64,000 nt of DNA from Amycolatopsis pretoriensis (lineage in GTDB: Bacteria > Actinomycetota > Actinomycetes > Mycobacteriales > Pseudonocardiaceae), in the NCBI RefSeq assembly GCF_900107925.1, contig NZ_FNUJ01000007.1:62001-126000 (forward strand), written 5' to 3'. The notes beneath the pieces were generated by a model that worked only from the letters and a program-made list of their open reading frames with translations, was not told the DNA's origin and searched no databases. The position numbers and the translations under genes are program-made. How positions within the stretch are numbered: position 1 is the stretch's first letter; each line of letters begins with the position of its first letter. This document shows, piece by piece, positions 1-64,000 of the stretch.

Positions 1-86
1 CTGCGTTGTACTCGGCTTTCAGTTCGCCGCATCCGGGTCGCCCGCTGGCTGTGGTCGCGGTCGTCGAACCGAAGGGGCTGTCATGA
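1..86 (+). CDS. Transketolase N-terminal subunit (3' end only)
   Basis: Only the last 27 codons are in the window, read in the frame beginning at position 3 and ending in TGA at 84-86. The tail contains GRPLAVVAVVEPKGLS. It is identified mainly by context: its stop overlaps the start of the transketolase C-terminal-half gene as ATGA, the usual arrangement of split bacterial transketolases, where the N-terminal half carries the thiamine diphosphate pyrophosphate site. The visible residues alone would not prove the family. Confidence 0.6.
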   Translation, partial: ALYSAFSSPHPGRPLAVVAVVEPKGLS

Positions 87-967
87 GGGAGACGTTTCTC
101 CGCGTCACGGAGGAGATCCTGGACGCGGACCCGGACGTGGCGGTGGTGCTGGCGGACATTTCGGCGGCCCAGCTGGCCGGCGCCGCCCGGCGTCATCCGG
201 ATCGGGTGATCAACGTGGGGATCCGCGAGCAGTTGTTGGTCAGCGCCGGTGCGGGGTTGGCGTTGGCCGGGCTGCGGCCGATCGTGCACACTTTTCCGTC
301 GTTTTTGGTCGAGCGGGCTTTCGAGCAGATCAAGCTGGACTTTTCGCACCAGGAGGTGGGTGGGGTTCTAGTGTCGTACGGGGCTTCGTACGACATGCCG
401 CTCGCGGGGCGGACGCACCAGTCACCTGGGGATGTCGCTTTGATGGACTCCTTGCCGGGGTGGACGGTTCATGTTCCCGGGCATGCTTCCGAGGTCCGTC
501 GGTTGTTGCTGGAGTCGGTTCCGGGGGATGGCCGGGTTTACTTGCGGCTCTCGGCTCAGACGAACTCGGCGCCGCATCTCGGGGTGGGATTCACGCGGTT
601 GCGGTTCGGTTCTTCGGGAGTTGTTGTCGCGGTTGGTCCGGTGCTTGATCGGGTGCTGCGGGCTTGTGCTGGGCTGGATGTGACGGTGCTTTATGCGTCG
701 ACGATTCGGCCTTTCGATGCGGCTGGTCTTCGGTCGGCGGTGCTTTCTGCTTCGCCTTCGGTGGTTCTGGTGGAGCCTTACTTGGCGGGGACTTCGGCTC
801 ATTGGGTTTCGGAGGGCTTGTCGGACTTGCCGCATCGGGTGAAGTCGTTGGGGGTTCGGCGGGATGCGGAGGTGCGGACTTATGGCGGGATCGCGGACCA
901 TGACCTGGCACATGGGCTGGATGCCGGGTCGTTGAGGCTGTCGATCAGGGACTTCCTGGGGGAGTAG
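83..967 (+). CDS. Transketolase C-terminal-half subunit (Pyr domain)
   Basis: This 294-residue protein has the pyrimidine-binding and C-terminal domains of transketolase and lacks the N-terminal PP domain, which lies in the overlapping upstream gene. The motif NVGIREQ (residues 44-50) contains the conserved glutamate (E49) that activates the thiamine aminopyrimidine ring. GRTHQSPGDVALM (about 109-121) is the second typical block. Split transketolases transfer two-carbon ketol units. Such pairs often serve sugar or secondary metabolism as well as the pentose phosphate pathway, so the substrate is open. Codons from about residue 150 onward are unusually T-ending for this genome. The last 23 bp overlap the converging next gene. 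Confidence 0.85.
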   Translation: MRETFLRVTEEILDADPDVAVVLADISAAQLAGAARRHPDRVINVGIREQLLVSAGAGLALAGLRPIVHTFPSFLVERAFEQIKLDFSHQEVGGVLVSYGASYDMPLAGRTHQSPGDVALMDSLPGWTVHVPGHASEVRRLLLESVPGDGRVYLRLSAQTNSAPHLGVGFTRLRFGSSGVVVAVGPVLDRVLRACAGLDVTVLYASTIRPFDAAGLRSAVLSASPSVVLVEPYLAGTSAHWVSEGLSDLPHRVKSLGVRRDAEVRTYGGIADHDLAHGLDAGSLRLSIRDFLGE

Positions 968-2012
968 AGTCGGCATCAGGTTCGCGGTATCGGAGATCGA
1001 CGTGCTCGCCGGCGAGTAGCCGCATAAGCTTTTCGTTGTTCTTGCGTTCTTCGTCGGAATTCCGGGGAAGCTCGACGTTGAGCGATTCGTACAAAGCGAA
1101 CCGGTCGAGATCGATGATGGTTCGGACAGCTGTCGTGTACTCGTCGGCCGCGGCAATCGAAGCGCGGTAGGCGAGGTACGCCAGCGCATAGGGGATCAAC
1201 GCGATCAGCAACCACCATCCGTCGGTTGCCAGGCAGGCAAACGTCTCCGTCGCGGCGAGCAGGGACACGACGCACAACCGTACCGATGTGTCGAGCTGTT
1301 GCCGGGTGTCGTCGACGTATCCGACGTGTCGTTCCGGCGCGACGAGGCTGAAGTGCGGGGCCGTCCGGATAGCCTCGATGCCGTATTGCCGTCCGGCTCG
1401 ATCTTCTTCGCGGCGGAGGGCGTTGCCCAGCCGGGTCGGCATGATCCGTGACGGGTCGGGAAATCCTCGCGCGATGTGGTCGAACGCCGCTTCGGCCGTC
1501 AGCAGCCCGACGAGATGCGCTCCTCGTTCTGAATTCAGGAGGTCGAGACGAATCTGAGCCTTGGTTCGCTGGTCCCCTTCAAGCGTATCGTCGCCTTGGG
1601 CGATGAGAAGAGCCTGCACCTCTGTGGTCAGCTGCCGCTGCACGGCGTTGCGCATCCTCACGGCGGTGGTGCGTCGCGCCCGGTAACTCTCGACGCGCAG
1701 CCTGGCGAGAGTCCGCGCGAGCGGATGGTTGCCCCAATAACCTTCCAGTAGCTGGGTCATACCGAACTGCAGCGGATGAACGAACAGGCCGGTCGCCAAG
1801 CTGGCCAGCAGGATCCAGCCGAAGGCGACGAGATCGAGCCTGCCGAACCTATCGGCGAAAAGTGCGAGATCCGGCGCACCCGTCCAGGCGCCGGCTGCGG
1901 CGAGAGCGGCCGACCAGAGCACCAGGAACAAAGCCGGGAGCATGCTTACCAGGCTGAAGTATCGCCCGATCCGACTACCGAGGGCGACAGTGCCCTCGAC
2001 CACTGACGGCAT
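945..2012 (-). CDS. Four-segment membrane protein of unknown function
   Basis: This protein of about 355 residues has two hydrophobic segments near the N-terminus (around LVSMLPALFLVLWSAALAA and LVAFGWILLASLATGLFVH), a soluble charged region of roughly 150 residues, a second hydrophobic pair (around CVVSLLAATETFACLA and WWLLIALIPYALAYLAYRA), and an acidic C-terminus. I do not recognise the family. ATG at 2012 was chosen because it sits directly after the stop of a small Zn-ribbon gene (TGA-GC-ATG), which suggests translational coupling. A GTG at 2054 in the same frame is the alternative. The 3' end overlaps the converging transketolase gene by 23 bp. Confidence 0.6.
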   Translation of the reverse strand: MPSVVEGTVALGSRIGRYFSLVSMLPALFLVLWSAALAAAGAWTGAPDLALFADRFGRLDLVAFGWILLASLATGLFVHPLQFGMTQLLEGYWGNHPLARTLARLRVESYRARRTTAVRMRNAVQRQLTTEVQALLIAQGDDTLEGDQRTKAQIRLDLLNSERGAHLVGLLTAEAAFDHIARGFPDPSRIMPTRLGNALRREEDRAGRQYGIEAIRTAPHFSLVAPERHVGYVDDTRQQLDTSVRLCVVSLLAATETFACLATDGWWLLIALIPYALAYLAYRASIAAADEYTTAVRTIIDLDRFALYESLNVELPRNSDEERKNNEKLMRLLAGEHVDLRYREPDADSTPPGSP

Positions 2013-2014
2013 GC

Positions 2015-2155
2015 TCACTTGCGGCTGCCTTTGTTCCGAGGCGGTCGGGAACACTCGCCGCAGTAGAGCCTGCCAGCCGAGTTTCGCTCGTAAGTGCCGT
2101 CACAGCCCGACTTGTCGCAGGGGCCTCCCTCTTCGACAGGACCACGGCCGGCCAT
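2015..2155 (-). CDS. Small zinc-ribbon protein, 46 residues
   Basis: This short frame encodes two cysteine pairs, CDKSGC and YCGEC, separated by about 13 residues, followed by a basic tail (RPPRNKGSRK). The pattern resembles the rubredoxin-like ribbon at the N-terminus of actinobacterial PknG-type proteins (C-x4-C-G-T ... YCxxC). It is most likely a metal-binding domain expressed alone. Its TGA stop is two bases before the ATG of the membrane protein at 945-2012, so the two are probably co-translated. The start (ATG 2155) has no strong ribosome-binding site, and a slightly longer form is possible. Confidence 0.5.
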   Translation of the reverse strand: MAGRGPVEEGGPCDKSGCDGTYERNSAGRLYCGECSRPPRNKGSRK

Positions 2156-2308
2156 CCGGGGGTCGCGGTTGTATGCCAGCGTGTGCAGCGACCGGGGGGC
2201 TGTGAAGACCAACCACAGTCGTCGCATACGAGACCCCGCCCTCCAGGATCGATCCATGGTAGGCCAGCATGCTGGTGGAGTCGACCAGCTGGGAGGAGGT
2301 AGCGACGG

Positions 2309-2866
2309 GTGCTTTCTCCCTGGTTCTGGCCCGTGCTGGTGATCGTCGCAGTCGCTTCGGCCGGAGCGCTGGGGCCCGGTTGGGCACTCCTTGTCGTGGC
2401 CGCTGCAGGTTGGGCCGCTTGGGCTCGGCTCCGCCGAGGTGATCAGGCGATGCCGATGGCGCGACCCACCGTGCAGCCGCTGGTATTCGGCCTGGTGGAG
2501 TACGACGGCAAGCTGCTCGTACACGAAGAGCGTGACGACGTGTCCGGCAGAACGGTGTGGCGTCCACCGGGCGGGACGATCGCCTTCGGTGAGCGTGCCG
2601 AGAATGCCCTTAGACGTCAGGTCCCGGCTTCGCTGGGGAGGCTGGCGGGTGTCAAGGCGTTTGGTGCGCTGGAGAACCATCCAGTGGTGGATGGACGTCC
2701 TGGACACCAGATCGTTCTGCTCTACGAAGCAACGCTGGCCGATCCCAACTGCTACGGAGCAGCAGACCTGGACGGAGCGCGGTGGCACCCGGTGTTGGAC
2801 TTCGTCGAAGGCAGAGAGATGCTCGCGCCGGAGGGGCTCGCGGACCTGCTCGATTGGGAACCGTGA
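2309..2866 (+). CDS. Membrane-anchored Nudix-fold protein with degenerate Nudix box
   Basis: The start is GTG at 2309, eight bases after an excellent ribosome-binding site (GGAGGAGGT, 2292-2300). Residues 5-40 are hydrophobic, with one or two membrane segments, and are followed by a basic stretch. Residues 55-185 have the Nudix fold and align with the next gene. In the Nudix box (about 89-111) the first Gly and Glu (G89, E95) remain, but the catalytic REUXEE core reads RQVPAS, so the metal-binding glutamates are replaced (Q104, A107, S108). Hydrolysis is therefore unlikely. The protein may be a membrane-bound sensor or a decoy that binds a nucleotide-like ligand. It ends 24 bp before the intact Nudix gene. 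Confidence 0.75.
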   Translation: MLSPWFWPVLVIVAVASAGALGPGWALLVVAAAGWAAWARLRRGDQAMPMARPTVQPLVFGLVEYDGKLLVHEERDDVSGRTVWRPPGGTIAFGERAENALRRQVPASLGRLAGVKAFGALENHPVVDGRPGHQIVLLYEATLADPNCYGAADLDGARWHPVLDFVEGREMLAPEGLADLLDWEP

Positions 2867-2890
2867 CAGCCGGACGATAGCGTGGCCGGT

Positions 2891-3316
2891 ATGGGGTCCA
2901 GCATTCGGCCGATCGCGCTCGGCCTTCTCCGGCGGCAAGGGCAGATCCTCGTCTTCGAAGGGCGCGATGACGTCAAAGGCGAGACCTACTACCGGCCCCT
3001 CGGGGGCGGCATCGAGTTCGGCGAGCACAGCAAAGACACCCTCCAACGCGAGTTCCGCGAGGAACTCGACGCCGAGGTCAAAGTCGGCGAACTCCGAGGC
3101 GTCCTCGAGAACGTCTTCGCCTGGCGTGGCAACCCCGGACACGAGATCGCCTTCGTCTACGAAGCCGAGTTCGTCGACTCCGCTCTGTACGCCAAAGACC
3201 AGATGAAGATCCTCGACGACCCCGCCACCGCCCGATGGGTCGACCTGACCGACTTCATGGACGGCAGCAAGATCCTCTACCCCAACGGCCTCACCGAACT
3301 GCTCTCATCGGAGTAA
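2891..3316 (+). CDS. Nudix hydrolase
   Basis: This 141-residue single-domain protein has an essentially complete Nudix box at about residues 39-61: Gly, five residues, Glu, seven residues, then REFREEL. Members hydrolyse nucleoside diphosphates linked to another moiety using Mg2+ held by those glutamates. The substrate cannot be read from the sequence. The ATG at 2891 is preferred over GTG 2882 because TAGCGT (2878-2883) lies seven bases before it, the leaderless-promoter spacing seen throughout this window. It follows a catalytically degraded paralogue. The last 12 bp overlap the converging NIPSNAP gene. Confidence 0.85.
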   Translation: MGSSIRPIALGLLRRQGQILVFEGRDDVKGETYYRPLGGGIEFGEHSKDTLQREFREELDAEVKVGELRGVLENVFAWRGNPGHEIAFVYEAEFVDSALYAKDQMKILDDPATARWVDLTDFMDGSKILYPNGLTELLSSE

Positions 3317-3835
3317 CGACCGTGACGTCGCCTCCAAAGACTCGGAGCCGGGAGAAGGCGAACGGCTGAAGGACACCATGAACGGCCCGTCCGTCCGCAC
3401 CGGCAACTGCGGGAAGTTGTTCGGCCCCGGCTCCGTCTCGAACACCGCGAAGGCCGCCGGCGCCTCCCCGAAGGACAAGTACACCCCCGAACCCGGAGGC
3501 GGCGAAGCCAACCCGCGCACGACCGGACGCAGCAGCAGCACGTTGTCCGAGTCCACCATCGTCGCGTTGGCTTCCTCGCGAAACCGCCGCCACACCGGCC
3601 CCGTGTAGAACGCCGTCAGCGCGTCGACGCGGGCCGCTAGCGACGAGAACCCCCTCAGCCACACGAACTCGTCCGGTGACGAAGGCGTGCGGAACAGCCC
3701 GAACAAGTGCGCCCCCACCGCCTCCTGCGGTGCGACGAACTCGCGCTCGAACAACGAAATCAGCTCGTCACGCCGCCCCGGGCGCAGTGTGTAGCGGCGC
3801 AGCTCCAGCACCGTCTCGTACGCAGAAAAGTCCAC
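3305..3835 (-). CDS. NIPSNAP-family protein
   Basis: The 176-residue protein begins with YETVLELRRYTLRPGRRDEL, the typical opening of NIPSNAP domains, followed by FEREFVAPQEAVGAHLFGLF and a second ferredoxin-like half. NIPSNAP proteins are small dimeric alpha/beta-barrel proteins of mostly unknown role, and no catalytic claim is made. The start is GTG 3835, with TAGAGT (3842-3847 on the complementary strand) six bases upstream, consistent with a leaderless transcript. Its 3' end overlaps the Nudix gene by 12 bp. The acyl-CoA dehydrogenase gene lies upstream on the same strand. Confidence 0.8.
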   Translation of the reverse strand: MDFSAYETVLELRRYTLRPGRRDELISLFEREFVAPQEAVGAHLFGLFRTPSSPDEFVWLRGFSSLAARVDALTAFYTGPVWRRFREEANATMVDSDNVLLLRPVVRGLASPPPGSGVYLSFGEAPAAFAVFETEPGPNNFPQLPVRTDGPFMVSFSRSPSPGSESLEATSRSLLR

Positions 3836-3871
3836 GCCCGAACTCTAAAGACCACCACCGACAAAAACCGC

Positions 3872-5047
3872 TCAGCGGAACGCCGCCAGCCCCGTCACCG
3901 CCTGGCCGAGCGACAGCGCGTGCATCTCCTCCGTGCCTTCGTACGTCAGCACCGTCTCCAGGTTCGCCATGTGGCGCATCACCGGGTACTCCAGCGAAAT
4001 CCCGTTCGCGCCCAGCATCGAGCGCGCCTCCCTCGCGGCGGAAAGAGCCGAGCGCACGTTCGCCATCTTGCCGAAGCTCACGTGGTTGTGGTGCAACGTC
4101 CCCGCGTCCTTGAGGCGCCCGATCTGCAGCGCCACCAGGCCGGCTCGGTTGACCTCCACCAGCAGGTCCGCCAGCTTGCGCTGCGTCAGCTGGAACCCCG
4201 CCAGCGGCTTGCCGAACTGCGACCGCGACAGCGTGTACTCCAACGCCGCCTCGTAGCACGCGCGTGCCGCGCCGACCACGCCGAACAAGATCCCGTAGCG
4301 CGCCTCGTTCAGGCACGACAGCGGCCCGCGCAAGCCCCGGACCTCGGGGAACGCCGCCGAGCCGGGCAGCCGGACGCCGTCCAGGACCAGTTCCGCCGTC
4401 AGCGATGCCCGCAGGGACAGCTTGTGCTTGACCTCGTTGGCCGTGAACCCCGGCGTCGACGTCGGGACGACGAAGCCGCGGATCCCGTCGTCGGTCTGGG
4501 CCCAGACCACCGCCACGTCCGCGACCGTTCCGTTGGTGATCCACATCTTCGTGCCCGACAGCACCCAGTCGGACCCGTCGCGCACCGCGCGCGTCCGCAT
4601 CGAACCCGGGTCGCTGCCCGCGTCGGGCTCGGTCAGGCCGAAGCAGCCGAGCGCGTCGCCCGTGGCCATCCGCGGCAGCCACTCCTGGCGCTGCTCCTCG
4701 CTGCCCCACTTGTGGATCGCGTACATCGCCAGCGACCCCTGCACCGACACGAAGCTGCGCAACCCCGAGTCGACGGCTTCCAGCTCGCGGCACGCGATGC
4801 CGTACGCGACCGCGCTGGTGCCCGCGCAGCCGTAGCCCTCCAGGTGCATGCCCAGCAGCCCCAGCGAGCCGAAGCCCTTGGCCAGCTCGGCGGCCGGCAG
4901 CGAGCCCGTTTCATACCAATCGGCGACCTGGTCCAGCAGGTTGTCCTTCGCGTACGCGCGGACGGCGGCGCAGATTCCGCGCTCCTCCTCGGCGAGCCCG
5001 GCGTCGAGGTCGAGGAAGTCGTGCGGGTCAGGGGTGCGGCTGCTCAT
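3872..5047 (-). CDS. Acyl-CoA dehydrogenase, glutaryl-CoA dehydrogenase type
   Basis: This is a full-length 391-residue flavoprotein. CFGLTEPDAGSDPGSMRT and WVLSGTKMWITNG (residues roughly 130-170) form the FAD and substrate site, and RSQFGKPLAGFQLTQ is the typical dehydrogenase block. The catalytic base is the glutamate in YEGTEEMHAL (E370), the context found in glutaryl-CoA dehydrogenases. Those enzymes oxidatively decarboxylate glutaryl-CoA to crotonyl-CoA in lysine and tryptophan breakdown. The Arg that distinguishes true glutaryl-CoA enzymes was not checked, so a different short-chain substrate is possible. A GGGAGCC-like ribosome-binding site precedes ATG 5047. Confidence 0.88.
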   Translation of the reverse strand: MSSRTPDPHDFLDLDAGLAEEERGICAAVRAYAKDNLLDQVADWYETGSLPAAELAKGFGSLGLLGMHLEGYGCAGTSAVAYGIACRELEAVDSGLRSFVSVQGSLAMYAIHKWGSEEQRQEWLPRMATGDALGCFGLTEPDAGSDPGSMRTRAVRDGSDWVLSGTKMWITNGTVADVAVVWAQTDDGIRGFVVPTSTPGFTANEVKHKLSLRASLTAELVLDGVRLPGSAAFPEVRGLRGPLSCLNEARYGILFGVVGAARACYEAALEYTLSRSQFGKPLAGFQLTQRKLADLLVEVNRAGLVALQIGRLKDAGTLHHNHVSFGKMANVRSALSAAREARSMLGANGISLEYPVMRHMANLETVLTYEGTEEMHALSLGQAVTGLAAFR

Positions 5048-5095
5048 GAGGGCTCCCGGGGAACGCGACGATGCGGCCCCCGCAGGAAACCACAG

Positions 5096-5272
5096 TCAGG
5101 CGTCTGTCCTCCGCGTGGCGTTCGTCACGCGGACAGCAGACGTCGACGGCGTGCATCGCGGCCGGACCTGCTGGCGGGGGATCAGCAGCTCGCTGAACTG
5201 CGGAAACGGCACGCTCTCGATGTCGTCACGCCAGGCGTGCAGCATCTGGGACAGCAGATCGTCCTCGGCCAT
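5096..5272 (-). CDS. Small hypothetical protein (58 residues)
   Basis: The frame begins at ATG 5272 after a clear GGGAGG ribosome-binding site five bases upstream. The N-terminal part (MAEDDLLSQMLHAWRDDIES, then VPFPQF) is acidic and helical and looks like a real actinobacterial small protein. The C-terminal 25 residues are basic and low in complexity. I do not recognise a domain and offer no function. It is divergent from the secreted protein at 5443 and lies just upstream of the acyl-CoA dehydrogenase gene on the same strand. Confidence 0.5.
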   Translation of the reverse strand: MAEDDLLSQMLHAWRDDIESVPFPQFSELLIPRQQVRPRCTPSTSAVRVTNATRRTDA

Positions 5273-5442
5273 CTTCGCCTCCCTGGCGTCCGGTCGTGCG
5301 GGTTGTGCGCACACGATCGAGTCGCTTGATACCCAGCGAGCGGGACGCCGAAACGTCCTTCGCCAAGATTCTTCCGGCGCGTGACCGCCCCGTGGCAGAA
5401 TCGCGTCGCCGCCGCCACCGCCTCAACTCCCGAGGAGCGCAC

Positions 5443-6297
5443 ATGCGCGCGGCCAGTCTGCTCGCCCTCACCACCGCCGCCCTGCTCACCGCCACCGGCG
5501 TGGCCACCGCCCACGAAGCCCGCTGGCGCCAAACCGGTCACACGACCGCCGAAAACCGGGTCAGCGGCGAGGGCCTCACCACGCTGCGCCTGCCCGGGCA
5601 CGCGCCCGAGCTCGTCTACCGCAACGGCGCCACCATCCCGCAGCCGCTCAAGGACGAGGGCTGGGGCCACGTCGGCGACCCGGACTCGCTGCGCGGCTAC
5701 GTCTTCGACGTCTACCAGGACACCGTCACCCCGACGCCGACGAAGAAGATGTACCTGGTCACCAAGCCCGACGGCACGACGACGGAGTTCGTCCACCCCC
5801 TGCTGCCCGACGAGCCGGCGCCGAACGCGAACGCCCAGGTCGCGGCCACCCCCGACGGCCAGTGGCTCGTCTCCGGCCCGCTCGGCGAGATCGACCGCCT
5901 CTACGTCTCCCCGACACCGTTCCTGAACCCCCGCGGCCCGAAGACGGCCGGCGACCTGCCCGTCGCCGCCCGCATCCACCTCGACCACCACATCCGCAGC
6001 GCCCAGGGCTGCGACTTCGTCAGCTCGACGCGGCTGGTCTGCGCGACCAGCGACCCGTACAACGACCTGTACCCGACCAACCTGCAGCTGCTGCAGATCG
6101 ACCTCCCGCGGCCCGTCAACGGCCACGACGTCACCGCGAAGGTGCGGGAAATCAGCCAGGTCCCGCTGGTCAGCACCTGCACCGGCACGTTCACGCCGGA
6201 GGGCGTCGACTACGACGCCGGCGTGCTGCGCGTCGAGGTCGTGCCGCCGGCGCCGTGCAACACCGTGACGGACGTCTATTCGTTCGAGCGCCGCTGA
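5443..6297 (+). CDS. Secreted hypothetical protein, possible beta-propeller-like
   Basis: ATG 5443 is preceded by GAGGAG at 5432-5437. Residues 1-22 ([20 protein letters not shown]) form a Sec signal peptide, with cleavage likely after ATA before HEARW. The mature part of about 260 residues contains repeated short strand-like blocks such as [20 protein letters not shown] and [20 protein letters not shown], suggesting a beta-propeller-like secreted protein. Cysteines cluster in the C-terminal half (GCDF, LVCAT, STCTG, APCNT) and may form disulfides. No enzyme motif is recognised. It ends 23 bp before hisH but is not expected to share its function. Confidence 0.75.
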
Positions 6298-6320
6298 GCC
6301 CTGCGGCTACGCTGGGTGGC

Positions 6321-6947
6321 GTGTCTCGTGTGGTGATTCTCGACTACGGTTCCGGCAACCTCCGCTCCGCCGAACGCGCTGTGGCGCGCGCCGGGGCCGA
6401 AGTCGAGGTCACCGCCGACCCGCATGCCGCGATCGAGGCCGACGGCCTGGTCGTGCCGGGCGTCGGCGCCTACTCGGCGTGCATGGCCGGGCTGCTCGAG
6501 GTCAAGGGGCACCGGATCATCGGCAAGCGCCTCGCCGGCGGCCGTCCCGTGCTCGGCATCTGCGTCGGCATGCAGATCCTCTTCTCCCGCGGCGTCGAGC
6601 ACGGCGAGGAGACCGAGGGCACGGGAGAGTGGCCGGGCGTCGTCGACCGGCTGAACGCCGACGTCCTGCCGCACATGGGCTGGAACACCGTGCGCGCGCC
6701 GGCGGACTCGCGGCTGTTCGCCGGGCTCGACCCGGACGAGCGGTTCTACTTCGTGCACTCCTACGCCGCGCGCAAGTGGGAGCTCGACGGGCTGGCCGGC
6801 CAGGAACCCAAGGTCACCTGGGCCAACCACGGCGACGACTTCGTCGCGGCGGTCGAAAACGGACCGCTCTGGGCCACCCAGTTCCACCCCGAGAAGTCCG
6901 GCGACGCGGGCGCGCGGCTGTTGAAGAACTGGCTGGCGACCCTCTGA
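6321..6947 (+). CDS. hisH: Imidazole glycerol phosphate synthase, glutaminase subunit
   Basis: HisH releases ammonia from glutamine and passes it to HisF to form imidazole glycerol phosphate and AICAR in histidine synthesis. The 208-residue class I glutamine amidotransferase shows the nucleophile in GICVGMQ (C81), the N-terminal LDYGSGN block, and the catalytic His-Glu pair in FHPEKS. GTG 6321 was chosen because TACGCT at 6308-6313 lies seven bases upstream, fitting a leaderless mRNA. priA follows 36 bp later with its own similar promoter. The partner gene hisF lies about 12 kb downstream, which is unusual for an obligate complex. Confidence 0.95.
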
Positions 6948-6983
6948 CCGGGTGACGCGGGTCTCCGCCTTAGAGTTACCGGC

Positions 6984-7721
6984 GTGACTTTCACGCTGCT
7001 TCCCGCCGTTGATGTGGCCGATGGCCAGGCCGTGCGACTCGTCCAGGGCGAGGCCGGCACCGAGACCTCCTATGGCAGCCCGCTCGAAGCGGCGCTCGCC
7101 TGGGAGCGCGACGGTGCCGAGTGGATCCACCTGGTCGACCTCGACGCCGCGTTCGGCAAGGGCAGCAACCGCGAACTGCTCGCCGACGTCGTCGGCCGGC
7201 TCGACGTCCAGGTGGAGCTCTCGGGCGGCATCCGCGACGACGCGTCCCTGAAGGCCGCGCTGGCCACCGGCGCCCGCCGCGTCAACCTCGGCACGGCGGC
7301 GCTCGAGGACCCGGAGTGGACAGCGCGCGTGATCGGCGAGTACGGCGACCGCGTGGCGATCGGCCTGGACGTCCGGATCACCGAGGCGGGCCACCGCCTG
7401 TCGGCCCGAGGCTGGACCTCCGACGGCGGCGACCTGTGGGACGTCCTGGAGCGCCTGGACCGCGACGGCGCGTCCCGGTACGTGGTGACGGACGTGAGCA
7501 AGGACGGCACGCTGCGGGGCCCGAACCTGGAGCTGCTGCGCGACGTCGTCGCGCGGACGGACGCGCCGGTGATCGCTTCGGGCGGGGTGTCCAGTGTGGA
7601 CGATCTCGTCGCGTTGGCCGGGTTGGCCGCCGATGGGGTCGAAGGGTCGATCGTGGGGAAGGCGCTGTACGCGGGCGCGTTCACGCTGCCCGAGGCGCTC
7701 GCGGCGGTCGCGAAGGTCTGA
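6984..7721 (+). CDS. priA: Bifunctional HisA/TrpF isomerase PriA
   Basis: This 245-residue (beta/alpha)8 barrel isomerises ProFAR in histidine synthesis and, in actinobacteria, also phosphoribosylanthranilate in tryptophan synthesis. The general acid/base pair is D10 (LLPAVD) and D174 (VSKDGT). R18, R142 and W144 (ARGWTS) correspond to the mobile-loop residues that give M. tuberculosis PriA its second activity. No trpF accompanies the trp genes in this window, which fits. GTG 6984 has TAGAGT at 6971-6976, seven bases upstream, so it is probably leaderless. It is the last gene of this half of the split his cluster. Confidence 0.95.
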
Positions 7722-7775
7722 GCATTACCTCCGGCGTAATCGACGCCGTACGGCTTCCCCGCCAGGATCCAGGGC

Positions 7776-8126
7776 ATGACGAAGAACGCCTACGGGATCG
7801 CCCACCTCCGCCCGCCCGCCGTGCTGCACGAAGAAGTTTTCGAGTACCTCGAACGCATCCAGGCGACGCTCGACCCGTACGGCGGCAGGTTCGTCGTGCA
7901 CGGTGCGCAGCCGCAGGTGATGGAGGGGGAGTGGCCCGGAGCGCTGGTGGTCATCGAGTTCCCCGGCCTCGCCGCCGCGCACGAGTGGTACGCCTCGCCC
8001 GCCTACCGGGAGATCCTCGCCCTGCGAGCGGACCACATCCCGGGCGACCTGGTCATCGTCGAAGGCTGCGGCCCGGACCACGACTCGGCCGCGATGGGCG
8101 CGGCGATGCGGGCCGCGGCGGCATGA
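7776..8126 (+). CDS. DUF1330 protein
   Basis: The 116-residue protein matches the small ferredoxin-like DUF1330 family: YLERIQATLDPYGGRFVVHG, then a VVIEFPGLAAAHEWYASPAYREI block, which is the family signature. Members form dimeric alpha/beta barrels and have no established reaction. It lies 54 bp after priA on the same strand and could be cotranscribed, but nothing links it to histidine synthesis. It begins the accessory stretch separating the two his gene groups. Confidence 0.85.
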   Translation: MTKNAYGIAHLRPPAVLHEEVFEYLERIQATLDPYGGRFVVHGAQPQVMEGEWPGALVVIEFPGLAAAHEWYASPAYREILALRADHIPGDLVIVEGCGPDHDSAAMGAAMRAAAA

Positions 8127-8174
8127 CGCCGAAAAGCGGCTGACAGCGCGCCCCCGGGGTCGTAGGTTGCCGCG

Positions 8175-8648
8175 GTGGAGGAGATCGTCACCCAGCTGGA
8201 AATGACCGCCGCCGGGCAGCTGAACCCCGCCCCCGTCGTCGACGGTGTCACGCTGCGGGTCACCGGTCCGGGCCCGGAGATCGAGCGGCTGCACGTCCGG
8301 ATCGGGACGCCCCACGCCTGGCCGAGTGCCTCGCGCAGCGCCGAAGACTGGGCGAAGTGGCTCTCGGAGCCGCGCCGGTACCGGCTCATCGAATACCGCG
8401 GCGAAATCGCGGGCGCCGCCGATTTCGAGGAGCAGCCGGGCAACACCGTCGAAATCACCACCTTCGGCCTGCTGCCCGAATTCGTCGGCAAGGGCCTCGG
8501 CGGTTACGCGCTCACCCTCGTCGTCGCCGACGCGTGGGCGCTTCCCGGCACGAAAAGGGTCTGGCTGCACACCTCGACGCTCGACCACCCGAACGCGCTG
8601 CCGAACTACCTGCGGCGCGGGTTCCGCGGCTTCAGCCGTCCAGCTTGA
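8175..8648 (+). CDS. GNAT-family N-acetyltransferase
   Basis: This 157-residue protein has the GNAT acetyl-CoA site (motif A) at about residues 98-118: FGLLPEFVGKGLGGYAL, with the Q/R-x-x-G-x-G pattern as GKGLGG. It is followed by the motif B region with HTSTLDHPNALPNYLRRGF. The substrate is unknown. GTG 8175 is six bases after TAGGTT (8163-8168), suggesting leaderless transcription. Its 3' end overlaps the converging PPOX gene by 17 bp. Confidence 0.85.
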   Translation: MEEIVTQLEMTAAGQLNPAPVVDGVTLRVTGPGPEIERLHVRIGTPHAWPSASRSAEDWAKWLSEPRRYRLIEYRGEIAGAADFEEQPGNTVEITTFGLLPEFVGKGLGGYALTLVVADAWALPGTKRVWLHTSTLDHPNALPNYLRRGFRGFSRPA

Positions 8649-9018
8649 CCGCGATCCCGACCGTCCGGTCGGCCGGGCCGCGCAGCTTCGAGAAGAACAT
8701 CGTGACGCGCCCGATGAGGCCGTACTTGCGGCCGATCACCCGGCGGACACGCTCGGTCTCCGCCAGGTCCAGCAGCCGCGCCTGGCCGCCGACGACCGCG
8801 CCGTGCGTCTTCTGCCCGCGCAGGTCGCACGCCTGGACCTCGACGCGCCCGCTGTTGCGGATGCGCTTGACCTTCCCCGCCTTGCGCTCGGACCAGAACA
8901 CGAGCTCGCCCGCGTCGCCCGCCAGCCAGATCGGGGTCGGCACCGCGCGCCCGTCACGGCGGAACGTGGTCAGCAGGACGTAGCGCTCGGCGGCGAGCCG
9001 GTCCGTTTCGGAGGCCAT
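8632..9018 (-). CDS. PPOX-class F420/FMN-dependent oxidoreductase
   Basis: The 128-residue split beta-barrel protein belongs to the pyridoxamine-phosphate-oxidase-like family. LTTFRRDGRAVPTPIW at the N-terminus and GKVKRIRNSGRVEVQACDLRG form the flavin or deazaflavin binding strands. In actinobacteria such proteins (FDOR-B) usually use F420 to reduce tetrapyrroles or quinones, so F420 is the more likely cofactor. ATG 9018 has TACCGT six bases upstream on its strand (9025-9030), again leaderless-like. The gene lies just downstream of the ABC exporter pair on the same strand. Confidence 0.85.
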   Translation of the reverse strand: MASETDRLAAERYVLLTTFRRDGRAVPTPIWLAGDAGELVFWSERKAGKVKRIRNSGRVEVQACDLRGQKTHGAVVGGQARLLDLAETERVRRVIGRKYGLIGRVTMFFSKLRGPADRTVGIAVKLDG

Positions 9019-9031
9019 GGCACCACGGTAG

Positions 9032-9766
9032 TCACGGCGTCCGCCGCCGCAGCGTCGCCGCGCCGAGCACCAGCGCCAGCAGCGCGCAGCACGCCACCAC
9101 CACGAGGTTGCGCAGGATCACCGCGTCCACCGTCGACGACGCCGTGACGCGGGTCAGCGCCTCGACCGCGTACGACAGCGGCATGACGTCCGAAAGCCGG
9201 CGCAGCAGCCACCCCATGTCGCCGCGCGGCACGAACAGCCCGCACAGCAGGATCTGCGGCAGCACGAACACCGGCATGAACTGGATGGCCTGGAACTCGG
9301 TGCGCGCGAACGCGCTGACGAACAGCCCGAGCGCCATGCCCAGCAACGCGTCGAGGACCGCGATCACCAGCAGCATCCCGACCGATCCCGCGAGGTCGAG
9401 CCCGAGCCACCACAGCGAGACGCCGGCCGCGAGCGAAACCTGGACGACGGCGATCGCGCCGAACGCCAGCGCGTACCCGAAGAGCAGGTCGAGCCGGCCG
9501 ATCGGCAGGGTCATCAGGCGTTCGAGGGTGGCCGTCGTCCGCTCCCGCAACGTCGTGATCGACGCGATGAGGAACATGATCAGGAACGGGAACACGCCGA
9601 GCAGCGCGGGCGCGACGCGGCTGAACACCAGCGTCGAGTTGAAGACGTACCGCAGCAGGATCATCAGCAGGGTCGGCACGACGACCAGCATCACGACGGT
9701 CCGCGGGTCGTGCCGCAGCTGGGCGAGGATGCGCCGCGTGGTCGCGAGCGTCAGCGCGGGGTTCAC
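9032..9766 (-). CDS. ABC-2 type transporter permease
   Basis: The 244-residue protein has six hydrophobic segments. Its ABC-2 signature lies in the C-terminal third (VFVLPQILLCGLFVPR, then MGWLLRRLSDVMPLSYAVEAL). It begins MNPALTLATTRRILAQLRHDPRT, the usual cytoplasmic N-terminal helix of drug and lipid exporters. Its start overlaps the stop of the ATPase gene by 4 bp (ATGA), so the two form one exporter. The substrate is unknown; multidrug or lipid export is typical for this type. Confidence 0.9.
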   Translation of the reverse strand: MNPALTLATTRRILAQLRHDPRTVVMLVVVPTLLMILLRYVFNSTLVFSRVAPALLGVFPFLIMFLIASITTLRERTTATLERLMTLPIGRLDLLFGYALAFGAIAVVQVSLAAGVSLWWLGLDLAGSVGMLLVIAVLDALLGMALGLFVSAFARTEFQAIQFMPVFVLPQILLCGLFVPRGDMGWLLRRLSDVMPLSYAVEALTRVTASSTVDAVILRNLVVVACCALLALVLGAATLRRRTP

Positions 9767-10476
9767 GACGCCGCCCTCACGAGGTGCAGGAAGGCCCCTT
9801 CGAGGTCGGCGGCGCCGGTGCGCTCGCGCAACACCGCGGGCGCGTCGTCGGCCAGGAGGGTGCCTTCGCGCATGAGCAGGAGGCGGTCGCAGCGCGCGGC
9901 TTCGTCCATGACGTGGCTGGACACCAGCAGCGTGGCGCCGCCCTCGGCGAGCCGGCGGAAGAGGGCCCAGAGCTCGTCGCGCAGCAGCGGGTCGAGCCCG
10001 ACGGTCGGCTCGTCGAGCACCAGCAGCTCCGGCGTGCCGAGCAGCGCGACGGCGAGGTTCGCCCGGTTGTGCTGCCCGCCCGACAGCGAGCCGACGAGCT
10101 TCCCGGCGTGGTCGGCCAGGCCGACTTCGGCGATCACTCTGTCCACATCGGACGCCGGGGCGCGCAGCACCGCGGCGAAGTACCTGAGCGCCTCGCGCAC
10201 GGTCAGGTCGGCGTAGATCGCCGGGTTCTGCGTCGCGTAGCCGATCCGCCGCCGCAGCGGCGGGCTGCCGGCGGGCAGGCCGAGCACGGTGACCGTGCCG
10301 CCCTCGACGATCTGGACGCCGACGATCGCCCGCATCAGCGTCGTCTTGCCGCAGCCGCTCGGGCCGAGCAGCCCGGTGACGGCGCCGCGCGGCACCTCGA
10401 AGCTCACGTCGCGCACCACCGGCCGGCCACCGCGCCGGACGCGGAGCCCGGTGACCTCGAGCGCCGAATTAGTCAT
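9763..10476 (-). CDS. ABC transporter ATP-binding protein
   Basis: This 237-residue ATPase drives the ABC-2 permease encoded just downstream. Walker A is GPSGCGKTT (about 38-46), the signature is SLSGGQHNR, Walker B is LLVLDEPTVG, and the switch histidine is in VSSHVMDEA. The arrangement fits daunorubicin-resistance-type exporters. ATG 10476 lies seven bases after CAGAAT on its strand (10484-10489), so translation may be leaderless. The nearest upstream gene is divergent. Confidence 0.93.
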   Translation of the reverse strand: MTNSALEVTGLRVRRGGRPVVRDVSFEVPRGAVTGLLGPSGCGKTTLMRAIVGVQIVEGGTVTVLGLPAGSPPLRRRIGYATQNPAIYADLTVREALRYFAAVLRAPASDVDRVIAEVGLADHAGKLVGSLSGGQHNRANLAVALLGTPELLVLDEPTVGLDPLLRDELWALFRRLAEGGATLLVSSHVMDEAARCDRLLLMREGTLLADDAPAVLRERTGAADLEGAFLHLVRAAS

Positions 10477-10623
10477 GCGTTTAATTCTGCGCGCGATGAG
10501 TTTCCGGAGTCAAGGGGCGAAGCGGCGCAACGCGATGGGGCATGACGGCAGAAGCGCGCCAAGCCCCCGACTTGCGACGATTTATCGGTCGGGCCGCGCG
10601 CCCGCGTACTGGAGGGAACGTCG

Positions 10624-11562
10624 ATGACCGTCAAGCACGAAGTCCCCGTTCATCCCCAAGCAGGTTTCTTCGGCGAAGGGCCGTACCCCGCCCGACGCGC
10701 CGCGATCGCCGTGATCGCGGTCCTGGCCGGGTTCGCCCTCACCGCGATCTGGTCGGCCCCCTTCGTGGACTCCGTGATCGGCGACAGCGTCGCCAACGGG
10801 CTCCTCGGCTACGACGCGAAAGCGACGCCGATCAGCAGCGCCCTCGCCGGGACGCTGTTCGCGTTCGTCTCCGGGCTCGCCGGCTCGTTCACCGCGTGCA
10901 ACATCGCCGCGTTCGGGGCGGTCGCGCCGCTGGTCGGCGGACAGGCGGGCGAAAAGCGCAGCCCGTTCAAGCCGCTCGGCTGGATCGCCGCGGGCATGCT
11001 CACGGTCTCGATCGTGTACGGCGTGATCGTCGCGCTCGTCGGCACGGGCATGCCGCAGTTCTCCACCGCGCAGACGAGCGGGCTGAGCCCGCGCAGCATC
11101 CAGTCCATGGTCGCCTTCGGGGTCGTCGGCCTGGTCTTCCTGCTGATGGGCCTGGTCGCGCTCGGCATCGTCGGCAACCCGTTCGCCGCGTTCACCCGGC
11201 GGCACCCGGCGGCGCCGCACGTCCTGATGGGCGCCCTCATCGGCGGCTTCCTGATCGGACGGCCGTACCCGCTGTTCCGGATCATGTTCCGCAGCGCCGC
11301 CGAGGAGCACAACGTCTTCTACGGCGCCGCCGCGTTCGCCCTGCAGTCGCTCGGCAACATCGTGATCATGGCGGTGCTGTTCCTGATCCTGACCTACGCC
11401 ACGCGGGGGCGCCTGCAGCGCTGGTTCGCCGCGAAGCCGGCCCGGATCGCCGCGGTGACCGGGGCCGCGCTGCTCGTCGGCGGCACGTTCACGCTGCTGT
11501 ACTGGGACGTCCGCGTGCTCGGCCGGCTGGGGATCATCTGGTTCCCGATGATCAGCTGGTAG
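10624..11562 (+). CDS. Polytopic membrane protein, possibly CcdA/DsbD-like
   Basis: The 312-residue protein has about seven hydrophobic segments and starts at ATG 10624 after GGAGGGAACGTCG. The segment GLAGSFTACNIAAFGAVAPL resembles the transmembrane core of CcdA/DsbD cytochrome c biogenesis proteins, where a membrane cysteine carries electrons. Only that one core cysteine is seen, and the partner cysteine expected in a redox transporter is not obvious. The family call is tentative and a small-molecule permease is the alternative. Its 3' end overlaps the converging gene by 11 bp. Confidence 0.5.
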   Translation: MTVKHEVPVHPQAGFFGEGPYPARRAAIAVIAVLAGFALTAIWSAPFVDSVIGDSVANGLLGYDAKATPISSALAGTLFAFVSGLAGSFTACNIAAFGAVAPLVGGQAGEKRSPFKPLGWIAAGMLTVSIVYGVIVALVGTGMPQFSTAQTSGLSPRSIQSMVAFGVVGLVFLLMGLVALGIVGNPFAAFTRRHPAAPHVLMGALIGGFLIGRPYPLFRIMFRSAAEEHNVFYGAAAFALQSLGNIVIMAVLFLILTYATRGRLQRWFAAKPARIAAVTGAALLVGGTFTLLYWDVRVLGRLGIIWFPMISW

Positions 11563-12514
11563 CCCGGCCGAGCCACCGGTAGTCGGGTGTGGGGTCGAGC
11601 TGGACGCCGTTCGCGACGGCGACCAGCTCGCTCTCCGGCCGCGCGCCCGACACCGTCAGCCAGCGCCCGGACGGCATCCGCACGGCGACCGTGCCCGCCA
11701 CGAAGAACCCCGGGCCGCCGCGGACGGTGACGGGTGCGGCGCCGTTGACACCGGGAGAGCCCGCGCTCGCCGTGACGCGGACGGCGGGTTCGGCCGGCCG
11801 CGCCGGATCGGCGGCGGTCAGCTCGGTGCTCGCGTCGCCCGGTCCGGTGCCCTTGACCGCCGCCGAACGCTCGGTCAGCCCCGCCGGGAGCGGGCCGAAC
11901 CGCAGTTCACCGCGGACGCCGACCGGCGTGGCGGTGACCCCCTGGGCGATCCCCAGGGCCACCACGCGGGCGTCCGGGACCCCGGCGACCCGCGCGGTCA
12001 GGACGTGGTCGTCGTCGGCGAGCCAGGTGATCAGCGCGGCCGTCCCGGTGTCGCCGGTGACCATGGCGACGCGGCCGCCCACCAGGACCTGGTCGCGGAT
12101 CGACGCGATCCGCAGCTCGGTCTGCGACCACTCGGGGTCGGCGGTCGAGTAGACCGACAGCGTGACCTCCGCGGGGCCGGCGAACCACCGCCGGACCTGC
12201 GGCGTGCTCCCGGGCCCGCCCTCGCGGAACTGCTCGGTGAAGCCGGCCGGCAGCCAACCGGGGCTGTAGCCGAGCACCGGGCGGCTCGCGGCCGGCTCCA
12301 GGTCCGGGGTGGTGAGCGCCCGCGTGCCCACGAAGACCCCGGCGACCAGCACGACCACCGCCGCGGCGACCAGGGCCAGCCGCGTCGCCGGCCGCCGCGG
12401 CCGCCCGGCGCGGGCCAGCGCGTCCCGCACCGCCCGGCCGTCCGGGGCGTGGGTGGCGAGGCGGTCGAGGCTCTCCCGGATCAGCGTCTCGGTGTCCTGC
12501 TCGCGGTGGGTCAT
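11552..12514 (-). CDS. Membrane protein partner of SigE-family sigma factor (putative anti-sigma)
   Basis: The 320-residue protein has a short cytoplasmic N-terminus (MTHREQDTETLIRESLDRLA), one transmembrane segment at about 45-64 (LALVAAAVVVLVAGVFVG), and an extracytoplasmic beta-rich domain of about 250 residues. ATG 12514 overlaps the sigma-factor stop as ATGA, so the pair is co-translated. The N-terminus has no zinc-binding anti-sigma motif (HxxxCxxC), so if it is an anti-sigma factor it works without that fold. The function is inferred from gene order and topology. Confidence 0.7.
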   Translation of the reverse strand: MTHREQDTETLIRESLDRLATHAPDGRAVRDALARAGRPRRPATRLALVAAAVVVLVAGVFVGTRALTTPDLEPAASRPVLGYSPGWLPAGFTEQFREGGPGSTPQVRRWFAGPAEVTLSVYSTADPEWSQTELRIASIRDQVLVGGRVAMVTGDTGTAALITWLADDDHVLTARVAGVPDARVVALGIAQGVTATPVGVRGELRFGPLPAGLTERSAAVKGTGPGDASTELTAADPARPAEPAVRVTASAGSPGVNGAAPVTVRGGPGFFVAGTVAVRMPSGRWLTVSGARPESELVAVANGVQLDPTPDYRWLGRATS

Positions 12515-13008
12515 TCTCCAGCTCCGGTGGTGAGTGCCGCGGGGTGCGGCGCCTGGCGCAGGGTGGTGAGCGCGCGCGAGATCTGGCTGCGCACGGTGGA
12601 GGTCCCGCAGCGCAGGACGGCGGCGATCTCGGCGTCGGAGTAGTTCTCGTAGTAGCGCAGCACGATCGCGGCGCGCTGCTTGCGCGGCAACGTGGCGAGC
12701 AGGCCGAGCATCGCGTCCCGCTCGTCGTAGGCGGCCGCGGGGTCGGCTTCGGGCGGGCTCAGCGCGTCGAGGACGTCGTGGCTGCTGGGCACCATCCGCC
12801 GCACGGCCCGCCGGCGCCACGAGAGGTACTCGTTGGTGACCATCCGGCGCACGTAGGTGGGCGGCGAGGCGATGCCGTCCCACCGCTGCTGGGCGCGCAG
12901 GAGAACGTCCTGGACGATGTCCTGCGCGAGGTGCGGGTCGTTCGTCAGGACGGTCGCGTAGCGCAGCAGCCCGTCCAGCCGCTCCGCCACGAACTCTTCG
13001 AAACCCAC
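12511..13008 (-). CDS. ECF sigma factor, SigE family
   Basis: This 165-residue protein has sigma region 2 (FEEFVAERLDGLLRYATVLTN ... AQDIVQDVLLRA) and region 4 with its helix-turn-helix (YYENYSDAEIAAVLRCGTSTVRSQISRAL). The LPRKQRAAIVLRYYENYSDAEIA block is typical of the actinobacterial SigE family. It begins with GTG 13008 and ends in a 4-bp overlap with its putative membrane partner. The targets are unknown. The secreted beta-helix gene follows upstream on the same strand but seems to have its own promoter. Confidence 0.9.
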   Translation of the reverse strand: MGFEEFVAERLDGLLRYATVLTNDPHLAQDIVQDVLLRAQQRWDGIASPPTYVRRMVTNEYLSWRRRAVRRMVPSSHDVLDALSPPEADPAAAYDERDAMLGLLATLPRKQRAAIVLRYYENYSDAEIAAVLRCGTSTVRSQISRALTTLRQAPHPAALTTGAGE

Positions 13009-13069
13009 CCTTTAGGGACGCATGAGGCGACCGGACTGCTGCACGCGGCCGGAGTGGCCGCGGTCACAC

Positions 13070-14569
13070 TCAGCAGTTCGGCGTCACGCCGTCGAAGGAG
13101 GCGCAGTCGTCCTGGTTCCAGGGCTCGTTCTGCCACTGGTCCGGCGTCAAGCTGCGTGAAGTGTCACCCGCCACGAACGTCCACGGGCCGAAGTAATCGT
13201 TGCTGTACCAGTAGTTGTCCTGGTCGTGGGTGATCGCGTCCTGGACGGACGTCCCCCGGTACGGGGACCACGCCGGGTACGTTCCGTAGTTGCTCAGCAC
13301 CGCCATCCGGCCGCACATCCCGTTGCAGCCCGGCCGGGCGGGGTCGAAGCGGAACGTGTTCGAGTGGATCTCCACCCGCTGGGTCTTCCACCGGCAGTCG
13401 CCGAACAGCGGGTCGTCGTCGATGGCCGGGGCCGAACACAGGTTCCGGTCCGTGACCAGCTTCGTGCAGCTCGCCGTCGACGTGTTGGCCGGGCTGTTGC
13501 AGAAGCGGTCGGCGTTCTCCCACAGCGTGATCGCCGACCAGTTGTCCTCGAACGTGTTGCCGTAGACGTCCAGGACGTCGGTGCGGGCCGGGACGCGCGG
13601 CTCGCCGCCGGACTCCGAGATGTACACCGCCGCCGACGGGAAGTTGTCGCCGCGGGACGCGCGCCGGCTGCCGGCCACCACGTTGTTGCGGCGGATCGCG
13701 TTGTGGCGGATGACCGCGTTGTAGCTGATCTCGTAGAAGATCGCTTCGGCGTCATTGTCCTCGATGACGTTGTCCTCGATCAGGAAATCGTTGTCGTTCG
13801 TGTCGGCCCAGAGGCCCGCGCCGTGGTTGTGGTGGATCCAGTTGCCGCGCACGTCGGCGCCGTCGACGGCCCAGAATTTGATTCCGCCGCTGCACCCGCA
13901 CCCGGGGTTGCGCGTTTCCCAGTCGTCGACGTTGTTGCCGGTGATTTCGTTGCCTTCGACGAGCAGCCCGGTGATCGCGTTGTCGGGGCGGTAGGCGTTC
14001 ATGCCGTACTGCCCGTTGTCGCGCAGGCAGTTGCCGCGCACGACCTGGCGGGCGCCGGCCATCAACGCGGCACCGCGGTTGTTCTGGATCGTGTTGTTTT
14101 CGATCACCCAGTGCGCCCCGGAGTCGTGGTTGACCACGCCCTGGTCCTGCGGGGCGACGAAGTTCTGGATGGTGAGGCCGCGGATGACGACGTCCTTGGC
14201 CTGCTGCGTGAAAGCGGCGCGGTTGACCGAACGGCCGTCCAGCACGGCGCCGGGCGCGCCGAGGTAGACGTCGCCGTCCTTCGGGATGACCTGGCCGAAC
14301 TGGTCCGGGGCCAGCAGGTGCGTGCCCGGCGGCAGCCAGAAGGTGGTCCCCGGTGGCGCGGACAGCGTTTTCGCGTACAGGTCGCCCTCGACGGCGGGGT
14401 CGACGACCACGGCGCCCGCCGGGGCCTGGGGATTCAGGGCGGGCTGGTGGTCGCAAACGGCCCCCGTGGACGCGGCAGCGGCGACGGCGGCGGGCGCGGC
14501 GGCCGGGAAAACGGGGGAGGCGAATGCGGCGACTAGCACGACGGCGAGCGCGGAATGGAGGCGCGACAT
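13070..14569 (-). CDS. Secreted right-handed parallel beta-helix protein
   Basis: The 499-residue protein has an N-terminal Sec signal (MSRLHSALAVVLVAAFASPV plus an Ala-rich stretch) and a long array of beta-helix rungs rich in N-N-x-I motifs, such as VIENNTIQNNRG, LLVEGNEITGNN and LIEDNVIEDNDAEAIFY. These folds occur in polysaccharide lyases, epimerases and phage tailspikes. No catalytic set was identified, so a polysaccharide-active role is only inferred. Ten or more cysteines lie in the C-terminal half. ATG 14569 has TAGGTT at 14577-14582 on its strand, seven bases upstream. Confidence 0.85.
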   Translation of the reverse strand: MSRLHSALAVVLVAAFASPVFPAAAPAAVAAAASTGAVCDHQPALNPQAPAGAVVVDPAVEGDLYAKTLSAPPGTTFWLPPGTHLLAPDQFGQVIPKDGDVYLGAPGAVLDGRSVNRAAFTQQAKDVVIRGLTIQNFVAPQDQGVVNHDSGAHWVIENNTIQNNRGAALMAGARQVVRGNCLRDNGQYGMNAYRPDNAITGLLVEGNEITGNNVDDWETRNPGCGCSGGIKFWAVDGADVRGNWIHHNHGAGLWADTNDNDFLIEDNVIEDNDAEAIFYEISYNAVIRHNAIRRNNVVAGSRRASRGDNFPSAAVYISESGGEPRVPARTDVLDVYGNTFEDNWSAITLWENADRFCNSPANTSTASCTKLVTDRNLCSAPAIDDDPLFGDCRWKTQRVEIHSNTFRFDPARPGCNGMCGRMAVLSNYGTYPAWSPYRGTSVQDAITHDQDNYWYSNDYFGPWTFVAGDTSRSLTPDQWQNEPWNQDDCASFDGVTPNC

Positions 14570-14576
14570 GCCGTGG

Positions 14577-14582
14577 AACCTA
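14577..14582 (-). promoter_or_regulatory. Probable -10 box of the beta-helix gene (leaderless)
   Basis: On the complementary strand TAGGTT lies exactly seven bases before the ATG at 14569. This is the same spacing seen for many genes here and would start the RNA at or next to the start codon. Confidence 0.45.
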
Positions 14583-14640
14583 CGCGAGATCGATGCCGGG
14601 AATACCGCCATCAGTGGACGATCGAGGCTGTTTTTGAAAG

Positions 14641-14675
14641 CGCCGGTCACGGTTAAAGAATCACCGTGACCGGCG
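14641..14675 (-). terminator. Perfect 13-bp hairpin after the phytase gene
   Basis: Arms at 14641-14653 and 14663-14675 are exact inverted repeats with a nine-base loop. The hairpin lies 43 bases beyond the stop of the phytase gene and 72 bases before the start of the beta-helix gene. No T-run follows on the complementary strand, as is usual for actinobacterial terminators. An operator role is the alternative. Confidence 0.6.
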
Positions 14676-14717
14676 GAAAGGAGGAATTCGGACAATGGCG
14701 TGTCGGTATAATTCCCC

Positions 14718-15890
14718 CTAGCGGGGGAGGACGTCGTCGAGCCGGACGAACGCGAATCCCGTGGTCGCGAGGTCACCGGCGGCCGGGCGGCGCTCGCCGT
14801 CGTGCACCACCAGCAGGCCGTGCGGGAAGCGGCGGCCGAGGTAGGCGGTGCTGATCGCCGAGCCGTCGGAGTGCTCCACCGAGTCCGTGCCGCGACCCGC
14901 GACGATCCGCAGGTCACGCGTGCGCGGGCCGTAGACCACGAACCGCGAGTCGCCTTGGCTGGAGGCGAACAGCGTCCCGTGCGCGACGGCCAGGCCCTCG
15001 GCGTCGGCCGTCAGCCACTTGCCGCCGAAGCCGGGGTCGGCGCCGTCGGGCACGCACTCCTCGGTGGCCGCGTCCCACCGCTGCGGGACGCCGTAGGAGC
15101 GCACGCGGTCGACCAGCTCGGGTCGCCCGAAGCCGCGGGCGGTGAGCGGGATCCGCCAGATCCCGACGTCCTCCTGCGCGGTGTAGAGCACCCGGCCGTC
15201 GAGGACCGACCCTTCCAGCTGCGGCCCTTCGCCCGGCTCCTCGCAGGGCGACCACGTCGTGCCGTCGGGCAGCCGGAAGGAAGACGGCAGGTCGACGGTG
15301 GCCAGCTCCTCGGTGCCGACGGTGCCGACGGTGCCGCCGGGCCGGTCGACGAGCTTCAGCAGCGCCACCCGCGTCTCGTGCCGCCGGGTCACCGCCGCCC
15401 AGCGGATCCCGGTGACCGGGTCGCGCCCCGCGGCCAGGCCGTAGGCGGTGCGCTGTTCGTCCACATCGGACTCCGGGAACACCCGCGCGGCGGCGGGATC
15501 GGTGACGTCGCGCAGGACGTGGGCCCCGGCCGCGGCCCCGCGCGGGTCGATCCGGTAGACCCGGACGTGGTCGCGGCCCCGGTCGCTGACGACGGCGAGG
15601 TCATCGACGACGTCGACGTTGTTGAACCGCCCGCCCGCCCCGGCCGGGACGAGCTGCAGGGTCCGCGCCTCCAGGTCGAACGCCGCGAGGCCGCCTTCCT
15701 TGAGCGTCCCGAGCACGACGCTGCGGGCGGGGTCGTGGGGGTGGACCCAGATGGCGGGGTCGTCGGCGTCGGCGGGCTCGGCGAAGGCCTGGGTCTGGAG
15801 CACCGGGGAGGGATCGTGCCGGGCGGCGGAGGCGGGGACGGCGGTCAGCAGCGAGAGGGCGGCCACGGCCACCGGGAGGAGTCTGCGCAC
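14718..15890 (-). CDS. Secreted beta-propeller phytase (3-phytase family)
   Basis: The enzyme of about 390 residues releases phosphate from inositol hexakisphosphate and needs Ca2+. The mature N-terminus carries the phytase signature DADDPAIWVHPHDPARSVVLGT followed by KEGGLAAFDLE, and later propeller blades include FNNVDVVDDLAVVSDRGRD and YTAQEDVGIWRIPL. A signal peptide (RRLLPVAVAALSLLTAVPAS, then AA) precedes it. GTG 15890 was chosen because TACTTT lies seven bases upstream on its strand (15898-15903). PHO-box-like repeats sit just beyond, fitting induction by phosphate starvation. The hairpin at 14641-14675 probably ends the transcript. Confidence 0.88.
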   Translation of the reverse strand: MRRLLPVAVAALSLLTAVPASAARHDPSPVLQTQAFAEPADADDPAIWVHPHDPARSVVLGTLKEGGLAAFDLEARTLQLVPAGAGGRFNNVDVVDDLAVVSDRGRDHVRVYRIDPRGAAAGAHVLRDVTDPAAARVFPESDVDEQRTAYGLAAGRDPVTGIRWAAVTRRHETRVALLKLVDRPGGTVGTVGTEELATVDLPSSFRLPDGTTWSPCEEPGEGPQLEGSVLDGRVLYTAQEDVGIWRIPLTARGFGRPELVDRVRSYGVPQRWDAATEECVPDGADPGFGGKWLTADAEGLAVAHGTLFASSQGDSRFVVYGPRTRDLRIVAGRGTDSVEHSDGSAISTAYLGRRFPHGLLVVHDGERRPAAGDLATTGFAFVRLDDVLPR

Positions 15891-15897
15891 GCGCGGC

Positions 15898-15951
15898 AAA
15901 GTAGACGAATCGGATGACCGGGACGTGAACGAGCCCGGAACGTGAACGAGC
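15898..15951 (-). promoter_or_regulatory. Phytase promoter with two PHO-box-like GTTCACG repeats
   Basis: On the complementary strand GTTCACGTTCC and GTTCACGTCCC lie within 15919-15951, the conserved 12-base core repeating at 15923-15934 and 15940-15951. They resemble the 11-base direct-repeat units bound by PhoP in Streptomyces, but the repeats are 17 bases apart, not 11. Below them TACTTT (15898-15903) is a good -10 box seven bases from the GTG. The repeats cover the expected -35 region. PhoP control is inferred. Confidence 0.5.
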
Positions 15952-16099
15952 GGTGTGGCGCAGCCCCCGGTCTCCAGTCCACGGCGGGATCTACAGCTGA
16001 CGTGGTTAACCCCGCGTCCTTGCGCGCCCACTGCCGACTAGGATTGCTTACTTGCAGTGAACGTTGAGCTAGAGGCGGCCGAGTGCTGCCAATTGTCAA
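15952..16099. other. Junction between normal GC and AT-richer island
   Basis: No gene is seen. From about 16020 the composition shifts toward AT (for example around TCAACTATACTAG near 16100) and stays so to about 17980. No flanking direct repeat, tRNA fragment or integrase was found that would mark an insertion mechanism. Confidence 0.4.
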
Positions 16100-17842
16100 C
16101 TATACTAGTTTTTCATTGATTGCAAGCAGCAGGTCTCGCATCTCAGCTGGTACTTCATGAGAGTATAGCCTCGCGGATAATAATCTTGCGGAGACGGGTT
16201 TCCCTCCCGCTGTCTGAATGCGTCGGTTGATGCCAGAGATCAAATCCTTGGCGGGCGCGCGACTTATTCGCCATTCTCGGTTCGCCCAGAAGCCTTCGAA
16301 AACTTTCATGTAGGAAGAGAACGACGTGGAGAAATGGACCCCTTGACGTTTCTCGACCTCGAGGCGGGGTGCGAGCATCTGGCCGAATACTTGCTCCTTC
16401 AACTCTTCGAGAGCTTCGTCGACGTAAGATTCAATCTTGTCAACGGGGATTCCGGAAACTCTGGACATAGCTGTTTCGGATAGGAGATAGCTCTCGAGCT
16501 CCTTTCGTTTCCATATGTGAGGTTTAACTTGCGCCGAATCAAACTCGCCTATCACGCTAATCACGGCGTCATCATCAAGGTAATCCCTGTCAATAAGAAC
16601 GTGTATATCTACTGCTGAATCGAGTAGGGTGGAATTAATCCAGCCAAAGGAGCTCGCAAGCTTTCTTTTCGATGCTCCGCCCATTGGCACCACTGTTAGT
16701 CCACGTTCTTGTGCAACTAATTCTGCTCCGACTGTTTTAGCAACGTTGCGGAGGACTCTCATGTCATGGCCTTCCACGAATAGGGCAACCCGCGCCCGCA
16801 ATGCTTTGGCCAACTGAAGGTTGAAGCCGGAACCGAGAAGGCTATTCAACTCCGATAACACGGCTGCGTCGGTGACTGACTTGGATCTCCTCTTGGTTCG
16901 GTCAACAATAATTATCGAGTCCTTCCCTGCTTCAGCCAGCATCTCGGTAGCATGGGTGGCTAATATGACCTGACAGTCCAAATCTTCAAGGATGTGCACC
17001 AGTCGGCGCTGGAGGTCTGGGTGCAAGTACACGTCAGGTTCGTCGAGGATTAAGGTGTCTGAGTCCATCTGGCGCCAAATATGAAAAAGTAGCTGTAGCC
17101 AAATCTGCAGGCCGTCGCCTGCCCAAAATATCTCCTTTTCTGTTCGCCCTACGCTTTCGGTGTAATATAGATCTAAGGCTGCCGAGTCGCCCGAGGTGCT
17201 TAAGACTAGATTGATGCTGCCAATTTCGGGAGTATGTTGGAGTAGGAATTCATGTAGCTTGCCGTACTCGGAGGGGTCAGATTCTCGCCGGTAGTAAAGT
17301 TGATTTCTAAAGTGTCGACTCGACAGGCGTGTGCCAAGGTTGTCGCGTACGTGGGTCTCGGATAGAAGGTTCTCGTCGCGCTCTAGTGGAACCATGCTCT
17401 GCACGACTCCCATTGTTGAGTAAAAGCTCTTGACAACTCTGAGGTTGGATGGTTGAGCTCCAGGTATCTGTTCGATATAGAAATAAGGATTGCCTTCGAG
17501 TGGCCAGATGACATAAAGTGCCGCTTTGTTGCGGAAGTGAAGTTCGATTCGTGATTCCACTTCTCGAAATTCGTGCTGAACATTCTCGCTGACGAATCCG
17601 GTGGTCGGCGCAGAAGTTATAGAAAATGCTGCGACGGAACGATCTCGCTTCTCGTCCTTGGTTCCGAACTCTGGCTTCCTGCGCTTGGCTAGGGAAAGTA
17701 GGCCAGAGCAGAGCCTTAAAGCGTTAATTATGGTGCTCTTGCCGGCATTATTCGGGCCAATCAAGAAAGATGAACCTGACTTGAAGTGAACCGTGTAGTC
17801 GCTGAATCCTTTGTAATTCAGAAGCCGCATTCGCGCCAGCAT
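16100..17842 (-). CDS. OLD-family ATPase/TOPRIM nuclease (putative defence protein)
   Basis: This 580-residue protein joins an ABC-type ATPase to a TOPRIM nuclease domain. Walker A is GPNNAGKST (29-37), a signature-like segment WAGDGLQIWLQ lies at about 240, Walker B is LILDEPDVYLHP (264-275), and the switch histidine is H297 (LATHATE). TOPRIM residues are E357 (FVEGHD), D418 and D420 (LIDRD), followed by RKELESYL as in OLD nucleases. Such proteins cut nucleic acid, and several are antiphage effectors. No UvrD-like partner (as in Gabija) is adjacent, so it resembles a class 1 OLD. The gene is markedly AT-richer, with A/T-ending codons, than its neighbours, which indicates recent transfer. Confidence 0.85.
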   Translation of the reverse strand: MLARMRLLNYKGFSDYTVHFKSGSSFLIGPNNAGKSTIINALRLCSGLLSLAKRRKPEFGTKDEKRDRSVAAFSITSAPTTGFVSENVQHEFREVESRIELHFRNKAALYVIWPLEGNPYFYIEQIPGAQPSNLRVVKSFYSTMGVVQSMVPLERDENLLSETHVRDNLGTRLSSRHFRNQLYYRRESDPSEYGKLHEFLLQHTPEIGSINLVLSTSGDSAALDLYYTESVGRTEKEIFWAGDGLQIWLQLLFHIWRQMDSDTLILDEPDVYLHPDLQRRLVHILEDLDCQVILATHATEMLAEAGKDSIIIVDRTKRRSKSVTDAAVLSELNSLLGSGFNLQLAKALRARVALFVEGHDMRVLRNVAKTVGAELVAQERGLTVVPMGGASKRKLASSFGWINSTLLDSAVDIHVLIDRDYLDDDAVISVIGEFDSAQVKPHIWKRKELESYLLSETAMSRVSGIPVDKIESYVDEALEELKEQVFGQMLAPRLEVEKRQGVHFSTSFSSYMKVFEGFWANREWRISRAPAKDLISGINRRIQTAGGKPVSARLLSARLYSHEVPAEMRDLLLAINEKLV

Positions 17843-18423
17843 CTCTATTCCTTTGGGTCACCGTGTTCGTCGGACGTGTGTCAAGGTAGGGTCGTTTGCG
17901 TCAAGAAGTATGTTGCTCTGTGTATAGTTTCGATATGGATTTGTATCCAAAGGTGGTCCGTTGTGGCTGTCGCGATGAGGCTGGTAGGCGCGTATTTAGG
18001 TCGCTGACGTGCAGTTTTATACCCGGCAAACACTCCGGTTCGTCGCTGTTGCAGGGTGATCGGCTGCCGTGCACTGGATGCGTGCATTAACGTCACCAGG
18101 CGACGCGCGCAGTGCGACCCGGCATGTCGACGACTGGGTAGTCGCGAGCATGTTCTACCCGGCGCATCCGCGTGCTAACCGAACGTAATCACCTGGACGT
18201 CGAGCGGCTCAATGATCGCCGTAGTTGGTGCGCACGCTCGGCCGCAGGCATCCACGCAGTGGTCGACGTGGGGGATGCCGGACGCGCAGCTCAGGTGGCT
18301 CGCCTAAGCGGTTCAGGGAGCCGGTCACCTGTCCAACTGGCCGCTTCTTAGTCTGGCGATGTGAGTACATCGGGACGGGGAAAACCGGCCGGCTCCTGGT
18401 GAAAGTAGGTAGATGATCAACCG
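17843..18423. other. Gene-poor stretch beside the OLD gene
   Basis: No convincing gene is visible. Short open frames exist on both strands, but none has a ribosome-binding site, a family resemblance or genome-like codon use. The first half (to about 17980) shares the AT-rich composition of the OLD gene, and the second half returns to high GC. It may hold the OLD promoter and degraded island DNA. No tRNA, direct repeat or integration gene was found. Confidence 0.5.
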
Positions 18424-19020
18424 TTACGGCGGGGGACCGACAGTTTCGCGGCCCTCGAGGTAGTACTGCGCCACCGGGGCCAGCAGCGCCACGATCTCCT
18501 CGTCCTCCGCCTCGGCCAGCGGGGGCAGCTTGATCACGTACCGCAGCAGCGCGACGCCCATCATCTGCGCCGCGATGCCCGTCACGCGGATCTTCGGCAC
18601 GTCCAGGGCGCGCGCCACCTCGGCCAGGACCGTGCGCTCGATGAACTGGCGCATCATCAGGGCCACCTGCTCGTTCGTCGCCGCCGCGCGGAGCATCGCG
18701 ATGAACGGCGTGCGCCCCTCCGGCACCGCCCACACCGACAGGAACGCCCGCACCAGCCGCTCGCCGACGCCCGCACGAGGGCCGCTCAAGATGGCGGGCA
18801 CCAGGGTGGCCGGGTTCACCGGGAGGTTCATCGCCGCCGCGAACAGGGCCTGCTTGCTGCCGAAGAAGTGGTGCAGCAGGGCCGCGTTGACGCCCGCGTC
18901 GGCGGCGATCCCGCGGACCGTCGCGCCGTCGTACCCCAGCTCGGCGAACCGGTGGCGGGCCGCGTCGAGGATCTTCTCGCGCGTCTCCGTCTGCCCCGGC
19001 CGCCGTCCCGCCCGTGCCAT
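18424..19020 (-). CDS. TetR-family transcriptional regulator
   Basis: The 198-residue protein has an N-terminal TetR helix-turn-helix ([20 protein letters not shown], then [24 protein letters not shown], about 12-55) and a TetR_C-type ligand domain. It is divergent from hisF with only 38 bp between start codons, so it could affect hisF transcription, though no operator palindrome is visible there. ATG 19020 has TAAGCT (19027-19032) six bases upstream on its strand. It resembles the TetR at 23697-24311 in both domains, so the two are probably paralogues. Confidence 0.9.
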
Positions 19021-19058
19021 CGTCCGAGCTTAGAGGGCGCATGACTACGCTGGTGGGC

Positions 19059-19832
19059 ATGTCTGTCGCGGTGCGGGTGATCCCCTGTCTCGACGTCGAC
19101 GCGGGCCGGGTCGTCAAGGGCGTCAACTTCGCCGGCCTCCGCGACGCCGGCGACCCCGTCGAGCTGGCCCGGCGCTACGACGCCGAGGGAGCCGACGAGC
19201 TGACGTTCCTCGACGTCACGGCCTCTTCCGGCGACCGCGAGACCACCTACGACGTCGTCCGCCGGACCGCCGAGCAGGTCTTCATCCCGCTCACCGTCGG
19301 GGGCGGCGTCCGCAGCAACGACGACGTCAACCGGCTCCTGCGCACCGGCGCCGACAAGGTGAGCATCAACACCGCCGCCATCGCCCGGCCGGAGTTCCTC
19401 CACGAAGCCTCGCGCAGGTTCGGTGCGCAGTGCATCGTCCTGTCGGTCGACGCGCGCCGCGTGCCCGAAGGCGGCGAGCCGACCGCGTCCGGCTTCGAGG
19501 TCACCACCCACGGCGGCCGCCGCGGCACCGGCATCGACGCCGTCGAGTGGGCCGCCCGCGGCGAGGAGCTCGGGGTCGGCGAGATCCTGCTCAACTCCAT
19601 GGACGCCGACGGCACCAAGAACGGCTTCGACCTCGAGCTCATCGAGCTCGTCCGCAAGGCCGTGCGCGTCCCGGTGATCGCCAGCGGGGGAGCCGGCGCG
19701 GTCGAGCACTTCCTGCCCGCCGTGCGGACGGGGGCGGACGCGGTGCTCGCGGCGAGTGTGTTCCACTTCGGACAGTTGAAGATCGGCGACGTCAAGGACG
19801 CGCTGCGCGAAGGCGGGGTCGAGGTCCGGTGA
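19059..19832 (+). CDS. hisF: Imidazole glycerol phosphate synthase, cyclase subunit
   Basis: HisF uses ammonia from HisH to convert PRFAR to imidazole glycerol phosphate and AICAR. The 257-residue barrel has both catalytic aspartates at their canonical numbers: D12 (CLDVD) and D131 (LSVDARR). Phosphate-binding loops are seen in VGGGVRS and [14 protein letters not shown] 19059 was chosen over an in-frame codon 15 positions upstream because TACGCT (19046-19051) is seven bases before it and the family starts [14 protein letters not shown]. It overlaps the next gene as GTGA, starting a four-gene operon. Confidence 0.95.
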
Positions 19833-20206
19833 AGTCCTGGCAGGCACCCGTCGAGGTGAAGGTCACCGCCGCGCTGCTGGTCGGGCTCCCGCTGGCGTGG
19901 GCGCTGCTCGACCTGATCCCGGTGCTCGGCGCCGGGTCGGGCCTCGAGATCTACCGGATGCCCGCGCTCGCGCTCATCCTCGGCGGCGTCGTGACGACCG
20001 GGCTCGCGCTCAAGATGGGCAGCGCCCGCATCGGCGGCCTGGTCGTCAGCGTCGTCTTCGCGCTGCTGCACGCGTTCCTCCTGATCGGCGCCGCGCTCTG
20101 GTGGAACAAGCTGTTCTCCGGCCTGTCCTTCGCGGGCTACGGCTACGCGTTCGTCCTGTTGAACTCGATGCCGCTCAAGCGGCACATCCTGGGAGTACGG
20201 GCATGA
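19829..20206 (+). CDS. Small four-segment membrane protein in the hisF-hisI operon
   Basis: The 125-residue protein has about four hydrophobic segments ([60 protein letters not shown]). It is locked between hisF and hisI by GTGA and ATGA overlaps, so it is made with them. I recognise no family. A transport or regulatory role for the pathway is possible but unsupported. Confidence 0.75.
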
Positions 20207-20565
20207 CCCTGGACGCGGCCGTCTCGGCGCGCCTCAAGCGCAACGCCGACGGCCTGATCGCCGCGGTCGTCGTCGAGCACGCCACTTCGGACGTGCTGAT
20301 GATGGCCTGGATGAACGACGACGCCCTCGCGGCGACGCTCTCGACCCGCCGCGGCACGTACTGGTCCCGCAGCCGGGAGAAGCTGTGGGTCAAGGGCGAG
20401 ACGTCCGGCCACTACCAGCACGTCCGCGAGGTGCGGATCGACTGCGACGGCGATACGGTCCTGCTGCGCGTCGACCAGACCGGCCCGGCCTGTCACACCG
20501 GCACGCACACCTGCTTCGACACCGAGGAGCGCCTGCTCCTGGCCGACGAGAAAGAGCACGCGTGA
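20203..20565 (+). CDS. hisI: Phosphoribosyl-AMP cyclohydrolase
   Basis: This enzyme opens the purine ring of PR-AMP in the third step of histidine synthesis. The 120-residue protein carries the metal-binding IDCDGD block (D80, C81, D82, D84) and the C97-H98 and C104 ligands in [10 protein letters not shown]. The cysteine spacing matches characterised HisI enzymes. It is monofunctional, since no HisE domain follows. It overlaps its neighbours by 4 bp on both sides. Confidence 0.95.
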
Positions 20566-20915
20566 CCATCGTCGCCGACGTCCTGATCGGGCTGGTCGCC
20601 CTGATCCACGTCTACATCGTCGTCCTCGAAATGTTCCTCTGGACGACCCCGCGCGCCCGCGCCGCCTTCGGCACGACGCCGGAGTTCGCCGAGGAGTCCA
20701 AGACCCTCGCCGCGAACCAGGGGCTGTACAACGGCTTCCTCGCGCTGGCCCTCGTCTGGGGCCTGATCGCGGACCAGTACCAGCTCCAGCTCTACGGTCT
20801 CGTTTGCGTGATCATCGCGGGCCTCTACGGCGCCGCGACGGCCAGCAAGCGGATCCTCTTCGTGCAGGTGCTGCCGGCCGCGCTGGCCCTGATCGCGCTG
20901 CTGATCGCCCGCTGA
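20562..20915 (+). CDS. DUF1304 membrane protein
   Basis: The 117-residue protein has four hydrophobic segments and the DUF1304 features near its start ([20 protein letters not shown], then [10 protein letters not shown]) and in [16 protein letters not shown]. The family has no assigned role. GTG 20562 overlaps the hisI stop, so it is the last gene of the hisF operon. It does not look like a histidine enzyme. Confidence 0.88.
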
Positions 20916-20973
20916 ACACCCGGTTCGTGATCTCGCGGCGGTAGTCTCCGGCTTCCTGGGGGAAGGGGAAGCC

Positions 20974-21054
20974 ATGGGCCGCGGTGGGGGAGTGCCGGGT
21001 TCGCGGCCGTGTGCGTCATCGTGGCAGGGGGACGAGCCGGGGCCGAGGCCGTGA
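20974..21054 (+). CDS. Coupled 26-codon mini-ORF
   Basis: ATG 20974 is preceded by a strong purine-rich ribosome-binding site (GGGGGAAGGGGAAG, 20958-20971). A possible -10 (TAGTCT) is at 20942-20947. The frame encodes 26 residues rich in Gly and Pro and stops in TGA at 21052-21054, overlapping GTG 21051 of the membrane protein gene. The good ribosome site thus serves the mini-ORF, and the larger gene may depend on it for translation. The peptide has no recognisable motif. Confidence 0.4.
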   Translation: MGRGGGVPGSRPCASSWQGDEPGPRP

Positions 21055-21587
21055 AGACCCGGCGCCCGTACGCGGAATGGCTGCCGCGGCCGGAGAAGCA
21101 GGCGCCGCCGTGGGCGGATCGGGCCACGGCGCTGCTGGACCGGCGGTTCCGGCTCTGGGCGGTGGTCATGGTGCTGGGGATCTTCGTCGCGGTGGCGTGC
21201 CTGTTCACCGGCGAGGTGGCGGCCATGATCGTCGGCCCGGTGCTCGGGGCGGGCGGCGTCCTCGGCGCGTTCCTCCCGGAGCGACGCCTGCGCGCGGCAC
21301 GCCGGACCGGCTGGCGCACGGCCGAAGTGACCATTTCCCTCAACGGGGGCAAAGACAACTACGTGCTGATCGCCGTGCGGTTCGCGGACGGCAGCCGGAT
21401 CGACCTCTGGTCCCGGCCCGGCAGCCTGACCGTGCCGACGTTGCGGTATCCGCCCAGCCTGCCGGCCATCATCGCCGGCCACGGGCCGGCGATGAGCGTC
21501 CTGGTCCCGCCGAACCCGCCGGCGCGCGACAAGCCGGTGCTGTTCGGGGCGCGCGCCGAGACCTACCGGTGGAGGCCGGGGAATTGA
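21051..21587 (+). CDS. Two-segment membrane protein of unknown function
   Basis: The protein of about 178 residues starts VKTRRPYAEWLPRPEK, has two adjacent membrane segments (about 36-75, from WAVVMVLGIFVAVACLF to VGPVLGAGGVLGAFL), and a C-terminal soluble domain of about 100 residues resembling the small beta domains that follow such hairpins in DUF3592-like proteins. GTG 21051 is preferred because it overlaps the stop of a mini-ORF with a strong ribosome site; GTG 21009 is an alternative. The 3' end overlaps the converging DUF397 gene by 25 bp. Confidence 0.65.
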   Translation: MKTRRPYAEWLPRPEKQAPPWADRATALLDRRFRLWAVVMVLGIFVAVACLFTGEVAAMIVGPVLGAGGVLGAFLPERRLRAARRTGWRTAEVTISLNGGKDNYVLIAVRFADGSRIDLWSRPGSLTVPTLRYPPSLPAIIAGHGPAMSVLVPPNPPARDKPVLFGARAETYRWRPGN

Positions 21588-21751
21588 CCGAGCACCGGCA
21601 GGGCGGCTCGCCACGCGGCGGCGGAGACGGTGAGCTGACCCGCGCGCCGGGCCTTGGTGTCCCGCACCCCCACGACCGGCCCCATCGCCACCTCGACACA
21701 GTTGTCGTTGGGGCCGCTGTAGGAAGACTTGCGCCACCCGGTCGAGCCCAC
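21563..21751 (-). CDS. DUF397 protein
   Basis: This 62-residue protein has the DUF397 pattern: GWRKSSYSGPNDNCVEVA, then VVGVRDTK, and a terminal block with W-x-x-F-type spacing. In actinobacteria these small proteins are encoded beside XRE/DUF5753 regulators, as here (11 bp from the upstream gene), and relatives act in sporulation and antibiotic control (the WhiJ/BldB type). The pair may act as regulator and antagonist. Confidence 0.9.
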   Translation of the reverse strand: MGSTGWRKSSYSGPNDNCVEVAMGPVVGVRDTKARRAGQLTVSAAAWRAALPVLGQFPGLHR

Positions 21752-21762
21752 GATCGCCTCCG

Positions 21763-22596
21763 TTATCGGGCGGCTTCCCGAAGCAGGGCTTGGGAAGCCT
21801 CTTCGCTCAGAGCTAGTCCGCGTAGCACCTTAGCATCGCGCTTGTGGCCTGTGGTCTGGGATTCCTCGTGGAGGAAGGCAGTCGAGCTCACGTGTTCCAC
21901 CGAAGCGATCGGCGGTGAGTCGGCGAACTCGTAAATATCGAACGGGCCGATCAGTCCGGGGTGGTAGCCGATCCCGGACGGCACGATGTGCAGGCTGATG
22001 TTCGCGCGCTCGGACATTGCCAGCAGGTGATCGACCTGGTCGGACATGACCTCGGTGCCGCCGAAGTTCTCCCGGAGGGACTGTTCGCCGATCAGGGCGA
22101 TGAACCGCACCGGGTCCCGGCGAGTGAGGATCCGCTGCCGATCGAGCCTGATCCGGAGCCGGTTGTCGGCCTGTTCGATCGGTAGCGAGAGCTGGTCCAT
22201 GATCGAGCGGATGTAATCCGGGGTCTGCAGCAGTCCGGGAATCAGCAGGGGCGACCACGTGGTGATGACCGTTGCCGTGCTTTCCAGGTTCAGCCGGGTG
22301 GTGAGGGCAAAAGGGATGTCCGAGTTGCTCGACGCGAGCCAATTGGGTTCCCGGGCGTGCCTCGCGAGCGTCCGGATGCGATCCCGTTTCTCCCCGGTCA
22401 CCCCGAGCAGCGCGAGGATCGCCGACACGTCCTCGACGCTCGGCAACCGCTGCCCCTTCTCCCACAACGACAGCACCTGCGGCAGGACTCCCAATTTCTC
22501 CGCGAGCCTGCGCAGACCGACTTTGCGCGCTTCGCGTTCTTCGCGCAGAGAAGCGGCGAGCGTTCTCGCTGCCGGGCTTGAAGACGTTGGCTTCAC
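21763..22596 (-). CDS. XRE-family regulator with DUF5753 domain (WhiJ-like)
   Basis: The 277-residue protein has an N-terminal helix-turn-helix (LREEREARKVGLRRLAEKLG, then VLPQVLSLWEKGQRLPSVEDV) and a DUF5753 C-terminal domain (SPLLIPGLLQTPDYIRSIM, RQRILTRRDPVRFIALIGE, and PIASVEHVSSTAFL). Such regulators pair with small DUF397 proteins in actinobacterial development. GTG 22596 has TATGCT (22603-22608) six bases upstream on its strand. It likely controls itself and the DUF397 gene; other targets are unknown. Confidence 0.92.
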   Translation of the reverse strand: MKPTSSSPAARTLAASLREEREARKVGLRRLAEKLGVLPQVLSLWEKGQRLPSVEDVSAILALLGVTGEKRDRIRTLARHAREPNWLASSNSDIPFALTTRLNLESTATVITTWSPLLIPGLLQTPDYIRSIMDQLSLPIEQADNRLRIRLDRQRILTRRDPVRFIALIGEQSLRENFGGTEVMSDQVDHLLAMSERANISLHIVPSGIGYHPGLIGPFDIYEFADSPPIASVEHVSSTAFLHEESQTTGHKRDAKVLRGLALSEEASQALLREAAR

Positions 22597-22759
22597 GGAC
22601 GAAGCATACGAATCCCGTCGATTCCCCGAATGCGCGAACGGTGTCAGCGAATGGTGACGCCTGGTCCCTTACACGCCCGAGACGGGCGTTCGGTTGTCTC
22701 GTCGTCCTATGGTCTTTCTCGCAGCGTTCACGCGGGCCGCCGCGCCCTAGCATCACTCC

Positions 22760-23716
22760 ATGCGGGCACTCTGGGTGGGCATCATCGTCGTCTTTTCCGT
22801 CCTCGCCGGGCTCGGCGCCACCGGCACGGTGTACTCGCTCATCGTCGGCGACGACGATCTACTGGGCAACGCGATCCTCCTGATCGGTGCCACCGCGTTC
22901 GCCGTCCTCGGCCGGCACGGGCTGCGGGTCTTCGACCGCGGAGCGCCGGCCGCCGCCCGGGACTTCGGCCGGTGGCTGCCCGCGGCGGATCCCGCCGACG
23001 GTGCCCACCCGGAACTGGACGCCCGCCTGCGCCGGTCCGCTCGTCGCGCGACGGGCTTCGCCGTGGGCTGGGCGGTGGTGTTCGCGGCCGGGTTCACCCA
23101 GCTCTCCCTGGTCGACGCGGCCGCCGAGGATCTGCTCCACACCGGCTTCCACGAGATCGGCGAGGTGGTCGACGTGCGCCACACCAGAGGCACGACCTAC
23201 ATCGAGGTGAGCCACGGCACCCGGACCGACGTCCTCATCCGGGATTCGGACCGCGACTACCGGGTCGGCGATGAGGTGATCGTCATCTACGACCCGGCGG
23301 ACCCGTCGCGCGTGCGCACCGCGGACGAACCCAACGAAGGCGACGGCCGGCTCGCCCTCGGCATAGTCCCGATGCTGGCCGCCCTGTTCGGCCTGCCGTT
23401 CTCGATCGGGCCGGCGGCCGGCTGGCGGCGCCGGATCCGGGCCGTCGAGCGCACCGGGTGGCGGCGGGCCGGCGTGACCGACGACCAGCTGGGAGGGAGC
23501 CAAGGGCGGTACCTGGACGCGGAGTTCCGCGACGGGACGGACGTCACCCTCCGCCGCTCCTGGGCGTTCCTAAACCTCTCGCCGTCGGCCGGCTGGAAGA
23601 ACCGGCCGGTCTGGGTCGGTGGCTGGGGCAAGACGATGGTCGTGGGGGACGAGAAGGGCCCGTACGTCCTGGCCGCCCACGCGATCCGCGAGCGGGTCAG
23701 CCGATCTCGCCCGTGA
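22760..23716 (+). CDS. DUF3592-like membrane protein
   Basis: This 318-residue protein has two N-terminal hydrophobic segments, another near residue 95-115, and one near 200-215 (LALGIVPMLAALFGLPF). Between them is a small soluble domain (GEVVDVRHTRGTTYIEVSHG, then DVLIRDSDRDYRVGDEVIVIYDP) of the DUF3592 type. The final 90 residues form a second soluble beta domain similar to that of the protein at 21051-21587. ATG 22760 is six bases after TAGCAT (22748-22753). The function is unknown. The 3' end overlaps the converging TetR gene by 20 bp. Confidence 0.75.
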   Translation: MRALWVGIIVVFSVLAGLGATGTVYSLIVGDDDLLGNAILLIGATAFAVLGRHGLRVFDRGAPAAARDFGRWLPAADPADGAHPELDARLRRSARRATGFAVGWAVVFAAGFTQLSLVDAAAEDLLHTGFHEIGEVVDVRHTRGTTYIEVSHGTRTDVLIRDSDRDYRVGDEVIVIYDPADPSRVRTADEPNEGDGRLALGIVPMLAALFGLPFSIGPAAGWRRRIRAVERTGWRRAGVTDDQLGGSQGRYLDAEFRDGTDVTLRRSWAFLNLSPSAGWKNRPVWVGGWGKTMVVGDEKGPYVLAAHAIRERVSRSRP

Positions 23717-24311
23717 GGTAGCGCTGCAGGTTCGGCGCCACCGCACGCACCAGGACCTCGACCTCCTCGGCGGCGAACGGCTCGAACTTCGCCACGTACC
23801 GGATCATGCCCATGCCGACCATCTGGGACGCGCAGAGCGTCATGCGCAGCGGGACGTCGTCCGAGCCGATCGAGGAGATCAGCGCGGTGAAGAACTTCTG
23901 GAAGAAGTCGCGCAGCACGTGCCCGGCCTGCTCGTTGCCGCTGACGCTGCGGATGAGCGCGATGAACACCCCGCCGCCGGCGGCGTCCCACCGCGTGAGG
24001 AAGGTGCGGACGATGCGTTCGCCGAGTTCGTCGTCCGGGCCGTCGCGCAGGACCTTCAGCAGGTCCAGGGGGTCGAACGGCAGCTTCAGCACCGCTTGGG
24101 CGAACAGGCCCTCCTTGCCGCCGAACCAGTGGTTGACCATCGCGGCGTCGACGCCCGCGCGGGTCGCGATCGCGCGCACGGTCGCGCCGTCGTAGCCGTT
24201 TTCGGCGAACACGGCCCGGGCCGCCTCGATCAGCGCCGTGCGGGTGTCCTGGCCGGCGGGCCGCCGCCCGCGGCGGCGCGAAGTAGGCTCGGTGCTGTCG
24301 GTGGTGCTCAC
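23697..24311 (-). CDS. TetR-family regulator divergent from trpE
   Basis: The protein of about 204 residues has a basic N-terminal arm (SRRRGRRPAGQDTR), a TetR helix-turn-helix (ALIEAARAVFAENGYDGATV, then RAIATRAGVDAAMVNHWFGGKE) and a TetR_C ligand domain. GTG 24311 was chosen because longer in-frame starts would lie inside the perfect palindrome at 24335-24364, which is the likely operator. That position suits autorepression and possibly control of trpE. The two domains resemble the TetR at 18424-19020. Confidence 0.88.
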   Translation of the reverse strand: MSTTDSTEPTSRRRGRRPAGQDTRTALIEAARAVFAENGYDGATVRAIATRAGVDAAMVNHWFGGKEGLFAQAVLKLPFDPLDLLKVLRDGPDDELGERIVRTFLTRWDAAGGGVFIALIRSVSGNEQAGHVLRDFFQKFFTALISSIGSDDVPLRMTLCASQMVGMGMIRYVAKFEPFAAEEVEVLVRAVAPNLQRYLTGEIG

Positions 24312-24334
24312 GGTCCCATCATGACCTACGTCCC

Positions 24335-24364
24335 CCCTGAATTCAACAATCATTGAATTCAGGG
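24335..24364. promoter_or_regulatory. Perfect palindromic operator between tetR and trpE
   Basis: Exact 12-base inverted arms CCCTGAATTCAA (24335-24346) and TTGAATTCAGGG (24353-24364) flank a six-base spacer. The site is AT-rich in a GC-rich region and lies between the divergent TetR gene and trpE. It covers the expected -35 of the TetR promoter (with TAGGTC at 24323-24328 as its -10) and abuts the region upstream of trpE. TetR binding is inferred. Confidence 0.75.
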
Positions 24365-24405
24365 TCCAGGAGAACCCCGACCGGGGGTGCAGCACAATGA
24401 GGACC

Positions 24406-25956
24406 ATGGTCAGCGCATCCACCGGCCCCGGCTCGGTCAGCCCCTCCCGCGAAGACTTCCGCGCCCTCGCCGAGAGCCGCCGCGTGATCCCGGTCGTGCG
24501 CCGGGTCCTCGCCGACGGCGAGACCCCGATCGGGGTCTACCGCAAGCTCGCCGCCGACCGGCCGGGCACGTTCCTGTTCGAGTCCGCGGAGAACGGTGCC
24601 TCCTGGACGCGCTGGTCGTTCATCGGCGTCCGCAGCCCGGCCGCGCTCACCGTCCGCGCCGGCGAAGCGGTCTGGACCGGCACCCCGCCGGTCGGCCTGC
24701 CGACCGAGGGCAACCCGCTCGACGTCCTGCGTGAAACGATCGAAGCGTTGCACACCGAGCCGCTGCCCGGGTTGCCGCCGCTCACCGGCGGCATGGTCGG
24801 CTACATCGGCTACGACTCCGTGCGCTGGCTGGAAAAGCTGCCCGAGCTGGCCGAGCGCGACCTCGACATCCCCGAGCTGACCATGCTGCTGGCCACCGAC
24901 CTCGCGGCGTTCGACCACCACGAGGGCACGGTCACGCTCATCGCGAACGCCGTCAACTGGGACGACTCGCCCGAGCGCGTGGACGCGGCCTACGACGACG
25001 CCGTCGCGCGGCTGTCCGCGATGACCGAGCAGCTCCAGGTGGCCGCGCCGGCGACCGTCGCCGCGTTCGAGCGGCCCGCGCCGGAGTTCGTCCGCAAGCG
25101 GTCCAAGGAAGACTTCCACGCGGCCGTCGAGAAGGCCGTCGAGGCGATCAAGGCCGGCGAAGCGTTCCAGATCGTGCCGTCGCAACGGTTCGAGATCCCG
25201 ACCGCGGCCGACGCGCTCGACATCTACCGCGTGCTGCGGACGTCCAACCCCAGCCCGTACATGTACCTGCTGCGGCTGGAAGGCTTCGACATCGTCGGCT
25301 CCAGCCCCGAATCGCTGGTCACCGTCCGGGACGGCCGCGCGACCACGCACCCGATCGCGGGCACGCGCTGGCGCGGCGCCGACCCGGAGGAGGACGCCCA
25401 GCTGGCCAAGGACCTGCTGGCCGACGAGAAGGAGCGCGCCGAGCACCTGATGCTCGTCGACCTCGGGCGCAACGACCTCGGCAAGGTCTGCAAGCCGGGC
25501 ACCGTGCGCGTCGTCGACTTCTTCCAGATCGAGCGCTACAGCCACGTCATGCACATCGTGTCGACCGTCACCGGCGAGCTGGCCGAGGGCAAGACGGCGT
25601 TCGACGCGGTCACGGCGTGCTTCCCGGCCGGGACGCTCTCGGGCGCGCCGAAGGTCCGCGCGATGCAGCTGATCGAGGAGCTGGAGCCGGTCCGCCGCGC
25701 GCTGTACGGCGGCGTCGTCGGCTACCTCGACTTCGCCGGCGACGCCGACACGGCGATCGCGATCCGCACCGCGCTGGTCAAGGACGGCATCGCGCACGTC
25801 CAGGCCGGGGGCGGGGTGGTCGCCGACTCGGTGCCGGACTACGAGGACACCGAGTCGCTGAACAAGGCCAGGACCGTGCTCTCGGCCGTGGCCGCCGCCC
25901 AGACGATGGTGGCGGCGGGCTCCCTCGACCCGGTCGCGGACTCCGCGCATGTCTGA
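24406..25956 (+). CDS. trpE: Anthranilate synthase component I
   Basis: TrpE converts chorismate and ammonia to anthranilate. The 516-residue protein has the regulatory LFES motif ([18 protein letters not shown]), corresponding to the LLES tryptophan-feedback site, and the chorismate-binding core ([61 protein letters not shown]). ATG 24406 lies seven bases after CACAAT (24393-24398), suggesting a leaderless start; ATG 24397 is the alternative. The glutaminase (TrpG) is not in the window. There is no room for a Trp-rich attenuator leader. The last 8 bp overlap the next gene. Confidence 0.95.
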
Positions 25957-26515
25957 GGAGACCAAGCCGTCCCGCCGTCCACTGTGGATGATCGTGGTCG
26001 CGCTCCTGCTGGGCGCGCTCGCGCTGTGGGGCGCGTCACGGCTGACGTGGTTCGCCGAGTTCCGCGACGGCGGCGTGCGCGGCACGGTCCTCTACCGCGA
26101 GACCGGCGAGCAGCGCGCGACCGCGCTCGTGCCGCTGGCCCTGCTGTCCCTGGCCGGCGTGGCCGGGGTGATCGCGACCGGCGGCTGGGCGCGGCGCGTG
26201 CTGGGCGTCGTGCTGGCGCTGGCCGGCGTCGCCGCGGTCTGGTCCGGCGTCGCCGGGGTGAAGGTCTCCGGCTGGGCCGACGGCCTGCCCGTGACGCAGA
26301 TGCTGCTGGGCCGCGGCCTGGCCGTGCTCGGGGGAATTCTCGTCGCGGCCGGCGGGTTGGCAGCCGTCAAGGGCGCCGGGAAAGCCGCGCGGCTCGGGGC
26401 CAGGTACGCGGCTCCGGCCACCCGGAAGAAGGCGCGGGATCCGGACGCCGAGCTGTGGGAAGCGCTGTCGGAAGGGGAGGATCCGACCGACGTCCGGGGG
26501 AGGCATTCGGAGTAA
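25949..26515 (+). CDS. Tryptophan-operon-associated membrane protein (TIGR02234 family)
   Basis: The 188-residue protein has four hydrophobic segments followed by a charged tail ([20 protein letters not shown]). It matches the membrane protein regularly found between trpE and trpC in actinobacteria (Trp_oprn_chp). The N-terminal region, ending [12 protein letters not shown], and the [20 protein letters not shown] block support this. Its function is unproven; tryptophan transport or pathway anchoring has been suggested by location only. It overlaps trpE by 8 bp. Confidence 0.88.
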
Positions 26516-26586
26516 CGCGCGCACCCGGAACCGGGCGCTCCAGATGCGGGGGTTAGCATCGTTTCGGCGGGAAGGGGAAGGTTTTT

Positions 26587-26643
26587 GTGAGCGACCTTGC
26601 GAAGGAAACCGTGAGCGCGTACCAGGGCGGGGGCGTCCGGTGA
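26587..26643 (+). CDS. 18-residue mini-ORF coupled to trpC
   Basis: GTG 26587 follows an excellent ribosome-binding site (GAAGGGGAAGG, 26571-26581) by five bases. It encodes [18 protein letters not shown] and ends in TGA at 26641-26643, overlapping the trpC GTG at 26640. trpC has no comparable ribosome site of its own, so its translation may depend on this peptide being read. The peptide has no tryptophan, which argues against a classical attenuator. Confidence 0.45.
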
Positions 26644-27445
26644 CCGTGCTCGAAGACATCGTCGCCGGCGTCCGTGAGGACCTCGCGGCACGCGAGGCCG
26701 TGCTGCCGTTCGACGAGCTGAAGATCCGCGCGGCGGCCGCCCCGGCGCCCCGCGACGTGATGTCCGCGCTGCGCGAGTCCGGCATCGGCGTCATCGCCGA
26801 GGTCAAGCGGCGCAGCCCCTCCAAGGGCGACCTGGCCGACATCCCCGACCCGGCCGCGCTGGCGAAGGACTACGAAGACGGCGGCGCGCGCGTGATCAGC
26901 GTGCTCACCGAGCAGCGCCGCTTCGGCGGCTCGCTGGCCGACCTCGACGCGGTCCGCGCGGCGGTCGACATCCCGATCCTGCGCAAGGACTTCATCGTCA
27001 GCCCCTACCAGGTGCACGAGGCCCGCCTGCACGGCGCCGACATGGTGCTGCTGATCGTCGCCGCGCTGGAGCAGAACGCGCTCGTCGCGCTGCTCGACCG
27101 CGTCGAGTCGCTGGGCATGACCGCGCTGGTGGAGATCCACAACGCCGAGGAGGCCGACAAGGCCCTCGAGGCGGGCGCCAAGGTCATCGGCGTCAACGCG
27201 CGCAACCTGCACACCCTCGAGGTGGACCGGGACGTCTTCTCGCGGCTGGCTCCCGGCCTGCCGATGGACGTCTACAAGGTCGCCGAGTCGGGCGTCCGCG
27301 GGCCGGGCGACCTGATGTCCTACGCCGGCCACGGCGCCGACGCGGTGCTGGTGGGCGAGGGGCTCGTCGCGTCCGGCGACCCGAAGGGCTCCCTGGTCAA
27401 GCTGGTCACCGCCGGTTCCCACCCCGCCTGCCCGAGGCCTTCGCG

Positions 27446-27449
<4 letters not shown>
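26640..27449 (+). CDS. trpC: Indole-3-glycerol phosphate synthase
   Basis: TrpC closes the indole ring from CdRP in tryptophan synthesis. The 269-residue barrel shows [13 protein letters not shown] (substrate phosphate and the first catalytic lysine), [17 protein letters not shown] (second lysine), [23 protein letters not shown] and the [26 protein letters not shown] phosphate site. GTG 26640 begins [20 protein letters not shown], the standard actinobacterial N-terminus. It overlaps a mini-ORF upstream and trpB downstream by 4 bp. The TrpF step is supplied by PriA. Confidence 0.95.
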
Positions 27450-28653
<1,204 letters not shown>

Positions 28654-28657
<4 letters not shown>

Positions 28658-29445
28658 GCGGGCTCGACGATCTCTTCGCCGGTACGCGGGCGGAGGGGCG
28701 CGGCGCGCTGATCGGCTACCTCCCGGCGGGCTTCCCCACGGTGGACGGCTCGAAGGACCTCATCGCGGCGTGCGTCGACGGTGGTGCGGACCTGATCGAG
28801 GTCGGCGTCCCGTATTCGGACCCGGTGATGGACGGCCCGACGATCCAGGCCGCGTCGGTGACCGCGCTGGACAACGGCTTCCGCCTCAAGCACTTGTTCG
28901 AGGTGGTCGAGTCGGTGTCGGCGCGTGGCGGCCGCGCGGTCGTCATGACGTACTGGAACCCGGTGAACCGCTACGGCGTGGACCGCTTCGCGCGTGACCT
29001 CGCTTCGGCGGGCGGCCTCGGCCTGATCACGCCGGACCTGATCCCGGACGAGGCCTCGGCGTGGATGACGGCCTCTGAGGAGCATGGTCTGGACCGCACC
29101 TTCCTGGTGGCGCCGTCGTCGTCGGAGGAGCGGCTCGCCCTCACGGCGTCGGCGTCCTCGGGGTTCATCTACGCGACCGCGGTGATGGGCGTGACGGGCG
29201 CGCGCGACCAGGTCGGCGCGGGCGCGGAGGCGCTGGTCCGCCGCACGCGGGCGCACACTTCGCTCCCGATCGGTGTCGGGCTGGGCGTGCGTTCGGGCGA
29301 CCAGGCGGCCCAGGTGGCGTCGTTCGCGGACGCGGTGATCGTCGGATCGGCCCTGGTCACGGCGGCGGCCGAAGGTCCTTCGGGCGTCCGTGCGCTGTCG
29401 GCGGAACTGGCCGACGGCGTGCGCCGGGCGGTCACTCCGGCTTGA
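28654..29445 (+). CDS. trpA: Tryptophan synthase alpha chain
   Basis: TrpA cleaves indole-3-glycerol phosphate and channels indole to TrpB. The 263-residue barrel has both catalytic residues at E. coli numbering, E49 ([11 protein letters not shown]) and D60 (VMDGPTIQ), and the phosphate loop in [11 protein letters not shown] 28654 overlaps the trpB stop. The trpA TGA (29443-29445) lies inside the -35 element of the following MerR gene. Confidence 0.96.
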
Positions 29446-29472
29446 CCCGGAGCCCACTCCAGGTGTCACTCT
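29442..29472 (+). promoter_or_regulatory. MerR-type promoter with 19-bp spacer, overlapping the trpA stop
   Basis: A -35 box TTGACC (29442-29447) and -10 box CACTCT (29467-29472) are 19 bp apart, the long spacing typical of MerR-controlled promoters. The spacer holds the near-perfect dyad ACCCGGAG-CCCA-CTCCAGGT (29445-29464, one mismatch). The GTG start is six bases after the -10 box. Confidence 0.72.
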
Positions 29473-29478
29473 GGATCG

Positions 29479-29856
29479 GTGACGTCCTACACCCCGGCCC
29501 AGGTGACCGAAAAGACCGGTTTCACGATCGACACGCTGCGCTACTACGAGCGCATCGGCTTGCTCCACGAGGTCGGCCGCACCGCCGGTGGCCGGCGGTT
29601 CTTCACCGAGCAGGACGTCGAGTTCCTGCAGTTGCTCCGGTGTCTGAGGTACACGGGCATGCCGGTGGCGGAGATGCTGCGGTTCGTCGAGCTCCTGCGA
29701 TCGGGTGAAGCGACGCGCGAGGAGCGGGTCGAGGTGCTGCGCGAGCACGAGGCCCGGGTGGCGTCGCAGATCGCCCGGTTGAAGGAGCACCAGGAGCACA
29801 TCCAGTTCAAGATCGAGCTCTACAGCGGCGCCGGTCAGCTGGCTTCGGCGGGCTAG
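29479..29856 (+). CDS. MerR-family transcriptional regulator
   Basis: The 125-residue protein has the MerR winged helix (YTPAQVTEKTGFTIDTLRYY, then ERIGLLHEVGRTAGGRRFF, about 4-42) and a C-terminal coiled coil (about 78-115) for dimerisation. No cysteine cluster for metal sensing is present, so it is not a metal or SoxR-type sensor. It may sense an organic or aldehyde-like signal, as in the AdhR/NmlR group. Its own promoter carries a matching operator, so autoregulation is likely. Confidence 0.9.
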   Translation: MTSYTPAQVTEKTGFTIDTLRYYERIGLLHEVGRTAGGRRFFTEQDVEFLQLLRCLRYTGMPVAEMLRFVELLRSGEATREERVEVLREHEARVASQIARLKEHQEHIQFKIELYSGAGQLASAG

Positions 29857-29929
29857 AGCTGCGCTGTTCTGCCGGTGTGACCCCTTCACCTGAACCAGAA
29901 CTGTCGGTGGCGGTCCGCATACTCCTCGT

Positions 29930-30390
29930 GTGATGATCCACCACGCGTTCCTCCCGCCGCCAAGACCGGACGGCTGGACAGCGGACGACGTTCTCGCCCT
30001 GCCCGAAGAACAGACCATGCTTCTCCGGATCGAACTCGTCGACGGGATGCTGCTCGTCAACCCATGGCCAGGACTGGAACACCAGCGGCTTCTGGGGAAG
30101 CTCCAATCCGCCTGCGCGCCCGCAATGCCGGACGGCGCCGAGTCGCTGCCCGGGGTGAACGTCCGCCTCGCGGCGCAATCGTGTCGCCTTCGACGAAGAT
30201 GCAGGACCGGATCCTCAAGCGCGCCCTCTACGCCGAGGCGCTGATCCCGTTCTACCTCCTGGTGGAACCCGGCGAACAGAACACCGCGACCCTGTTCGAA
30301 CTCCAAGGTGACGAGTACGAGCCCATCGCCAAGAGCGAGAACGGCGAACTCCACCTCACCCGTCCCTTCGAGGTCACCCTCCGCCTCTGA
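29930..30390 (+). pseudogene. Uma2-family (DUF820) nuclease-like gene, disrupted
   Basis: The 5' part (GTG 29930, TADDVLALPEEQTMLLRIEL then VDGMLLVNP) and the 3' part (IVSPSTKMQDRILKRALYAE, then ALIPFYLLVEPGE) match the two ends of Uma2 restriction-like proteins, but lie in different frames with the junction near 30170-30185. About 40 residues between them are missing, including the PD and E/VE residues of the PD-(D/E)XK site. An internal deletion that also shifted the frame explains this. CATACT (29918-29923), six bases before the GTG, may be the old promoter. Confidence 0.75.
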
Positions 30391-30434
30391 GCCCTTTGTA
30401 CGAAAGCTGTACAGCGCCGCGGGAAAGTCCACTC

Positions 30435-31121
30435 ATGGACATCGCACCCCTTCCGCGACGCACCTTCCTCCGCGGCGCCGCCGGCCTGGCCGCCGCGGGC
30501 GCCACCGGACTGCTCCTCCCTCAAACAGCCCGAGCGCAAGGACAAGAACCCCGGATCTACTCCTGCGCCGAATGGGGAGCCCGCCCGCCGGCCGATGCCC
30601 TCACCACCCTCGACCACCCCGCGAACCGCGTCCTCATCCACCACATCGCCTGCCCGAACAGCACCGACTACTCCCTGGCCCACGCCTTCCAGGTCGCCCG
30701 GGACGACCAGCACGACCACATCGACAACAACGGCTGGTCCGACACCGGCCAGCACTTCACCGTCAGCCGCGGCGGGTACCGGCTCGAAGGGCGCCACGGC
30801 AGCCTCGACGCGCTCAAGAGCGGCACCACCATGGTCCAGGGCGCGCACTGCCCCGGCCAGAACACCAACGCCATCGGCATCGAAAACGAAGGCACCTACA
30901 CCAGTGTCGAGCCGCCCGAAGCGCAGTGGGCTTCGCTCGTCGTCTTCTGTGCCTACATCTGCCGTCAGTACGGCATCGGCGTCGACGAGATCAAGGGCCA
31001 CCGCGACTTCTACAACACCGAGTGCCCCGGCGATCGCCTCTACGCGAAGCTGCCCCAGCTCAGGGACGAAGTCTCAATGGAGGTAGCGCATCAGCGCGCA
31101 CAGCTCGCCGGGCGGCAGTGA
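30435..31121 (+). CDS. Tat-exported N-acetylmuramoyl-L-alanine amidase (PGRP fold)
   Basis: This 228-residue protein begins with a twin-arginine signal (PLPRRTFLRGAAGLAAAGAT, cleavage near ARA-QGQ) and then an Amidase_2/PGRP domain. Zinc ligands are the histidine in LIHHIAC and the H and C of GHRDFYNTECPGD. IYSCAEWGARPP is the typical N-terminal strand. It cleaves the amide between MurNAc and the peptide stem of peptidoglycan, probably for wall remodelling. ATG 30435 was chosen because it leads directly into the Tat signal. It overlaps the converging GS-like gene by 48 bp. Confidence 0.88.
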   Translation: MDIAPLPRRTFLRGAAGLAAAGATGLLLPQTARAQGQEPRIYSCAEWGARPPADALTTLDHPANRVLIHHIACPNSTDYSLAHAFQVARDDQHDHIDNNGWSDTGQHFTVSRGGYRLEGRHGSLDALKSGTTMVQGAHCPGQNTNAIGIENEGTYTSVEPPEAQWASLVVFCAYICRQYGIGVDEIKGHRDFYNTECPGDRLYAKLPQLRDEVSMEVAHQRAQLAGRQ

Positions 31122-32432
31122 GCCCAGCCGGGCGATCTCGCCGCGGCGCACGTCCATCACCGTCGTCGCGAACTCCGCGCCGAACGCCGAGGTCAACGCC
31201 GAGTCCGCCTCGAACGCCGTCACCGCGTCCGCCAGCGACGTCGGCAGGCGGACCGCCGAGGGGAGCGTCCCCGGGTCGACGTCCACCGGCTCCGGCAGCG
31301 ACGCCTCCTCGGAAAGCCCGGCCAGGCCCGCGAACAGCAGCGCCGCCACCACCAGGTACGGGTTCGCCGTCAGGTCGAAGCACTTGACCTCGAAGTTCGC
31401 CGCCCGGTCGCGCTGCCCGGCCGGGCCCTGCACCAGCCGCAGCGGCGCCTCGCGGTTCTCCAGGCCCCACACCGAAAACACGCCGGCCCAGTGGTGCGGT
31501 TCGAGACGCAGGTAGCTGACCACCGACGGCGCGCCGATCGCCAGCAACGCCGGCAGCCGCGCGAAGATCCCCGCGCCGAACGCCTCCGCCGTCGGCGTCA
31601 GGCCGAACCGGCCGTCGCCGCCGGCGCACAGGTTCCGGTCGCCGTCCCAGAGGCTCAGGTGGACGTGGCCGCCGTTGCCCACGCCGTCCGGGGAGAACTT
31701 CGGCGTGAACGACGCCCGCAGCCCGTGCTGCTCGCTCACCATCCGGATCGTCTCGCGCGTCAGCACGGCGATGTCCGCCGCACGCACCGGGTCGTCCGGC
31801 GCCACCGACAGCTCGAACTGCCCGGCCGCGTACTCGGGGTGGATCTGTTCCACCGTCACGCCTTGAGCGGACAAAGTGGACACCAGCGCGCGCAAGTACG
31901 ACGCCTGCGAGGACAGCCGCGCGAAGCCGTAGGCCGGGCCCGCGGTGGCCGAACGCGGGTCGTCCGGCGCGTCCGCCGCCGTGATCACCCACTCGATCTC
32001 GAACGCCGTCCGCACGTTGTAGCCGAGCGCCGCCACCCGCGCCGCCGCGGTCGCGGCCAGCGCCCGCGCGTCCTGCGGGTGCGGCTCGCCTTCGGTGTCG
32101 AACTTGCGGACCGGCGCCCACGCCCAGCCCGGCTGCGCGGCCAGCGGCACGAGCGCGTCGAGGTCGGGGTGCAGCCGCAGGTCGCCCACCGGACCGCGCG
32201 AGTACGTCCCGTCGGTGATGTCGTCGGTGGCCAAAAAGAAGTCGAACGAGTTGGACGCGCCGACCCCCCACGCCGCCGCCGACCACAGCCGGTCCACCGG
32301 GACGGCCTTCACCCGCGCGATGCCGCTGTTGTCCACGAAGGTCAGCGCGACGAGCTCGACGCCGGCCGCGCGCAGGGCGTCCGCCCGCAGTGCGCCCTGT
32401 TGTGCGAGTTCCGCCCGATCGAGCTGGCTCAT
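31074..32432 (-). CDS. Glutamine-synthetase-like enzyme (GlnA3/FluG C-domain type)
   Basis: The protein of about 452 residues has the glutamine synthetase fold: the N-terminal VDNSGIARVKAVPVDRL, EIEWVI (metal site), QIHPEYAAGQFELSV, FTPKFSPDGVGNGGHVHLSLWDG (the histidine site) and the arginine in YLRLEPHHWAGVFSVWG-x-ENREAPLR. It lacks the adenylylation tyrosine loop of GlnA1. Such paralogues glutamylate polyamines, ethanolamine or other amines. Its divergent neighbours (permease, FluG-type amidohydrolase, M20 amidohydrolase) suggest use of an amine or amide as nitrogen source. ATG 32432 follows GGGAG; GTG 32453 is the alternative. Confidence 0.85.
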   Translation of the reverse strand: MSQLDRAELAQQGALRADALRAAGVELVALTFVDNSGIARVKAVPVDRLWSAAAWGVGASNSFDFFLATDDITDGTYSRGPVGDLRLHPDLDALVPLAAQPGWAWAPVRKFDTEGEPHPQDARALAATAAARVAALGYNVRTAFEIEWVITAADAPDDPRSATAGPAYGFARLSSQASYLRALVSTLSAQGVTVEQIHPEYAAGQFELSVAPDDPVRAADIAVLTRETIRMVSEQHGLRASFTPKFSPDGVGNGGHVHLSLWDGDRNLCAGGDGRFGLTPTAEAFGAGIFARLPALLAIGAPSVVSYLRLEPHHWAGVFSVWGLENREAPLRLVQGPAGQRDRAANFEVKCFDLTANPYLVVAALLFAGLAGLSEEASLPEPVDVDPGTLPSAVRLPTSLADAVTAFEADSALTSAFGAEFATTVMDVRRGEIARLGSLPPGELCALMRYLH

Positions 32433-32482
32433 CCTGCTCCCGTCGATGTTCACTGAGTACCTTGAGAAAAGAGGTGGAGATC

Positions 32483-33910
32483 GTGTCAGACACCGTCGAA
32501 ACCCGTCCAGGGCTGCGCCGCTCCCTCTCCGTCTGGCAGGCCGTCGGCCTGTCGGTGGCGTTGATGGCCCCCAGCATGGCTGCCAACATCAACCCCCAGC
32601 AGACCGCGGCCGCCGCCGGCCGCGCCGTCCCGCTCGCCTTCCTCCTTTCGGCGGTCGGCGTGCTGCTGGTCGCCTACGGCTTCGTGAAGCTTTGCCAGCA
32701 CTACCAGCACGCGGGATCGGTGTACGCGTTCGTCGGCGCGACGCTCGGCTCGCGCGCCGGCGTCGTCTCCGGCATCGGCCTGCTCGGCACGTACACGTTC
32801 TACGCCGTCGTCACGAGCTCGGCCGCGGGCACGCTCGGCACGGCCTTCCTGACGCAGGTGGGCATCTGGCCGGACCCCCCGTCCTGGGGGCCGTTCGTGC
32901 TGACGGCCGTGGCGCTGATCGGCGCCTGGCTGCTGTCGGTGGTGCCCGCGCGCCGCGGCACGAGCACACTGCTCGCCGTCGAAGGCGCGACCATCGCGGT
33001 GATCCTGCTGGTCACGGTCGTGATCCTGGTCCGGCTGCTGGCCGGGAACGCCCCTGGCCAAGCGCGGTTCACGATGGACGTCTTCGTCCCGGAAACCGGC
33101 CTGTCCGGGGTGTTCCTCGGCGCGGTCTTCGGCTTCCTGTCCTTCGCGGGGTTCGAGGCGGCCGCGACGCTCGGTGAGGAGACCCACGACCCGAAGCGCA
33201 ACATCCCGCGCGCGATCCTCGGCACGGCGATCTTCGGCGGCATCTACTTCGTCGTGGTCACGGCGGTCGAGATGATGGCGTTCGGCACGGACGCGACGGC
33301 GTTCCACGACTCGCCGTCCCTGCTCGGCGACCTCGGCAGCCGCTACGCGGGCGCGTGGGTCGGCGACGTGATCAGCGTCGGGGCGGCGATCAGCGCGTTC
33401 GGCTGCTGCCTGGCCTGCGTGGTGGGCGGCTCGCGGCTGTTGTACGCCCTGGGCCGCGACGCGGGTGGCGGCCTCGGCCGGACGTCCTCGCGGGGTACGC
33501 CGGTGGCCGCGGTGACGGCCGTGACCGCGGCGGCGGTCCTGATCATCGGAGTGTGCGGGCTGTTCTTCGGCGCGACGGCGTCGGACACGTTCGCGTGGAG
33601 CGGCTCGATCGGGACGCTGATCCTGCTGGTGATCTACCTGCTCACGACGATCGGCGCGATCCTGCTCCTGTTCGTCAAGCGCCGGCTGCGCGTGCCGGCG
33701 TGGCACCTCGTGTTCCCGATCGGCGCGCTGGCCGTGCTCGGCTACACGGTTTACGTCAACGTGGTGCCGTACCCCACCGAGGGGCCGGCGCGGTGGTTCC
33801 CCGTGGTGGCCGGTGCCGTCCTGGTGCTGGCGGTGATCTTGGTGCTGTCGGCGCCCGGGTTCGCTCGTAGGGTGGGGGAGAGGCTCACGAGTGTGGACGG
33901 AGGCGCATGA
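32483..33910 (+). CDS. APC-family amino acid or amine permease
   Basis: The 475-residue protein has about twelve membrane segments and the APC N-terminal block (LRRSLSVWQAVGLSVALMAP, then SMAANINPQQTA). The middle FGFLSFAGFEAAATLGEETHDPKRNIPRA motif is typical of amino acid/polyamine/organocation transporters. GTG 32483 has GGAG seven bases upstream. The stop overlaps the amidohydrolase start as ATGA, so uptake and breakdown are coupled. The substrate is probably an amine, amino acid or amide handled by the following enzymes. Confidence 0.9.
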   Translation: MSDTVETRPGLRRSLSVWQAVGLSVALMAPSMAANINPQQTAAAAGRAVPLAFLLSAVGVLLVAYGFVKLCQHYQHAGSVYAFVGATLGSRAGVVSGIGLLGTYTFYAVVTSSAAGTLGTAFLTQVGIWPDPPSWGPFVLTAVALIGAWLLSVVPARRGTSTLLAVEGATIAVILLVTVVILVRLLAGNAPGQARFTMDVFVPETGLSGVFLGAVFGFLSFAGFEAAATLGEETHDPKRNIPRAILGTAIFGGIYFVVVTAVEMMAFGTDATAFHDSPSLLGDLGSRYAGAWVGDVISVGAAISAFGCCLACVVGGSRLLYALGRDAGGGLGRTSSRGTPVAAVTAVTAAAVLIIGVCGLFFGATASDTFAWSGSIGTLILLVIYLLTTIGAILLLFVKRRLRVPAWHLVFPIGALAVLGYTVYVNVVPYPTEGPARWFPVVAGAVLVLAVILVLSAPGFARRVGERLTSVDGGA

Positions 33911-35031
33911 CCGACCTGCTCCCGTTCGTCGCGGACCTGCCGCTGGTGGACCACCACTGCCACGGCGTCGTCACCCGTGACGTGGCCCGCGCGGACTTCG
34001 AGGCGATGCTGACCGAGGCGGACACGACGTCGTCGCTGGGCACCAGCCTCTTCGACTCGCTGATCGGGCTCGCGGTGCGCGCACGCTGCGCACCCGTGCT
34101 CGACCTGCCGGAACACGCTTCGGCGGAGAGCTACCTCGACCGCCGCGCCGAACTGGGCGCGGCCGAGGTGGCGCGGCGGTTCTTGCGAGCCACCGGCACG
34201 ACGGACTTCCTGCTGGACGGCGGTTTCCGGCCCGACGCGCTGACCACGACCGGCGAATTCGCGGAGCTGGCGGGCACCCGCGCGCACGACGTCGTCCGGC
34301 TGGAACAGGTCGCCGAGCACGTCAGCCGCGGCAGCACGGCGCAGGGGTTCGCCGCCGCCTTCGCCGATGAGCTGGGGAAACGCGCCGAGACCGCCGTCGG
34401 GTTCAAGTCGATCGCGGCCTACCGCGTCGGCCTCGGCCTCGCGGGGGAGCGGCCGTCGGCGGCCGAGGTGGAAGCTGCCGCCGGGCGGTGGCTCGGCGCG
34501 GGCGGCGGCCGGCTGGCCGACGAGGTCCTGCACCGGTTCCTCGTCTTCACCGGGCTGGACCTCGGGCTGCCGGTGCAGTTCCACGTCGGCTACGGCGACT
34601 CCGACGTCGACCTGCACCGCTGCGACCCGCTGCACCTGACCGGGCTGCTGCGCGCGACCCGCGACCGCGGCGTGCCGATCCTGCTGCTGCACAACTACCC
34701 CTTCCACCGCAACGCCGCGTACCTGGCGCAGGTCTTCGAGCACGTGTTCGTGGACGTCGGGCTCGCCACCCACAACGCGGGGTTCCGCGCGCCGGCGATC
34801 CTGGCCGAGCTGCTGGAGATCGCGCCCTTCGGGAAGGTCCTCTTCTCCACCGACGCGTTCGGCCTGGCCGAGCTGTACCACCTGGGCACGGCCCTGTTCC
34901 GGCAGGGACTTTCGGACTTCGTGCGCGCCGGGCTCGACGCCGGCGCGATGTCCGAAGTGGACGCCGTCCGGCTGTGTGCTTTGGTGGGACACGAGAACGC
35001 GAAGAGGATCTACCGCTGGGAGCGCGCGTGA
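33907..35031 (+). CDS. Amidohydrolase (FluG N-domain type)
   Basis: This 374-residue metal-dependent hydrolase belongs to the Amidohydro_2/FluG type. VDHHCHG (about 17-23) gives the first metal histidines, QFHVGYGD a further one, LLHNYPFHRNAAYLA and VFVDVGLATHN the later strand motifs, and FSTDAFG the final catalytic aspartate. In fungal FluG and plant NodGS this domain is fused to a glutamine-synthetase-like domain, and here the two are separate genes in one cluster. The reaction is unknown but probably hydrolyses a gamma-glutamyl amide or similar bond. Confidence 0.88.
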   Translation: MTDLLPFVADLPLVDHHCHGVVTRDVARADFEAMLTEADTTSSLGTSLFDSLIGLAVRARCAPVLDLPEHASAESYLDRRAELGAAEVARRFLRATGTTDFLLDGGFRPDALTTTGEFAELAGTRAHDVVRLEQVAEHVSRGSTAQGFAAAFADELGKRAETAVGFKSIAAYRVGLGLAGERPSAAEVEAAAGRWLGAGGGRLADEVLHRFLVFTGLDLGLPVQFHVGYGDSDVDLHRCDPLHLTGLLRATRDRGVPILLLHNYPFHRNAAYLAQVFEHVFVDVGLATHNAGFRAPAILAELLEIAPFGKVLFSTDAFGLAELYHLGTALFRQGLSDFVRAGLDAGAMSEVDAVRLCALVGHENAKRIYRWERA

Positions 35032-36197
35032 ACGACCTTTGGGGCCGGTGGACGAAGGCCATCGACGAAGAACTGCCCGCGGCGATCGACCTCCGGCACG
35101 CGGTGCACGCCGACCCGCGCGGCTCCGGTGACGAGGAGGACACCGCCCGCCTGGTGGCCCGCGCGCTCGGCGCCGGTGACGGCACGCGCGTCGCCAAGAC
35201 CGGCCGGGCGATCCCGCTGCCCGGCGGCGACGGCCCGGTCGTGGCGTTGCGCGCGGAGCTCGACGCGTTGCCCGTGCTGGAAGGCACCGGCGTGCCGTGG
35301 GCGTCGGGCAACGAGTTCATGCACGCGTGCGGCCACGACGTCCACCTCGCCGCGCTGGTCGCCGTCTGCCGGGCGGCCCTGCGCGTCGGCGTCCCGCGGC
35401 CGATCCTCGCGCTCCTGCAGCCGCGGGAAGAGACGTCGCCGCCCGGCGCGCTCGACATCGTCGAGTCCGGGGTGCTGGCCGAGGCCGGGGTGGACGCGGT
35501 GATCGGCGCGCACGTCCAGCCGCGGCTCGCGCACGGCGTCGTCGCGGCGGTGCCCGGCCCGGTGAACGCGTCCACCGACGAGTTCGAGGTGACCCTGCAC
35601 GGCCAGGGCGGCCACGCCGGCTACCCGCAGCTGCTGCGCGACCCGATCCTGGCGCTGTCCCAGCTGGTCGTGAGCCTGCAGCAGCTCGCGTCGCGCCGGA
35701 TCGACCCGGTGTTCGGCGCGGTCTGCTCGGTGGGCCGGATCCAGGGCGGCGCGGCGGCCAACGTCGTCCCGAACAGCGCCAGCGCGTTCGGCTCGCTGCG
35801 GCTGATGCGCGCGAAGGACCGCGAGCGCGCGCTGGAGACGCTCGCGGAGATCGTGCACGGCACTGCGCGGGCGTACGGCTGCACCGCCGAGCTGGAGATC
35901 AGCCCGTGTGAGCCGGTCCTGGACAACGACCCGGCGCTGGCGACGGGAGCACAGCGCTGGCTGAGCCACGGCGGCTTCGTCGTCGACGACCAGTTCCGAT
36001 CGTTCGGCGCCGACGACTTCGCCCACTACTGCGGCGGCGGGACGCGCGGCCTGATGCTGTTCGTCGGCCTCGGCGACACCGCGGGCGTGCCCAGCCTGCA
36101 CGACGAACGGTTCCTCCCGCGCGACCAAGCCGTCGTCCAGGTGGCGCACGCGCTGGTGGCGGGGTACCTGGCCGCCTTGGAGGCTCCGGCGCCTTAG
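35028..36197 (+). CDS. M20-family amidohydrolase (carboxypeptidase/aminoacylase type)
   Basis: The 389-residue protein has the M20D metal-binding HACGHDVHLAAL motif (about 101-112), the catalytic glutamates in LQPREETSPPGA, and the dimerisation domain with GQGGHAGYPQLLRDPI. Relatives release amino acids from N-acyl or indole-acetyl conjugates or split hippurate. GTG 35028 overlaps the preceding stop (GTGA), so it is the last gene of the permease operon and probably completes degradation of the imported compound. Confidence 0.9.
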   Translation: MNDLWGRWTKAIDEELPAAIDLRHAVHADPRGSGDEEDTARLVARALGAGDGTRVAKTGRAIPLPGGDGPVVALRAELDALPVLEGTGVPWASGNEFMHACGHDVHLAALVAVCRAALRVGVPRPILALLQPREETSPPGALDIVESGVLAEAGVDAVIGAHVQPRLAHGVVAAVPGPVNASTDEFEVTLHGQGGHAGYPQLLRDPILALSQLVVSLQQLASRRIDPVFGAVCSVGRIQGGAAANVVPNSASAFGSLRLMRAKDRERALETLAEIVHGTARAYGCTAELEISPCEPVLDNDPALATGAQRWLSHGGFVVDDQFRSFGADDFAHYCGGGTRGLMLFVGLGDTAGVPSLHDERFLPRDQAVVQVAHALVAGYLAALEAPAP

Positions 36198-36212
36198 CGC
36201 TACGGTGGCCGC

Positions 36213-37241
36213 GTGATGAGCGCCTACCTCGCGACGATCCCGAGCCCCGACCAGGGCGTCTGGCACCTGGGGCCGATCCCGCTCCGCGCGTACGCCCTGT
36301 GCATCATCGCCGGCATCATCGTGGCGATCTGGTGGGGCGAGCGGCGCTGGGCCGCCCGCGGCGGCACCAAGGGCACGGTCATCGACATCGCCGTGTTCGC
36401 CGTGCCGTTCGGCCTGGTCGGCGGCCGGTTGTACCACGTCATCACCGACCCGGAGCTGTACTTCACCGAGGGCAAGAATCCCTGGAACGCGCTGGCGATC
36501 TGGGACGGCGGCCTCGGCATCTGGGGCGCCATCGCCCTCGGCGCGGTGGGCGCGCTCATCGCCTGCCGCCGCAAGGGCATCCCGCTGCCGGCGATGGCGG
36601 ACGCGATCGCCCCGGGCATCGTCGTCGCGCAGGCCATCGGCCGCATCGGCAACTACTTCAACCAGGAGCTCTACGGCGCGCACACGGACCTGCCGTGGGG
36701 CCTGGAGGTCTACCAGCGCTTCAACCCGGAGGACCCGGACAACCTGCTGAACGGCGTCGCGACGGGGCACATCCCGCTGCCGGAGAGCCCGGTCCACCCG
36801 ACGTTCCTGTACGAGCTGATCTGGAACCTGCTGGTCGCGCTGCTGGTGGTGTGGGCGGACCGGCGCTTCAAGCTCGGGCACGGGCGGGCGTTCGCGCTGT
36901 ACGTCGCCGGGTACACGGTGGGCCGCGGCTGGATCGAGATGATGCGGACCGACACCGCGAACCACATCCTCGGGCTGCGGGTGAACGTGTGGACATCGAT
37001 CCTGCTGTTCGTCGCGGCGGTGGTGTACTTCGTGCTGGCGGCCAAGCGGGGGCCGCGGGAGCTGCCGGAGACGCTGCGGAGCAAGGACGCGGTCGGTCCG
37101 GACGAGACGCCTCTTGCGGAGGGCTCGGAGGATTCGGAGCCCGAGCACGCGAAGGTGGCGGCCGAGGCCCCGGCGGCGGAGAAGCCCGCTTCTTCCGAGG
37201 ACGCACCGGCCGAGGAGCCGAAGAAGACCGACGAGAGCTGA
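36213..37241 (+). CDS. lgt: Prolipoprotein diacylglyceryl transferase
   Basis: Lgt adds diacylglycerol from phosphatidylglycerol to the lipobox cysteine of prolipoproteins in the cytoplasmic membrane. The 342-residue protein has seven membrane segments and the Lgt signature GRIGNYFNQELYG (about 144-156), plus VGGRLYHVI and GYTVGRGWIEMMRTD. The C-terminal 75 residues are an acidic, Ala/Glu-rich cytoplasmic tail common in actinobacteria. GTG 36213 has TACGGT (36201-36206) six bases upstream. A hairpin at 37251-37286 ends the gene. Confidence 0.95.
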   Translation: MMSAYLATIPSPDQGVWHLGPIPLRAYALCIIAGIIVAIWWGERRWAARGGTKGTVIDIAVFAVPFGLVGGRLYHVITDPELYFTEGKNPWNALAIWDGGLGIWGAIALGAVGALIACRRKGIPLPAMADAIAPGIVVAQAIGRIGNYFNQELYGAHTDLPWGLEVYQRFNPEDPDNLLNGVATGHIPLPESPVHPTFLYELIWNLLVALLVVWADRRFKLGHGRAFALYVAGYTVGRGWIEMMRTDTANHILGLRVNVWTSILLFVAAVVYFVLAAKRGPRELPETLRSKDAVGPDETPLAEGSEDSEPEHAKVAAEAPAAEKPASSEDAPAEEPKKTDES

Positions 37242-37250
37242 GCGCTTTCC

Positions 37251-37286
37251 CGAAGGCCATCACCGGACGATCGGTGGTGGCCTTCG
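37251..37286 (+). terminator. lgt terminator hairpin
   Basis: Arms 37251-37265 and 37272-37286 pair over 15 bp with one G-T pair and a six-base loop, ten bases after the lgt stop. Confidence 0.75.
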
Positions 37287-37306
37287 TCGTACCCGCCCCG
37301 CCCCAA

Positions 37307-37360
37307 GCGCCCAATGTGGCCTTGGTTGCGTCTCACGCACCGAAGGCCACTTTGGGGCGC
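37307..37360. repeat. Imperfect long intergenic palindrome
   Basis: Two arms of about 25 bases, built around GTGGCCTT / AAGGCCAC and TGCGT / ACGCA, flank a central CTC. They have several mismatches. Similar GC-rich palindromes are frequent between genes in Amycolatopsis-like genomes, a recollection I could not check here. It may be a mobile-palindrome remnant or a second terminator. Confidence 0.55.
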
Positions 37361-37370
37361 TGGCAGCCGG

Positions 37371-37643
37371 CCAACAACGCCGGGCTTGGGCGCCGCCAAC
37401 AACGCCGGGCTGGCGCCGGGTTTGGGCGCCGCCAACAACGCCGGGCTGGCGCCGGGTTTGGGCGCCGCCAACAACGCCGGGCTGGCGCCGGGTTTGGGCG
37501 CCGCCAACAACGCCGGGCTGGCGCCGGGTTTGGGCGCCGCCAACAACGCCGGGCTGGCGCCGGGTTTGGGCGCCGCCAACAACGCCGGGCTGGCGCCGGG
37601 TTTGGGCGCCGCCAACAACGCCGGGCTGGCGCCGGGTTTGGGC
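37371..37643. repeat. 36-bp minisatellite, seven copies plus one truncated copy
   Basis: Seven essentially identical 36-base units run from 37392 to 37643, each beginning GCCGCCAACAACGCCGGGCT and ending GGTTTGGGC. A shortened unit (37371-37391) precedes them, and the start of an eighth diverges at 37644. Because 36 is a multiple of three all frames stay open; one would read ANNAGLAPGLGA repeatedly. No start signal supports translation. Each unit carries two GGCGCC palindromes. The array fills the lgt-SDR gap (37242-37690) together with two hairpins, and no gene is seen there. Confidence 0.9.
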
Positions 37644-37690
37644 GCCGCCCCCGGTTTCCACGCTACCCGGGGGTACCGACAGTTTCGGCG

Positions 37691-38479
37691 TCAGCCGAGG
37701 TCGGGTAGGCCCAGCTCCAGGTTCGGCGCCTGCAAGCCGCCGTCGACCTCGAGGATCTTGCCCGTGATGTAGCCGCCGGCCCGGGACGCCAAGAACACCA
37801 CCGTCGCCGCGATGTCCTCGGCCTCGCCGATGCGGCCCAGCGGTGTCGCGCTCTCCATCTTCTCCTTCAGCTCCGGGTTGCCGACCACGATCTCCAGCGC
37901 CGACGTCGCCACCGAGCCCACCGAGATCGCGTTCACCCGCACCCGCGGGGCCAAGTCCGCCGCCGCCAAGCGCGTGTAGTGCGCCAGGGCCGCCTTCGCC
38001 GTTCCGTACGCCGCGAAGCCGCGGCCCGACACGCGGCCCATCACCGACGAAATGTTGACGACCGAGCCGCCCGTCTCGACCAGTGCGGGCGCCGCCGCCA
38101 CCGTCAACGCGTGCGCCGTCGCCACGTTGAAGCGGAACGCTTCCTCCAGGAAGTCCACCGTCGACTCCAGCAGGGGCCGCGGGTACGTGCCGCCGACGTT
38201 GTTGACCACCAGGTCCAGGCGGCCGAACTCCGACACCGCCGTCGACGCCAGCGCCGCCGCGGCCTCCGGCGACGAGAGGTCGACCGGAACCGGAAAAGCC
38301 CGCCGCCCGACCGCCGAAACGCGGGCGGCGACCTCGTCGAGCTGAGCGGCAGTACGGGACGCGATCACCACGTCGGCCCCCGCTTCGGCGAGGGCCACGG
38401 CCGTGGCCGCGCCGATTCCCCTCCCGGCGCCGGTGACCACCGCGACCTTGTCGTCCATGCGGAACCGATCGAGGATCAT
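37691..38479 (-). CDS. Short-chain dehydrogenase/reductase
   Basis: The 262-residue SDR has the nucleotide site TGAGRGIG (about 17-24), NNVGG, the catalytic serine in VVNISSVMG, and Y-x-x-x-K as YGTAK. The C-terminal [10 protein letters not shown] is typical of 3-oxoacyl reductase-like SDRs. Substrate and cofactor preference are unknown. ATG 38479 ([17 protein letters not shown]) is the chosen start; upstream codons are out of character. The minisatellite lies just past its stop. Confidence 0.88.
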
Positions 38480-38789
38480 GCGGCGAAATGTAACACGTTC
38501 TAGTGACCGGCGACACAATTCCGCGCTGCCGCGTCGGGCCCGTCACGTTAGGCTTGACGGGAGTTTCCGCCGTATACTTAGCAGAGCGAACTACCGGGAA
38601 CCCATCAGGAACTACGTCGTTCCGCGCAGCCAGATCGTTACCGTCCGACGTCGCTCGGGGCGCTCTGAACAGGTGCTGGCATGTTTCCCAGGTGTTAAAG
38701 TCGCGCTAACAAGCGGGCCATCGTCGTCCCGTGCGCTCCCCGGCCGGTAGCCCGGCCCCGCACGACAAGACGACGAAGGAGGTCCCTTC
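38480..38789 (+). promoter_or_regulatory. gltB: gltB promoter and structured leader
   Basis: This gene-free stretch holds a promoter-like pair TTGACG (38553-38558) and TATACT (38572-38577), whose 13-base spacing is short, so the exact promoter is uncertain. A 7-bp inverted repeat (38538-38544 with 38554-38560) overlaps the -35. A long multi-part hairpin (38721-38776) follows: TCGTCGTC pairs with GACGACGA, CGTGC with GCACG, GGCCG with CGGCC. It ends at the ribosome site AGGAGGT (38777-38783). The hairpin could gate gltB translation. Confidence 0.55.
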
Positions 38790-41700
38790 ATGATCTTCTC
38801 CGCCATTCCCGGCAAGCAGGGTCTCTACGACCCGGAGACCGAACAGGACTCCTGCGGTGTGGCCATGGTGGCCGACATCCGCGGACGCCGTTCCCATGGC
38901 ATCGTCACCGACGGCCTGGCCGCGTTGACCAACCTCGACCACCGCGGCGCCGCCGGCGCCGAACCCACCAGCGGCGACGGCGCCGGCATCCTGCTGCAGC
39001 TGCCCGACACGCTGCTGCGCGCCGAAGCCGGCTTCGCGCTTCCCGAACCCGACGAACACGGCCACCACGCCTACGCCGCCGGCATCGCGTTCCTCCCCGA
39101 AGACGCCGAGCAGCGCCGCAAGGCCGTCGAACTGGCCGAACGCATCGCCGTCGAAGAAGGACTGGAAGTCCTCGGCTGGCGCGAGGTCCCCGTCGACGCC
39201 GACCGCGCCGACATCGGCCCGACCGCGCGCTCGGTCATGCCGCACTTCTCGATGCTTTTCGTGACGGGGGACGGGAAAACCGGCCTGGAGCTGGACAGGC
39301 TCGCGTTCTGCCTGCGCAAGCGCGTCGAGCACGAAAGCGCGAACTCCGGCTGCGGCACGTACTTCCCGTCGCTGTCCTCGCGAACGATCGTCTACAAGGG
39401 CATGGTGACGCCGGAGCAGCTGCCGGCGTTCTTCGGCGACCTGCGTGACGAGCGCCTGGAAAGCGCCATCGCGCTGGTGCACTCCCGCTTCTCCACCAAC
39501 ACTTTCCCGTCGTGGCCGCTTGCGCACCCGTTCCGGTTCGTGGCCCACAACGGCGAGATCAACACGATCCGCGGCAACCGCAACCGCATGCGGGCCCGCG
39601 AGGCGCTGCTGGAGTCCGAGCTCCTGCCCGGCGACCTGTCGCGGCTGTTCCCGATCTGCTCGCCGGACGCGTCGGACTCCGCGTCCTTCGACGAGGTCCT
39701 CGAACTGCTGCACCTCGGCGGCCGTTCGCTGCCGCACGCCGTGCTGATGATGATCCCGGAGGCGTGGGAGAACCACGCCACCATGAAGCCCGAGCGCCGC
39801 GCTTTCTACCAGTTCCACGCCAGTCTCATGGAGCCGTGGGACGGCCCGGCGTGCGTCACCTTCACCGACGGCACGCTCGTCGGCGCGGTCCTGGACCGCA
39901 ACGGCCTGCGCCCCGCACGCTGGTGGCGCACGGCCGACGACCGCGTCGTCCTCGCCAGCGAGGCCGGCGTCCTGGACGTCGCCCCGAAGGACGTCGTGGC
40001 CAAGGGCCGGCTCAAGCCCGGCCGGATGTTTCTCGTGGACACCGAAGCCGGCCGGATCGTGGACGACGAAGAGGTCAAGTCCGCGCTCGCCGGCAAGCTC
40101 CCGTACGAGGGCTGGTTGCACGCGGGCCTGCTGAAGATCGCCGAGCTGCCCGACCGCGACCACGTCGTGCAGAGCCACGACTCGGTGCTGCGCCGCCAGC
40201 TTTCCTTCGGCTACACCGAAGAAGAGCTCAAGATCCTGCTCGCGCCGATGGCCGAGAAGGGCGCCGAGCCGATCGGCTCGATGGGCTCGGACACCCCGCC
40301 CGCGGTGCTCTCCCAGCGATCTCGGCTCCTCTACGACTACTTCAAGCAGAACTTCGCCCAGGTCACCAACCCGCCGCTGGACGCGATCCGCGAAGAGCTC
40401 GTCACCTGCATGGCGCGGATCATGGGCCCGGAGCGCAACCTCCTGGCCCCCGGCCCGGCGTCCTGCCGCCACCTGAAGCTGCCCTACCCCGTCATCGACA
40501 ACGACGAGCTCGCGAAGCTCATCCACATCAACGACGACGGCGACCTCCCCGGCTTCGCCTGCAGCGTCCTTTCCGGACTGTACGAAGTGGACGGCGGCGC
40601 CGAGGCGCTGGCCGGCGCGATCGAGCGCGTCCGGCGTGAGGCGTCCGAGGCCATCGCGGCCGGCGCGCGCACACTCGTGCTGTCCGACCGCGACTCCGAC
40701 CACCGGATGGCACCGATCCCCTCGCTGCTGCTGGTCTCCGCAGTGCACCACCACCTGGTCCGCACCAAGGAACGCCTGCGCGTCGCGCTGGTCGTCGAAT
40801 CCGGCGACGCGCGCGAGGTGCACCACATCGCACTGCTGCTCGGCTACGGCGCCGCCGCGGTCAACCCGTACCTGGCCTTCGAGACCATCGAGGACATGAT
40901 CGGGCAGGGCGCGGTCACCGGCATCGAGCCCGGCAAGGCGATCCGCAACTACGTGCAGGCCCTGGTCAAGGGCGTCCTGAAGATCATGTCCAAAATGGGC
41001 ATCTCGACGGTCGGCGCGTACACCGCCGCCCAGGTCTTCGAATCCCTCGGCCTGGCCCAGGACCTGCTCGACGAGTACTTCACCGGGACGTCGTCGAAGC
41101 TCGGCGGTGTCGGCCTGACCGTGCTCGCCGAAGAGGTCGCCGTGCGCCACCGCCGCGCGTACCCGGACAACCCGACCGAGCGTGTCCACCGTGGACTCGA
41201 CACCGGCGGCGAGTACGCCTACCGCCGCGAGGGCGAGCTGCACCTGTTCACGCCCGAGACGGTTTTCCTGCTGCAGCACGCGTCCAAGACCGGCCGCGAC
41301 GAGGTCTACCGCAAGTACACCGACGAAGTGCACCGCCTCTACCGCGAAGGCGGCACGCTGCGCGGTCTGTTCTCCTTCCGCGACGGCGTCCGCGAGCCGA
41401 TCCCGCTCGACGAGGTCGAGCCCGCCGAGGCGATCTTCAAGCGCTTCAACACGGGCGCGATGTCCTACGGCTCGATTTCGGCCGAGGCACACGAAACCCT
41501 GGCCATCGCGATGAACCGCATCGGCGGCCGGTCCAACACCGGTGAGGGCGGCGAAGACCCCGAGCGGCTCTACGACCCCGAGCGCCGCAGCGCGATCAAA
41601 CAGGTCGCTTCGGGCCGCTTCGGCGTCACGAGCGAATACCTCGTCAACGCCGACGACATCCAGATCAAGATGGCGCAGGGCGCGAAGCCCGGCGAGGGCG

Positions 41701-43343
41701 GCCAGCTGCCGCCGAACAAGGTGTACCCGTGGATCGCGCGGACCCGGCACTCCACGCCGGGCGTCGGCCTCATTTCCCCGCCGCCGCACCACGACATCTA
41801 CTCCATCGAGGACCTGGCCCAGCTGATCCACGACCTCAAGAACGCCAACGAGCACGCTCGCATCCACGTGAAGCTGGTGTCCTCGCTTGGTGTCGGCACG
41901 GTCGCGGCGGGCGTGTCGAAAGCGCACGCCGACGTCGTGCTCATCTCGGGTCACGACGGCGGCACCGGCGCGTCCCCGATGAACTCGCTCAAGCACGCGG
42001 GCACGCCGTGGGAGATCGGCCTCGCCGAGACTCAGCAGACGTTGCTGCTCAACGGGTTGCGCGACCGGATCACCGTGCAGGTCGACGGCGCCATGAAGAC
42101 CGGGCGCGACGTCGTCATCGCGGCGCTGCTCGGCGCCGAGGAGTACGGCTTCGCGACGGCCCCCCTCGTCGTCGCGGGCTGCATCATGATGCGCGTCTGC
42201 CACCTCGACACCTGCCCGGTCGGCGTCGCCACGCAAAGCCCCGAGCTGCGCAAGCGCTACACCGGCCAGGTCGACCACGTCGTCAACTTCTTCAAGTTCG
42301 TCGCCGAAGAAGTCCGGGAAACCCTGGCGGCACTGGGCTTCCGCACGCTCGACGAGGCCATCGGCCACGCCGAACTGCTGAACACCGACGAGGCCGTCGA
42401 CCACTGGAAGGCGTCCGGTCTGGACCTGGCGCCGATCTTCGAGATGCCGTCCGAGACGCCGTACGGTGGCGCCAAGCGACGCACGCGCGGCCAGGACCAC
42501 GGCCTCGAGCACGCCCTGGACCGCACGCTCATCCAGCTCGCCGAAGCGGCCCTCGAGGACGCGCACCACGTGAACATCGAGCTGCCGGTGCGCAACGTGA
42601 ACCGGACTGTCGGCACGCTGCTCGGCTCGGAGATCACCCGCCGCTACGGCGGGGACGGCCTGCCGGAGGGCACGATCAACGTCACGCTCACCGGTTCGGC
42701 GGGCCAGTCGCTCGGCGCGTTCCTGCCGCGCGGCATCACCCTCGACATGGTCGGTGACGCGAACGACTATGTCGGCAAGGGGCTTTCGGGCGGCCGGATC
42801 GTCGTCCGCCCCGACCCGGACGCGGCCTTCGCGGCCGAGGCGCAGACGATCGCGGGCAACACGATCGCCTACGGCGCCACCGGCGGCGAGATCTTCCTGC
42901 GCGGCCAGGTCGGCGAACGCTTCTGCGTCCGCAACTCCGGCGCCACGGTCGTCGCCGAGGGCGTCGGCGACCACGCCTTCGAGTACATGACCGGCGGCCG
43001 CGCGGTGGTGCTCGGCCCGACCGGGCGGAACCTGGCGGCCGGCATGTCCGGCGGCATGGCGTTCGTGCTCGACGTCGACCGCAAGAAAGTCAACCAGGAC
43101 ATGGTGGACCTGCTCAAGCCGACCGCCGACGACCTGGCGTGGCTCAAGAAAACGGTGCAGCAGCACCACGATCTCACCCGCTCCGCGGTGGCGGCCTCGC
43201 TGCTCGGCGACTGGCCGCGCCGGTCCGTCGCGTTCACGAAGGTGATGCCGCGCGACTACCAGCGGGTCCTGGATGCGGCAAAGGCGGCGAAGGCCGCCGG
43301 CCGCGACGTCGACGAGGCGATCATGGAGGCCGCTCGTGGCTGA
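38790..43343 (+). CDS. gltB: Glutamate synthase (NADPH) large subunit
   Basis: GltB makes glutamate from glutamine and 2-oxoglutarate. The 1517-residue protein has the N-terminal nucleophile cysteine after a short propeptide ([12 protein letters not shown]), the class II amidotransferase domain ([15 protein letters not shown]), the central domain, the FMN/2-oxoglutarate domain ([27 protein letters not shown]), the 3Fe-4S cysteines in [19 protein letters not shown], and the C-terminal beta-helix ([17 protein letters not shown]). Length is normal. AGGAGGT lies seven bases before ATG. Its end overlaps gltD by 8 bp. Confidence 0.97.
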
Positions 43344-44844
43344 CCCGACCGGTTTCCTGAAGTACGACCGCGAAGAGCCGTCCAAGAAGTCTCACGAGGA
43401 ACGGCTTTCCTCGTGGGGTGAAGTGTACGCGGACGTCGACCCGGGCGAGCGCAACGAAAAGGTGCGCAAGCAGGCGTCGCGGTGCATGGACTGCGGCATC
43501 CCGTTCTGCCACTCCGGCGGTTCCGGCTGCCCGCTGGGCAACCTCATCCCCGAGTGGAACGACCTGGTCCGCCGCGGCGACTGGGCCGCGGCGAGCGACC
43601 GGCTGCACGCCACCAACAACTTCCCCGAGTTCACCGGGAAGCTGTGCCCCGCGCCGTGCGAGGCGGGCTGCGTGCTGTCGATCTCGCCGCTCTCGGGCGG
43701 GCCGGTGTCGATCAAGCGCGTCGAGCAGACGATCGCCGACCAGTCCTGGGAAGCGGGCTACGTCCAGCCGCAGGTGTCCGAAGTGGCCAGTGGGCAGCGC
43801 GTCGCGGTCGTCGGCTCCGGGCCCGCGGGCCTGGCCGCGGCCCAGCAGCTGACCCGCGCGGGCCACGAGGTCACGGTGTTCGAGCGCGACGACCGCCTCG
43901 GCGGCCTGCTGCGCTACGGCATCCCCGAGTTCAAGATGGAGAAGAAGGTCCTCGACCGCCGCCTCGCGCAGCTGCGCAAGGAGGGCACCCGGTTCGTGAC
44001 GGGCTGCGAGGTCGGCGTCGACCTGTCGGTGGAGGACCTGCGCGCGCAGTACGACGCGGTGGTGCTGGCGGTGGGCGCGTTGCGCGGCCGCGACGACACG
44101 ACGACGCCGGGCCGCGAGCTGGCCGGCATCCACCTGGCGATGGAACACCTGGTCCCGGCCAACAAGTTCGTCGAGGGCGACGGCCCGCCGTCGATCGACG
44201 CGCGCGGCAAGCACGTGCTGATCATCGGCGGCGGCGACACCGGCGCCGACTCGTACGGAACGGCCACCCGCCAGGGCGCGCTGTCGGTGACGCAGCTGGA
44301 CCAGTACCCGACCCCACCGTCCACAAGGGACGACGAGCGTTCCCCGTGGCCGACGTGGCCGTACATCCTGCGCACGTACCCGGCCCACGAGGAGGCGGGC
44401 GAGCGCAAGTTCGCGGTGGCGGTCAAGCGGTTCGTCGGTTCCCCCGAGGGCCGCGTGACGGCGGTCGAGCTGCAGCAGGTCCGGGTGCAGAAGGACCCGG
44501 TTTCGGGTCGCCGCGAGGTCATCCCGGTCAACGACGAGGTCGAGACGCTCCCGGCGGACCTGGTCCTGCTGGCGATCGGCTTCGAGGGCGTCGAGGAGAT
44601 GCCGCTGCTGTCCGGTCTCGGCTTGTCGTTGACCCGCCGGGGGACGCTGTCGTGTGGGGCGGACTGGCAGACGGAGACCCCAGGGGTGTTCGTCTGCGGC
44701 GACGCGCACCGCGGAGCATCGCTGGTGGTGTGGGCGATCGCGGAGGGCCGTTCGGTGGCCAACGCGGTCGACGCGTTCCTGACGGGGGCTTCGGACCTGC
44801 CGGCTCCGGTGCACCCTACGGCGTTGCCGCTCGCGGTCGTATGA
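43336..44844 (+). CDS. gltD: Glutamate synthase small subunit
   Basis: GltD passes electrons from NADPH to GltB. The 502-residue protein has the N-terminal 4Fe-4S cysteine motifs ([35 protein letters not shown]), the FAD site [15 protein letters not shown], the NADPH site [10 protein letters not shown], and the C-terminal FAD segment [24 protein letters not shown] 43336 overlaps the end of gltB, so the subunits are co-translated. A strong terminator follows 11 bp after the stop. Confidence 0.97.
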
Positions 44845-44855
44845 CGTTCGGTTCC

Positions 44856-44890
44856 CGAAAGCCCCCTCGCCGCCGGTGAGGGGGCTTTCG
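44856..44890 (+). terminator. gltBD terminator
   Basis: Perfect 13-bp arms at 44856-44868 and 44878-44890 with a nine-base loop, 11 bases after the gltD stop. The arms contain GAAAGCCCC and GGGGCTTTC, the common actinobacterial form. Confidence 0.9.
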
Positions 44891-44993
44891 ACCGTTTCGA
44901 CCCATTACTCCGTCTGGTGGCTGTGCTCTGCGTACACGGCCAACTACTTTCGAGTAGCTGTGCACAATTCACTTCCGCGGAAGGTGGGGCGTC

Positions 44994-45881
44994 TTGAAGC
45001 ACACGACTTTCCGAGCAGCGGTCGTCACCGCGATCCTCTCCCTCGCGTTCGCCCTGGCCGGCCCGCCCGCCCAGGCCGCGCCGAAACCCTTCTGGACGCC
45101 CGATGCCATGCGGGCGGCCGTCCCGATGGACAACCTCGTCAAGGCACCTCGCGTGAGCCCCGAGGACGTGGCCAAAGGGGAAAGCGCCATCATCCGGAGC
45201 ATCCCGAACGGCGGTGGGGCCTGGACCGGCGGCGGCAAGGTCACCCAGACCGCCGGCCGCGTGTTCTTCCTCTTCAACGGCCAGAAGGCCTCCTGCTCCG
45301 GCGATGCCGTGACCAGCACCAACGGCAGCGTCGTCGTCACCGCCGGGCACTGCGTCAAGTACCAGGGCACCTGGCACACCGAATGGGTCTTCGTGCCGGG
45401 CTACGACAACGGCAACGCGCCCTACGGCCAGTGGGCCGCGAAGTCCACGCTGACCACGCCGCAGTGGGAAGCCAGTGAGGACATGAACTACGACGTCGGC
45501 ATGGCCGTCGTCAACCCGCTCGACGGGCAGCGGCTCACCGACGTCGTCGGCGCGCAGGGCATCGCCTTCAACCAGCCCAAGAACCAGAGCATGTACACCT
45601 TCGGCTACCCGGCCGCCGCGCCCTACGACGGCACGAAGCTGATCTACTGCAGCGGCAGCACCTTCACCGACTTCCTGCTCACCCAGGACCACGGCATGCG
45701 GTGCAACATGACCGGCGGCTCCAGCGGCGGGCCGTGGTTCCTGTCGTTCAACGAGGGCACCGGCACTGGCGTCCAGGCCTCGGTGAACAGCTTCGGCTAC
45801 ACCTTCCTGCCCGGCTACATGTTCGGGCCGTACTTCGGCACCGACGCGCAGAACCTGTACAACCGCGCACAAGCCGCGTGA
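44994..45881 (+). CDS. Secreted trypsin-like serine protease
   Basis: The 295-residue protein has a signal peptide (residues 1-28, ending AQA), a propeptide-like segment to about residue 85, and a chymotrypsin-fold domain with catalytic triad H119 (VTAGHC), D167 (YDVGMAVV) and S244 (GGSSGGPW). It resembles V8/glutamyl endopeptidase-like S1 enzymes of actinobacteria. The start is TTG 44994, with AAGGTGGGG as its ribosome site. The hairpin at 45887-45929 ends it. Confidence 0.88.
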   Translation: MKHTTFRAAVVTAILSLAFALAGPPAQAAPKPFWTPDAMRAAVPMDNLVKAPRVSPEDVAKGESAIIRSIPNGGGAWTGGGKVTQTAGRVFFLFNGQKASCSGDAVTSTNGSVVVTAGHCVKYQGTWHTEWVFVPGYDNGNAPYGQWAAKSTLTTPQWEASEDMNYDVGMAVVNPLDGQRLTDVVGAQGIAFNQPKNQSMYTFGYPAAAPYDGTKLIYCSGSTFTDFLLTQDHGMRCNMTGGSSGGPWFLSFNEGTGTGVQASVNSFGYTFLPGYMFGPYFGTDAQNLYNRAQAA

Positions 45882-45886
45882 CGACC

Positions 45887-45929
45887 GTCAGTCCAGGGGA
45901 GGACTCCAGGGTCCGGCCCCTGGGCTGAC
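45887..45929 (+). terminator. Protease gene terminator
   Basis: 13-base arms at 45887-45899 and 45917-45929 pair with one mismatch, five bases after the protease stop. Confidence 0.75.
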
Positions 45930-45962
45930 GTCCGCGTCCACTCACGAGGCCACGCTCGGACC

Positions 45963-47342
45963 ATGCGGAAATCGTTGGTACTCCTGGCTTTCCTGCCCCT
46001 GCTCGCCGCACCTCCGGCGGACGCGTCGCCGAGTCTCGAGTGGACGACGCCGTGCCCGGACTACGGCAGGTCGCCGTCGCCCACGGCCGGGCTCGAATGC
46101 GCGACCCTGCGCGTTCCGCTCGACTACGCGCACCCCGGACGCACCATCGAGCTGACGATCTCGCGGCACGCCGGCGTTCCCGGCAAGCGGCGCGGGGTCT
46201 TGCTGATGAACCCGGGCGGCCCGGGCAGTCCCGGGCTCGCCATGCCCGCCCAGCTGGTGCAGCGGATGGGCGCGTCGGGCCTGCCGGACGCCTACGACGT
46301 CATCGGGTTCGACCCGCGCGGCACCACCTACAGCACGCCCGTGACGTGCGCGATGACGCCCGAACAGCGCGGCTCGGTGCTGGGACCGTACGCGGACGGC
46401 CGACGTGACGTCGTCGCGACCGCGGCCGAGGCGCGGGCCGTGGCGAAGCAGTGCGGTGATGCGTCCACAAAGGACTTGCTGCCGCACATGACGACCGCGA
46501 ACACCGCGCGTGACCTGGATCGGATCCGGGAAGCGCTGGGGGAGCGGAAGATCTCCTACTACGGCGTCTCGTACGGCAGCTACCTCGGTGCCGCCTACGC
46601 GTCGATGTTCCCGGACCGCGGCGACCGGATCGTGCTCGACAGCGTCCTCGGCCCGGCCGGTCTCGACGTCCGTGCGAACCAGCGCTTCGCCGAAGGCTTC
46701 GACGACCGGTTCCCGGACTTCGCCGCCTGGGCCGCCGCCCGCGACGACGTCTACCACCTGGGGCGGACACCCGCGGCGGTGACGGCGAAGTTCGCCGAGC
46801 TGGCCGCCGTCCGCGGACCGGAGTTCCGCGCGAACACGTGGAACGGGCTGTACGACGACGCGTTCTTCCCCGCGCTCGCGGCCGAGTGGGCGGGCACCGC
46901 TCGGGCGGCCGCGGGCCCGCTCGACGGCGACAACCACGCCGCCCTCCAGCTCCAGGTGCTCTGCAACGACTCGGACTGGCCCGAGCAGCTCGGTTACTAC
47001 CAGCGCGCGGTCGAGCGCGAACGGGCGCGGCACCCGATGTTCGGGCCGGCGGCGGCGAACGTGAACCCGTGCGCGTTCTGGCCGGTCGAGCGAGCCGAAC
47101 CGCCGGTGCGCGTCGGCGGTCCGGGGCCGGCCGACGTGCTGCTGGTGCAGAACGAGCGCGACCCGGCGACCCCGCTGTCCGGCGCCCGCGAAACGCGAGC
47201 GGCGTTCGGGAACCGGGCGCGGCTGGTGACCGTCGACGCGGGTGGGCACGGGGTTTTCACGCGGGACAACGCTTGCGGGAACGCGGCGGTGCTGGAGTAC
47301 CTGCGTGACGGCGTCTTCCCCGCGGCCGACCGTTCCTGCTGA
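45963..47342 (+). CDS. Secreted alpha/beta hydrolase, tripeptidyl aminopeptidase (TAP) type
   Basis: The 459-residue protein has a signal peptide (about 1-22) and the TAP/SlpD fold: VPLDYAHP at the start, oxyanion block LLMNPGGPGSPG, nucleophile GVSYG (S203), acid in QNERDPATP and histidine in GGHGVF. Relatives remove tripeptides from protein N-termini outside the cell. Together with the upstream protease it would digest external protein for amino-acid supply. Confidence 0.88.
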   Translation: MRKSLVLLAFLPLLAAPPADASPSLEWTTPCPDYGRSPSPTAGLECATLRVPLDYAHPGRTIELTISRHAGVPGKRRGVLLMNPGGPGSPGLAMPAQLVQRMGASGLPDAYDVIGFDPRGTTYSTPVTCAMTPEQRGSVLGPYADGRRDVVATAAEARAVAKQCGDASTKDLLPHMTTANTARDLDRIREALGERKISYYGVSYGSYLGAAYASMFPDRGDRIVLDSVLGPAGLDVRANQRFAEGFDDRFPDFAAWAAARDDVYHLGRTPAAVTAKFAELAAVRGPEFRANTWNGLYDDAFFPALAAEWAGTARAAAGPLDGDNHAALQLQVLCNDSDWPEQLGYYQRAVERERARHPMFGPAAANVNPCAFWPVERAEPPVRVGGPGPADVLLVQNERDPATPLSGARETRAAFGNRARLVTVDAGGHGVFTRDNACGNAAVLEYLRDGVFPAADRSC

Positions 47343-48836
<1,494 letters not shown>

Positions 48837-49610
48837 CTAGGCCCCGGCGCCGCCGTCGACCGGCACGATCGCCCCGGTCACCATGGCCGCGCGGTCGCTG
48901 AGCAGCCACGCGGCCGCTTCGGCGACCTCGCGGGGTTCGGCCATGCGCCCGAGCGGGATCGAGGCGGTGATCTGCTTGACGACGCCGGGTGAGGCCGCTT
49001 CCCACGCGTCGATCATGTCCGTGGCGGTCCCGCCCGGGGTGATGCCGTTGACCCGGATGCCGTGCGGGCCCCAGGTCACGGCCGCGGTCTCGGTGAGGCT
49101 GTTCAGCGCGCGCTTCATGGCGCCGTAGGCGGGCAGGGCGGGGTTGGCGCGGCGGCTGCCGATGCTGGAGGTGTTCACGATCGCCCCGCCGGTGCCGCGG
49201 CGCATGAGCTCCGCTTCGGCGGCCATGGCGGTCCAGTGCGCGCGGAAGTTCACCGCGAACTGCTCGTCGATGTCCTCCTCGGCGGTCGTCTCGAGCGGGC
49301 CGGGCCGCTGGATGGCGGCGCCGTTGTTGAACGCCCCGTCGAGACGGCCGTGGAGCCGCTCGACGCGGGCGACGGCGGCCCGGATGCTCGCGGGGTCGGC
49401 CAGGTCCAGCGCGACCGTGTCGGCGGTGCCACCCGTGTCGCGGATCTCGCCGGCGACGCGGTCGAGGGCCTCGGTGCCGCGCGAGGCCAGCACGACGGCC
49501 GCGCCTTCCCGGGCGAAGAGACGGGCCGCGGCCGCGCCGATGCCGCGGCTGGCGCCGGTGATGAGGACGACCTTGCCGGTGAGCAGGCCGATCGGGTTCG
49601 TGTTCGTCAT
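48837..49610 (-). CDS. SDR-family oxidoreductase
   Basis: The 257-residue protein has TGASRGIG (about 18-25), NNGAA, the serine in VNTSSIGS, Y-x-x-x-K as YGAMK, and the PGGTATDM substrate loop. It is divergent from an XRE/MmyB-type regulator (87 bp between starts), the usual arrangement in which the regulator controls the dehydrogenase. The substrate is unknown. The stop codons of this gene and aroG are adjacent. Confidence 0.9.
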   Translation of the reverse strand: MTNTNPIGLLTGKVVLITGASRGIGAAAARLFAREGAAVVLASRGTEALDRVAGEIRDTGGTADTVALDLADPASIRAAVARVERLHGRLDGAFNNGAAIQRPGPLETTAEEDIDEQFAVNFRAHWTAMAAEAELMRRGTGGAIVNTSSIGSRRANPALPAYGAMKRALNSLTETAAVTWGPHGIRVNGITPGGTATDMIDAWEAASPGVVKQITASIPLGRMAEPREVAEAAAWLLSDRAAMVTGAIVPVDGGAGA

Positions 49611-49696
49611 GCTGCCGACGCTGCCCCGGTCCGCGCCCCGGAGGCAGGCACAAGCCGTACCAGGATCCGGCGCCGGACCCTCCGCATACTGGTGAG

Positions 49697-50524
49697 GTGG
49701 ACAAACAAGAGCTCGGGGCGTTCCTCCGCAGCCGTCGTGAGCGGCTGCGGCCGCAGGACGTCGGCCTGCCCGCCGGGCCGCGCCGGCGGACGCCGGGCCT
49801 GCGCCGCGAGGAGGTAGCGGTGCTCGCGCACATCTCCACCGAGTACTACGTCCGCCTCGAGCAGGGCCGGGCACCGCGTCCGTCGGGCGAGGTCCTGGCC
49901 GGGATCGCCGAGGCCCTGCGGCTGACCGACGCCGAGTCCGCGCACCTGCACGTCGTGGCGGGGACCGCGCCGGTCCGGAGCGGCCTGCACCGCCGGGACG
50001 TGCGGCCCAGCATCCTCGCGCTGCTGCGGCGGCTGCCGCAGACGGCCGCCATCGTCATCTCGGCGACGTTCGAGGTGCTGGCGTGGAACGACCTCGCGGC
50101 GGCGCTCATGGAGGACTTCGCCGGTCTCCCGCCCGAGCGGCGCAACCTCGCCCGCAAGGCGTTCCTCGGACCGGCCGAGCCGCCGTACGGGATATCCGAC
50201 GCGGCCGAGTTCCGGCTCACGGTCGTCATGGAACTGCGCGCCACGCTGGCCCGCTATCCCGCGGATCCGGCGGTGCGCGGGCTGGTCGACGAGCTGCGCG
50301 CGGGCAGCGCCGACTTCGCCCGGCTGTGGGAGCGGCACGACGTCCAGGCGACGCCGGTGCTCACGAAGACGTTCCGCCACCCGGCCGTGGGCGAGGTGAC
50401 CGTCGACTGCGACTCCCTCGCCCTGCCCGAGTCCGACCAGCACCTGGTGCTGTACACGGCGCCGCCCGGTTCTCGCGGCGCCGAGGCGCTGGCGTTCCTG
50501 GAAGTGGTGGGCGTCGCCCCCTGA
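49697..50524 (+). CDS. XRE-family regulator with MmyB ligand domain
   Basis: The 275-residue protein has an N-terminal helix-turn-helix (LGAFLRSRRERLRPQDVGLP, LRREEVAVLAHISTEYYVRL then EQGRAPRPS, about 6-64) and a PAS-like MmyB domain (AIVISATFEVLAWNDLAAAL, RYPADPAVRGLVDELRAGS, FRHPAVGEVTVDCDSLALPE, YTAPPGS). MmyB domains bind fatty-acid-like ligands. GTG 49697 has CATACT (49685-49690) six bases upstream. It probably controls the divergent SDR. Confidence 0.92.
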   Translation: MDKQELGAFLRSRRERLRPQDVGLPAGPRRRTPGLRREEVAVLAHISTEYYVRLEQGRAPRPSGEVLAGIAEALRLTDAESAHLHVVAGTAPVRSGLHRRDVRPSILALLRRLPQTAAIVISATFEVLAWNDLAAALMEDFAGLPPERRNLARKAFLGPAEPPYGISDAAEFRLTVVMELRATLARYPADPAVRGLVDELRAGSADFARLWERHDVQATPVLTKTFRHPAVGEVTVDCDSLALPESDQHLVLYTAPPGSRGAEALAFLEVVGVAP

Positions 50525-50525
50525 G

Positions 50526-51842
50526 TCAGGAGGCGTCGACCAGCCGGGCCGCGGACTTCAGCACCGCGTCCCGCAGGGAACCCACGTCCGGGACCGCCTC
50601 GCCGTTGACCTGCAGTCCGATGTGGACCGAGTCGCGGTAGGTCGCCACCGCGATGCCGACCGCGTGGCGCGGGGCCAGCGGGACGAAGGGGTACACCTCG
50701 GCCAGCCGGGCGCCGCCGAGGGACAGCCGGGCCGGGGGCACCGGGACCGTCGTGATCACCAGGTCGAACAGCATCGGCGCGGCCAGGCCCGCCGTGCGCG
50801 TGCCCAGGCGGTGCAGCAGCGGCGGGACGCGGCCGGCCAGCAGCGGCAACGCGCCGGCGCCGCGGCTCGGGCCCGCCGCCTTGTTGCGGGTCATCGCCCG
50901 GCGGACCACGCGCAGCCGCTCGACCGGGTCGTCCTCGCCGACCGGCAGGTCGCACAGGTACCCCGACAGCTTGTTGCCGCCGAGCTGGTCGCCCGCCCGG
51001 CCGCGCACGCTCACCGGGATCAGCGCGCGCAGCGTGCGCCCGTCGGCGCGGTGGCCGCGGTTCACCAGCCATTCGCGCAGTGCGCCGGAAAGCACCGCCA
51101 GCACGACGTCGTTGGTCGTGCCGCCGTGGGCCTTGCGCACGCGGCGCAGCTCGCTCAGCGGCAGCCGGACGAACCCGAGCCGGCGCTCGGCCGACTGCGG
51201 CGCCGACACCGGCGACAGCGGCGGCCGCGCGGCCCGCACGAGCGACGACGCGATCCCGGCCGTCTCGTTCGCCTGGCCCCAGACCGTGCCCAGCGCGCCC
51301 TTCACGGTGTCCAAAGTGGACCGCGGTGCCGGGATCCGCGGGGTCGGAGCGGATATCCGCTCCGGCAGCTTGACGCCGTCGAGCAGGCCGGCCGCGACCG
51401 CGTACGCGCCGGCGCCGTCGGTGAGCGCGTGGTGGAGTTTCAGCAGCAGAGCGAACTTCCCGTCCGGCAGCCCGGTCACCAGGGTGAGGTGCCACAGCGG
51501 CCGCGAGGTGTCGAGCGGCTCGGCGATCCACCGCGACGCGTACGCCGCGAGCGGGTCCGGTTCGTACAGTGAGCTGAGCGTCGCGTGGTGGACGTGGTCG
51601 GCGGCGTCGAAGCCGGGGTCGTCGGCCCAGCTGGCCGAGCCCGGCGGGAACAGCTCCGCGCGGGCGCGCTGGCGCAGCTTCGGCAGCCGCGCGGCGCGCT
51701 CGGCCAGCACCGCGGTCAGCGCGGCGGGGTCCACCGGGCCGCGGGCGGTGAAGGTGACCACCGCCCCCATGTGCATCGGGGAGTTTTCGCTTTCCAGGCA
51801 CAGGAAAGCGACGTCGAGTGCGCTGAGCGGCGAGCCTGCCAT
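50526..51842 (-). CDS. Wax ester synthase / diacylglycerol acyltransferase (WS/DGAT)
   Basis: The enzyme of 438 residues transfers acyl groups from CoA to diacylglycerol or fatty alcohols, making storage lipid. It has the catalytic HHxxxDG motif as HHALTDG (137-143), the N-terminal LSALDVAFL block, and the conserved NDVVLAVLSGALREWL and PxSVR segments. The stop almost touches the converging MmyB regulator gene (2 bp). GGAAAGG precedes ATG 51842. Confidence 0.93.
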   Translation of the reverse strand: MAGSPLSALDVAFLCLESENSPMHMGAVVTFTARGPVDPAALTAVLAERAARLPKLRQRARAELFPPGSASWADDPGFDAADHVHHATLSSLYEPDPLAAYASRWIAEPLDTSRPLWHLTLVTGLPDGKFALLLKLHHALTDGAGAYAVAAGLLDGVKLPERISAPTPRIPAPRSTLDTVKGALGTVWGQANETAGIASSLVRAARPPLSPVSAPQSAERRLGFVRLPLSELRRVRKAHGGTTNDVVLAVLSGALREWLVNRGHRADGRTLRALIPVSVRGRAGDQLGGNKLSGYLCDLPVGEDDPVERLRVVRRAMTRNKAAGPSRGAGALPLLAGRVPPLLHRLGTRTAGLAAPMLFDLVITTVPVPPARLSLGGARLAEVYPFVPLAPRHAVGIAVATYRDSVHIGLQVNGEAVPDVGSLRDAVLKSAARLVDAS

Positions 51843-51984
51843 GGGCGACCTTTCCGGGTTCGCGGGTGTGCACGGCCACGTGCGTCGGAAGGGGAGGAAC
51901 CCACCACACCAGCCCGACGTGACAGCCGGGTGGTCGAAGTGTTTCCACGACGCTAACTACCCACCCCGTTCATCCATTCGAGAT

Positions 51985-52008
51985 ACCCCGGGCGCCGGTG
52001 CCCGGGGT
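51985..52008 (-). terminator. Hairpin after the 52028 gene
   Basis: Perfect 9-bp GC-rich arms (51985-51993 and 52000-52008) with a six-base loop, 20 bases past the stop of the gene at 52028-52732 and upstream of the WS/DGAT gene. Confidence 0.6.
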
Positions 52009-52027
52009 CACAGATCAAGAAAAACGT

Positions 52028-52732
52028 TCAGCTTTCCGGCGCAGGCGGGGGTTCTTCCGCCCGGGCCACGGCGGTCCCCCATTCGGGGGTGAGCGCCACC
52101 TGCTTGCCGACGCGGCGCACCGGCAGGCCGTTCACCTGCCGCTTGCCGAGCCCCGGCCAGATCTCCGCGGCGTCCTTCGCCGCGGCCCGGATCGCGCCGC
52201 CGTCGAGGGTCGTGCGCGTCTCGGGGATTTCGCGGTCGGTCCACTGGACGACCAGCTTCAGCGGGCCGGCCGGCGGGAGCGGCCACAGGAACACTTCGTG
52301 CTCGACGGCGAAGCGCGTGCCGCCGACGGGGTGCGCCCGCAGCACCGGTTCCTCCGGTTCGGACGCCGACGGCACCGAGACGGCCTCGGAGCTCGCCCGG
52401 CTGCCGTCGGCGTAGAGCACGCCGACGAGCAGCCCGTTGTAGTCGGGTTTGCGCCGGTGGTCGATCAGGCCCTCGGCGGGGTCGTCGACCAGGCTGTCGC
52501 GCGAGTACACGGTGATGCGCAGGGTGAGCGCCTGCGGCCACACCTCGACCGCCCGGAGCGCCACGATCGTGCGCTCGGAGCGGCCCAGCGGCTGCGCCAG
52601 GGGCAGCACGGCCGGGACGATGTGTTCACGTGGGGGATCGGTCCAGTGCCGGCCGTTGAACGCGTACAGCTCCTGTTCCGGGACGGGGAACAGGGGACGC
52701 TCGCGGGGACCGCCGGTGAAGAAGCCGCTCAT
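52028..52732 (-). CDS. Conserved hypothetical protein
   Basis: The 234-residue soluble protein begins MSGFFTGGPRERPLFPVPEQ. It is beta-rich, with a tripartite pattern (HIVPAVLPLAQPLGRSERTI, FLWPLPPAGPLKLVVQWTDR) resembling a small sandwich domain. No catalytic motif, signal peptide or membrane segment is seen. ATG 52732 was chosen because the codons upstream are not coding-like and contain the hairpin repeats. I do not recognise the family. Confidence 0.65.
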   Translation of the reverse strand: MSGFFTGGPRERPLFPVPEQELYAFNGRHWTDPPREHIVPAVLPLAQPLGRSERTIVALRAVEVWPQALTLRITVYSRDSLVDDPAEGLIDHRRKPDYNGLLVGVLYADGSRASSEAVSVPSASEPEEPVLRAHPVGGTRFAVEHEVFLWPLPPAGPLKLVVQWTDREIPETRTTLDGGAIRAAAKDAAEIWPGLGKRQVNGLPVRRVGKQVALTPEWGTAVARAEEPPPAPES

Positions 52733-53007
52733 CGGTCGGCCCGCGACACGCTGTCCGGCACCATGCGCCCACGGTAGGACACCGGCCCGGGAATTGCCGC
52801 CCCCGAACGGGCGTACGGCCCTTGCCTCCCGTGATCCGGGACACAAGGGCCGTACGCAGCGTGATCCGCCGGTCGCGCACCGAGCGAGGCTCGCCCCCGC
52901 TCGCCCGGGTCGCCGACCGGTGCTGAAGGGCACCTTCCTCGCATGAGATGGGAGAAAGGTGCCCTTCAGCGCATCACATGAGACGAAGGTGCCCTTCAGC
53001 CCGCACG
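52733..53007. repeat. Intergenic hairpin-repeat cluster
   Basis: No gene is seen. One hairpin has perfect 14-bp arms (52811-52824 and 52844-52857) with a nested 4-bp stem. A second element, AAGGTGCCCTTCAG, occurs inverted at 52923-52936 and directly at 52956-52969 and 52986-52999, so either pair of opposite copies can form a 14-bp hairpin. The last copy is eight bases past the flotillin stop and may act as its terminator. Confidence 0.7.
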
Positions 53008-54513
53008 TCAGTCGGTCAGCTTGAGCTCGCCGTTCGACTGGGCCTGCTTCTCCAGTTCCTTCTCCGCCGGCTTGCCCATCGCGTCCATCAGCTGCCGGGC
53101 CAGGCCGAGGCCCGTCCCGCCGAGCGACAACGCCTTCGCGAACATGTCCGACATCCCGTCCGCGCCGTTGAGCACGACCATGTGGTCGACGTTGCCGAAC
53201 GCACTCGCGCCCGCCTCGACGATCTCCGGCCAGCGCTCGGCCAGCTGCTGCGCCACGACGGCTTCCTGGTTCTCCGCCAGCGCCGCCGCGCGGGCCTTGA
53301 TCGCGTCCGCCTCGGCGAGACCCTTCGCGCGGGCCGATTCGGCTTCCGCCAGGCCGCGCGCCTTCGCGGCCTCCGCCTCGGCCAGGCCGCGCGCCTTGGC
53401 CGCGGCCGCCTCCGCTTCACCGGTCGCCCGGGTCGCGCCGGCCGCCGCCTCCGCGCGGGCCTTCGTGGCCTGCGCCTCGGCCTCGGCCGCCGTCTTCACG
53501 CGCGTCGCGTCCGCCGCCGCCCGCAGCTCCGTCTCCTTCGCCTCGGCCTGCGCCTTCGCGATCGAAGCGTCACGAGCCGCGTCGGCCGTCGTACGCGTGT
53601 CGTACGCCTTCGCGTCGGCCGGCTTGCGGACCTGCGACTGCAGCCGCTGCTCGGCCAGCGCCGCTTCCAGCTCCGCCGCCCGCGTCTCCTGGACGACGAC
53701 CTCCTGGCGCGCGGTCGCCTCGGCCAGCGGCCCCGACTGCGACGCCTTCGCCCGCGCCTGGTCCACCTCGGCCTGGTAGCCGGCCTGCTGGATCTGGCTC
53801 TCGCGGACCGCGGCTGCCTTCTTCGCCGCGGAGACCTGCTCGACCTCGGCGGCCTCCTGGTCGCTGCGCGCCTCGGCGATGCGGGCCGACGCGGCGATCG
53901 CGGCGGCGTGCGGCTTGCCGAGGTTGGTGATGTAGCCCGACTCGTCGTCGATCTCCTGGATCTGCAGCGAGTCGACGATCAGCCCCAGCTTGATCATCTC
54001 CGTCGCCGAGGACTGCCGGACCTCGCCGGTCAGCGCGTCCCGGTTGTGGATCATCTCCTCGATGGTCAGCCCGCCCACGATCGAGCGCAGGTGCCCGGAG
54101 AACAGCTCGTGGATCGTGTCGTTCATGCCCTTCTGCTGGTCCAGGAACCGGCGGGCGGCGTTGGCGATCGAGGCGAAGTCGTCCCCGACCTTGTAGATGA
54201 CGACCGCTCGCACGGTGACCGGCAGCCCCTGCTTGGTGACGCACGAGACCTGCAGGTTGACACCGCGCGTGTCCAGCGACAGCCGGCGCGCGGTCTGGAA
54301 GCCGGGCAGGACGTTCACGCCGCGACCGGTGATGATCTTGAACCCCAGGCTGTCCGCGGTGTCCGCGCGGTCGACCCGGACGCCCAGCCCGGAGATGATC
54401 AGGGCTTCGTTCGGCTCGGCGACCTTGTACAGCAGCCGCAGGATCCCGAAGATCACCACCAGCGCGACGACGAGCCCACCTACCGAATACAGCAGGATTT
54501 CCACGAGACTCAT
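53008..54513 (-). CDS. Flotillin-family SPFH protein
   Basis: The 501-residue protein has an N-terminal membrane segment (about 5-28), an SPFH domain (about 30-210; RRLSLDTRGVNLQVSCVTKQ, AARRFLDQQKGMNDTIHELF then SGHLRSIVGGL), a long Ala/Glu/Lys coiled coil (about 215-420) with an internal repeat (E/DA-x-AKARGLAEAE), and a C-terminal oligomerisation region (GADGMSDMFAKALSLGGTG). Flotillins form membrane scaffolds. It follows the NfeD-like OB gene by 55 bp in a kinase operon, which suggests phosphorylation-controlled scaffold assembly. Confidence 0.92.
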   Translation of the reverse strand: MSLVEILLYSVGGLVVALVVIFGILRLLYKVAEPNEALIISGLGVRVDRADTADSLGFKIITGRGVNVLPGFQTARRLSLDTRGVNLQVSCVTKQGLPVTVRAVVIYKVGDDFASIANAARRFLDQQKGMNDTIHELFSGHLRSIVGGLTIEEMIHNRDALTGEVRQSSATEMIKLGLIVDSLQIQEIDDESGYITNLGKPHAAAIAASARIAEARSDQEAAEVEQVSAAKKAAAVRESQIQQAGYQAEVDQARAKASQSGPLAEATARQEVVVQETRAAELEAALAEQRLQSQVRKPADAKAYDTRTTADAARDASIAKAQAEAKETELRAAADATRVKTAAEAEAQATKARAEAAAGATRATGEAEAAAAKARGLAEAEAAKARGLAEAESARAKGLAEADAIKARAAALAENQEAVVAQQLAERWPEIVEAGASAFGNVDHMVVLNGADGMSDMFAKALSLGGTGLGLARQLMDAMGKPAEKELEKQAQSNGELKLTD

Positions 54514-54568
54514 GGCACCGACCCCCTCGCTCTTCTGTTGTGGGTGTGTTGGTGCCCCTTCGACGCCG

Positions 54569-54778
54569 TCAGCGGCTCAACGGTTGCCACCGCTCGACAT
54601 AAACCGTCCGCGGGGGTTCGAAGTCCACGACGAGCACCTGCGTGCCGGAGCTGAACGACTCGTCCGGGTCGGCCGGGTAGGCGTAGAACGCCTCCGTGCC
54701 GCCCCGAACGTTCAGCAGGACCTCGCCGATGAGGCCGGGGCCGATCGTGCCCGTGACGCGGCCTCGGCTGCCGATCAT
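54569..54778 (-). CDS. NfeD-like OB-fold small protein
   Basis: The 69-residue protein (MIGSRGRVTGTIGPGLIGEV ... GTQVLVVDFEPPRTVYVERW) matches the C-terminal OB domain of NfeD proteins, which are partners of flotillins in other bacteria. It lacks the protease and membrane parts, so it is a stand-alone domain. ATG 54778 overlaps the kinase stop as ATGA. It probably binds the flotillin encoded next. Confidence 0.78.
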   Translation of the reverse strand: MIGSRGRVTGTIGPGLIGEVLLNVRGGTEAFYAYPADPDESFSSGTQVLVVDFEPPRTVYVERWQPLSR

Positions 54779-56805
54779 CCCCCGAAGCCCTTCAGCTTGA
54801 CCTTGGAGCCCTTCTGCACGAACGTCCCCGGCTGCGGGTCCTGCTGGAAGACGAAGTCGAACCCGCCGCCGCCGTTGCCGCGGCCCCGGCCGCCGTCGCG
54901 GTCGGCCTTCAGCCCGGCCTGCTCGAGGATCTTCTGCGCGTCGTCGAACGAGCGGAACCGGACGTCGGGCACCTGGACGGCGTTGTTGACGAAGACGCCG
55001 ATCCGCTTTTCCTTCGCCTGCGAGTTGGCCGGCGGGTCGGTCCGGGTGACGGCGCCGCCCGGGACCTCCTGCTTGAACTCCTCGCCGGCCTGGAACGGCT
55101 CGAACCCGGCCTGTTGCAGCAGCTGGAACGCCTCGTCCTTGCTGCGCCCGACGACGTCCGGGACCGGCGGCAGCGGGATCGGGCCCTTCGACACGATGAT
55201 CGTGACCTGGCCGCCGATGTTCAGCTGGCTGCCCGCCGACGGCTCGGTGCGGATCACCGCGCCCTGCGGGACGTCGGCGTCGTAGTCGTCGGTGCCGCGC
55301 GCCGGGGTCAGCTGCGCGGTCTTGATCGCCTGCTCGGCGTCGGGCAGCGCGGTGCCCGGCCGGATGTCCGGCACGGTCGGGCGGCCCTTCGACAGCACGA
55401 CCGACACCGTCGAGTTCGGCGCCAGCGACGTGCCCTCGGCGGGCTCGGCGCGCAGCACGGTGTTCGACGGGACCGAGTTGTCGTACTCCTGGCTGAACTG
55501 CGGGGTCAGCTTCACCGCGCGCAGCGCGTCGCCCGCCGCGGCCTGGTTGAGCCCGACGAGCTTCGGCACGGTCGCGGTCTTGTCGCCACCGGTGTCGGTG
55601 AGCATGAAGATGAACGCCGTGATCAGGCCGCCGAACAGCAGCACCGCGCCGGCGATGACGGCGATCTGCTTCCGGTTGTCGGCCGGCTTCTCCGGCTCCG
55701 GCTCGCTCCGGCGCCGCGCTGCGGGCGGCGGCACGGGCGGGATCTGCTGGGTGAAGCCCGGGGGCGGGGTGCCGGGGTGGCTCAGCGCCCGCGTCGCGTT
55801 CGGACGGTGCACCGGCATCGTCTTTTCGCTGTCCGGCGCCACCTGCGGGATCCGGGGGAGCGTGCGCTCGGTGTCGGCGAGGTCGCCCTGGCCGTGCGAC
55901 ACCGGAACCGGGACGGTCACCGGCAGCAGGCCCAGCTGCGCGCGCACCGCCGTCAGCTCGGTCAGGAACTCCCCGGCGTCGGCGGGGCGCAGCTCGGGGT
56001 CGCGCCGGGTCGCGCGGGTGATCAGCTCGTCGAGCTCCGGCGGCAGGTCCGGGCGCAGCGCGCTCGGCCGCGGGACGTCGTCGTTCACGTGCCGGTAGGC
56101 CACCGAGATCGCGGTGTCGCCGGTGTAGGGCACCTGCCCGGTGAGCATTTCGTAGAGCAGGATGCCCGCGGAGTAGACGTCGCCGCGTGCGGACGCCGCG
56201 CCGGTCTCGACCTGCTCCGGCGACAGGTAGGCGACCGTCCCGAGGATGACGCTCGAGCTGGTCGTGCCCGCGCTCGCGACGGCCCGGACCAGCCCGAAGT
56301 CGGCGACCTTGACCGCGCCGCCGGTGTGCGGCCCGGTCCGGCCGATCAGCACGTTCTCCGGCTTGACGTCCCGGTGCACCAGGCCCGACCGGTGCGCGGC
56401 GGCCAGCGCCGACAGCACCGGTTCGGCCACGCTCAGCGCCAGTGCGACGTCCAGCGGGCCCTTCTCGTCCAGCAGGTCGCGCAGGGTGCCGCCGTCCACC
56501 AGTTCCATCACCAGGAAGGCGAGGCCCGACTCGGCGCCCTGGGGCAGGTCGAACCCCTGGTCGTGCACCGCCACCACGTGCGGGTGGTGCAGCTGGGCCG
56601 CCGACTGCGCTTCCCGGACGAAGCGGTCCACGAACGACCGGTCGTCGGCGAACCGCGGGTCCATGATCTTGATCGCGACCGGACGGTCCAGCCGGGTGTC
56701 CGTCCCCCGGTAGACGGAAGACATCCCCCCGTGCGCGAGCAGCCGGTCCACCCGGTAGCGCCGCTCGAGGAGCGTGCCGACCAGGCCGGGTTGGGTGCGA
56801 GTCAC
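54775..56805 (-). CDS. PknL-like Ser/Thr protein kinase with PASTA domains
   Basis: The kinase domain (about 12-290 of 676) has the glycine loop GGMSSVY, lysine K46 (VAIKIM), HRDVKPEN (H144-N151), DFG (169-171), and an activation segment with TTSSSVILGT. A proline-rich linker, one membrane segment (about 381-402) and four extracellular PASTA repeats follow (each with a P-D-V/VP-x-L start). PASTA domains sense muropeptides. It is PknL-like in being divergent from an Rv2175c-type gene. GTG 56805 has TACGAT eight bases upstream (56814-56819); ATG 56832 is the alternative. Confidence 0.92.
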   Translation of the reverse strand: MTRTQPGLVGTLLERRYRVDRLLAHGGMSSVYRGTDTRLDRPVAIKIMDPRFADDRSFVDRFVREAQSAAQLHHPHVVAVHDQGFDLPQGAESGLAFLVMELVDGGTLRDLLDEKGPLDVALALSVAEPVLSALAAAHRSGLVHRDVKPENVLIGRTGPHTGGAVKVADFGLVRAVASAGTTSSSVILGTVAYLSPEQVETGAASARGDVYSAGILLYEMLTGQVPYTGDTAISVAYRHVNDDVPRPSALRPDLPPELDELITRATRRDPELRPADAGEFLTELTAVRAQLGLLPVTVPVPVSHGQGDLADTERTLPRIPQVAPDSEKTMPVHRPNATRALSHPGTPPPGFTQQIPPVPPPAARRRSEPEPEKPADNRKQIAVIAGAVLLFGGLITAFIFMLTDTGGDKTATVPKLVGLNQAAAGDALRAVKLTPQFSQEYDNSVPSNTVLRAEPAEGTSLAPNSTVSVVLSKGRPTVPDIRPGTALPDAEQAIKTAQLTPARGTDDYDADVPQGAVIRTEPSAGSQLNIGGQVTIIVSKGPIPLPPVPDVVGRSKDEAFQLLQQAGFEPFQAGEEFKQEVPGGAVTRTDPPANSQAKEKRIGVFVNNAVQVPDVRFRSFDDAQKILEQAGLKADRDGGRGRGNGGGGFDFVFQQDPQPGTFVQKGSKVKLKGFGG

Positions 56806-56902
56806 GAGTATGGATCGTACGGAACCGGCCACGGTTCGTGGAGGAGACCTCGCGGGTCACCCGTGCGCACTAGCGGGAGTGGGTGCGGAATGTGGCAGAG
56901 TG

Positions 56903-58372
56903 TCACGTGTGAGTGGGATTCCTGTCGCCGACGACGTCCTCGACACCGCCATCGCGGTTCTTCCGCTGGCGGAGGTGGCGAACGTCCTCGGGACCTCCGC
57001 CAACAAGGTCCGCCAGATGCTGCGCGACGGGCAGCTGATCGCCCTCAAGCGCGGCGGTGACCTGTGCGTTCCCAGCGACTTCTTCGTCAAGGACGGCGTC
57101 GTCAAGGGCCTGGCCGGCACGATCACGGTGCTCGCCGACTCCGGGTTTTCGCGGACCGAGATGCTGCGCTGGCTCTTCGAGACCGACGAGAGCCTGCCGG
57201 GCAGGACCCCGGTCAACGCCCTGCGCACCAGCCACGGCACCGAGGTCAAGCGGCGCGCGCAGGCGATGGCGTTCTGACCTGCTCGAACAGGCCGCGGCGC
57301 CGAGCTGGACGACCGCGGCGGCGAGCAGGCACGCCGGCAGCGACCACGCCGCGAGCGGGCCGGCCAAGGCCGCTCCCGCCGCGAGGCCGGTGATCTTCAC
57401 GCTCGCCGCCGTCGTGAACACCTGAGCCCGCACGTGCTCCGGCGCTTCCCGGTGGCGGATCGCGAACAAGGCTGTGAGCTGCGGTCCTTCGGCGATTCCG
57501 GCGATCGCGGCGGCCGCCACCAGCGAGACGGGGTCCCGGCCGACGGCCGCCAGTGCGGCGCTCGCGGCCAGGACGAGCGTGCTCAGCAGGACGATCCGGT
57601 CCGGTGACCACGGCAGCGGTTTTCGCGTGAAGACCGCGTTGGCCAGCAGGGACGTGACCGCGAGGACGGTCAGCAGGAGGGCGCCGTCCGCTGGGCCTCG
57701 GAGGTGAGCCGCCCCGAGCAAGGGGTAACAGACGGTGACCATGCCGATGCCCGCACAGGAGATCGTCGACGCCGTCGTCGCGCGCCTCAGGGATGCGTTG
57801 CGGACGAGGATCGTGAAGCCGTCTCGGAGGTTCGTTTTCGCCTGGGGTCGCTTCCTCGGGAGACGCCACGCGATCGGCGTGGCCGCCGCGACGAGGAGGA
57901 CCGCCGCGACCATGCCGGTGGGGCCGCCGAGGAGCCCCGCGAGGCCGGGACCGGCCAGGGCGGCGGCGGTGAAGGTCAGGGCGTCCTGTCGGCTGGCTTT
58001 TTCGAGCCGCGGCTGGGCGACGCCGGGCAGCTGGGCCGTCCAGCCGCCGGCGATGGCCGGGTTGAGCAGGCCGGTCACGACGGCGACGGCGACCACGCTC
58101 GCGAGCGGCAGGTGCCCGAACGCCGCGGCGACGACGGCGAGCCCACCGGCGTACCCGGCGAGGCCGGCGGCGAGCAGCCGGCCGGGCCGGGGACTGCGAT
58201 CGAGGAAGGCGCCGAAGACGGGCCCGCCCCCGGCGGCGGCCGCGGTCAGCCCGGCGAGCAGCGCCGCCCCGGCGTGCGGACCCTCCTGGAGCCCGAGCAG
58301 GAGCAGCGCGGGGCCGGACAGCTCGTCGCCGGTCCGGGCGAGCGTCGCGCCGACCAGGTAACGCCTCAGCAT
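56903..58372 (-). CDS. MFS transporter whose frame extends antisense through Rv2175c
   Basis: Residues 1-370 are a normal twelve-segment major facilitator protein (MLRRYLVGATLARTGDELSG ... LLAAAVVQLGAAACSS), of the antibiotic/drug efflux type. The frame then has no stop and reads another ~119 residues through the complementary strand of the 369-bp Rv2175c gene to a stop at 56903. That tail has no domain. The real protein may be 489 residues, or this stretch may contain an unseen earlier end or a lost stop. ATG 58372 has TAACGT (58380-58385) seven bases upstream on its strand. Confidence 0.72.
   Translation of the reverse strand: MLRRYLVGATLARTGDELSGPALLLLGLQEGPHAGAALLAGLTAAAAGGGPVFGAFLDRSPRPGRLLAAGLAGYAGGLAVVAAAFGHLPLASVVAVAVVTGLLNPAIAGGWTAQLPGVAQPRLEKASRQDALTFTAAALAGPGLAGLLGGPTGMVAAVLLVAAATPIAWRLPRKRPQAKTNLRDGFTILVRNASLRRATTASTISCAGIGMVTVCYPLLGAAHLRGPADGALLLTVLAVTSLLANAVFTRKPLPWSPDRIVLLSTLVLAASAALAAVGRDPVSLVAAAAIAGIAEGPQLTALFAIRHREAPEHVRAQVFTTAASVKITGLAAGAALAGPLAAWSLPACLLAAAVVQLGAAACSSRSERHRLRAPLDLGAVAGAQGVDRGPARQALVGLEEPAQHLGPRKPGVGEHRDRAGQALDDAVLDEEVAGNAQVTAALEGDQLPVAQHLADLVGGGPEDVRHLRQRKNRDGGVEDVVGDRNPTHT
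56909..57277 (+). CDS. Rv2175c-family DNA-binding protein (PknL substrate type)
   Basis: The 122-residue protein has a winged helix-turn-helix of the MerR/excisionase type (LPLAEVANVLGTSANKVRQM, then LRDGQLIALKRGGDLCVPSDFF) and the Rv2175c C-terminal block (GLAGTITVLADSGFSRTEML, RWLFETDESLPG). In mycobacteria Rv2175c is phosphorylated by PknL and loses DNA binding. Whether the N-terminal region carries the phosphorylated Thr was not checked. GTG 56909 is seven bases after CAGAGT (56896-56901). The whole gene is antisense to the MFS frame. Confidence 0.93.
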   Translation: MSGIPVADDVLDTAIAVLPLAEVANVLGTSANKVRQMLRDGQLIALKRGGDLCVPSDFFVKDGVVKGLAGTITVLADSGFSRTEMLRWLFETDESLPGRTPVNALRTSHGTEVKRRAQAMAF

Positions 58373-58379
58373 GGGCAAG

Positions 58380-58389
58380 ACGTTACAGT
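58380..58389. promoter_or_regulatory. Overlapping divergent -10 boxes of MFS and CGNR genes
   Basis: On the complementary strand TAACGT (58380-58385) is seven bases from the MFS ATG (58372). On the plus strand TACAGT (58384-58389) is five bases from the CGNR ATG (58395). They share bases 58384-58385, so polymerase can use only one at a time. The start codons are just 22 bp apart. Confidence 0.6.
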
Positions 58390-58394
58390 GGGGT

Positions 58395-58928
58395 ATGGCC
58401 TTTCCGCACCGGGATTCCGTGCAGCGCGCGGTCGACCTGCTGGGTGTGCTGCTGGAGCCGGACTGTTCTCCGCCGGCCGTCGCGTGCGTCTTGCGCGAAC
58501 ACGGCGAACCGGACGTCCGGCTGTCGGCCGCGGACGTCTCGGAGTTGCGGAGGGCTGCTTTTGAACTGCGCGAGGTGTTCGCGGCCCCGGACGTGGCTAC
58601 GGCAGCTTCGGTGCTGAACGCGTTGTTCGCGGCGTATGCGGGACCACCGCGCCTGACGGACCACGAAGAGGGCTACGGCTGGCACCTGCACGTGGACGCC
58701 GCGGACGACGGGCCGTGGGGAGCGTGGCTGGTGACGTCGTCGGCGCTGGGGCTGGCATCGCTGCTGGCCGAGCGCCAGGACGTGCCGGGAGGGTTGTGCG
58801 CGTCGCCGTCGTGCGGGAAGCCGTTCGCCCACACGGGCGGGGGAAGCCCGAAGAGGTACTGCTCACCCCGGTGCGCGACGAGGGAAAGGGTCGCCGCGCA
58901 CCGGGCCACCCGACCGGTCAACCGATGA
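58395..58928 (+). CDS. CGNR zinc-finger regulator
   Basis: The 177-residue protein has the CGNR C-terminal zinc finger: CASPSCGKPF and YCSPRCATRERVAAHR, with cysteines in a C-x4-C ... C-x3-C pattern. The N-terminal ABATE-like domain is a stress-sensing helical region. It likely binds DNA near its own start and the divergent MFS gene, a common regulator/efflux pair. ATG 58395 is preferred over the in-frame start at 58371, which would lie inside the MFS gene start region. Confidence 0.88.
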   Translation: MAFPHRDSVQRAVDLLGVLLEPDCSPPAVACVLREHGEPDVRLSAADVSELRRAAFELREVFAAPDVATAASVLNALFAAYAGPPRLTDHEEGYGWHLHVDAADDGPWGAWLVTSSALGLASLLAERQDVPGGLCASPSCGKPFAHTGGGSPKRYCSPRCATRERVAAHRATRPVNR

Positions 58929-59045
58929 AGTCGCCGGGCCGGCGAGCAGGGGCTTCCGGCCTGTTTTCGTCGCACGAAGTAACAGGGGCTCGAAGAAGTG
59001 CGACCACGCGGAGGTACGCGCCCGCACACCGAGAATCGAGCACGC

Positions 59046-59666
59046 ATGTCCGTCCCCGGAACCCGGCCGCCGACACCCGCCCGGACGAAGCACCCCAAGT
59101 GGCCCTGGATCACCGCTGCGGTGGCGGCCGCCGTCATCGTCGGCTCGATCTCGGTCGCGACCGCGCCGAAGCCGGCACTGACGGCTGACGCGACCTCGCT
59201 GGTGAGCACGACCGAGCCCGTCCGCACGACGGACCCGGCCGCCGCGGCAGCCGAGAGCTCGGTCGCGAAGGCAAGCCAGGAAGCGGAAGAGAGCCGTGCC
59301 TCGGAATCGGCGCGCCGGTCCTCGGCCGCGGCGGCCAGTTCTTCGGCCGCCGCAGAGGCACAGCGCAAGGCCGACGAGGAGGCCCAGCGCAAGGCAGACC
59401 GGATCACCTACAGCGTCACGACGACCGGCTCCGGGATCTCGACGGTCACGTACTCGAAGCCGGACTTCAACATCTCGCAGGAAACCGATGTCCGCGGCCG
59501 GAAGTGGTCGAAGACCATCGACACCGACGGGGATGACGTGAGCGTCGGTCTGAATGCGCAGAATTCCGGCGGAGGCACGATCACTTGCCGGATCACCCGC
59601 GGCAACGGGTTCGTCGTGGCCGAGAACAGCAGCTCCGGCGAGTACGCGGTCGTCAGCTGCGGCTGA
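59046..59666 (+). CDS. Membrane-anchored extracytoplasmic protein with Ser/Ala-rich stalk
   Basis: The 206-residue protein has a proline-rich cytoplasmic N-terminus, one membrane segment (about 22-42, WITAAVAAAVIVGSISVAT), a Ser/Ala/Glu stalk (to about 120) and a C-terminal beta domain (ITYSVTTTGSGISTVTYSKP ... CRITRGNGF) like that of MmpS accessory proteins. The reaction is unknown. ATG 59046 was chosen because it leads straight into the topology; GTG 58998 is the alternative. A terminator follows 4 bp after the stop. Confidence 0.75.
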   Translation: MSVPGTRPPTPARTKHPKWPWITAAVAAAVIVGSISVATAPKPALTADATSLVSTTEPVRTTDPAAAAAESSVAKASQEAEESRASESARRSSAAAASSSAAAEAQRKADEEAQRKADRITYSVTTTGSGISTVTYSKPDFNISQETDVRGRKWSKTIDTDGDDVSVGLNAQNSGGGTITCRITRGNGFVVAENSSSGEYAVVSCG

Positions 59667-59669
59667 GAA

Positions 59670-59699
59670 AGGCCCGTCCCGGAACGCCGAGACGGGCCT
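59670..59699. terminator. Bidirectional terminator
   Basis: Arms AGGCCCGTC (59670-59678) and GACGGGCCT (59691-59699) with a nested CGG/CCG pair lie between the stops of the converging genes (59666 and 59709). Confidence 0.85.
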
Positions 59700-59708
59700 C
59701 CGCGGCAC

Positions 59709-60488
59709 TCAGCCGGTGGTCTTGTCGCGCCAGGCGATCCACTTCTTGAGGGCGTCCAGGTCGTAGTCCGGGCCGCCGACCCCGACCGTGAACGTCGTGA
59801 CGCCCAGTTCGAGGAGCTTCGGGCCCAGCTCGTCCGGCTCGCCCTGCACGCCGCACGACCGCTCGATCTCGCTCGGGTCGCGGCCGACGTCCGCGCAGTG
59901 CTGGTCGAGGATCTTCACCTTGCGCTCGACGACCTCCGGGTCGCCGAAGCCGTGCCAGATGTCGCCGTGCTTGGCCACGAGCTTGAGCGTCTTCTTCTCG
60001 CCGCCGCCGCCGATCAGGACCGGGATCTTGCGCGTCGGGGCCGGGTTCAGCTTGCCCAGGCGGGACTCGATGCGGGGGAGCGACTCGGCGAGGTCGTCGA
60101 GGCGGCCGCCCGCGGTGCCGAACTCGTAGCCGTACTCGTCGTAGTCCTTCTCGAACCAGCCCGAGCCGATGCCGAGGATGAGCCGCCCGCCGGAGATGTG
60201 GTCCACCGTGCGCGCCATGTCGGCCAGCAGCTCGGGGTTGCGGTAGCTGTTGCAGGTCACCAGCGCGCCGATCTCCACGCGGGACGTCGACTCCGCCCAC
60301 GCGCCCAGCATCGTCCAGCACTCGAAGTGCGCACCGTCGGGATCGCCGTACAGCGGGTAGAAGTGATCCCAGTTGAAGACGATGTCGGCCCCGAGGTCCT
60401 CGGCGGCCGACGCGGTGCGCCGGATGGTGTCGTAGTCGGCGTGCTGCGGCTGGAGCTGCAGGCCGATCCGGATGCGTCGTTCGGTCAT
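59709..60488 (-). CDS. LLM-class F420-dependent oxidoreductase
   Basis: The 259-residue barrel belongs to the luciferase-like monooxygenase superfamily: IRIGLQLQPQHADY, FNWDHFYPLYGD, TCNSYRNPELLADMARTVDH, GGRLILGIGSGWFEKDYDEY, then IPVLIGGGGEKKTLKLVAKH. Actinobacterial members of this group usually use F420. ATG 60488 overlaps the crtB stop as ATGA, so it is made with the carotenoid enzymes and may modify a carotenoid or an isoprenoid, though that role is unknown. Confidence 0.88.
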   Translation of the reverse strand: MTERRIRIGLQLQPQHADYDTIRRTASAAEDLGADIVFNWDHFYPLYGDPDGAHFECWTMLGAWAESTSRVEIGALVTCNSYRNPELLADMARTVDHISGGRLILGIGSGWFEKDYDEYGYEFGTAGGRLDDLAESLPRIESRLGKLNPAPTRKIPVLIGGGGEKKTLKLVAKHGDIWHGFGDPEVVERKVKILDQHCADVGRDPSEIERSCGVQGEPDELGPKLLELGVTTFTVGVGGPDYDLDALKKWIAWRDKTTG

Positions 60489-61411
60489 GATCGCAGCCTA
60501 CGACCGCTTCCGAACGTCTCGCGCGCCCAGACCGTGGTCAACGGGGGTAGTGCGACTACCAGCCTGCGCGACTTCGGGACCACCGCCCGCCGGGTGAGGA
60601 TGTCGTAGTCCAGGGCCTCGATCTCGTCGAGGATCCCCTCGTACAGCGTCAACGCCGTCCGCACGCACGGCCGCGATTCCGGGAGCAGCTGCGCAACCCC
60701 CGCCTCCGCCCGCCGGTACACCGCCCGCGTGCGCGCGACGAAGTACGCCAGCGCCGCCCGGATCCGCGGGTCCGGCCGCCGTTGTTCGAGCAACGAACGC
60801 GAGACGCCGAACGCGGCCAGCTCGTCGAGCGGCAGGTACAGGCGCCCCCGGTCGAGGTCTTCGCCGACGTCGCGCAGGAAGTTCGTCAGCTGGAACGCCT
60901 CACCGAGTGCGATCGCCCCCGGCTCGGCGTCGGACAGCGGCCCGATCGTGCCGAACACCGGCAGCATCTGCAGCCCGATCACCGCGGCCGAGCCGTACAT
61001 GTATTCGCCGAGCTCGGCGAACGTCCGGTACTCGACCGGCGAAAGGTCCATCCGCATGGACTTCAGGAACGCGTCGAACAACCCGCGCGCGATGCCGTAG
61101 CGCCGCACGGTGTCGGCCAGGGCCACGAGCACCGGGTCCGCCGGGGTCCCGCCGTCGTAGACGACGTCCACCATCGCCGCGACGCGGTCCAGCGACTCGG
61201 CCGGGTCGCTGCCCGGCTCCGGGTTGTCGACCAGTTCGTCGGCCATCCGCGCGAAGCCGTACAGCGTGTGCGCGGCCGGGCGGGCCCGCGCCGGCAGCAG
61301 CCGGGTGGCCAGGAAGAACGTGCGCCCGAAGTGCGCGTTGATGCGGCGGCACTCCGTGTACGCGGCGCGCAGCTCCGGCGCCGTGATGCCCGCGGCGTCG
61401 AGTTCCTTCAC
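60485..61411 (-). CDS. crtB: Phytoene synthase
   Basis: CrtB joins two geranylgeranyl diphosphates to phytoene. The 308-residue protein has both aspartate-rich motifs, DELVD (58-62) and DVGED (181-185), and the conserved YGFARMADE and QLTNFLRDVGEDLDRGRLYLP. GTG 61411 overlaps the crtI stop (GTGA) and its own stop overlaps the LLM gene start, so the operon is tightly coupled. Confidence 0.95.
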   Translation of the reverse strand: MKELDAAGITAPELRAAYTECRRINAHFGRTFFLATRLLPARARPAAHTLYGFARMADELVDNPEPGSDPAESLDRVAAMVDVVYDGGTPADPVLVALADTVRRYGIARGLFDAFLKSMRMDLSPVEYRTFAELGEYMYGSAAVIGLQMLPVFGTIGPLSDAEPGAIALGEAFQLTNFLRDVGEDLDRGRLYLPLDELAAFGVSRSLLEQRRPDPRIRAALAYFVARTRAVYRRAEAGVAQLLPESRPCVRTALTLYEGILDEIEALDYDILTRRAVVPKSRRLVVALPPLTTVWARETFGSGRRLRS

Positions 61412-62880
61412 CGGCCGGTGATCCTTTCCGCTGCCAGTCGTCCGGAAATGAGCACCGGCGGGATGCCGACGCCGGGGGTGGTACCGCAGCCGGCGAGCAC
61501 GACGTTGCCCGCCGCGCGCACCAGGTTCGCCGGCCGGAACGGGCCGGTCTGCGCGAACGTGTGCGCCAGCGAGAACGGCGTCCCGGCGGCGAGCCCGCGG
61601 GCCGCCCAGTCCGCCGGGGTGATCGTCTCGTCGACGGTGAACTCGTCGCCGAACCCGGTCAGCCCGCGCGCTTCGAGCGTGCGAAGGAGCTCTTCGCGGT
61701 ACGGCTCGCGGACGCGGTCCCAGTCGATCGGCCCGCTGCGCAGGTTCGGCGCCGGCGCGAGCACCGAGACGATCTCTCCGCCGCGCCCGGCCAGCCCCGG
61801 GTCGGTCGCCGTCGGCCGCGTGACCAGCAGCGACGGGTCGCTCATGAGCTTGCCCTCGCGGATGATCTCCGCGAACGTCCGTTCCCAGGCGTCGCCGAAG
61901 AAGATCGTGTGGTGCCCGAGGTCCCACTTTTCGGTGGTCCGCCCGTGCAGGACGACGGCGGACGGCGAGTAGCGCAGCGGCAGCGGCCGCCGCGGCCGCG
62001 CGCCGATGAGCCGGTACGCCGTGCTCAGCTCGGTCGCCAGCACGACGGCGTCGCACGCGATCCGCTCGCCCGAGCGCGTCCGGACCGCGCGCACCCGCGA
62101 ATTCACCCGTTCGAGCCAGGCGGCTTCGGTGCCGAACCGGACGTCGGCGCCCGCCCGCGCAGCCGCGCCGGTCATCGCCCGGCCGATCTCGCCCATCCCG
62201 CCTTCGGGGTAGTAGACGCCGCCGACCGTGTCCATGTAGGCGATGACGCCGTACGCGCCGATCGCGCTCGCCGGATCCAAGCCCGCGTAGAGCGCCTGGA
62301 AGGTGAACAGCCGCCGGACGCGCTCGTCGAGCAGGTACCGGCCGACGCGCGGGCCGAGCCGCCCGAACCCGCCCAGCGCGGCGAGCTTCGCCAGTTCGGG
62401 GCGGGCGAGGTCGGCCGGCGAATCGAAGTTGGTCCCGATGAACCGGTCCTTCTGCGCGGCGTACAGCTCGGTCAGCCAGCGTCGCAGCGCCCGGTAGCCC
62501 ACCGCTTCGCGAGCGCCGGCGAACTCGCGGATCGCGGCTTCCATCGCGTCGCCGTCGGTGTGCAGCGCCAGTTCCGAGCCGTCGGCGAACCGCGCCCGGT
62601 ACGCCGGGTCGAGCCTGGTCAGCCGCAGGTTCTTGGCCAGCGGCTCGCCGACCGCGGCGAACGCCTCTTCGAGCAGTTCGGGCATGGTCAGCACGCTCGC
62701 GCCGGTGTCCACGGCGTTGCCGTCGAAGTTCTCCTGCCCGGCGCGCCCGCCCGGGGTGTCCGCCTGCTCCAGCAGCGTGACGCGCCGGCCGGCGCCGAGC
62801 AGGTGCAGCGTCGCCGAAAGCCCGGCCAGGCCGGCGCCGATGACGACGACGTGGTCGGCCGGCCCGTCTACCGTCCGCAC
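61408..62880 (-). CDS. crtI: Phytoene desaturase
   Basis: This 490-residue FAD enzyme introduces double bases into phytoene toward lycopene-type carotenoids. The N-terminal Rossmann site is VIGAGLAGLSATLHLLGAG (about 13-31), with DTPGGRAGQENFDGNAVDTGAS, and the C-terminal signature GTTPGVGIPPVLISGRLAAERI is typical of CrtI. The degree of desaturation is unknown, and no lycopene cyclase is in the window. GTG 62880 lies one base from the GGPP synthase stop. Confidence 0.93.
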   Translation of the reverse strand: MRTVDGPADHVVVIGAGLAGLSATLHLLGAGRRVTLLEQADTPGGRAGQENFDGNAVDTGASVLTMPELLEEAFAAVGEPLAKNLRLTRLDPAYRARFADGSELALHTDGDAMEAAIREFAGAREAVGYRALRRWLTELYAAQKDRFIGTNFDSPADLARPELAKLAALGGFGRLGPRVGRYLLDERVRRLFTFQALYAGLDPASAIGAYGVIAYMDTVGGVYYPEGGMGEIGRAMTGAAARAGADVRFGTEAAWLERVNSRVRAVRTRSGERIACDAVVLATELSTAYRLIGARPRRPLPLRYSPSAVVLHGRTTEKWDLGHHTIFFGDAWERTFAEIIREGKLMSDPSLLVTRPTATDPGLAGRGGEIVSVLAPAPNLRSGPIDWDRVREPYREELLRTLEARGLTGFGDEFTVDETITPADWAARGLAAGTPFSLAHTFAQTGPFRPANLVRAAGNVVLAGCGTTPGVGIPPVLISGRLAAERITGR

Positions 62881-62881
62881 G

Positions 62882-63973
62882 TCAGTACGTCCGCTGGGTG
62901 GCCTTGACGACCAGCCCGGTCAGCGCCTCGGGCGCGGGCTCGGCCAGGTGCGCGCGCTCCAGCGCGGCCATCGCCGCCGTCGTGAGCTCGTCGATCCGCC
63001 GCTCCACGGCGTCGACCGCGCCGACCTGCCGCAACGCCATCCGGACGGTCTCGACGCCCTCGTCGGAGAGGTCGGCGTCGCCGATCGCGTCGGCGATGAC
63101 CGTCGCCGCGGCCGTCTCACCCTTCTCCGCGGCGAGCTGCAGACCGAGCGCGACGAGCAGCGTGCGCTTGCCCTCACGCAGGTCGTCGCCGGCGGGCTTG
63201 CCGGTGACCGACGGGTCGCCGAACACGCCCAGGAGGTCGTCACGCAGCTGGAACGCGACGCCGACCTCGCCGCCGAACTCCAGCAGCGTGGCGATCAGCT
63301 CGGGCGAGGCCCCGCCGAGCGCGGCGCCCAGGTGCAGCGGCCGCTGGACGGTGTAGGCGGCGGTCTTGAGCCGGTCGATCTTCAGCGCGGCCTCGACGGA
63401 GGCGTCGCCGGTGGCCTGCGTGCGGACGTCGAGGTACTGGCCGGCGAGGACTTCGGTGCGCATCGCGCGCCAGGCCGGGCGCGCCGCGGCCAGCGTCTCG
63501 GCGGGCAGGGACGCGTCGGCGAACATGTCGTCCGCCCAGGCCAGGGCCAGGTCGCCGACGAGCACCGCGGTGGCCAGGCCGAACGTCGCGGGGGAGCCGA
63601 GCCAGCCCCGGTCGGCGTGCAGCTTCGCGCCCGCGATGTGCACGGTCGGGAAGCCGCGGCGGGAGTCGGAGGAGTCGATGAGGTCGTCGTGGATCAGCGC
63701 GCACGCCTGGATCAGCTCGAGGCTGGCCACCGCCTGCAGCACGCCCTCGGCGTCCGCGCCCGCCGGGTCGCCGCCCGCGCCGCGCCAGCCCCACCAGGCG
63801 AACGTCGGGCGCAAGCGCTTGCCACCGTTCAGCACGAACCCGCGCAGCGCGTCGATCCCCGCGGCCACGGTCGGCTCGGTGTCCAGGATCGCGGTGCCCG
63901 CCCGCTCGAGGAACCCGGCCAGCGCGCGCTCGACGTGGGCGGGCAGGTCGGCGTCGGAGACGGGCGCGTTCAT
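62882..63973 (-). CDS. Geranylgeranyl diphosphate synthase (IdsA type)
   Basis: The 363-residue prenyltransferase has the first aspartate-rich motif LIHDDLIDSS (DDLID, 96-100) and the second as QLRDDLLGVFGD (about 243-253), the form common in actinobacterial IdsA enzymes. It supplies GGPP to CrtB. The gene is first in the crt operon. GGPP synthase next to Rv2175c/pknL also occurs in mycobacteria (idsA2), so it may serve general isoprenoids too. Confidence 0.93.
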   Translation of the reverse strand: MNAPVSDADLPAHVERALAGFLERAGTAILDTEPTVAAGIDALRGFVLNGGKRLRPTFAWWGWRGAGGDPAGADAEGVLQAVASLELIQACALIHDDLIDSSDSRRGFPTVHIAGAKLHADRGWLGSPATFGLATAVLVGDLALAWADDMFADASLPAETLAAARPAWRAMRTEVLAGQYLDVRTQATGDASVEAALKIDRLKTAAYTVQRPLHLGAALGGASPELIATLLEFGGEVGVAFQLRDDLLGVFGDPSVTGKPAGDDLREGKRTLLVALGLQLAAEKGETAAATVIADAIGDADLSDEGVETVRMALRQVGAVDAVERRIDELTTAAMAALERAHLAEPAPEALTGLVVKATQRTY

Positions 63974-64000
63974 CCCGCCATCCTCGCGGAACCGGCGGGG

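Follow-up and report, generated by a model that had tools for sequence, protein, structure and literature searches.

In the genome of Amycolatopsis pretoriensis, the genes of a small NfeD-type OB protein and a flotillin lie directly behind a PASTA kinase gene at the pknL position. This pknL-OB-flotillin arrangement is a real and probably operonic variant, the SPFH2-NfeD2 and pknL-Rv2175c arrangements being already known. The best explanation as a whole, to which a probability of about 0.6 is given, is that the pair became attached behind pknL as a co-made accessory envelope module. An old actinobacterial pair, consisting of a soluble NfeD-type OB protein and a flotillin, would have been joined to the end of pknL at a probably early stage of the Pseudonocardiaceae, and the resulting scaffold would be an envelope accessory whose dose is set together with that of the PASTA kinase, dispensable and often lost. 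The function of bacterial flotillins, including the organisation of signalling kinases, is disputed, and the output of PknL is poorly known; the flotillin pair is a concrete candidate partner for PknL, and in antibiotic producers a putative PASTA kinase-flotillin operon is open to genetic tests that are tractable. The operon was not found in the passages, mainly open-access, of the literature on pknL/Rv2175c, flotillin/NfeD, PASTA kinases, and KinC, nor in a passage of PMC11960670, which concerns Amycolatopsis and mentions flotillin. A candidate precedent for PASTA with SPFH was rejected, as "PASTA" in the passages of PMC6554272 denotes a peptide string and not the domain.

Anatomy of the locus

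The window, i.e., the whole analysed stretch of 64,000 nucleotides, contains the kinase gene at 54775-56805 on the minus strand, with a GTG start. The 676-aa product consists of a kinase domain (aa 17-275), one transmembrane segment near aa 381-399, and four PASTA repeats, placed after conversion to window coordinates at 54793-54978, 55006-55164, 55186-55377, and 55387-55572 (minus strand). Pkinase and all four PASTA domains exceed the Pfam cut-offs, and the protein reaches 579 bits against the NCBIfam PknB_PASTA_kin cut-off of 450. It is named PknL by position, as a Ser/Thr kinase with a transmembrane segment and an adjoining divergent Rv2175c-family gene. Passing the PknB_PASTA_kin cut-off is a feature shared with PknB/Stk1 PASTA kinases, but the window kinase differs from them in adjoining Rv2175c. 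The genome holds a second multi-PASTA frame, C13:67251-68093, which we infer to be the more likely PknB. The locus resembles the pknL-Rv2175c locus of mycobacteria and corynebacteria in the kinase with its divergent Rv2175c-family gene and in the DAHP synthase and polyprenyl synthetase genes of the same stretch, as in the M. tuberculosis order around pknL. Unlike there, the window kinase has PASTA repeats, which M. tuberculosis PknL is not known to carry, and is followed by the OB and flotillin genes.

The divergent gene (56909-57277, plus strand) encodes a 122-aa winged helix-turn-helix protein, in which the wHTH and C-terminal domains of the Rv2175c family are both above Pfam cut-offs (PF21531, 87.6 bits; PF18367, 96.8 bits). 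Its frame is open upstream to 56774, the assigned start is provisional, and the 122-aa form is without the N-terminal Thr9 extension. The initial annotation had described it as a divergent DNA-binding gene of PknL-substrate type; orientation and family membership are confirmed, but "substrate" is loose, as the Rv2175c extension with the phosphorylated Thr9 is, according to passages of PMC4601284, unique to M. tuberculosis.

The stop codon of the kinase and the start codon of the OB gene (54569-54778, minus strand, 69 aa) overlap in ATGA, and a 55-bp spacer (54514-54568, minus strand), with a G-rich stretch ahead of the flotillin ATG, separates the OB gene from the flotillin, both as first described. 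No Pfam model, NfeD included, matched the OB protein above cut-off, and among 20 members the Pfam NfeD model gave hits in 3, at best with E 0.027. The predicted OB fold (pLDDT 93) was compared with the PDB, giving VIA Z-scores of 11.2 for 3cp0, 10.3 for 3wwv, 9.6 for 2k5h, 9.5 for 2k14 (YuaF), and 7.8 for 2exd; these top five rows consist of MTH693 and of domains from NfeD proteins or stomatin partners, and the sixth has a Z of 7.1. Foldseek also relates the protein to YuaF (E 2.2e-4). No transmembrane segment is present (best 19-aa hydropathy 0.87). As far as the predicted fold indicates, this is a stand-alone NfeD-type OB variant and not a canonical NfeD, with the C-terminal OB fold present and membrane segments absent. 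The NfeD-type OB fold is common to the QmcA-YbbJ and P. horikoshii stomatin-partner pairs (matches include 8z5g, 3wwv, and 2exd), which differ from the window pair in having a stomatin-type SPFH protein and a membrane-anchored partner (in part after passages of PMC2636767).

The flotillin (53008-54513, minus strand, 501 aa) comprises an N-terminal membrane segment (hydropathy peak 2.68 at aa 6-24), an SPFH domain (53860-54423), an Ala/Glu-rich region, and a Flot domain. The Pfam scores for Band_7 (89.9, cut-off 23.6) and Flot (37.7, cut-off 27) identify it as an SPFH2-type flotillin, and it matches flotillin-1 in the PDB with E 4e-25. The FloT equivalog NF058507 was not reached (216.6 bits against a curated cut-off of 700), and the protein is therefore not assigned as FloT itself. 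With SPFH2-NfeD2 operons of the B. subtilis yuaF-floT type, as described in passages of Hinderhofer 2009 (PMC2636767), the pair shares a flotillin with an adjoining NfeD-fold partner and a patchy spread within genera, but here the partner has no membrane segments, being just a 69-aa OB domain, and a PASTA kinase gene precedes the pair; a search of that study's main text for "kinase" gave no match. All four gene identities first proposed, i.e., PASTA kinase, NfeD-type OB protein, flotillin, and Rv2175c-family gene, are thus borne out by Pfam and, for the OB protein, by the predicted fold. Immediately 3' of the flotillin (52923-52999) are three copies of a hairpin repeat, AAGGTGCCCTTCAG, which occurs genome-wide.

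Distribution and history of the pair

The OB-flotillin pair is present in 32/60 Amycolatopsis genomes. In 31 of them its start is 2.3-2.6 kb away from that of Rv2175c, and in the 32nd (G051) the contig breaks and the pknL tail is found on the matching named contig; the linkage therefore goes beyond chance. Crossiella, Kutzneria, Labedaea, Actinoalloteichus, and one further genus have the same gene order. The survey of pknL neighbourhoods thus upholds conserved linkage across Pseudonocardiaceae, and the reading as a quirk of one strain is ruled out by the 32/60 genus genomes and five other genera that share the order. In the family sample, a close flotillin (at least 61%) was found in 29/249 genomes, 22 linked, 5 unlinked, and 2 on split contigs (G118 and G143, counted as neither); linkage was called partly by distance only for G114 and the linked genus genomes, and by the PASTA part of pknL for G210. 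Among named loci, 24/80 are pknL-linked, across five genera.

The OB gene adjoins the flotillin gene in 80/80 named loci read and in 20/20 class loci, hand-picked and mostly higher-scoring, out of 140 matching genomes. No pknL-like kinase was seen near the pair in 49 named loci outside Pseudonocardiaceae (one comparison of non-family loci took 46/49, three short contigs being dropped). Within the family, the pair is away from pknL in 7/31 named loci and unlinked in Lentzea, Pseudonocardia, and Allokutzneria. Judged from this distribution, the pair is older and wider than its linkage to pknL.

Among pair-less Amycolatopsis, 27/28 genomes were read for pknL (G046, at a contig end, was left out), and pknL is kept in 27/27 loci. 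Five carry clear flotillin or OB scars; in 7/27 (G001, G041, G054, G013, G011, G056, and G049) the scar search gave nothing above chance. On the pknL tree, five state changes of the pair are needed, at least four of them forced by starred branches. Because flotillin and OB scars occur in pair-less genomes, the pair is considered ancestral in Amycolatopsis and repeatedly lost; several gains inside the genus are disfavoured, since the scars point to losses. Some Amycolatopsis carry the arrangement and near relatives have lost it, which provides matched natural contrasts.

The same data bear on the possibility of a single arrival of the pair behind pknL, followed by its retention through the conserved aroF-pknL-Rv2175c-idsA block with no functional tie. 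The conserved synteny of this block, which may itself passively preserve the linkage, fits such hitch-hiking, as do the repeated losses, the unlinked copies elsewhere, and the promoter-like boxes ahead of OB in other genera. However, other genes in the block vary, yet in every case with a matched pknL C-terminus the pknL-OB gap is between 0 and ~180 bp; the 4-nt NTGA overlap of pknL and OB is found in 22/22 pair-bearing Amycolatopsis loci read; and the close flotillin is single-copy in each of the 32 genus genomes, always at the pknL locus. Hitch-hiking is less likely than not.

Probable co-expression and the possible relation of kinase to scaffold

In the reading of a co-made module, kinase, OB protein, and flotillin most likely come from one message in Amycolatopsis, the anatomy being observed and the transcript a deduction from it, and the OB protein would be made by translational coupling; both are likely because pknL ends within the start of OB. 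For co-transcription, this 4-nt overlap is no more than a hint. Consensus scans for promoters and terminators over 52700-57300 returned nothing, with no sigma-70 consensus in the 103-bp divergent region between kinase and Rv2175c-like genes (56806-56908), where both promoters are expected. Kutzneria has a TAGACT (4 of 5) or TATGCT box 6 nt ahead of the OB ATG, and TATGCT boxes lie upstream of OB in Actinoalloteichus, Labedaea, and one further genus (all by eye, chance level not assessed), which suggests that OB may have separate promoters in these four genera. The OB-flotillin gaps are wider in relatives; the hairpin repeat, considered as their filler, was not found there.

Kinase and scaffold may work together. 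The initial annotation had gone further, proposing direct kinase control of scaffold assembly; in such a model PknL would sense wall fragments via its PASTA repeats and phosphorylate flotillin or OB, switching assembly. PASTA kinases do act on envelope targets, and the conserved order with its NTGA overlap in Amycolatopsis agrees with this, as do conserved Ser/Thr residues in both proteins (e.g., OB Thr9), which are alike in linked and unlinked rows. The comparison of Ser/Thr columns included 46 linked and 57 unlinked rows, with mostly Streptosporangiaceae controls and some genomes present twice (G-handle and named copy), and omitted L134, L136, L176, L191, L230, the class loci L146-L165, and short or later Amycolatopsis loci. 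Eight columns stood out against these controls, but with unlinked Pseudonocardiaceae as control no OB or flotillin Ser/Thr column tracks linkage, and 0/8 candidates survived as linkage-specific phosphosites: S79, S169, T341, and T350 are mostly common to unlinked Pseudonocardiaceae, linked Kutzneria lack T100 and T133, and S260 and S455 are mixed. Together with the persistence of pknL without the pair (27/27), the 7/31 unlinked loci, and the promoter-like boxes elsewhere, this leaves direct control without support from the sequence; the switch is improbable, and phosphorylation of OB or flotillin by the kinase is likewise doubtful.

Judging from its fold and the constant pairing, the OB protein is most likely a ligand of the flotillin ring, in the way that NfeD2 goes with FloT; NfeD2 co-localises with FloT in the passages available of PMC4928834. 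A single complex of wall-sensing PASTA kinase, flotillin ring, and OB partner, acting in either direction and kept or dropped by lifestyle as an optional PknL add-on, is a tentative proposal and less likely than not. The reverse direction taken separately, in which flotillin and OB would cluster or stabilise PknL within a membrane domain and modulate the signalling of a kinase that also works without them, is unlikely. It agrees with the loss of the pair while pknL stays, the coupled reading frames, and earlier work in which KinC foci reportedly depended on flotillins (as cited in PMC4928834), but the passages available of the same paper give a KinC-flotillin co-localisation of just 3-4% and reject shared domains. 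Fourteen PknL columns vary with the pair, but supported branches supply just four independent contrasts, a number that cannot reach significance. Linked and unlinked family members have different residues at four flotillin columns other than Ser/Thr (A229, Q322, E368, and L464), which may fit an action of flotillin and OB on PknL.

Architecture of the locus and fold of the OB protein

On the minus strand of the window, pknL (54775-56805) starts with GTG and encodes a 676-aa kinase. Its Pkinase domain has the HRD and DFG motifs, and the rest of the protein bears a single membrane segment and four PASTA repeats. The kinase gene is followed on the same strand by the genes of a 69-aa OB protein (54569-54778) and a 501-aa flotillin (53008-54513). 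A gene of the Rv2175c type (122 aa), with both Rv2175c domains above cut-off, is divergent from the kinase gene and 103 bp away. The identities given in the initial annotation for the kinase, flotillin, and Rv2175c-type genes were confirmed, as were the ATGA in which the kinase stop overlaps the OB start and the 55 bp between OB and the flotillin start. Class-II DAHP synthase and polyprenyl synthetase genes are also close to pknL, a gene order that we take to be that of M. tuberculosis. Because a second multi-PASTA frame is present on another contig (C13:67251-68093), the window kinase is not the sole PASTA kinase candidate of the genome. The genome also holds six Band_7/SPFH matches, two of them adjacent (C21:1196825-1197902). 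Downstream of flotillin, the minus strand also carries the gene of a 234-aa protein without Pfam match (52028-52732). Most of the Amycolatopsis loci read keep this gene adjacent to pknL or flotillin, whether the OB-flotillin pair is present or absent, and it may be part of the same putative operon.

Sequence searches with the OB protein gave weak results: no Pfam match above cut-off, B. subtilis YuaF as the best PDB profile match (E 0.27), and Pfam NfeD matched in 3 of 20 members (best E 0.027). The AlphaFold2 model (mean pLDDT 93) placed YuaF (2.2e-4), 3cp0, 3wwv, 2k5h, and the 8z5g chain of QmcA-YbbJ (0.016) at the top Foldseek ranks. VIA-align scored 3cp0 (11.2), 3wwv (10.3), 2k5h (9.6), 2k14 (9.5), and 2exd (7.8); below them came the first cold-shock or RNase match, at 7.1. 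Since Z < 8 can reflect common arrangement only, 2exd adds little and four rows are clear. By their titles, 2k14, 2exd, and 8z5g are NfeD structures; 3wwv is the partner protein of a stomatin operon, and 3cp0 and 2k5h presumably count among the NfeD relatives. No membrane segment was found in the hydropathy of the 69-aa sequence. The proposal of a stand-alone NfeD-type OB domain, other than canonical NfeD, is thus borne out by the predicted fold and the absence of a membrane segment.

Distribution of the linkage

The Rv2175c gene is present in all 60 genus genomes, and a close OB (E <= 3.2e-34) in 32, the very genomes that carry a close flotillin (>= 85%). In 31 of these 32, OB and Rv2175c are on one contig, approximately 2.3-2.6 kb apart start to start; in the remaining one, G051, the contig ends, and the pknL tail is on contig L176, assigned to G051 by inference. 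The four-base overlap of the pknL stop with the OB start was found in 22/22 pair-bearing Amycolatopsis loci read. Of the 249 family genomes, 41 gave a match at E <= 1e-20. A close flotillin (61-100%) was present in 29, of which 22 had it linked to pknL, five unlinked (G092, G152, G285, G243, G185), and two on split contigs, placed in neither group.

In an organism-level survey of the best 80 of 209 relatives (taxonomy taken from genus names), OB was directly upstream of flotillin in all 80 loci and pknL was linked in 24 (Amycolatopsis 17, Crossiella 2, Kutzneria 2, Actinoalloteichus 2, Labedaea 1); seven Pseudonocardiaceae loci were unlinked (Lentzea 3, Pseudonocardia 3, Allokutzneria 1). No pknL match (tblastn E 1e-4, > 27% identity) was found in the stretch examined of 49 non-family loci, mostly of Streptosporangiaceae. 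The class-wide sample gave matches in 140 of 394 genomes; OB adjoined flotillin in 20/20 loci read (18 before, 2 after), and pknL was seen near the pair in none of these 20. Paired in 80/80 and 20/20 loci, mostly without pknL, OB and flotillin form the older unit; among the loci surveyed, linkage to pknL was seen in Pseudonocardiaceae only. There, SPFH linkage of pknL is conserved in several genera, beyond the one strain of the initial annotation, and pknL-OB-flotillin is a real, conserved arrangement, a probable operon variant uniting two known units. No description of the joint arrangement was found in the literature searched, mostly at title-list level.

In 40 of 46 non-family loci (L187-L244, mostly Streptosporangiaceae), a large, divergent sensor-type protein, by eye looking like a conservon histidine kinase, is encoded approximately 4.7 kb upstream of flotillin. 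Several Nonomuraea, one Planotetraspora, and another Streptosporangiaceae genome (L191, L196, L201, L214, L220, L230, L237, L241) carry, in tandem behind the first flotillin gene, either another flotillin-like gene or pieces of one.

Gain and loss of the pair

In the 27 pair-less Amycolatopsis loci, pknL retains 657-743 codons. In the interval from the pknL stop to the gene that follows, four genomes (G057, G009, G035, G029) retain flotillin 3' pieces. G021 keeps part of the OB C-terminal half there, and its OB start remains in overlap with the pknL stop (E <= 3e-10 in all five). Fifteen related genomes have a weaker match in common, within a single stretch of flotillin (5e-7 to 0.012). Among 274 control pieces the best score was 7.6e-5, which nine of these matches beat; the other six are supported by their common position only. 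No scar match was found in 7 of the 27. Of the 49 rows in the pknL tree, 22 have the pair and 27 lack it; the tree needs five changes, at least four of them forced. Taken together, the scars and this tree suggest that the pair was most likely ancestral in Amycolatopsis and that OB and flotillin were deleted together, repeatedly, with pknL retained. The flotillin tree of 49 proteins needs three changes for the linked copies, at least two forced; a history of one gain followed by losses fits it, the details being unsure owing to long branches. These natural present/absent contrasts are now available for testing kinase-scaffold function.

A distant second OB and flotillin-like pair (OB 45%, SPFH 48% identical) lies at C8:311626-312413 of the genome that contains the window, amid genes resembling, by eye, infB, rbfA, and a DHH phosphoesterase; across the genus, 20 of 60 genomes contain the distant OB, and these 20 are also the ones with the distant SPFH copy.

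Expression and possible kinase-scaffold function

OB overlaps pknL in the Amycolatopsis loci and in two Crossiella genomes (L119, L120), which for Amycolatopsis suggests that OB and flotillin synthesis is probably linked to PknL. Other Crossiella have short pknL-OB gaps. A TAGACT (4/5) or TATGCT box stands 6 nt before the OB ATG in Kutzneria, and TATGCT upstream of OB in Actinoalloteichus, Labedaea, and another linked genus (all by eye, without chance test). We take these boxes to resemble -10 elements, and on this basis the pair may be under its own promoter outside Amycolatopsis. A consensus scan of the window locus gave no promoter and no terminator.

From the predicted fold, the constant pairing, and the reported co-localisation of NfeD2 with FloT (PMC4928834), OB protein and flotillin most likely form a scaffold. 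Flotillin and OB may cluster the kinase; the reported rarity of co-localisation of the kinase KinC with flotillins (PMC4928834) cautions against assuming a kinase-flotillin complex. PknL may also phosphorylate OB or flotillin directly, which the sequences neither show nor rule out. Eight Ser/Thr columns were typical of linked flotillins as compared with most unlinked ones; as linkage-specific candidates they were rejected, being common to unlinked Lentzea, Pseudonocardia, or Allokutzneria, absent in linked Kutzneria, or mixed. Four other flotillin columns (A229, Q322, E368, L464) separate linked from unlinked family members, a separation confounded by the closer kinship of linked flotillins to each other. 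Residue frequencies shift with pair presence at 14 pknL columns, with only 4 independent contrasts on supported branches. The pair may also be a passive hitch-hiker behind pknL. The weights of these three readings overlap with that of the best explanation, which spans the gene anatomy and the NfeD-flotillin partnership.

Three copies of AAGGTGCCCTTCAG 3' of flotillin (52923-52999) fold into a strong hairpin (z -4.9). The repeat has 62 copies genome-wide (reversed-pattern control 0), often clustered at a spacing of 30 or 33 bases; a search of 17 named Amycolatopsis loci for its first 13 letters gave no match. Two relatives have a wider OB-flotillin gap, of 200 and 503 bp (L015 1700-1925, L018 1700-2230). 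Other repeats, of hairpin or GGGGCATCAC type, lie within it, a pattern that looks like repeat insertion at this site.
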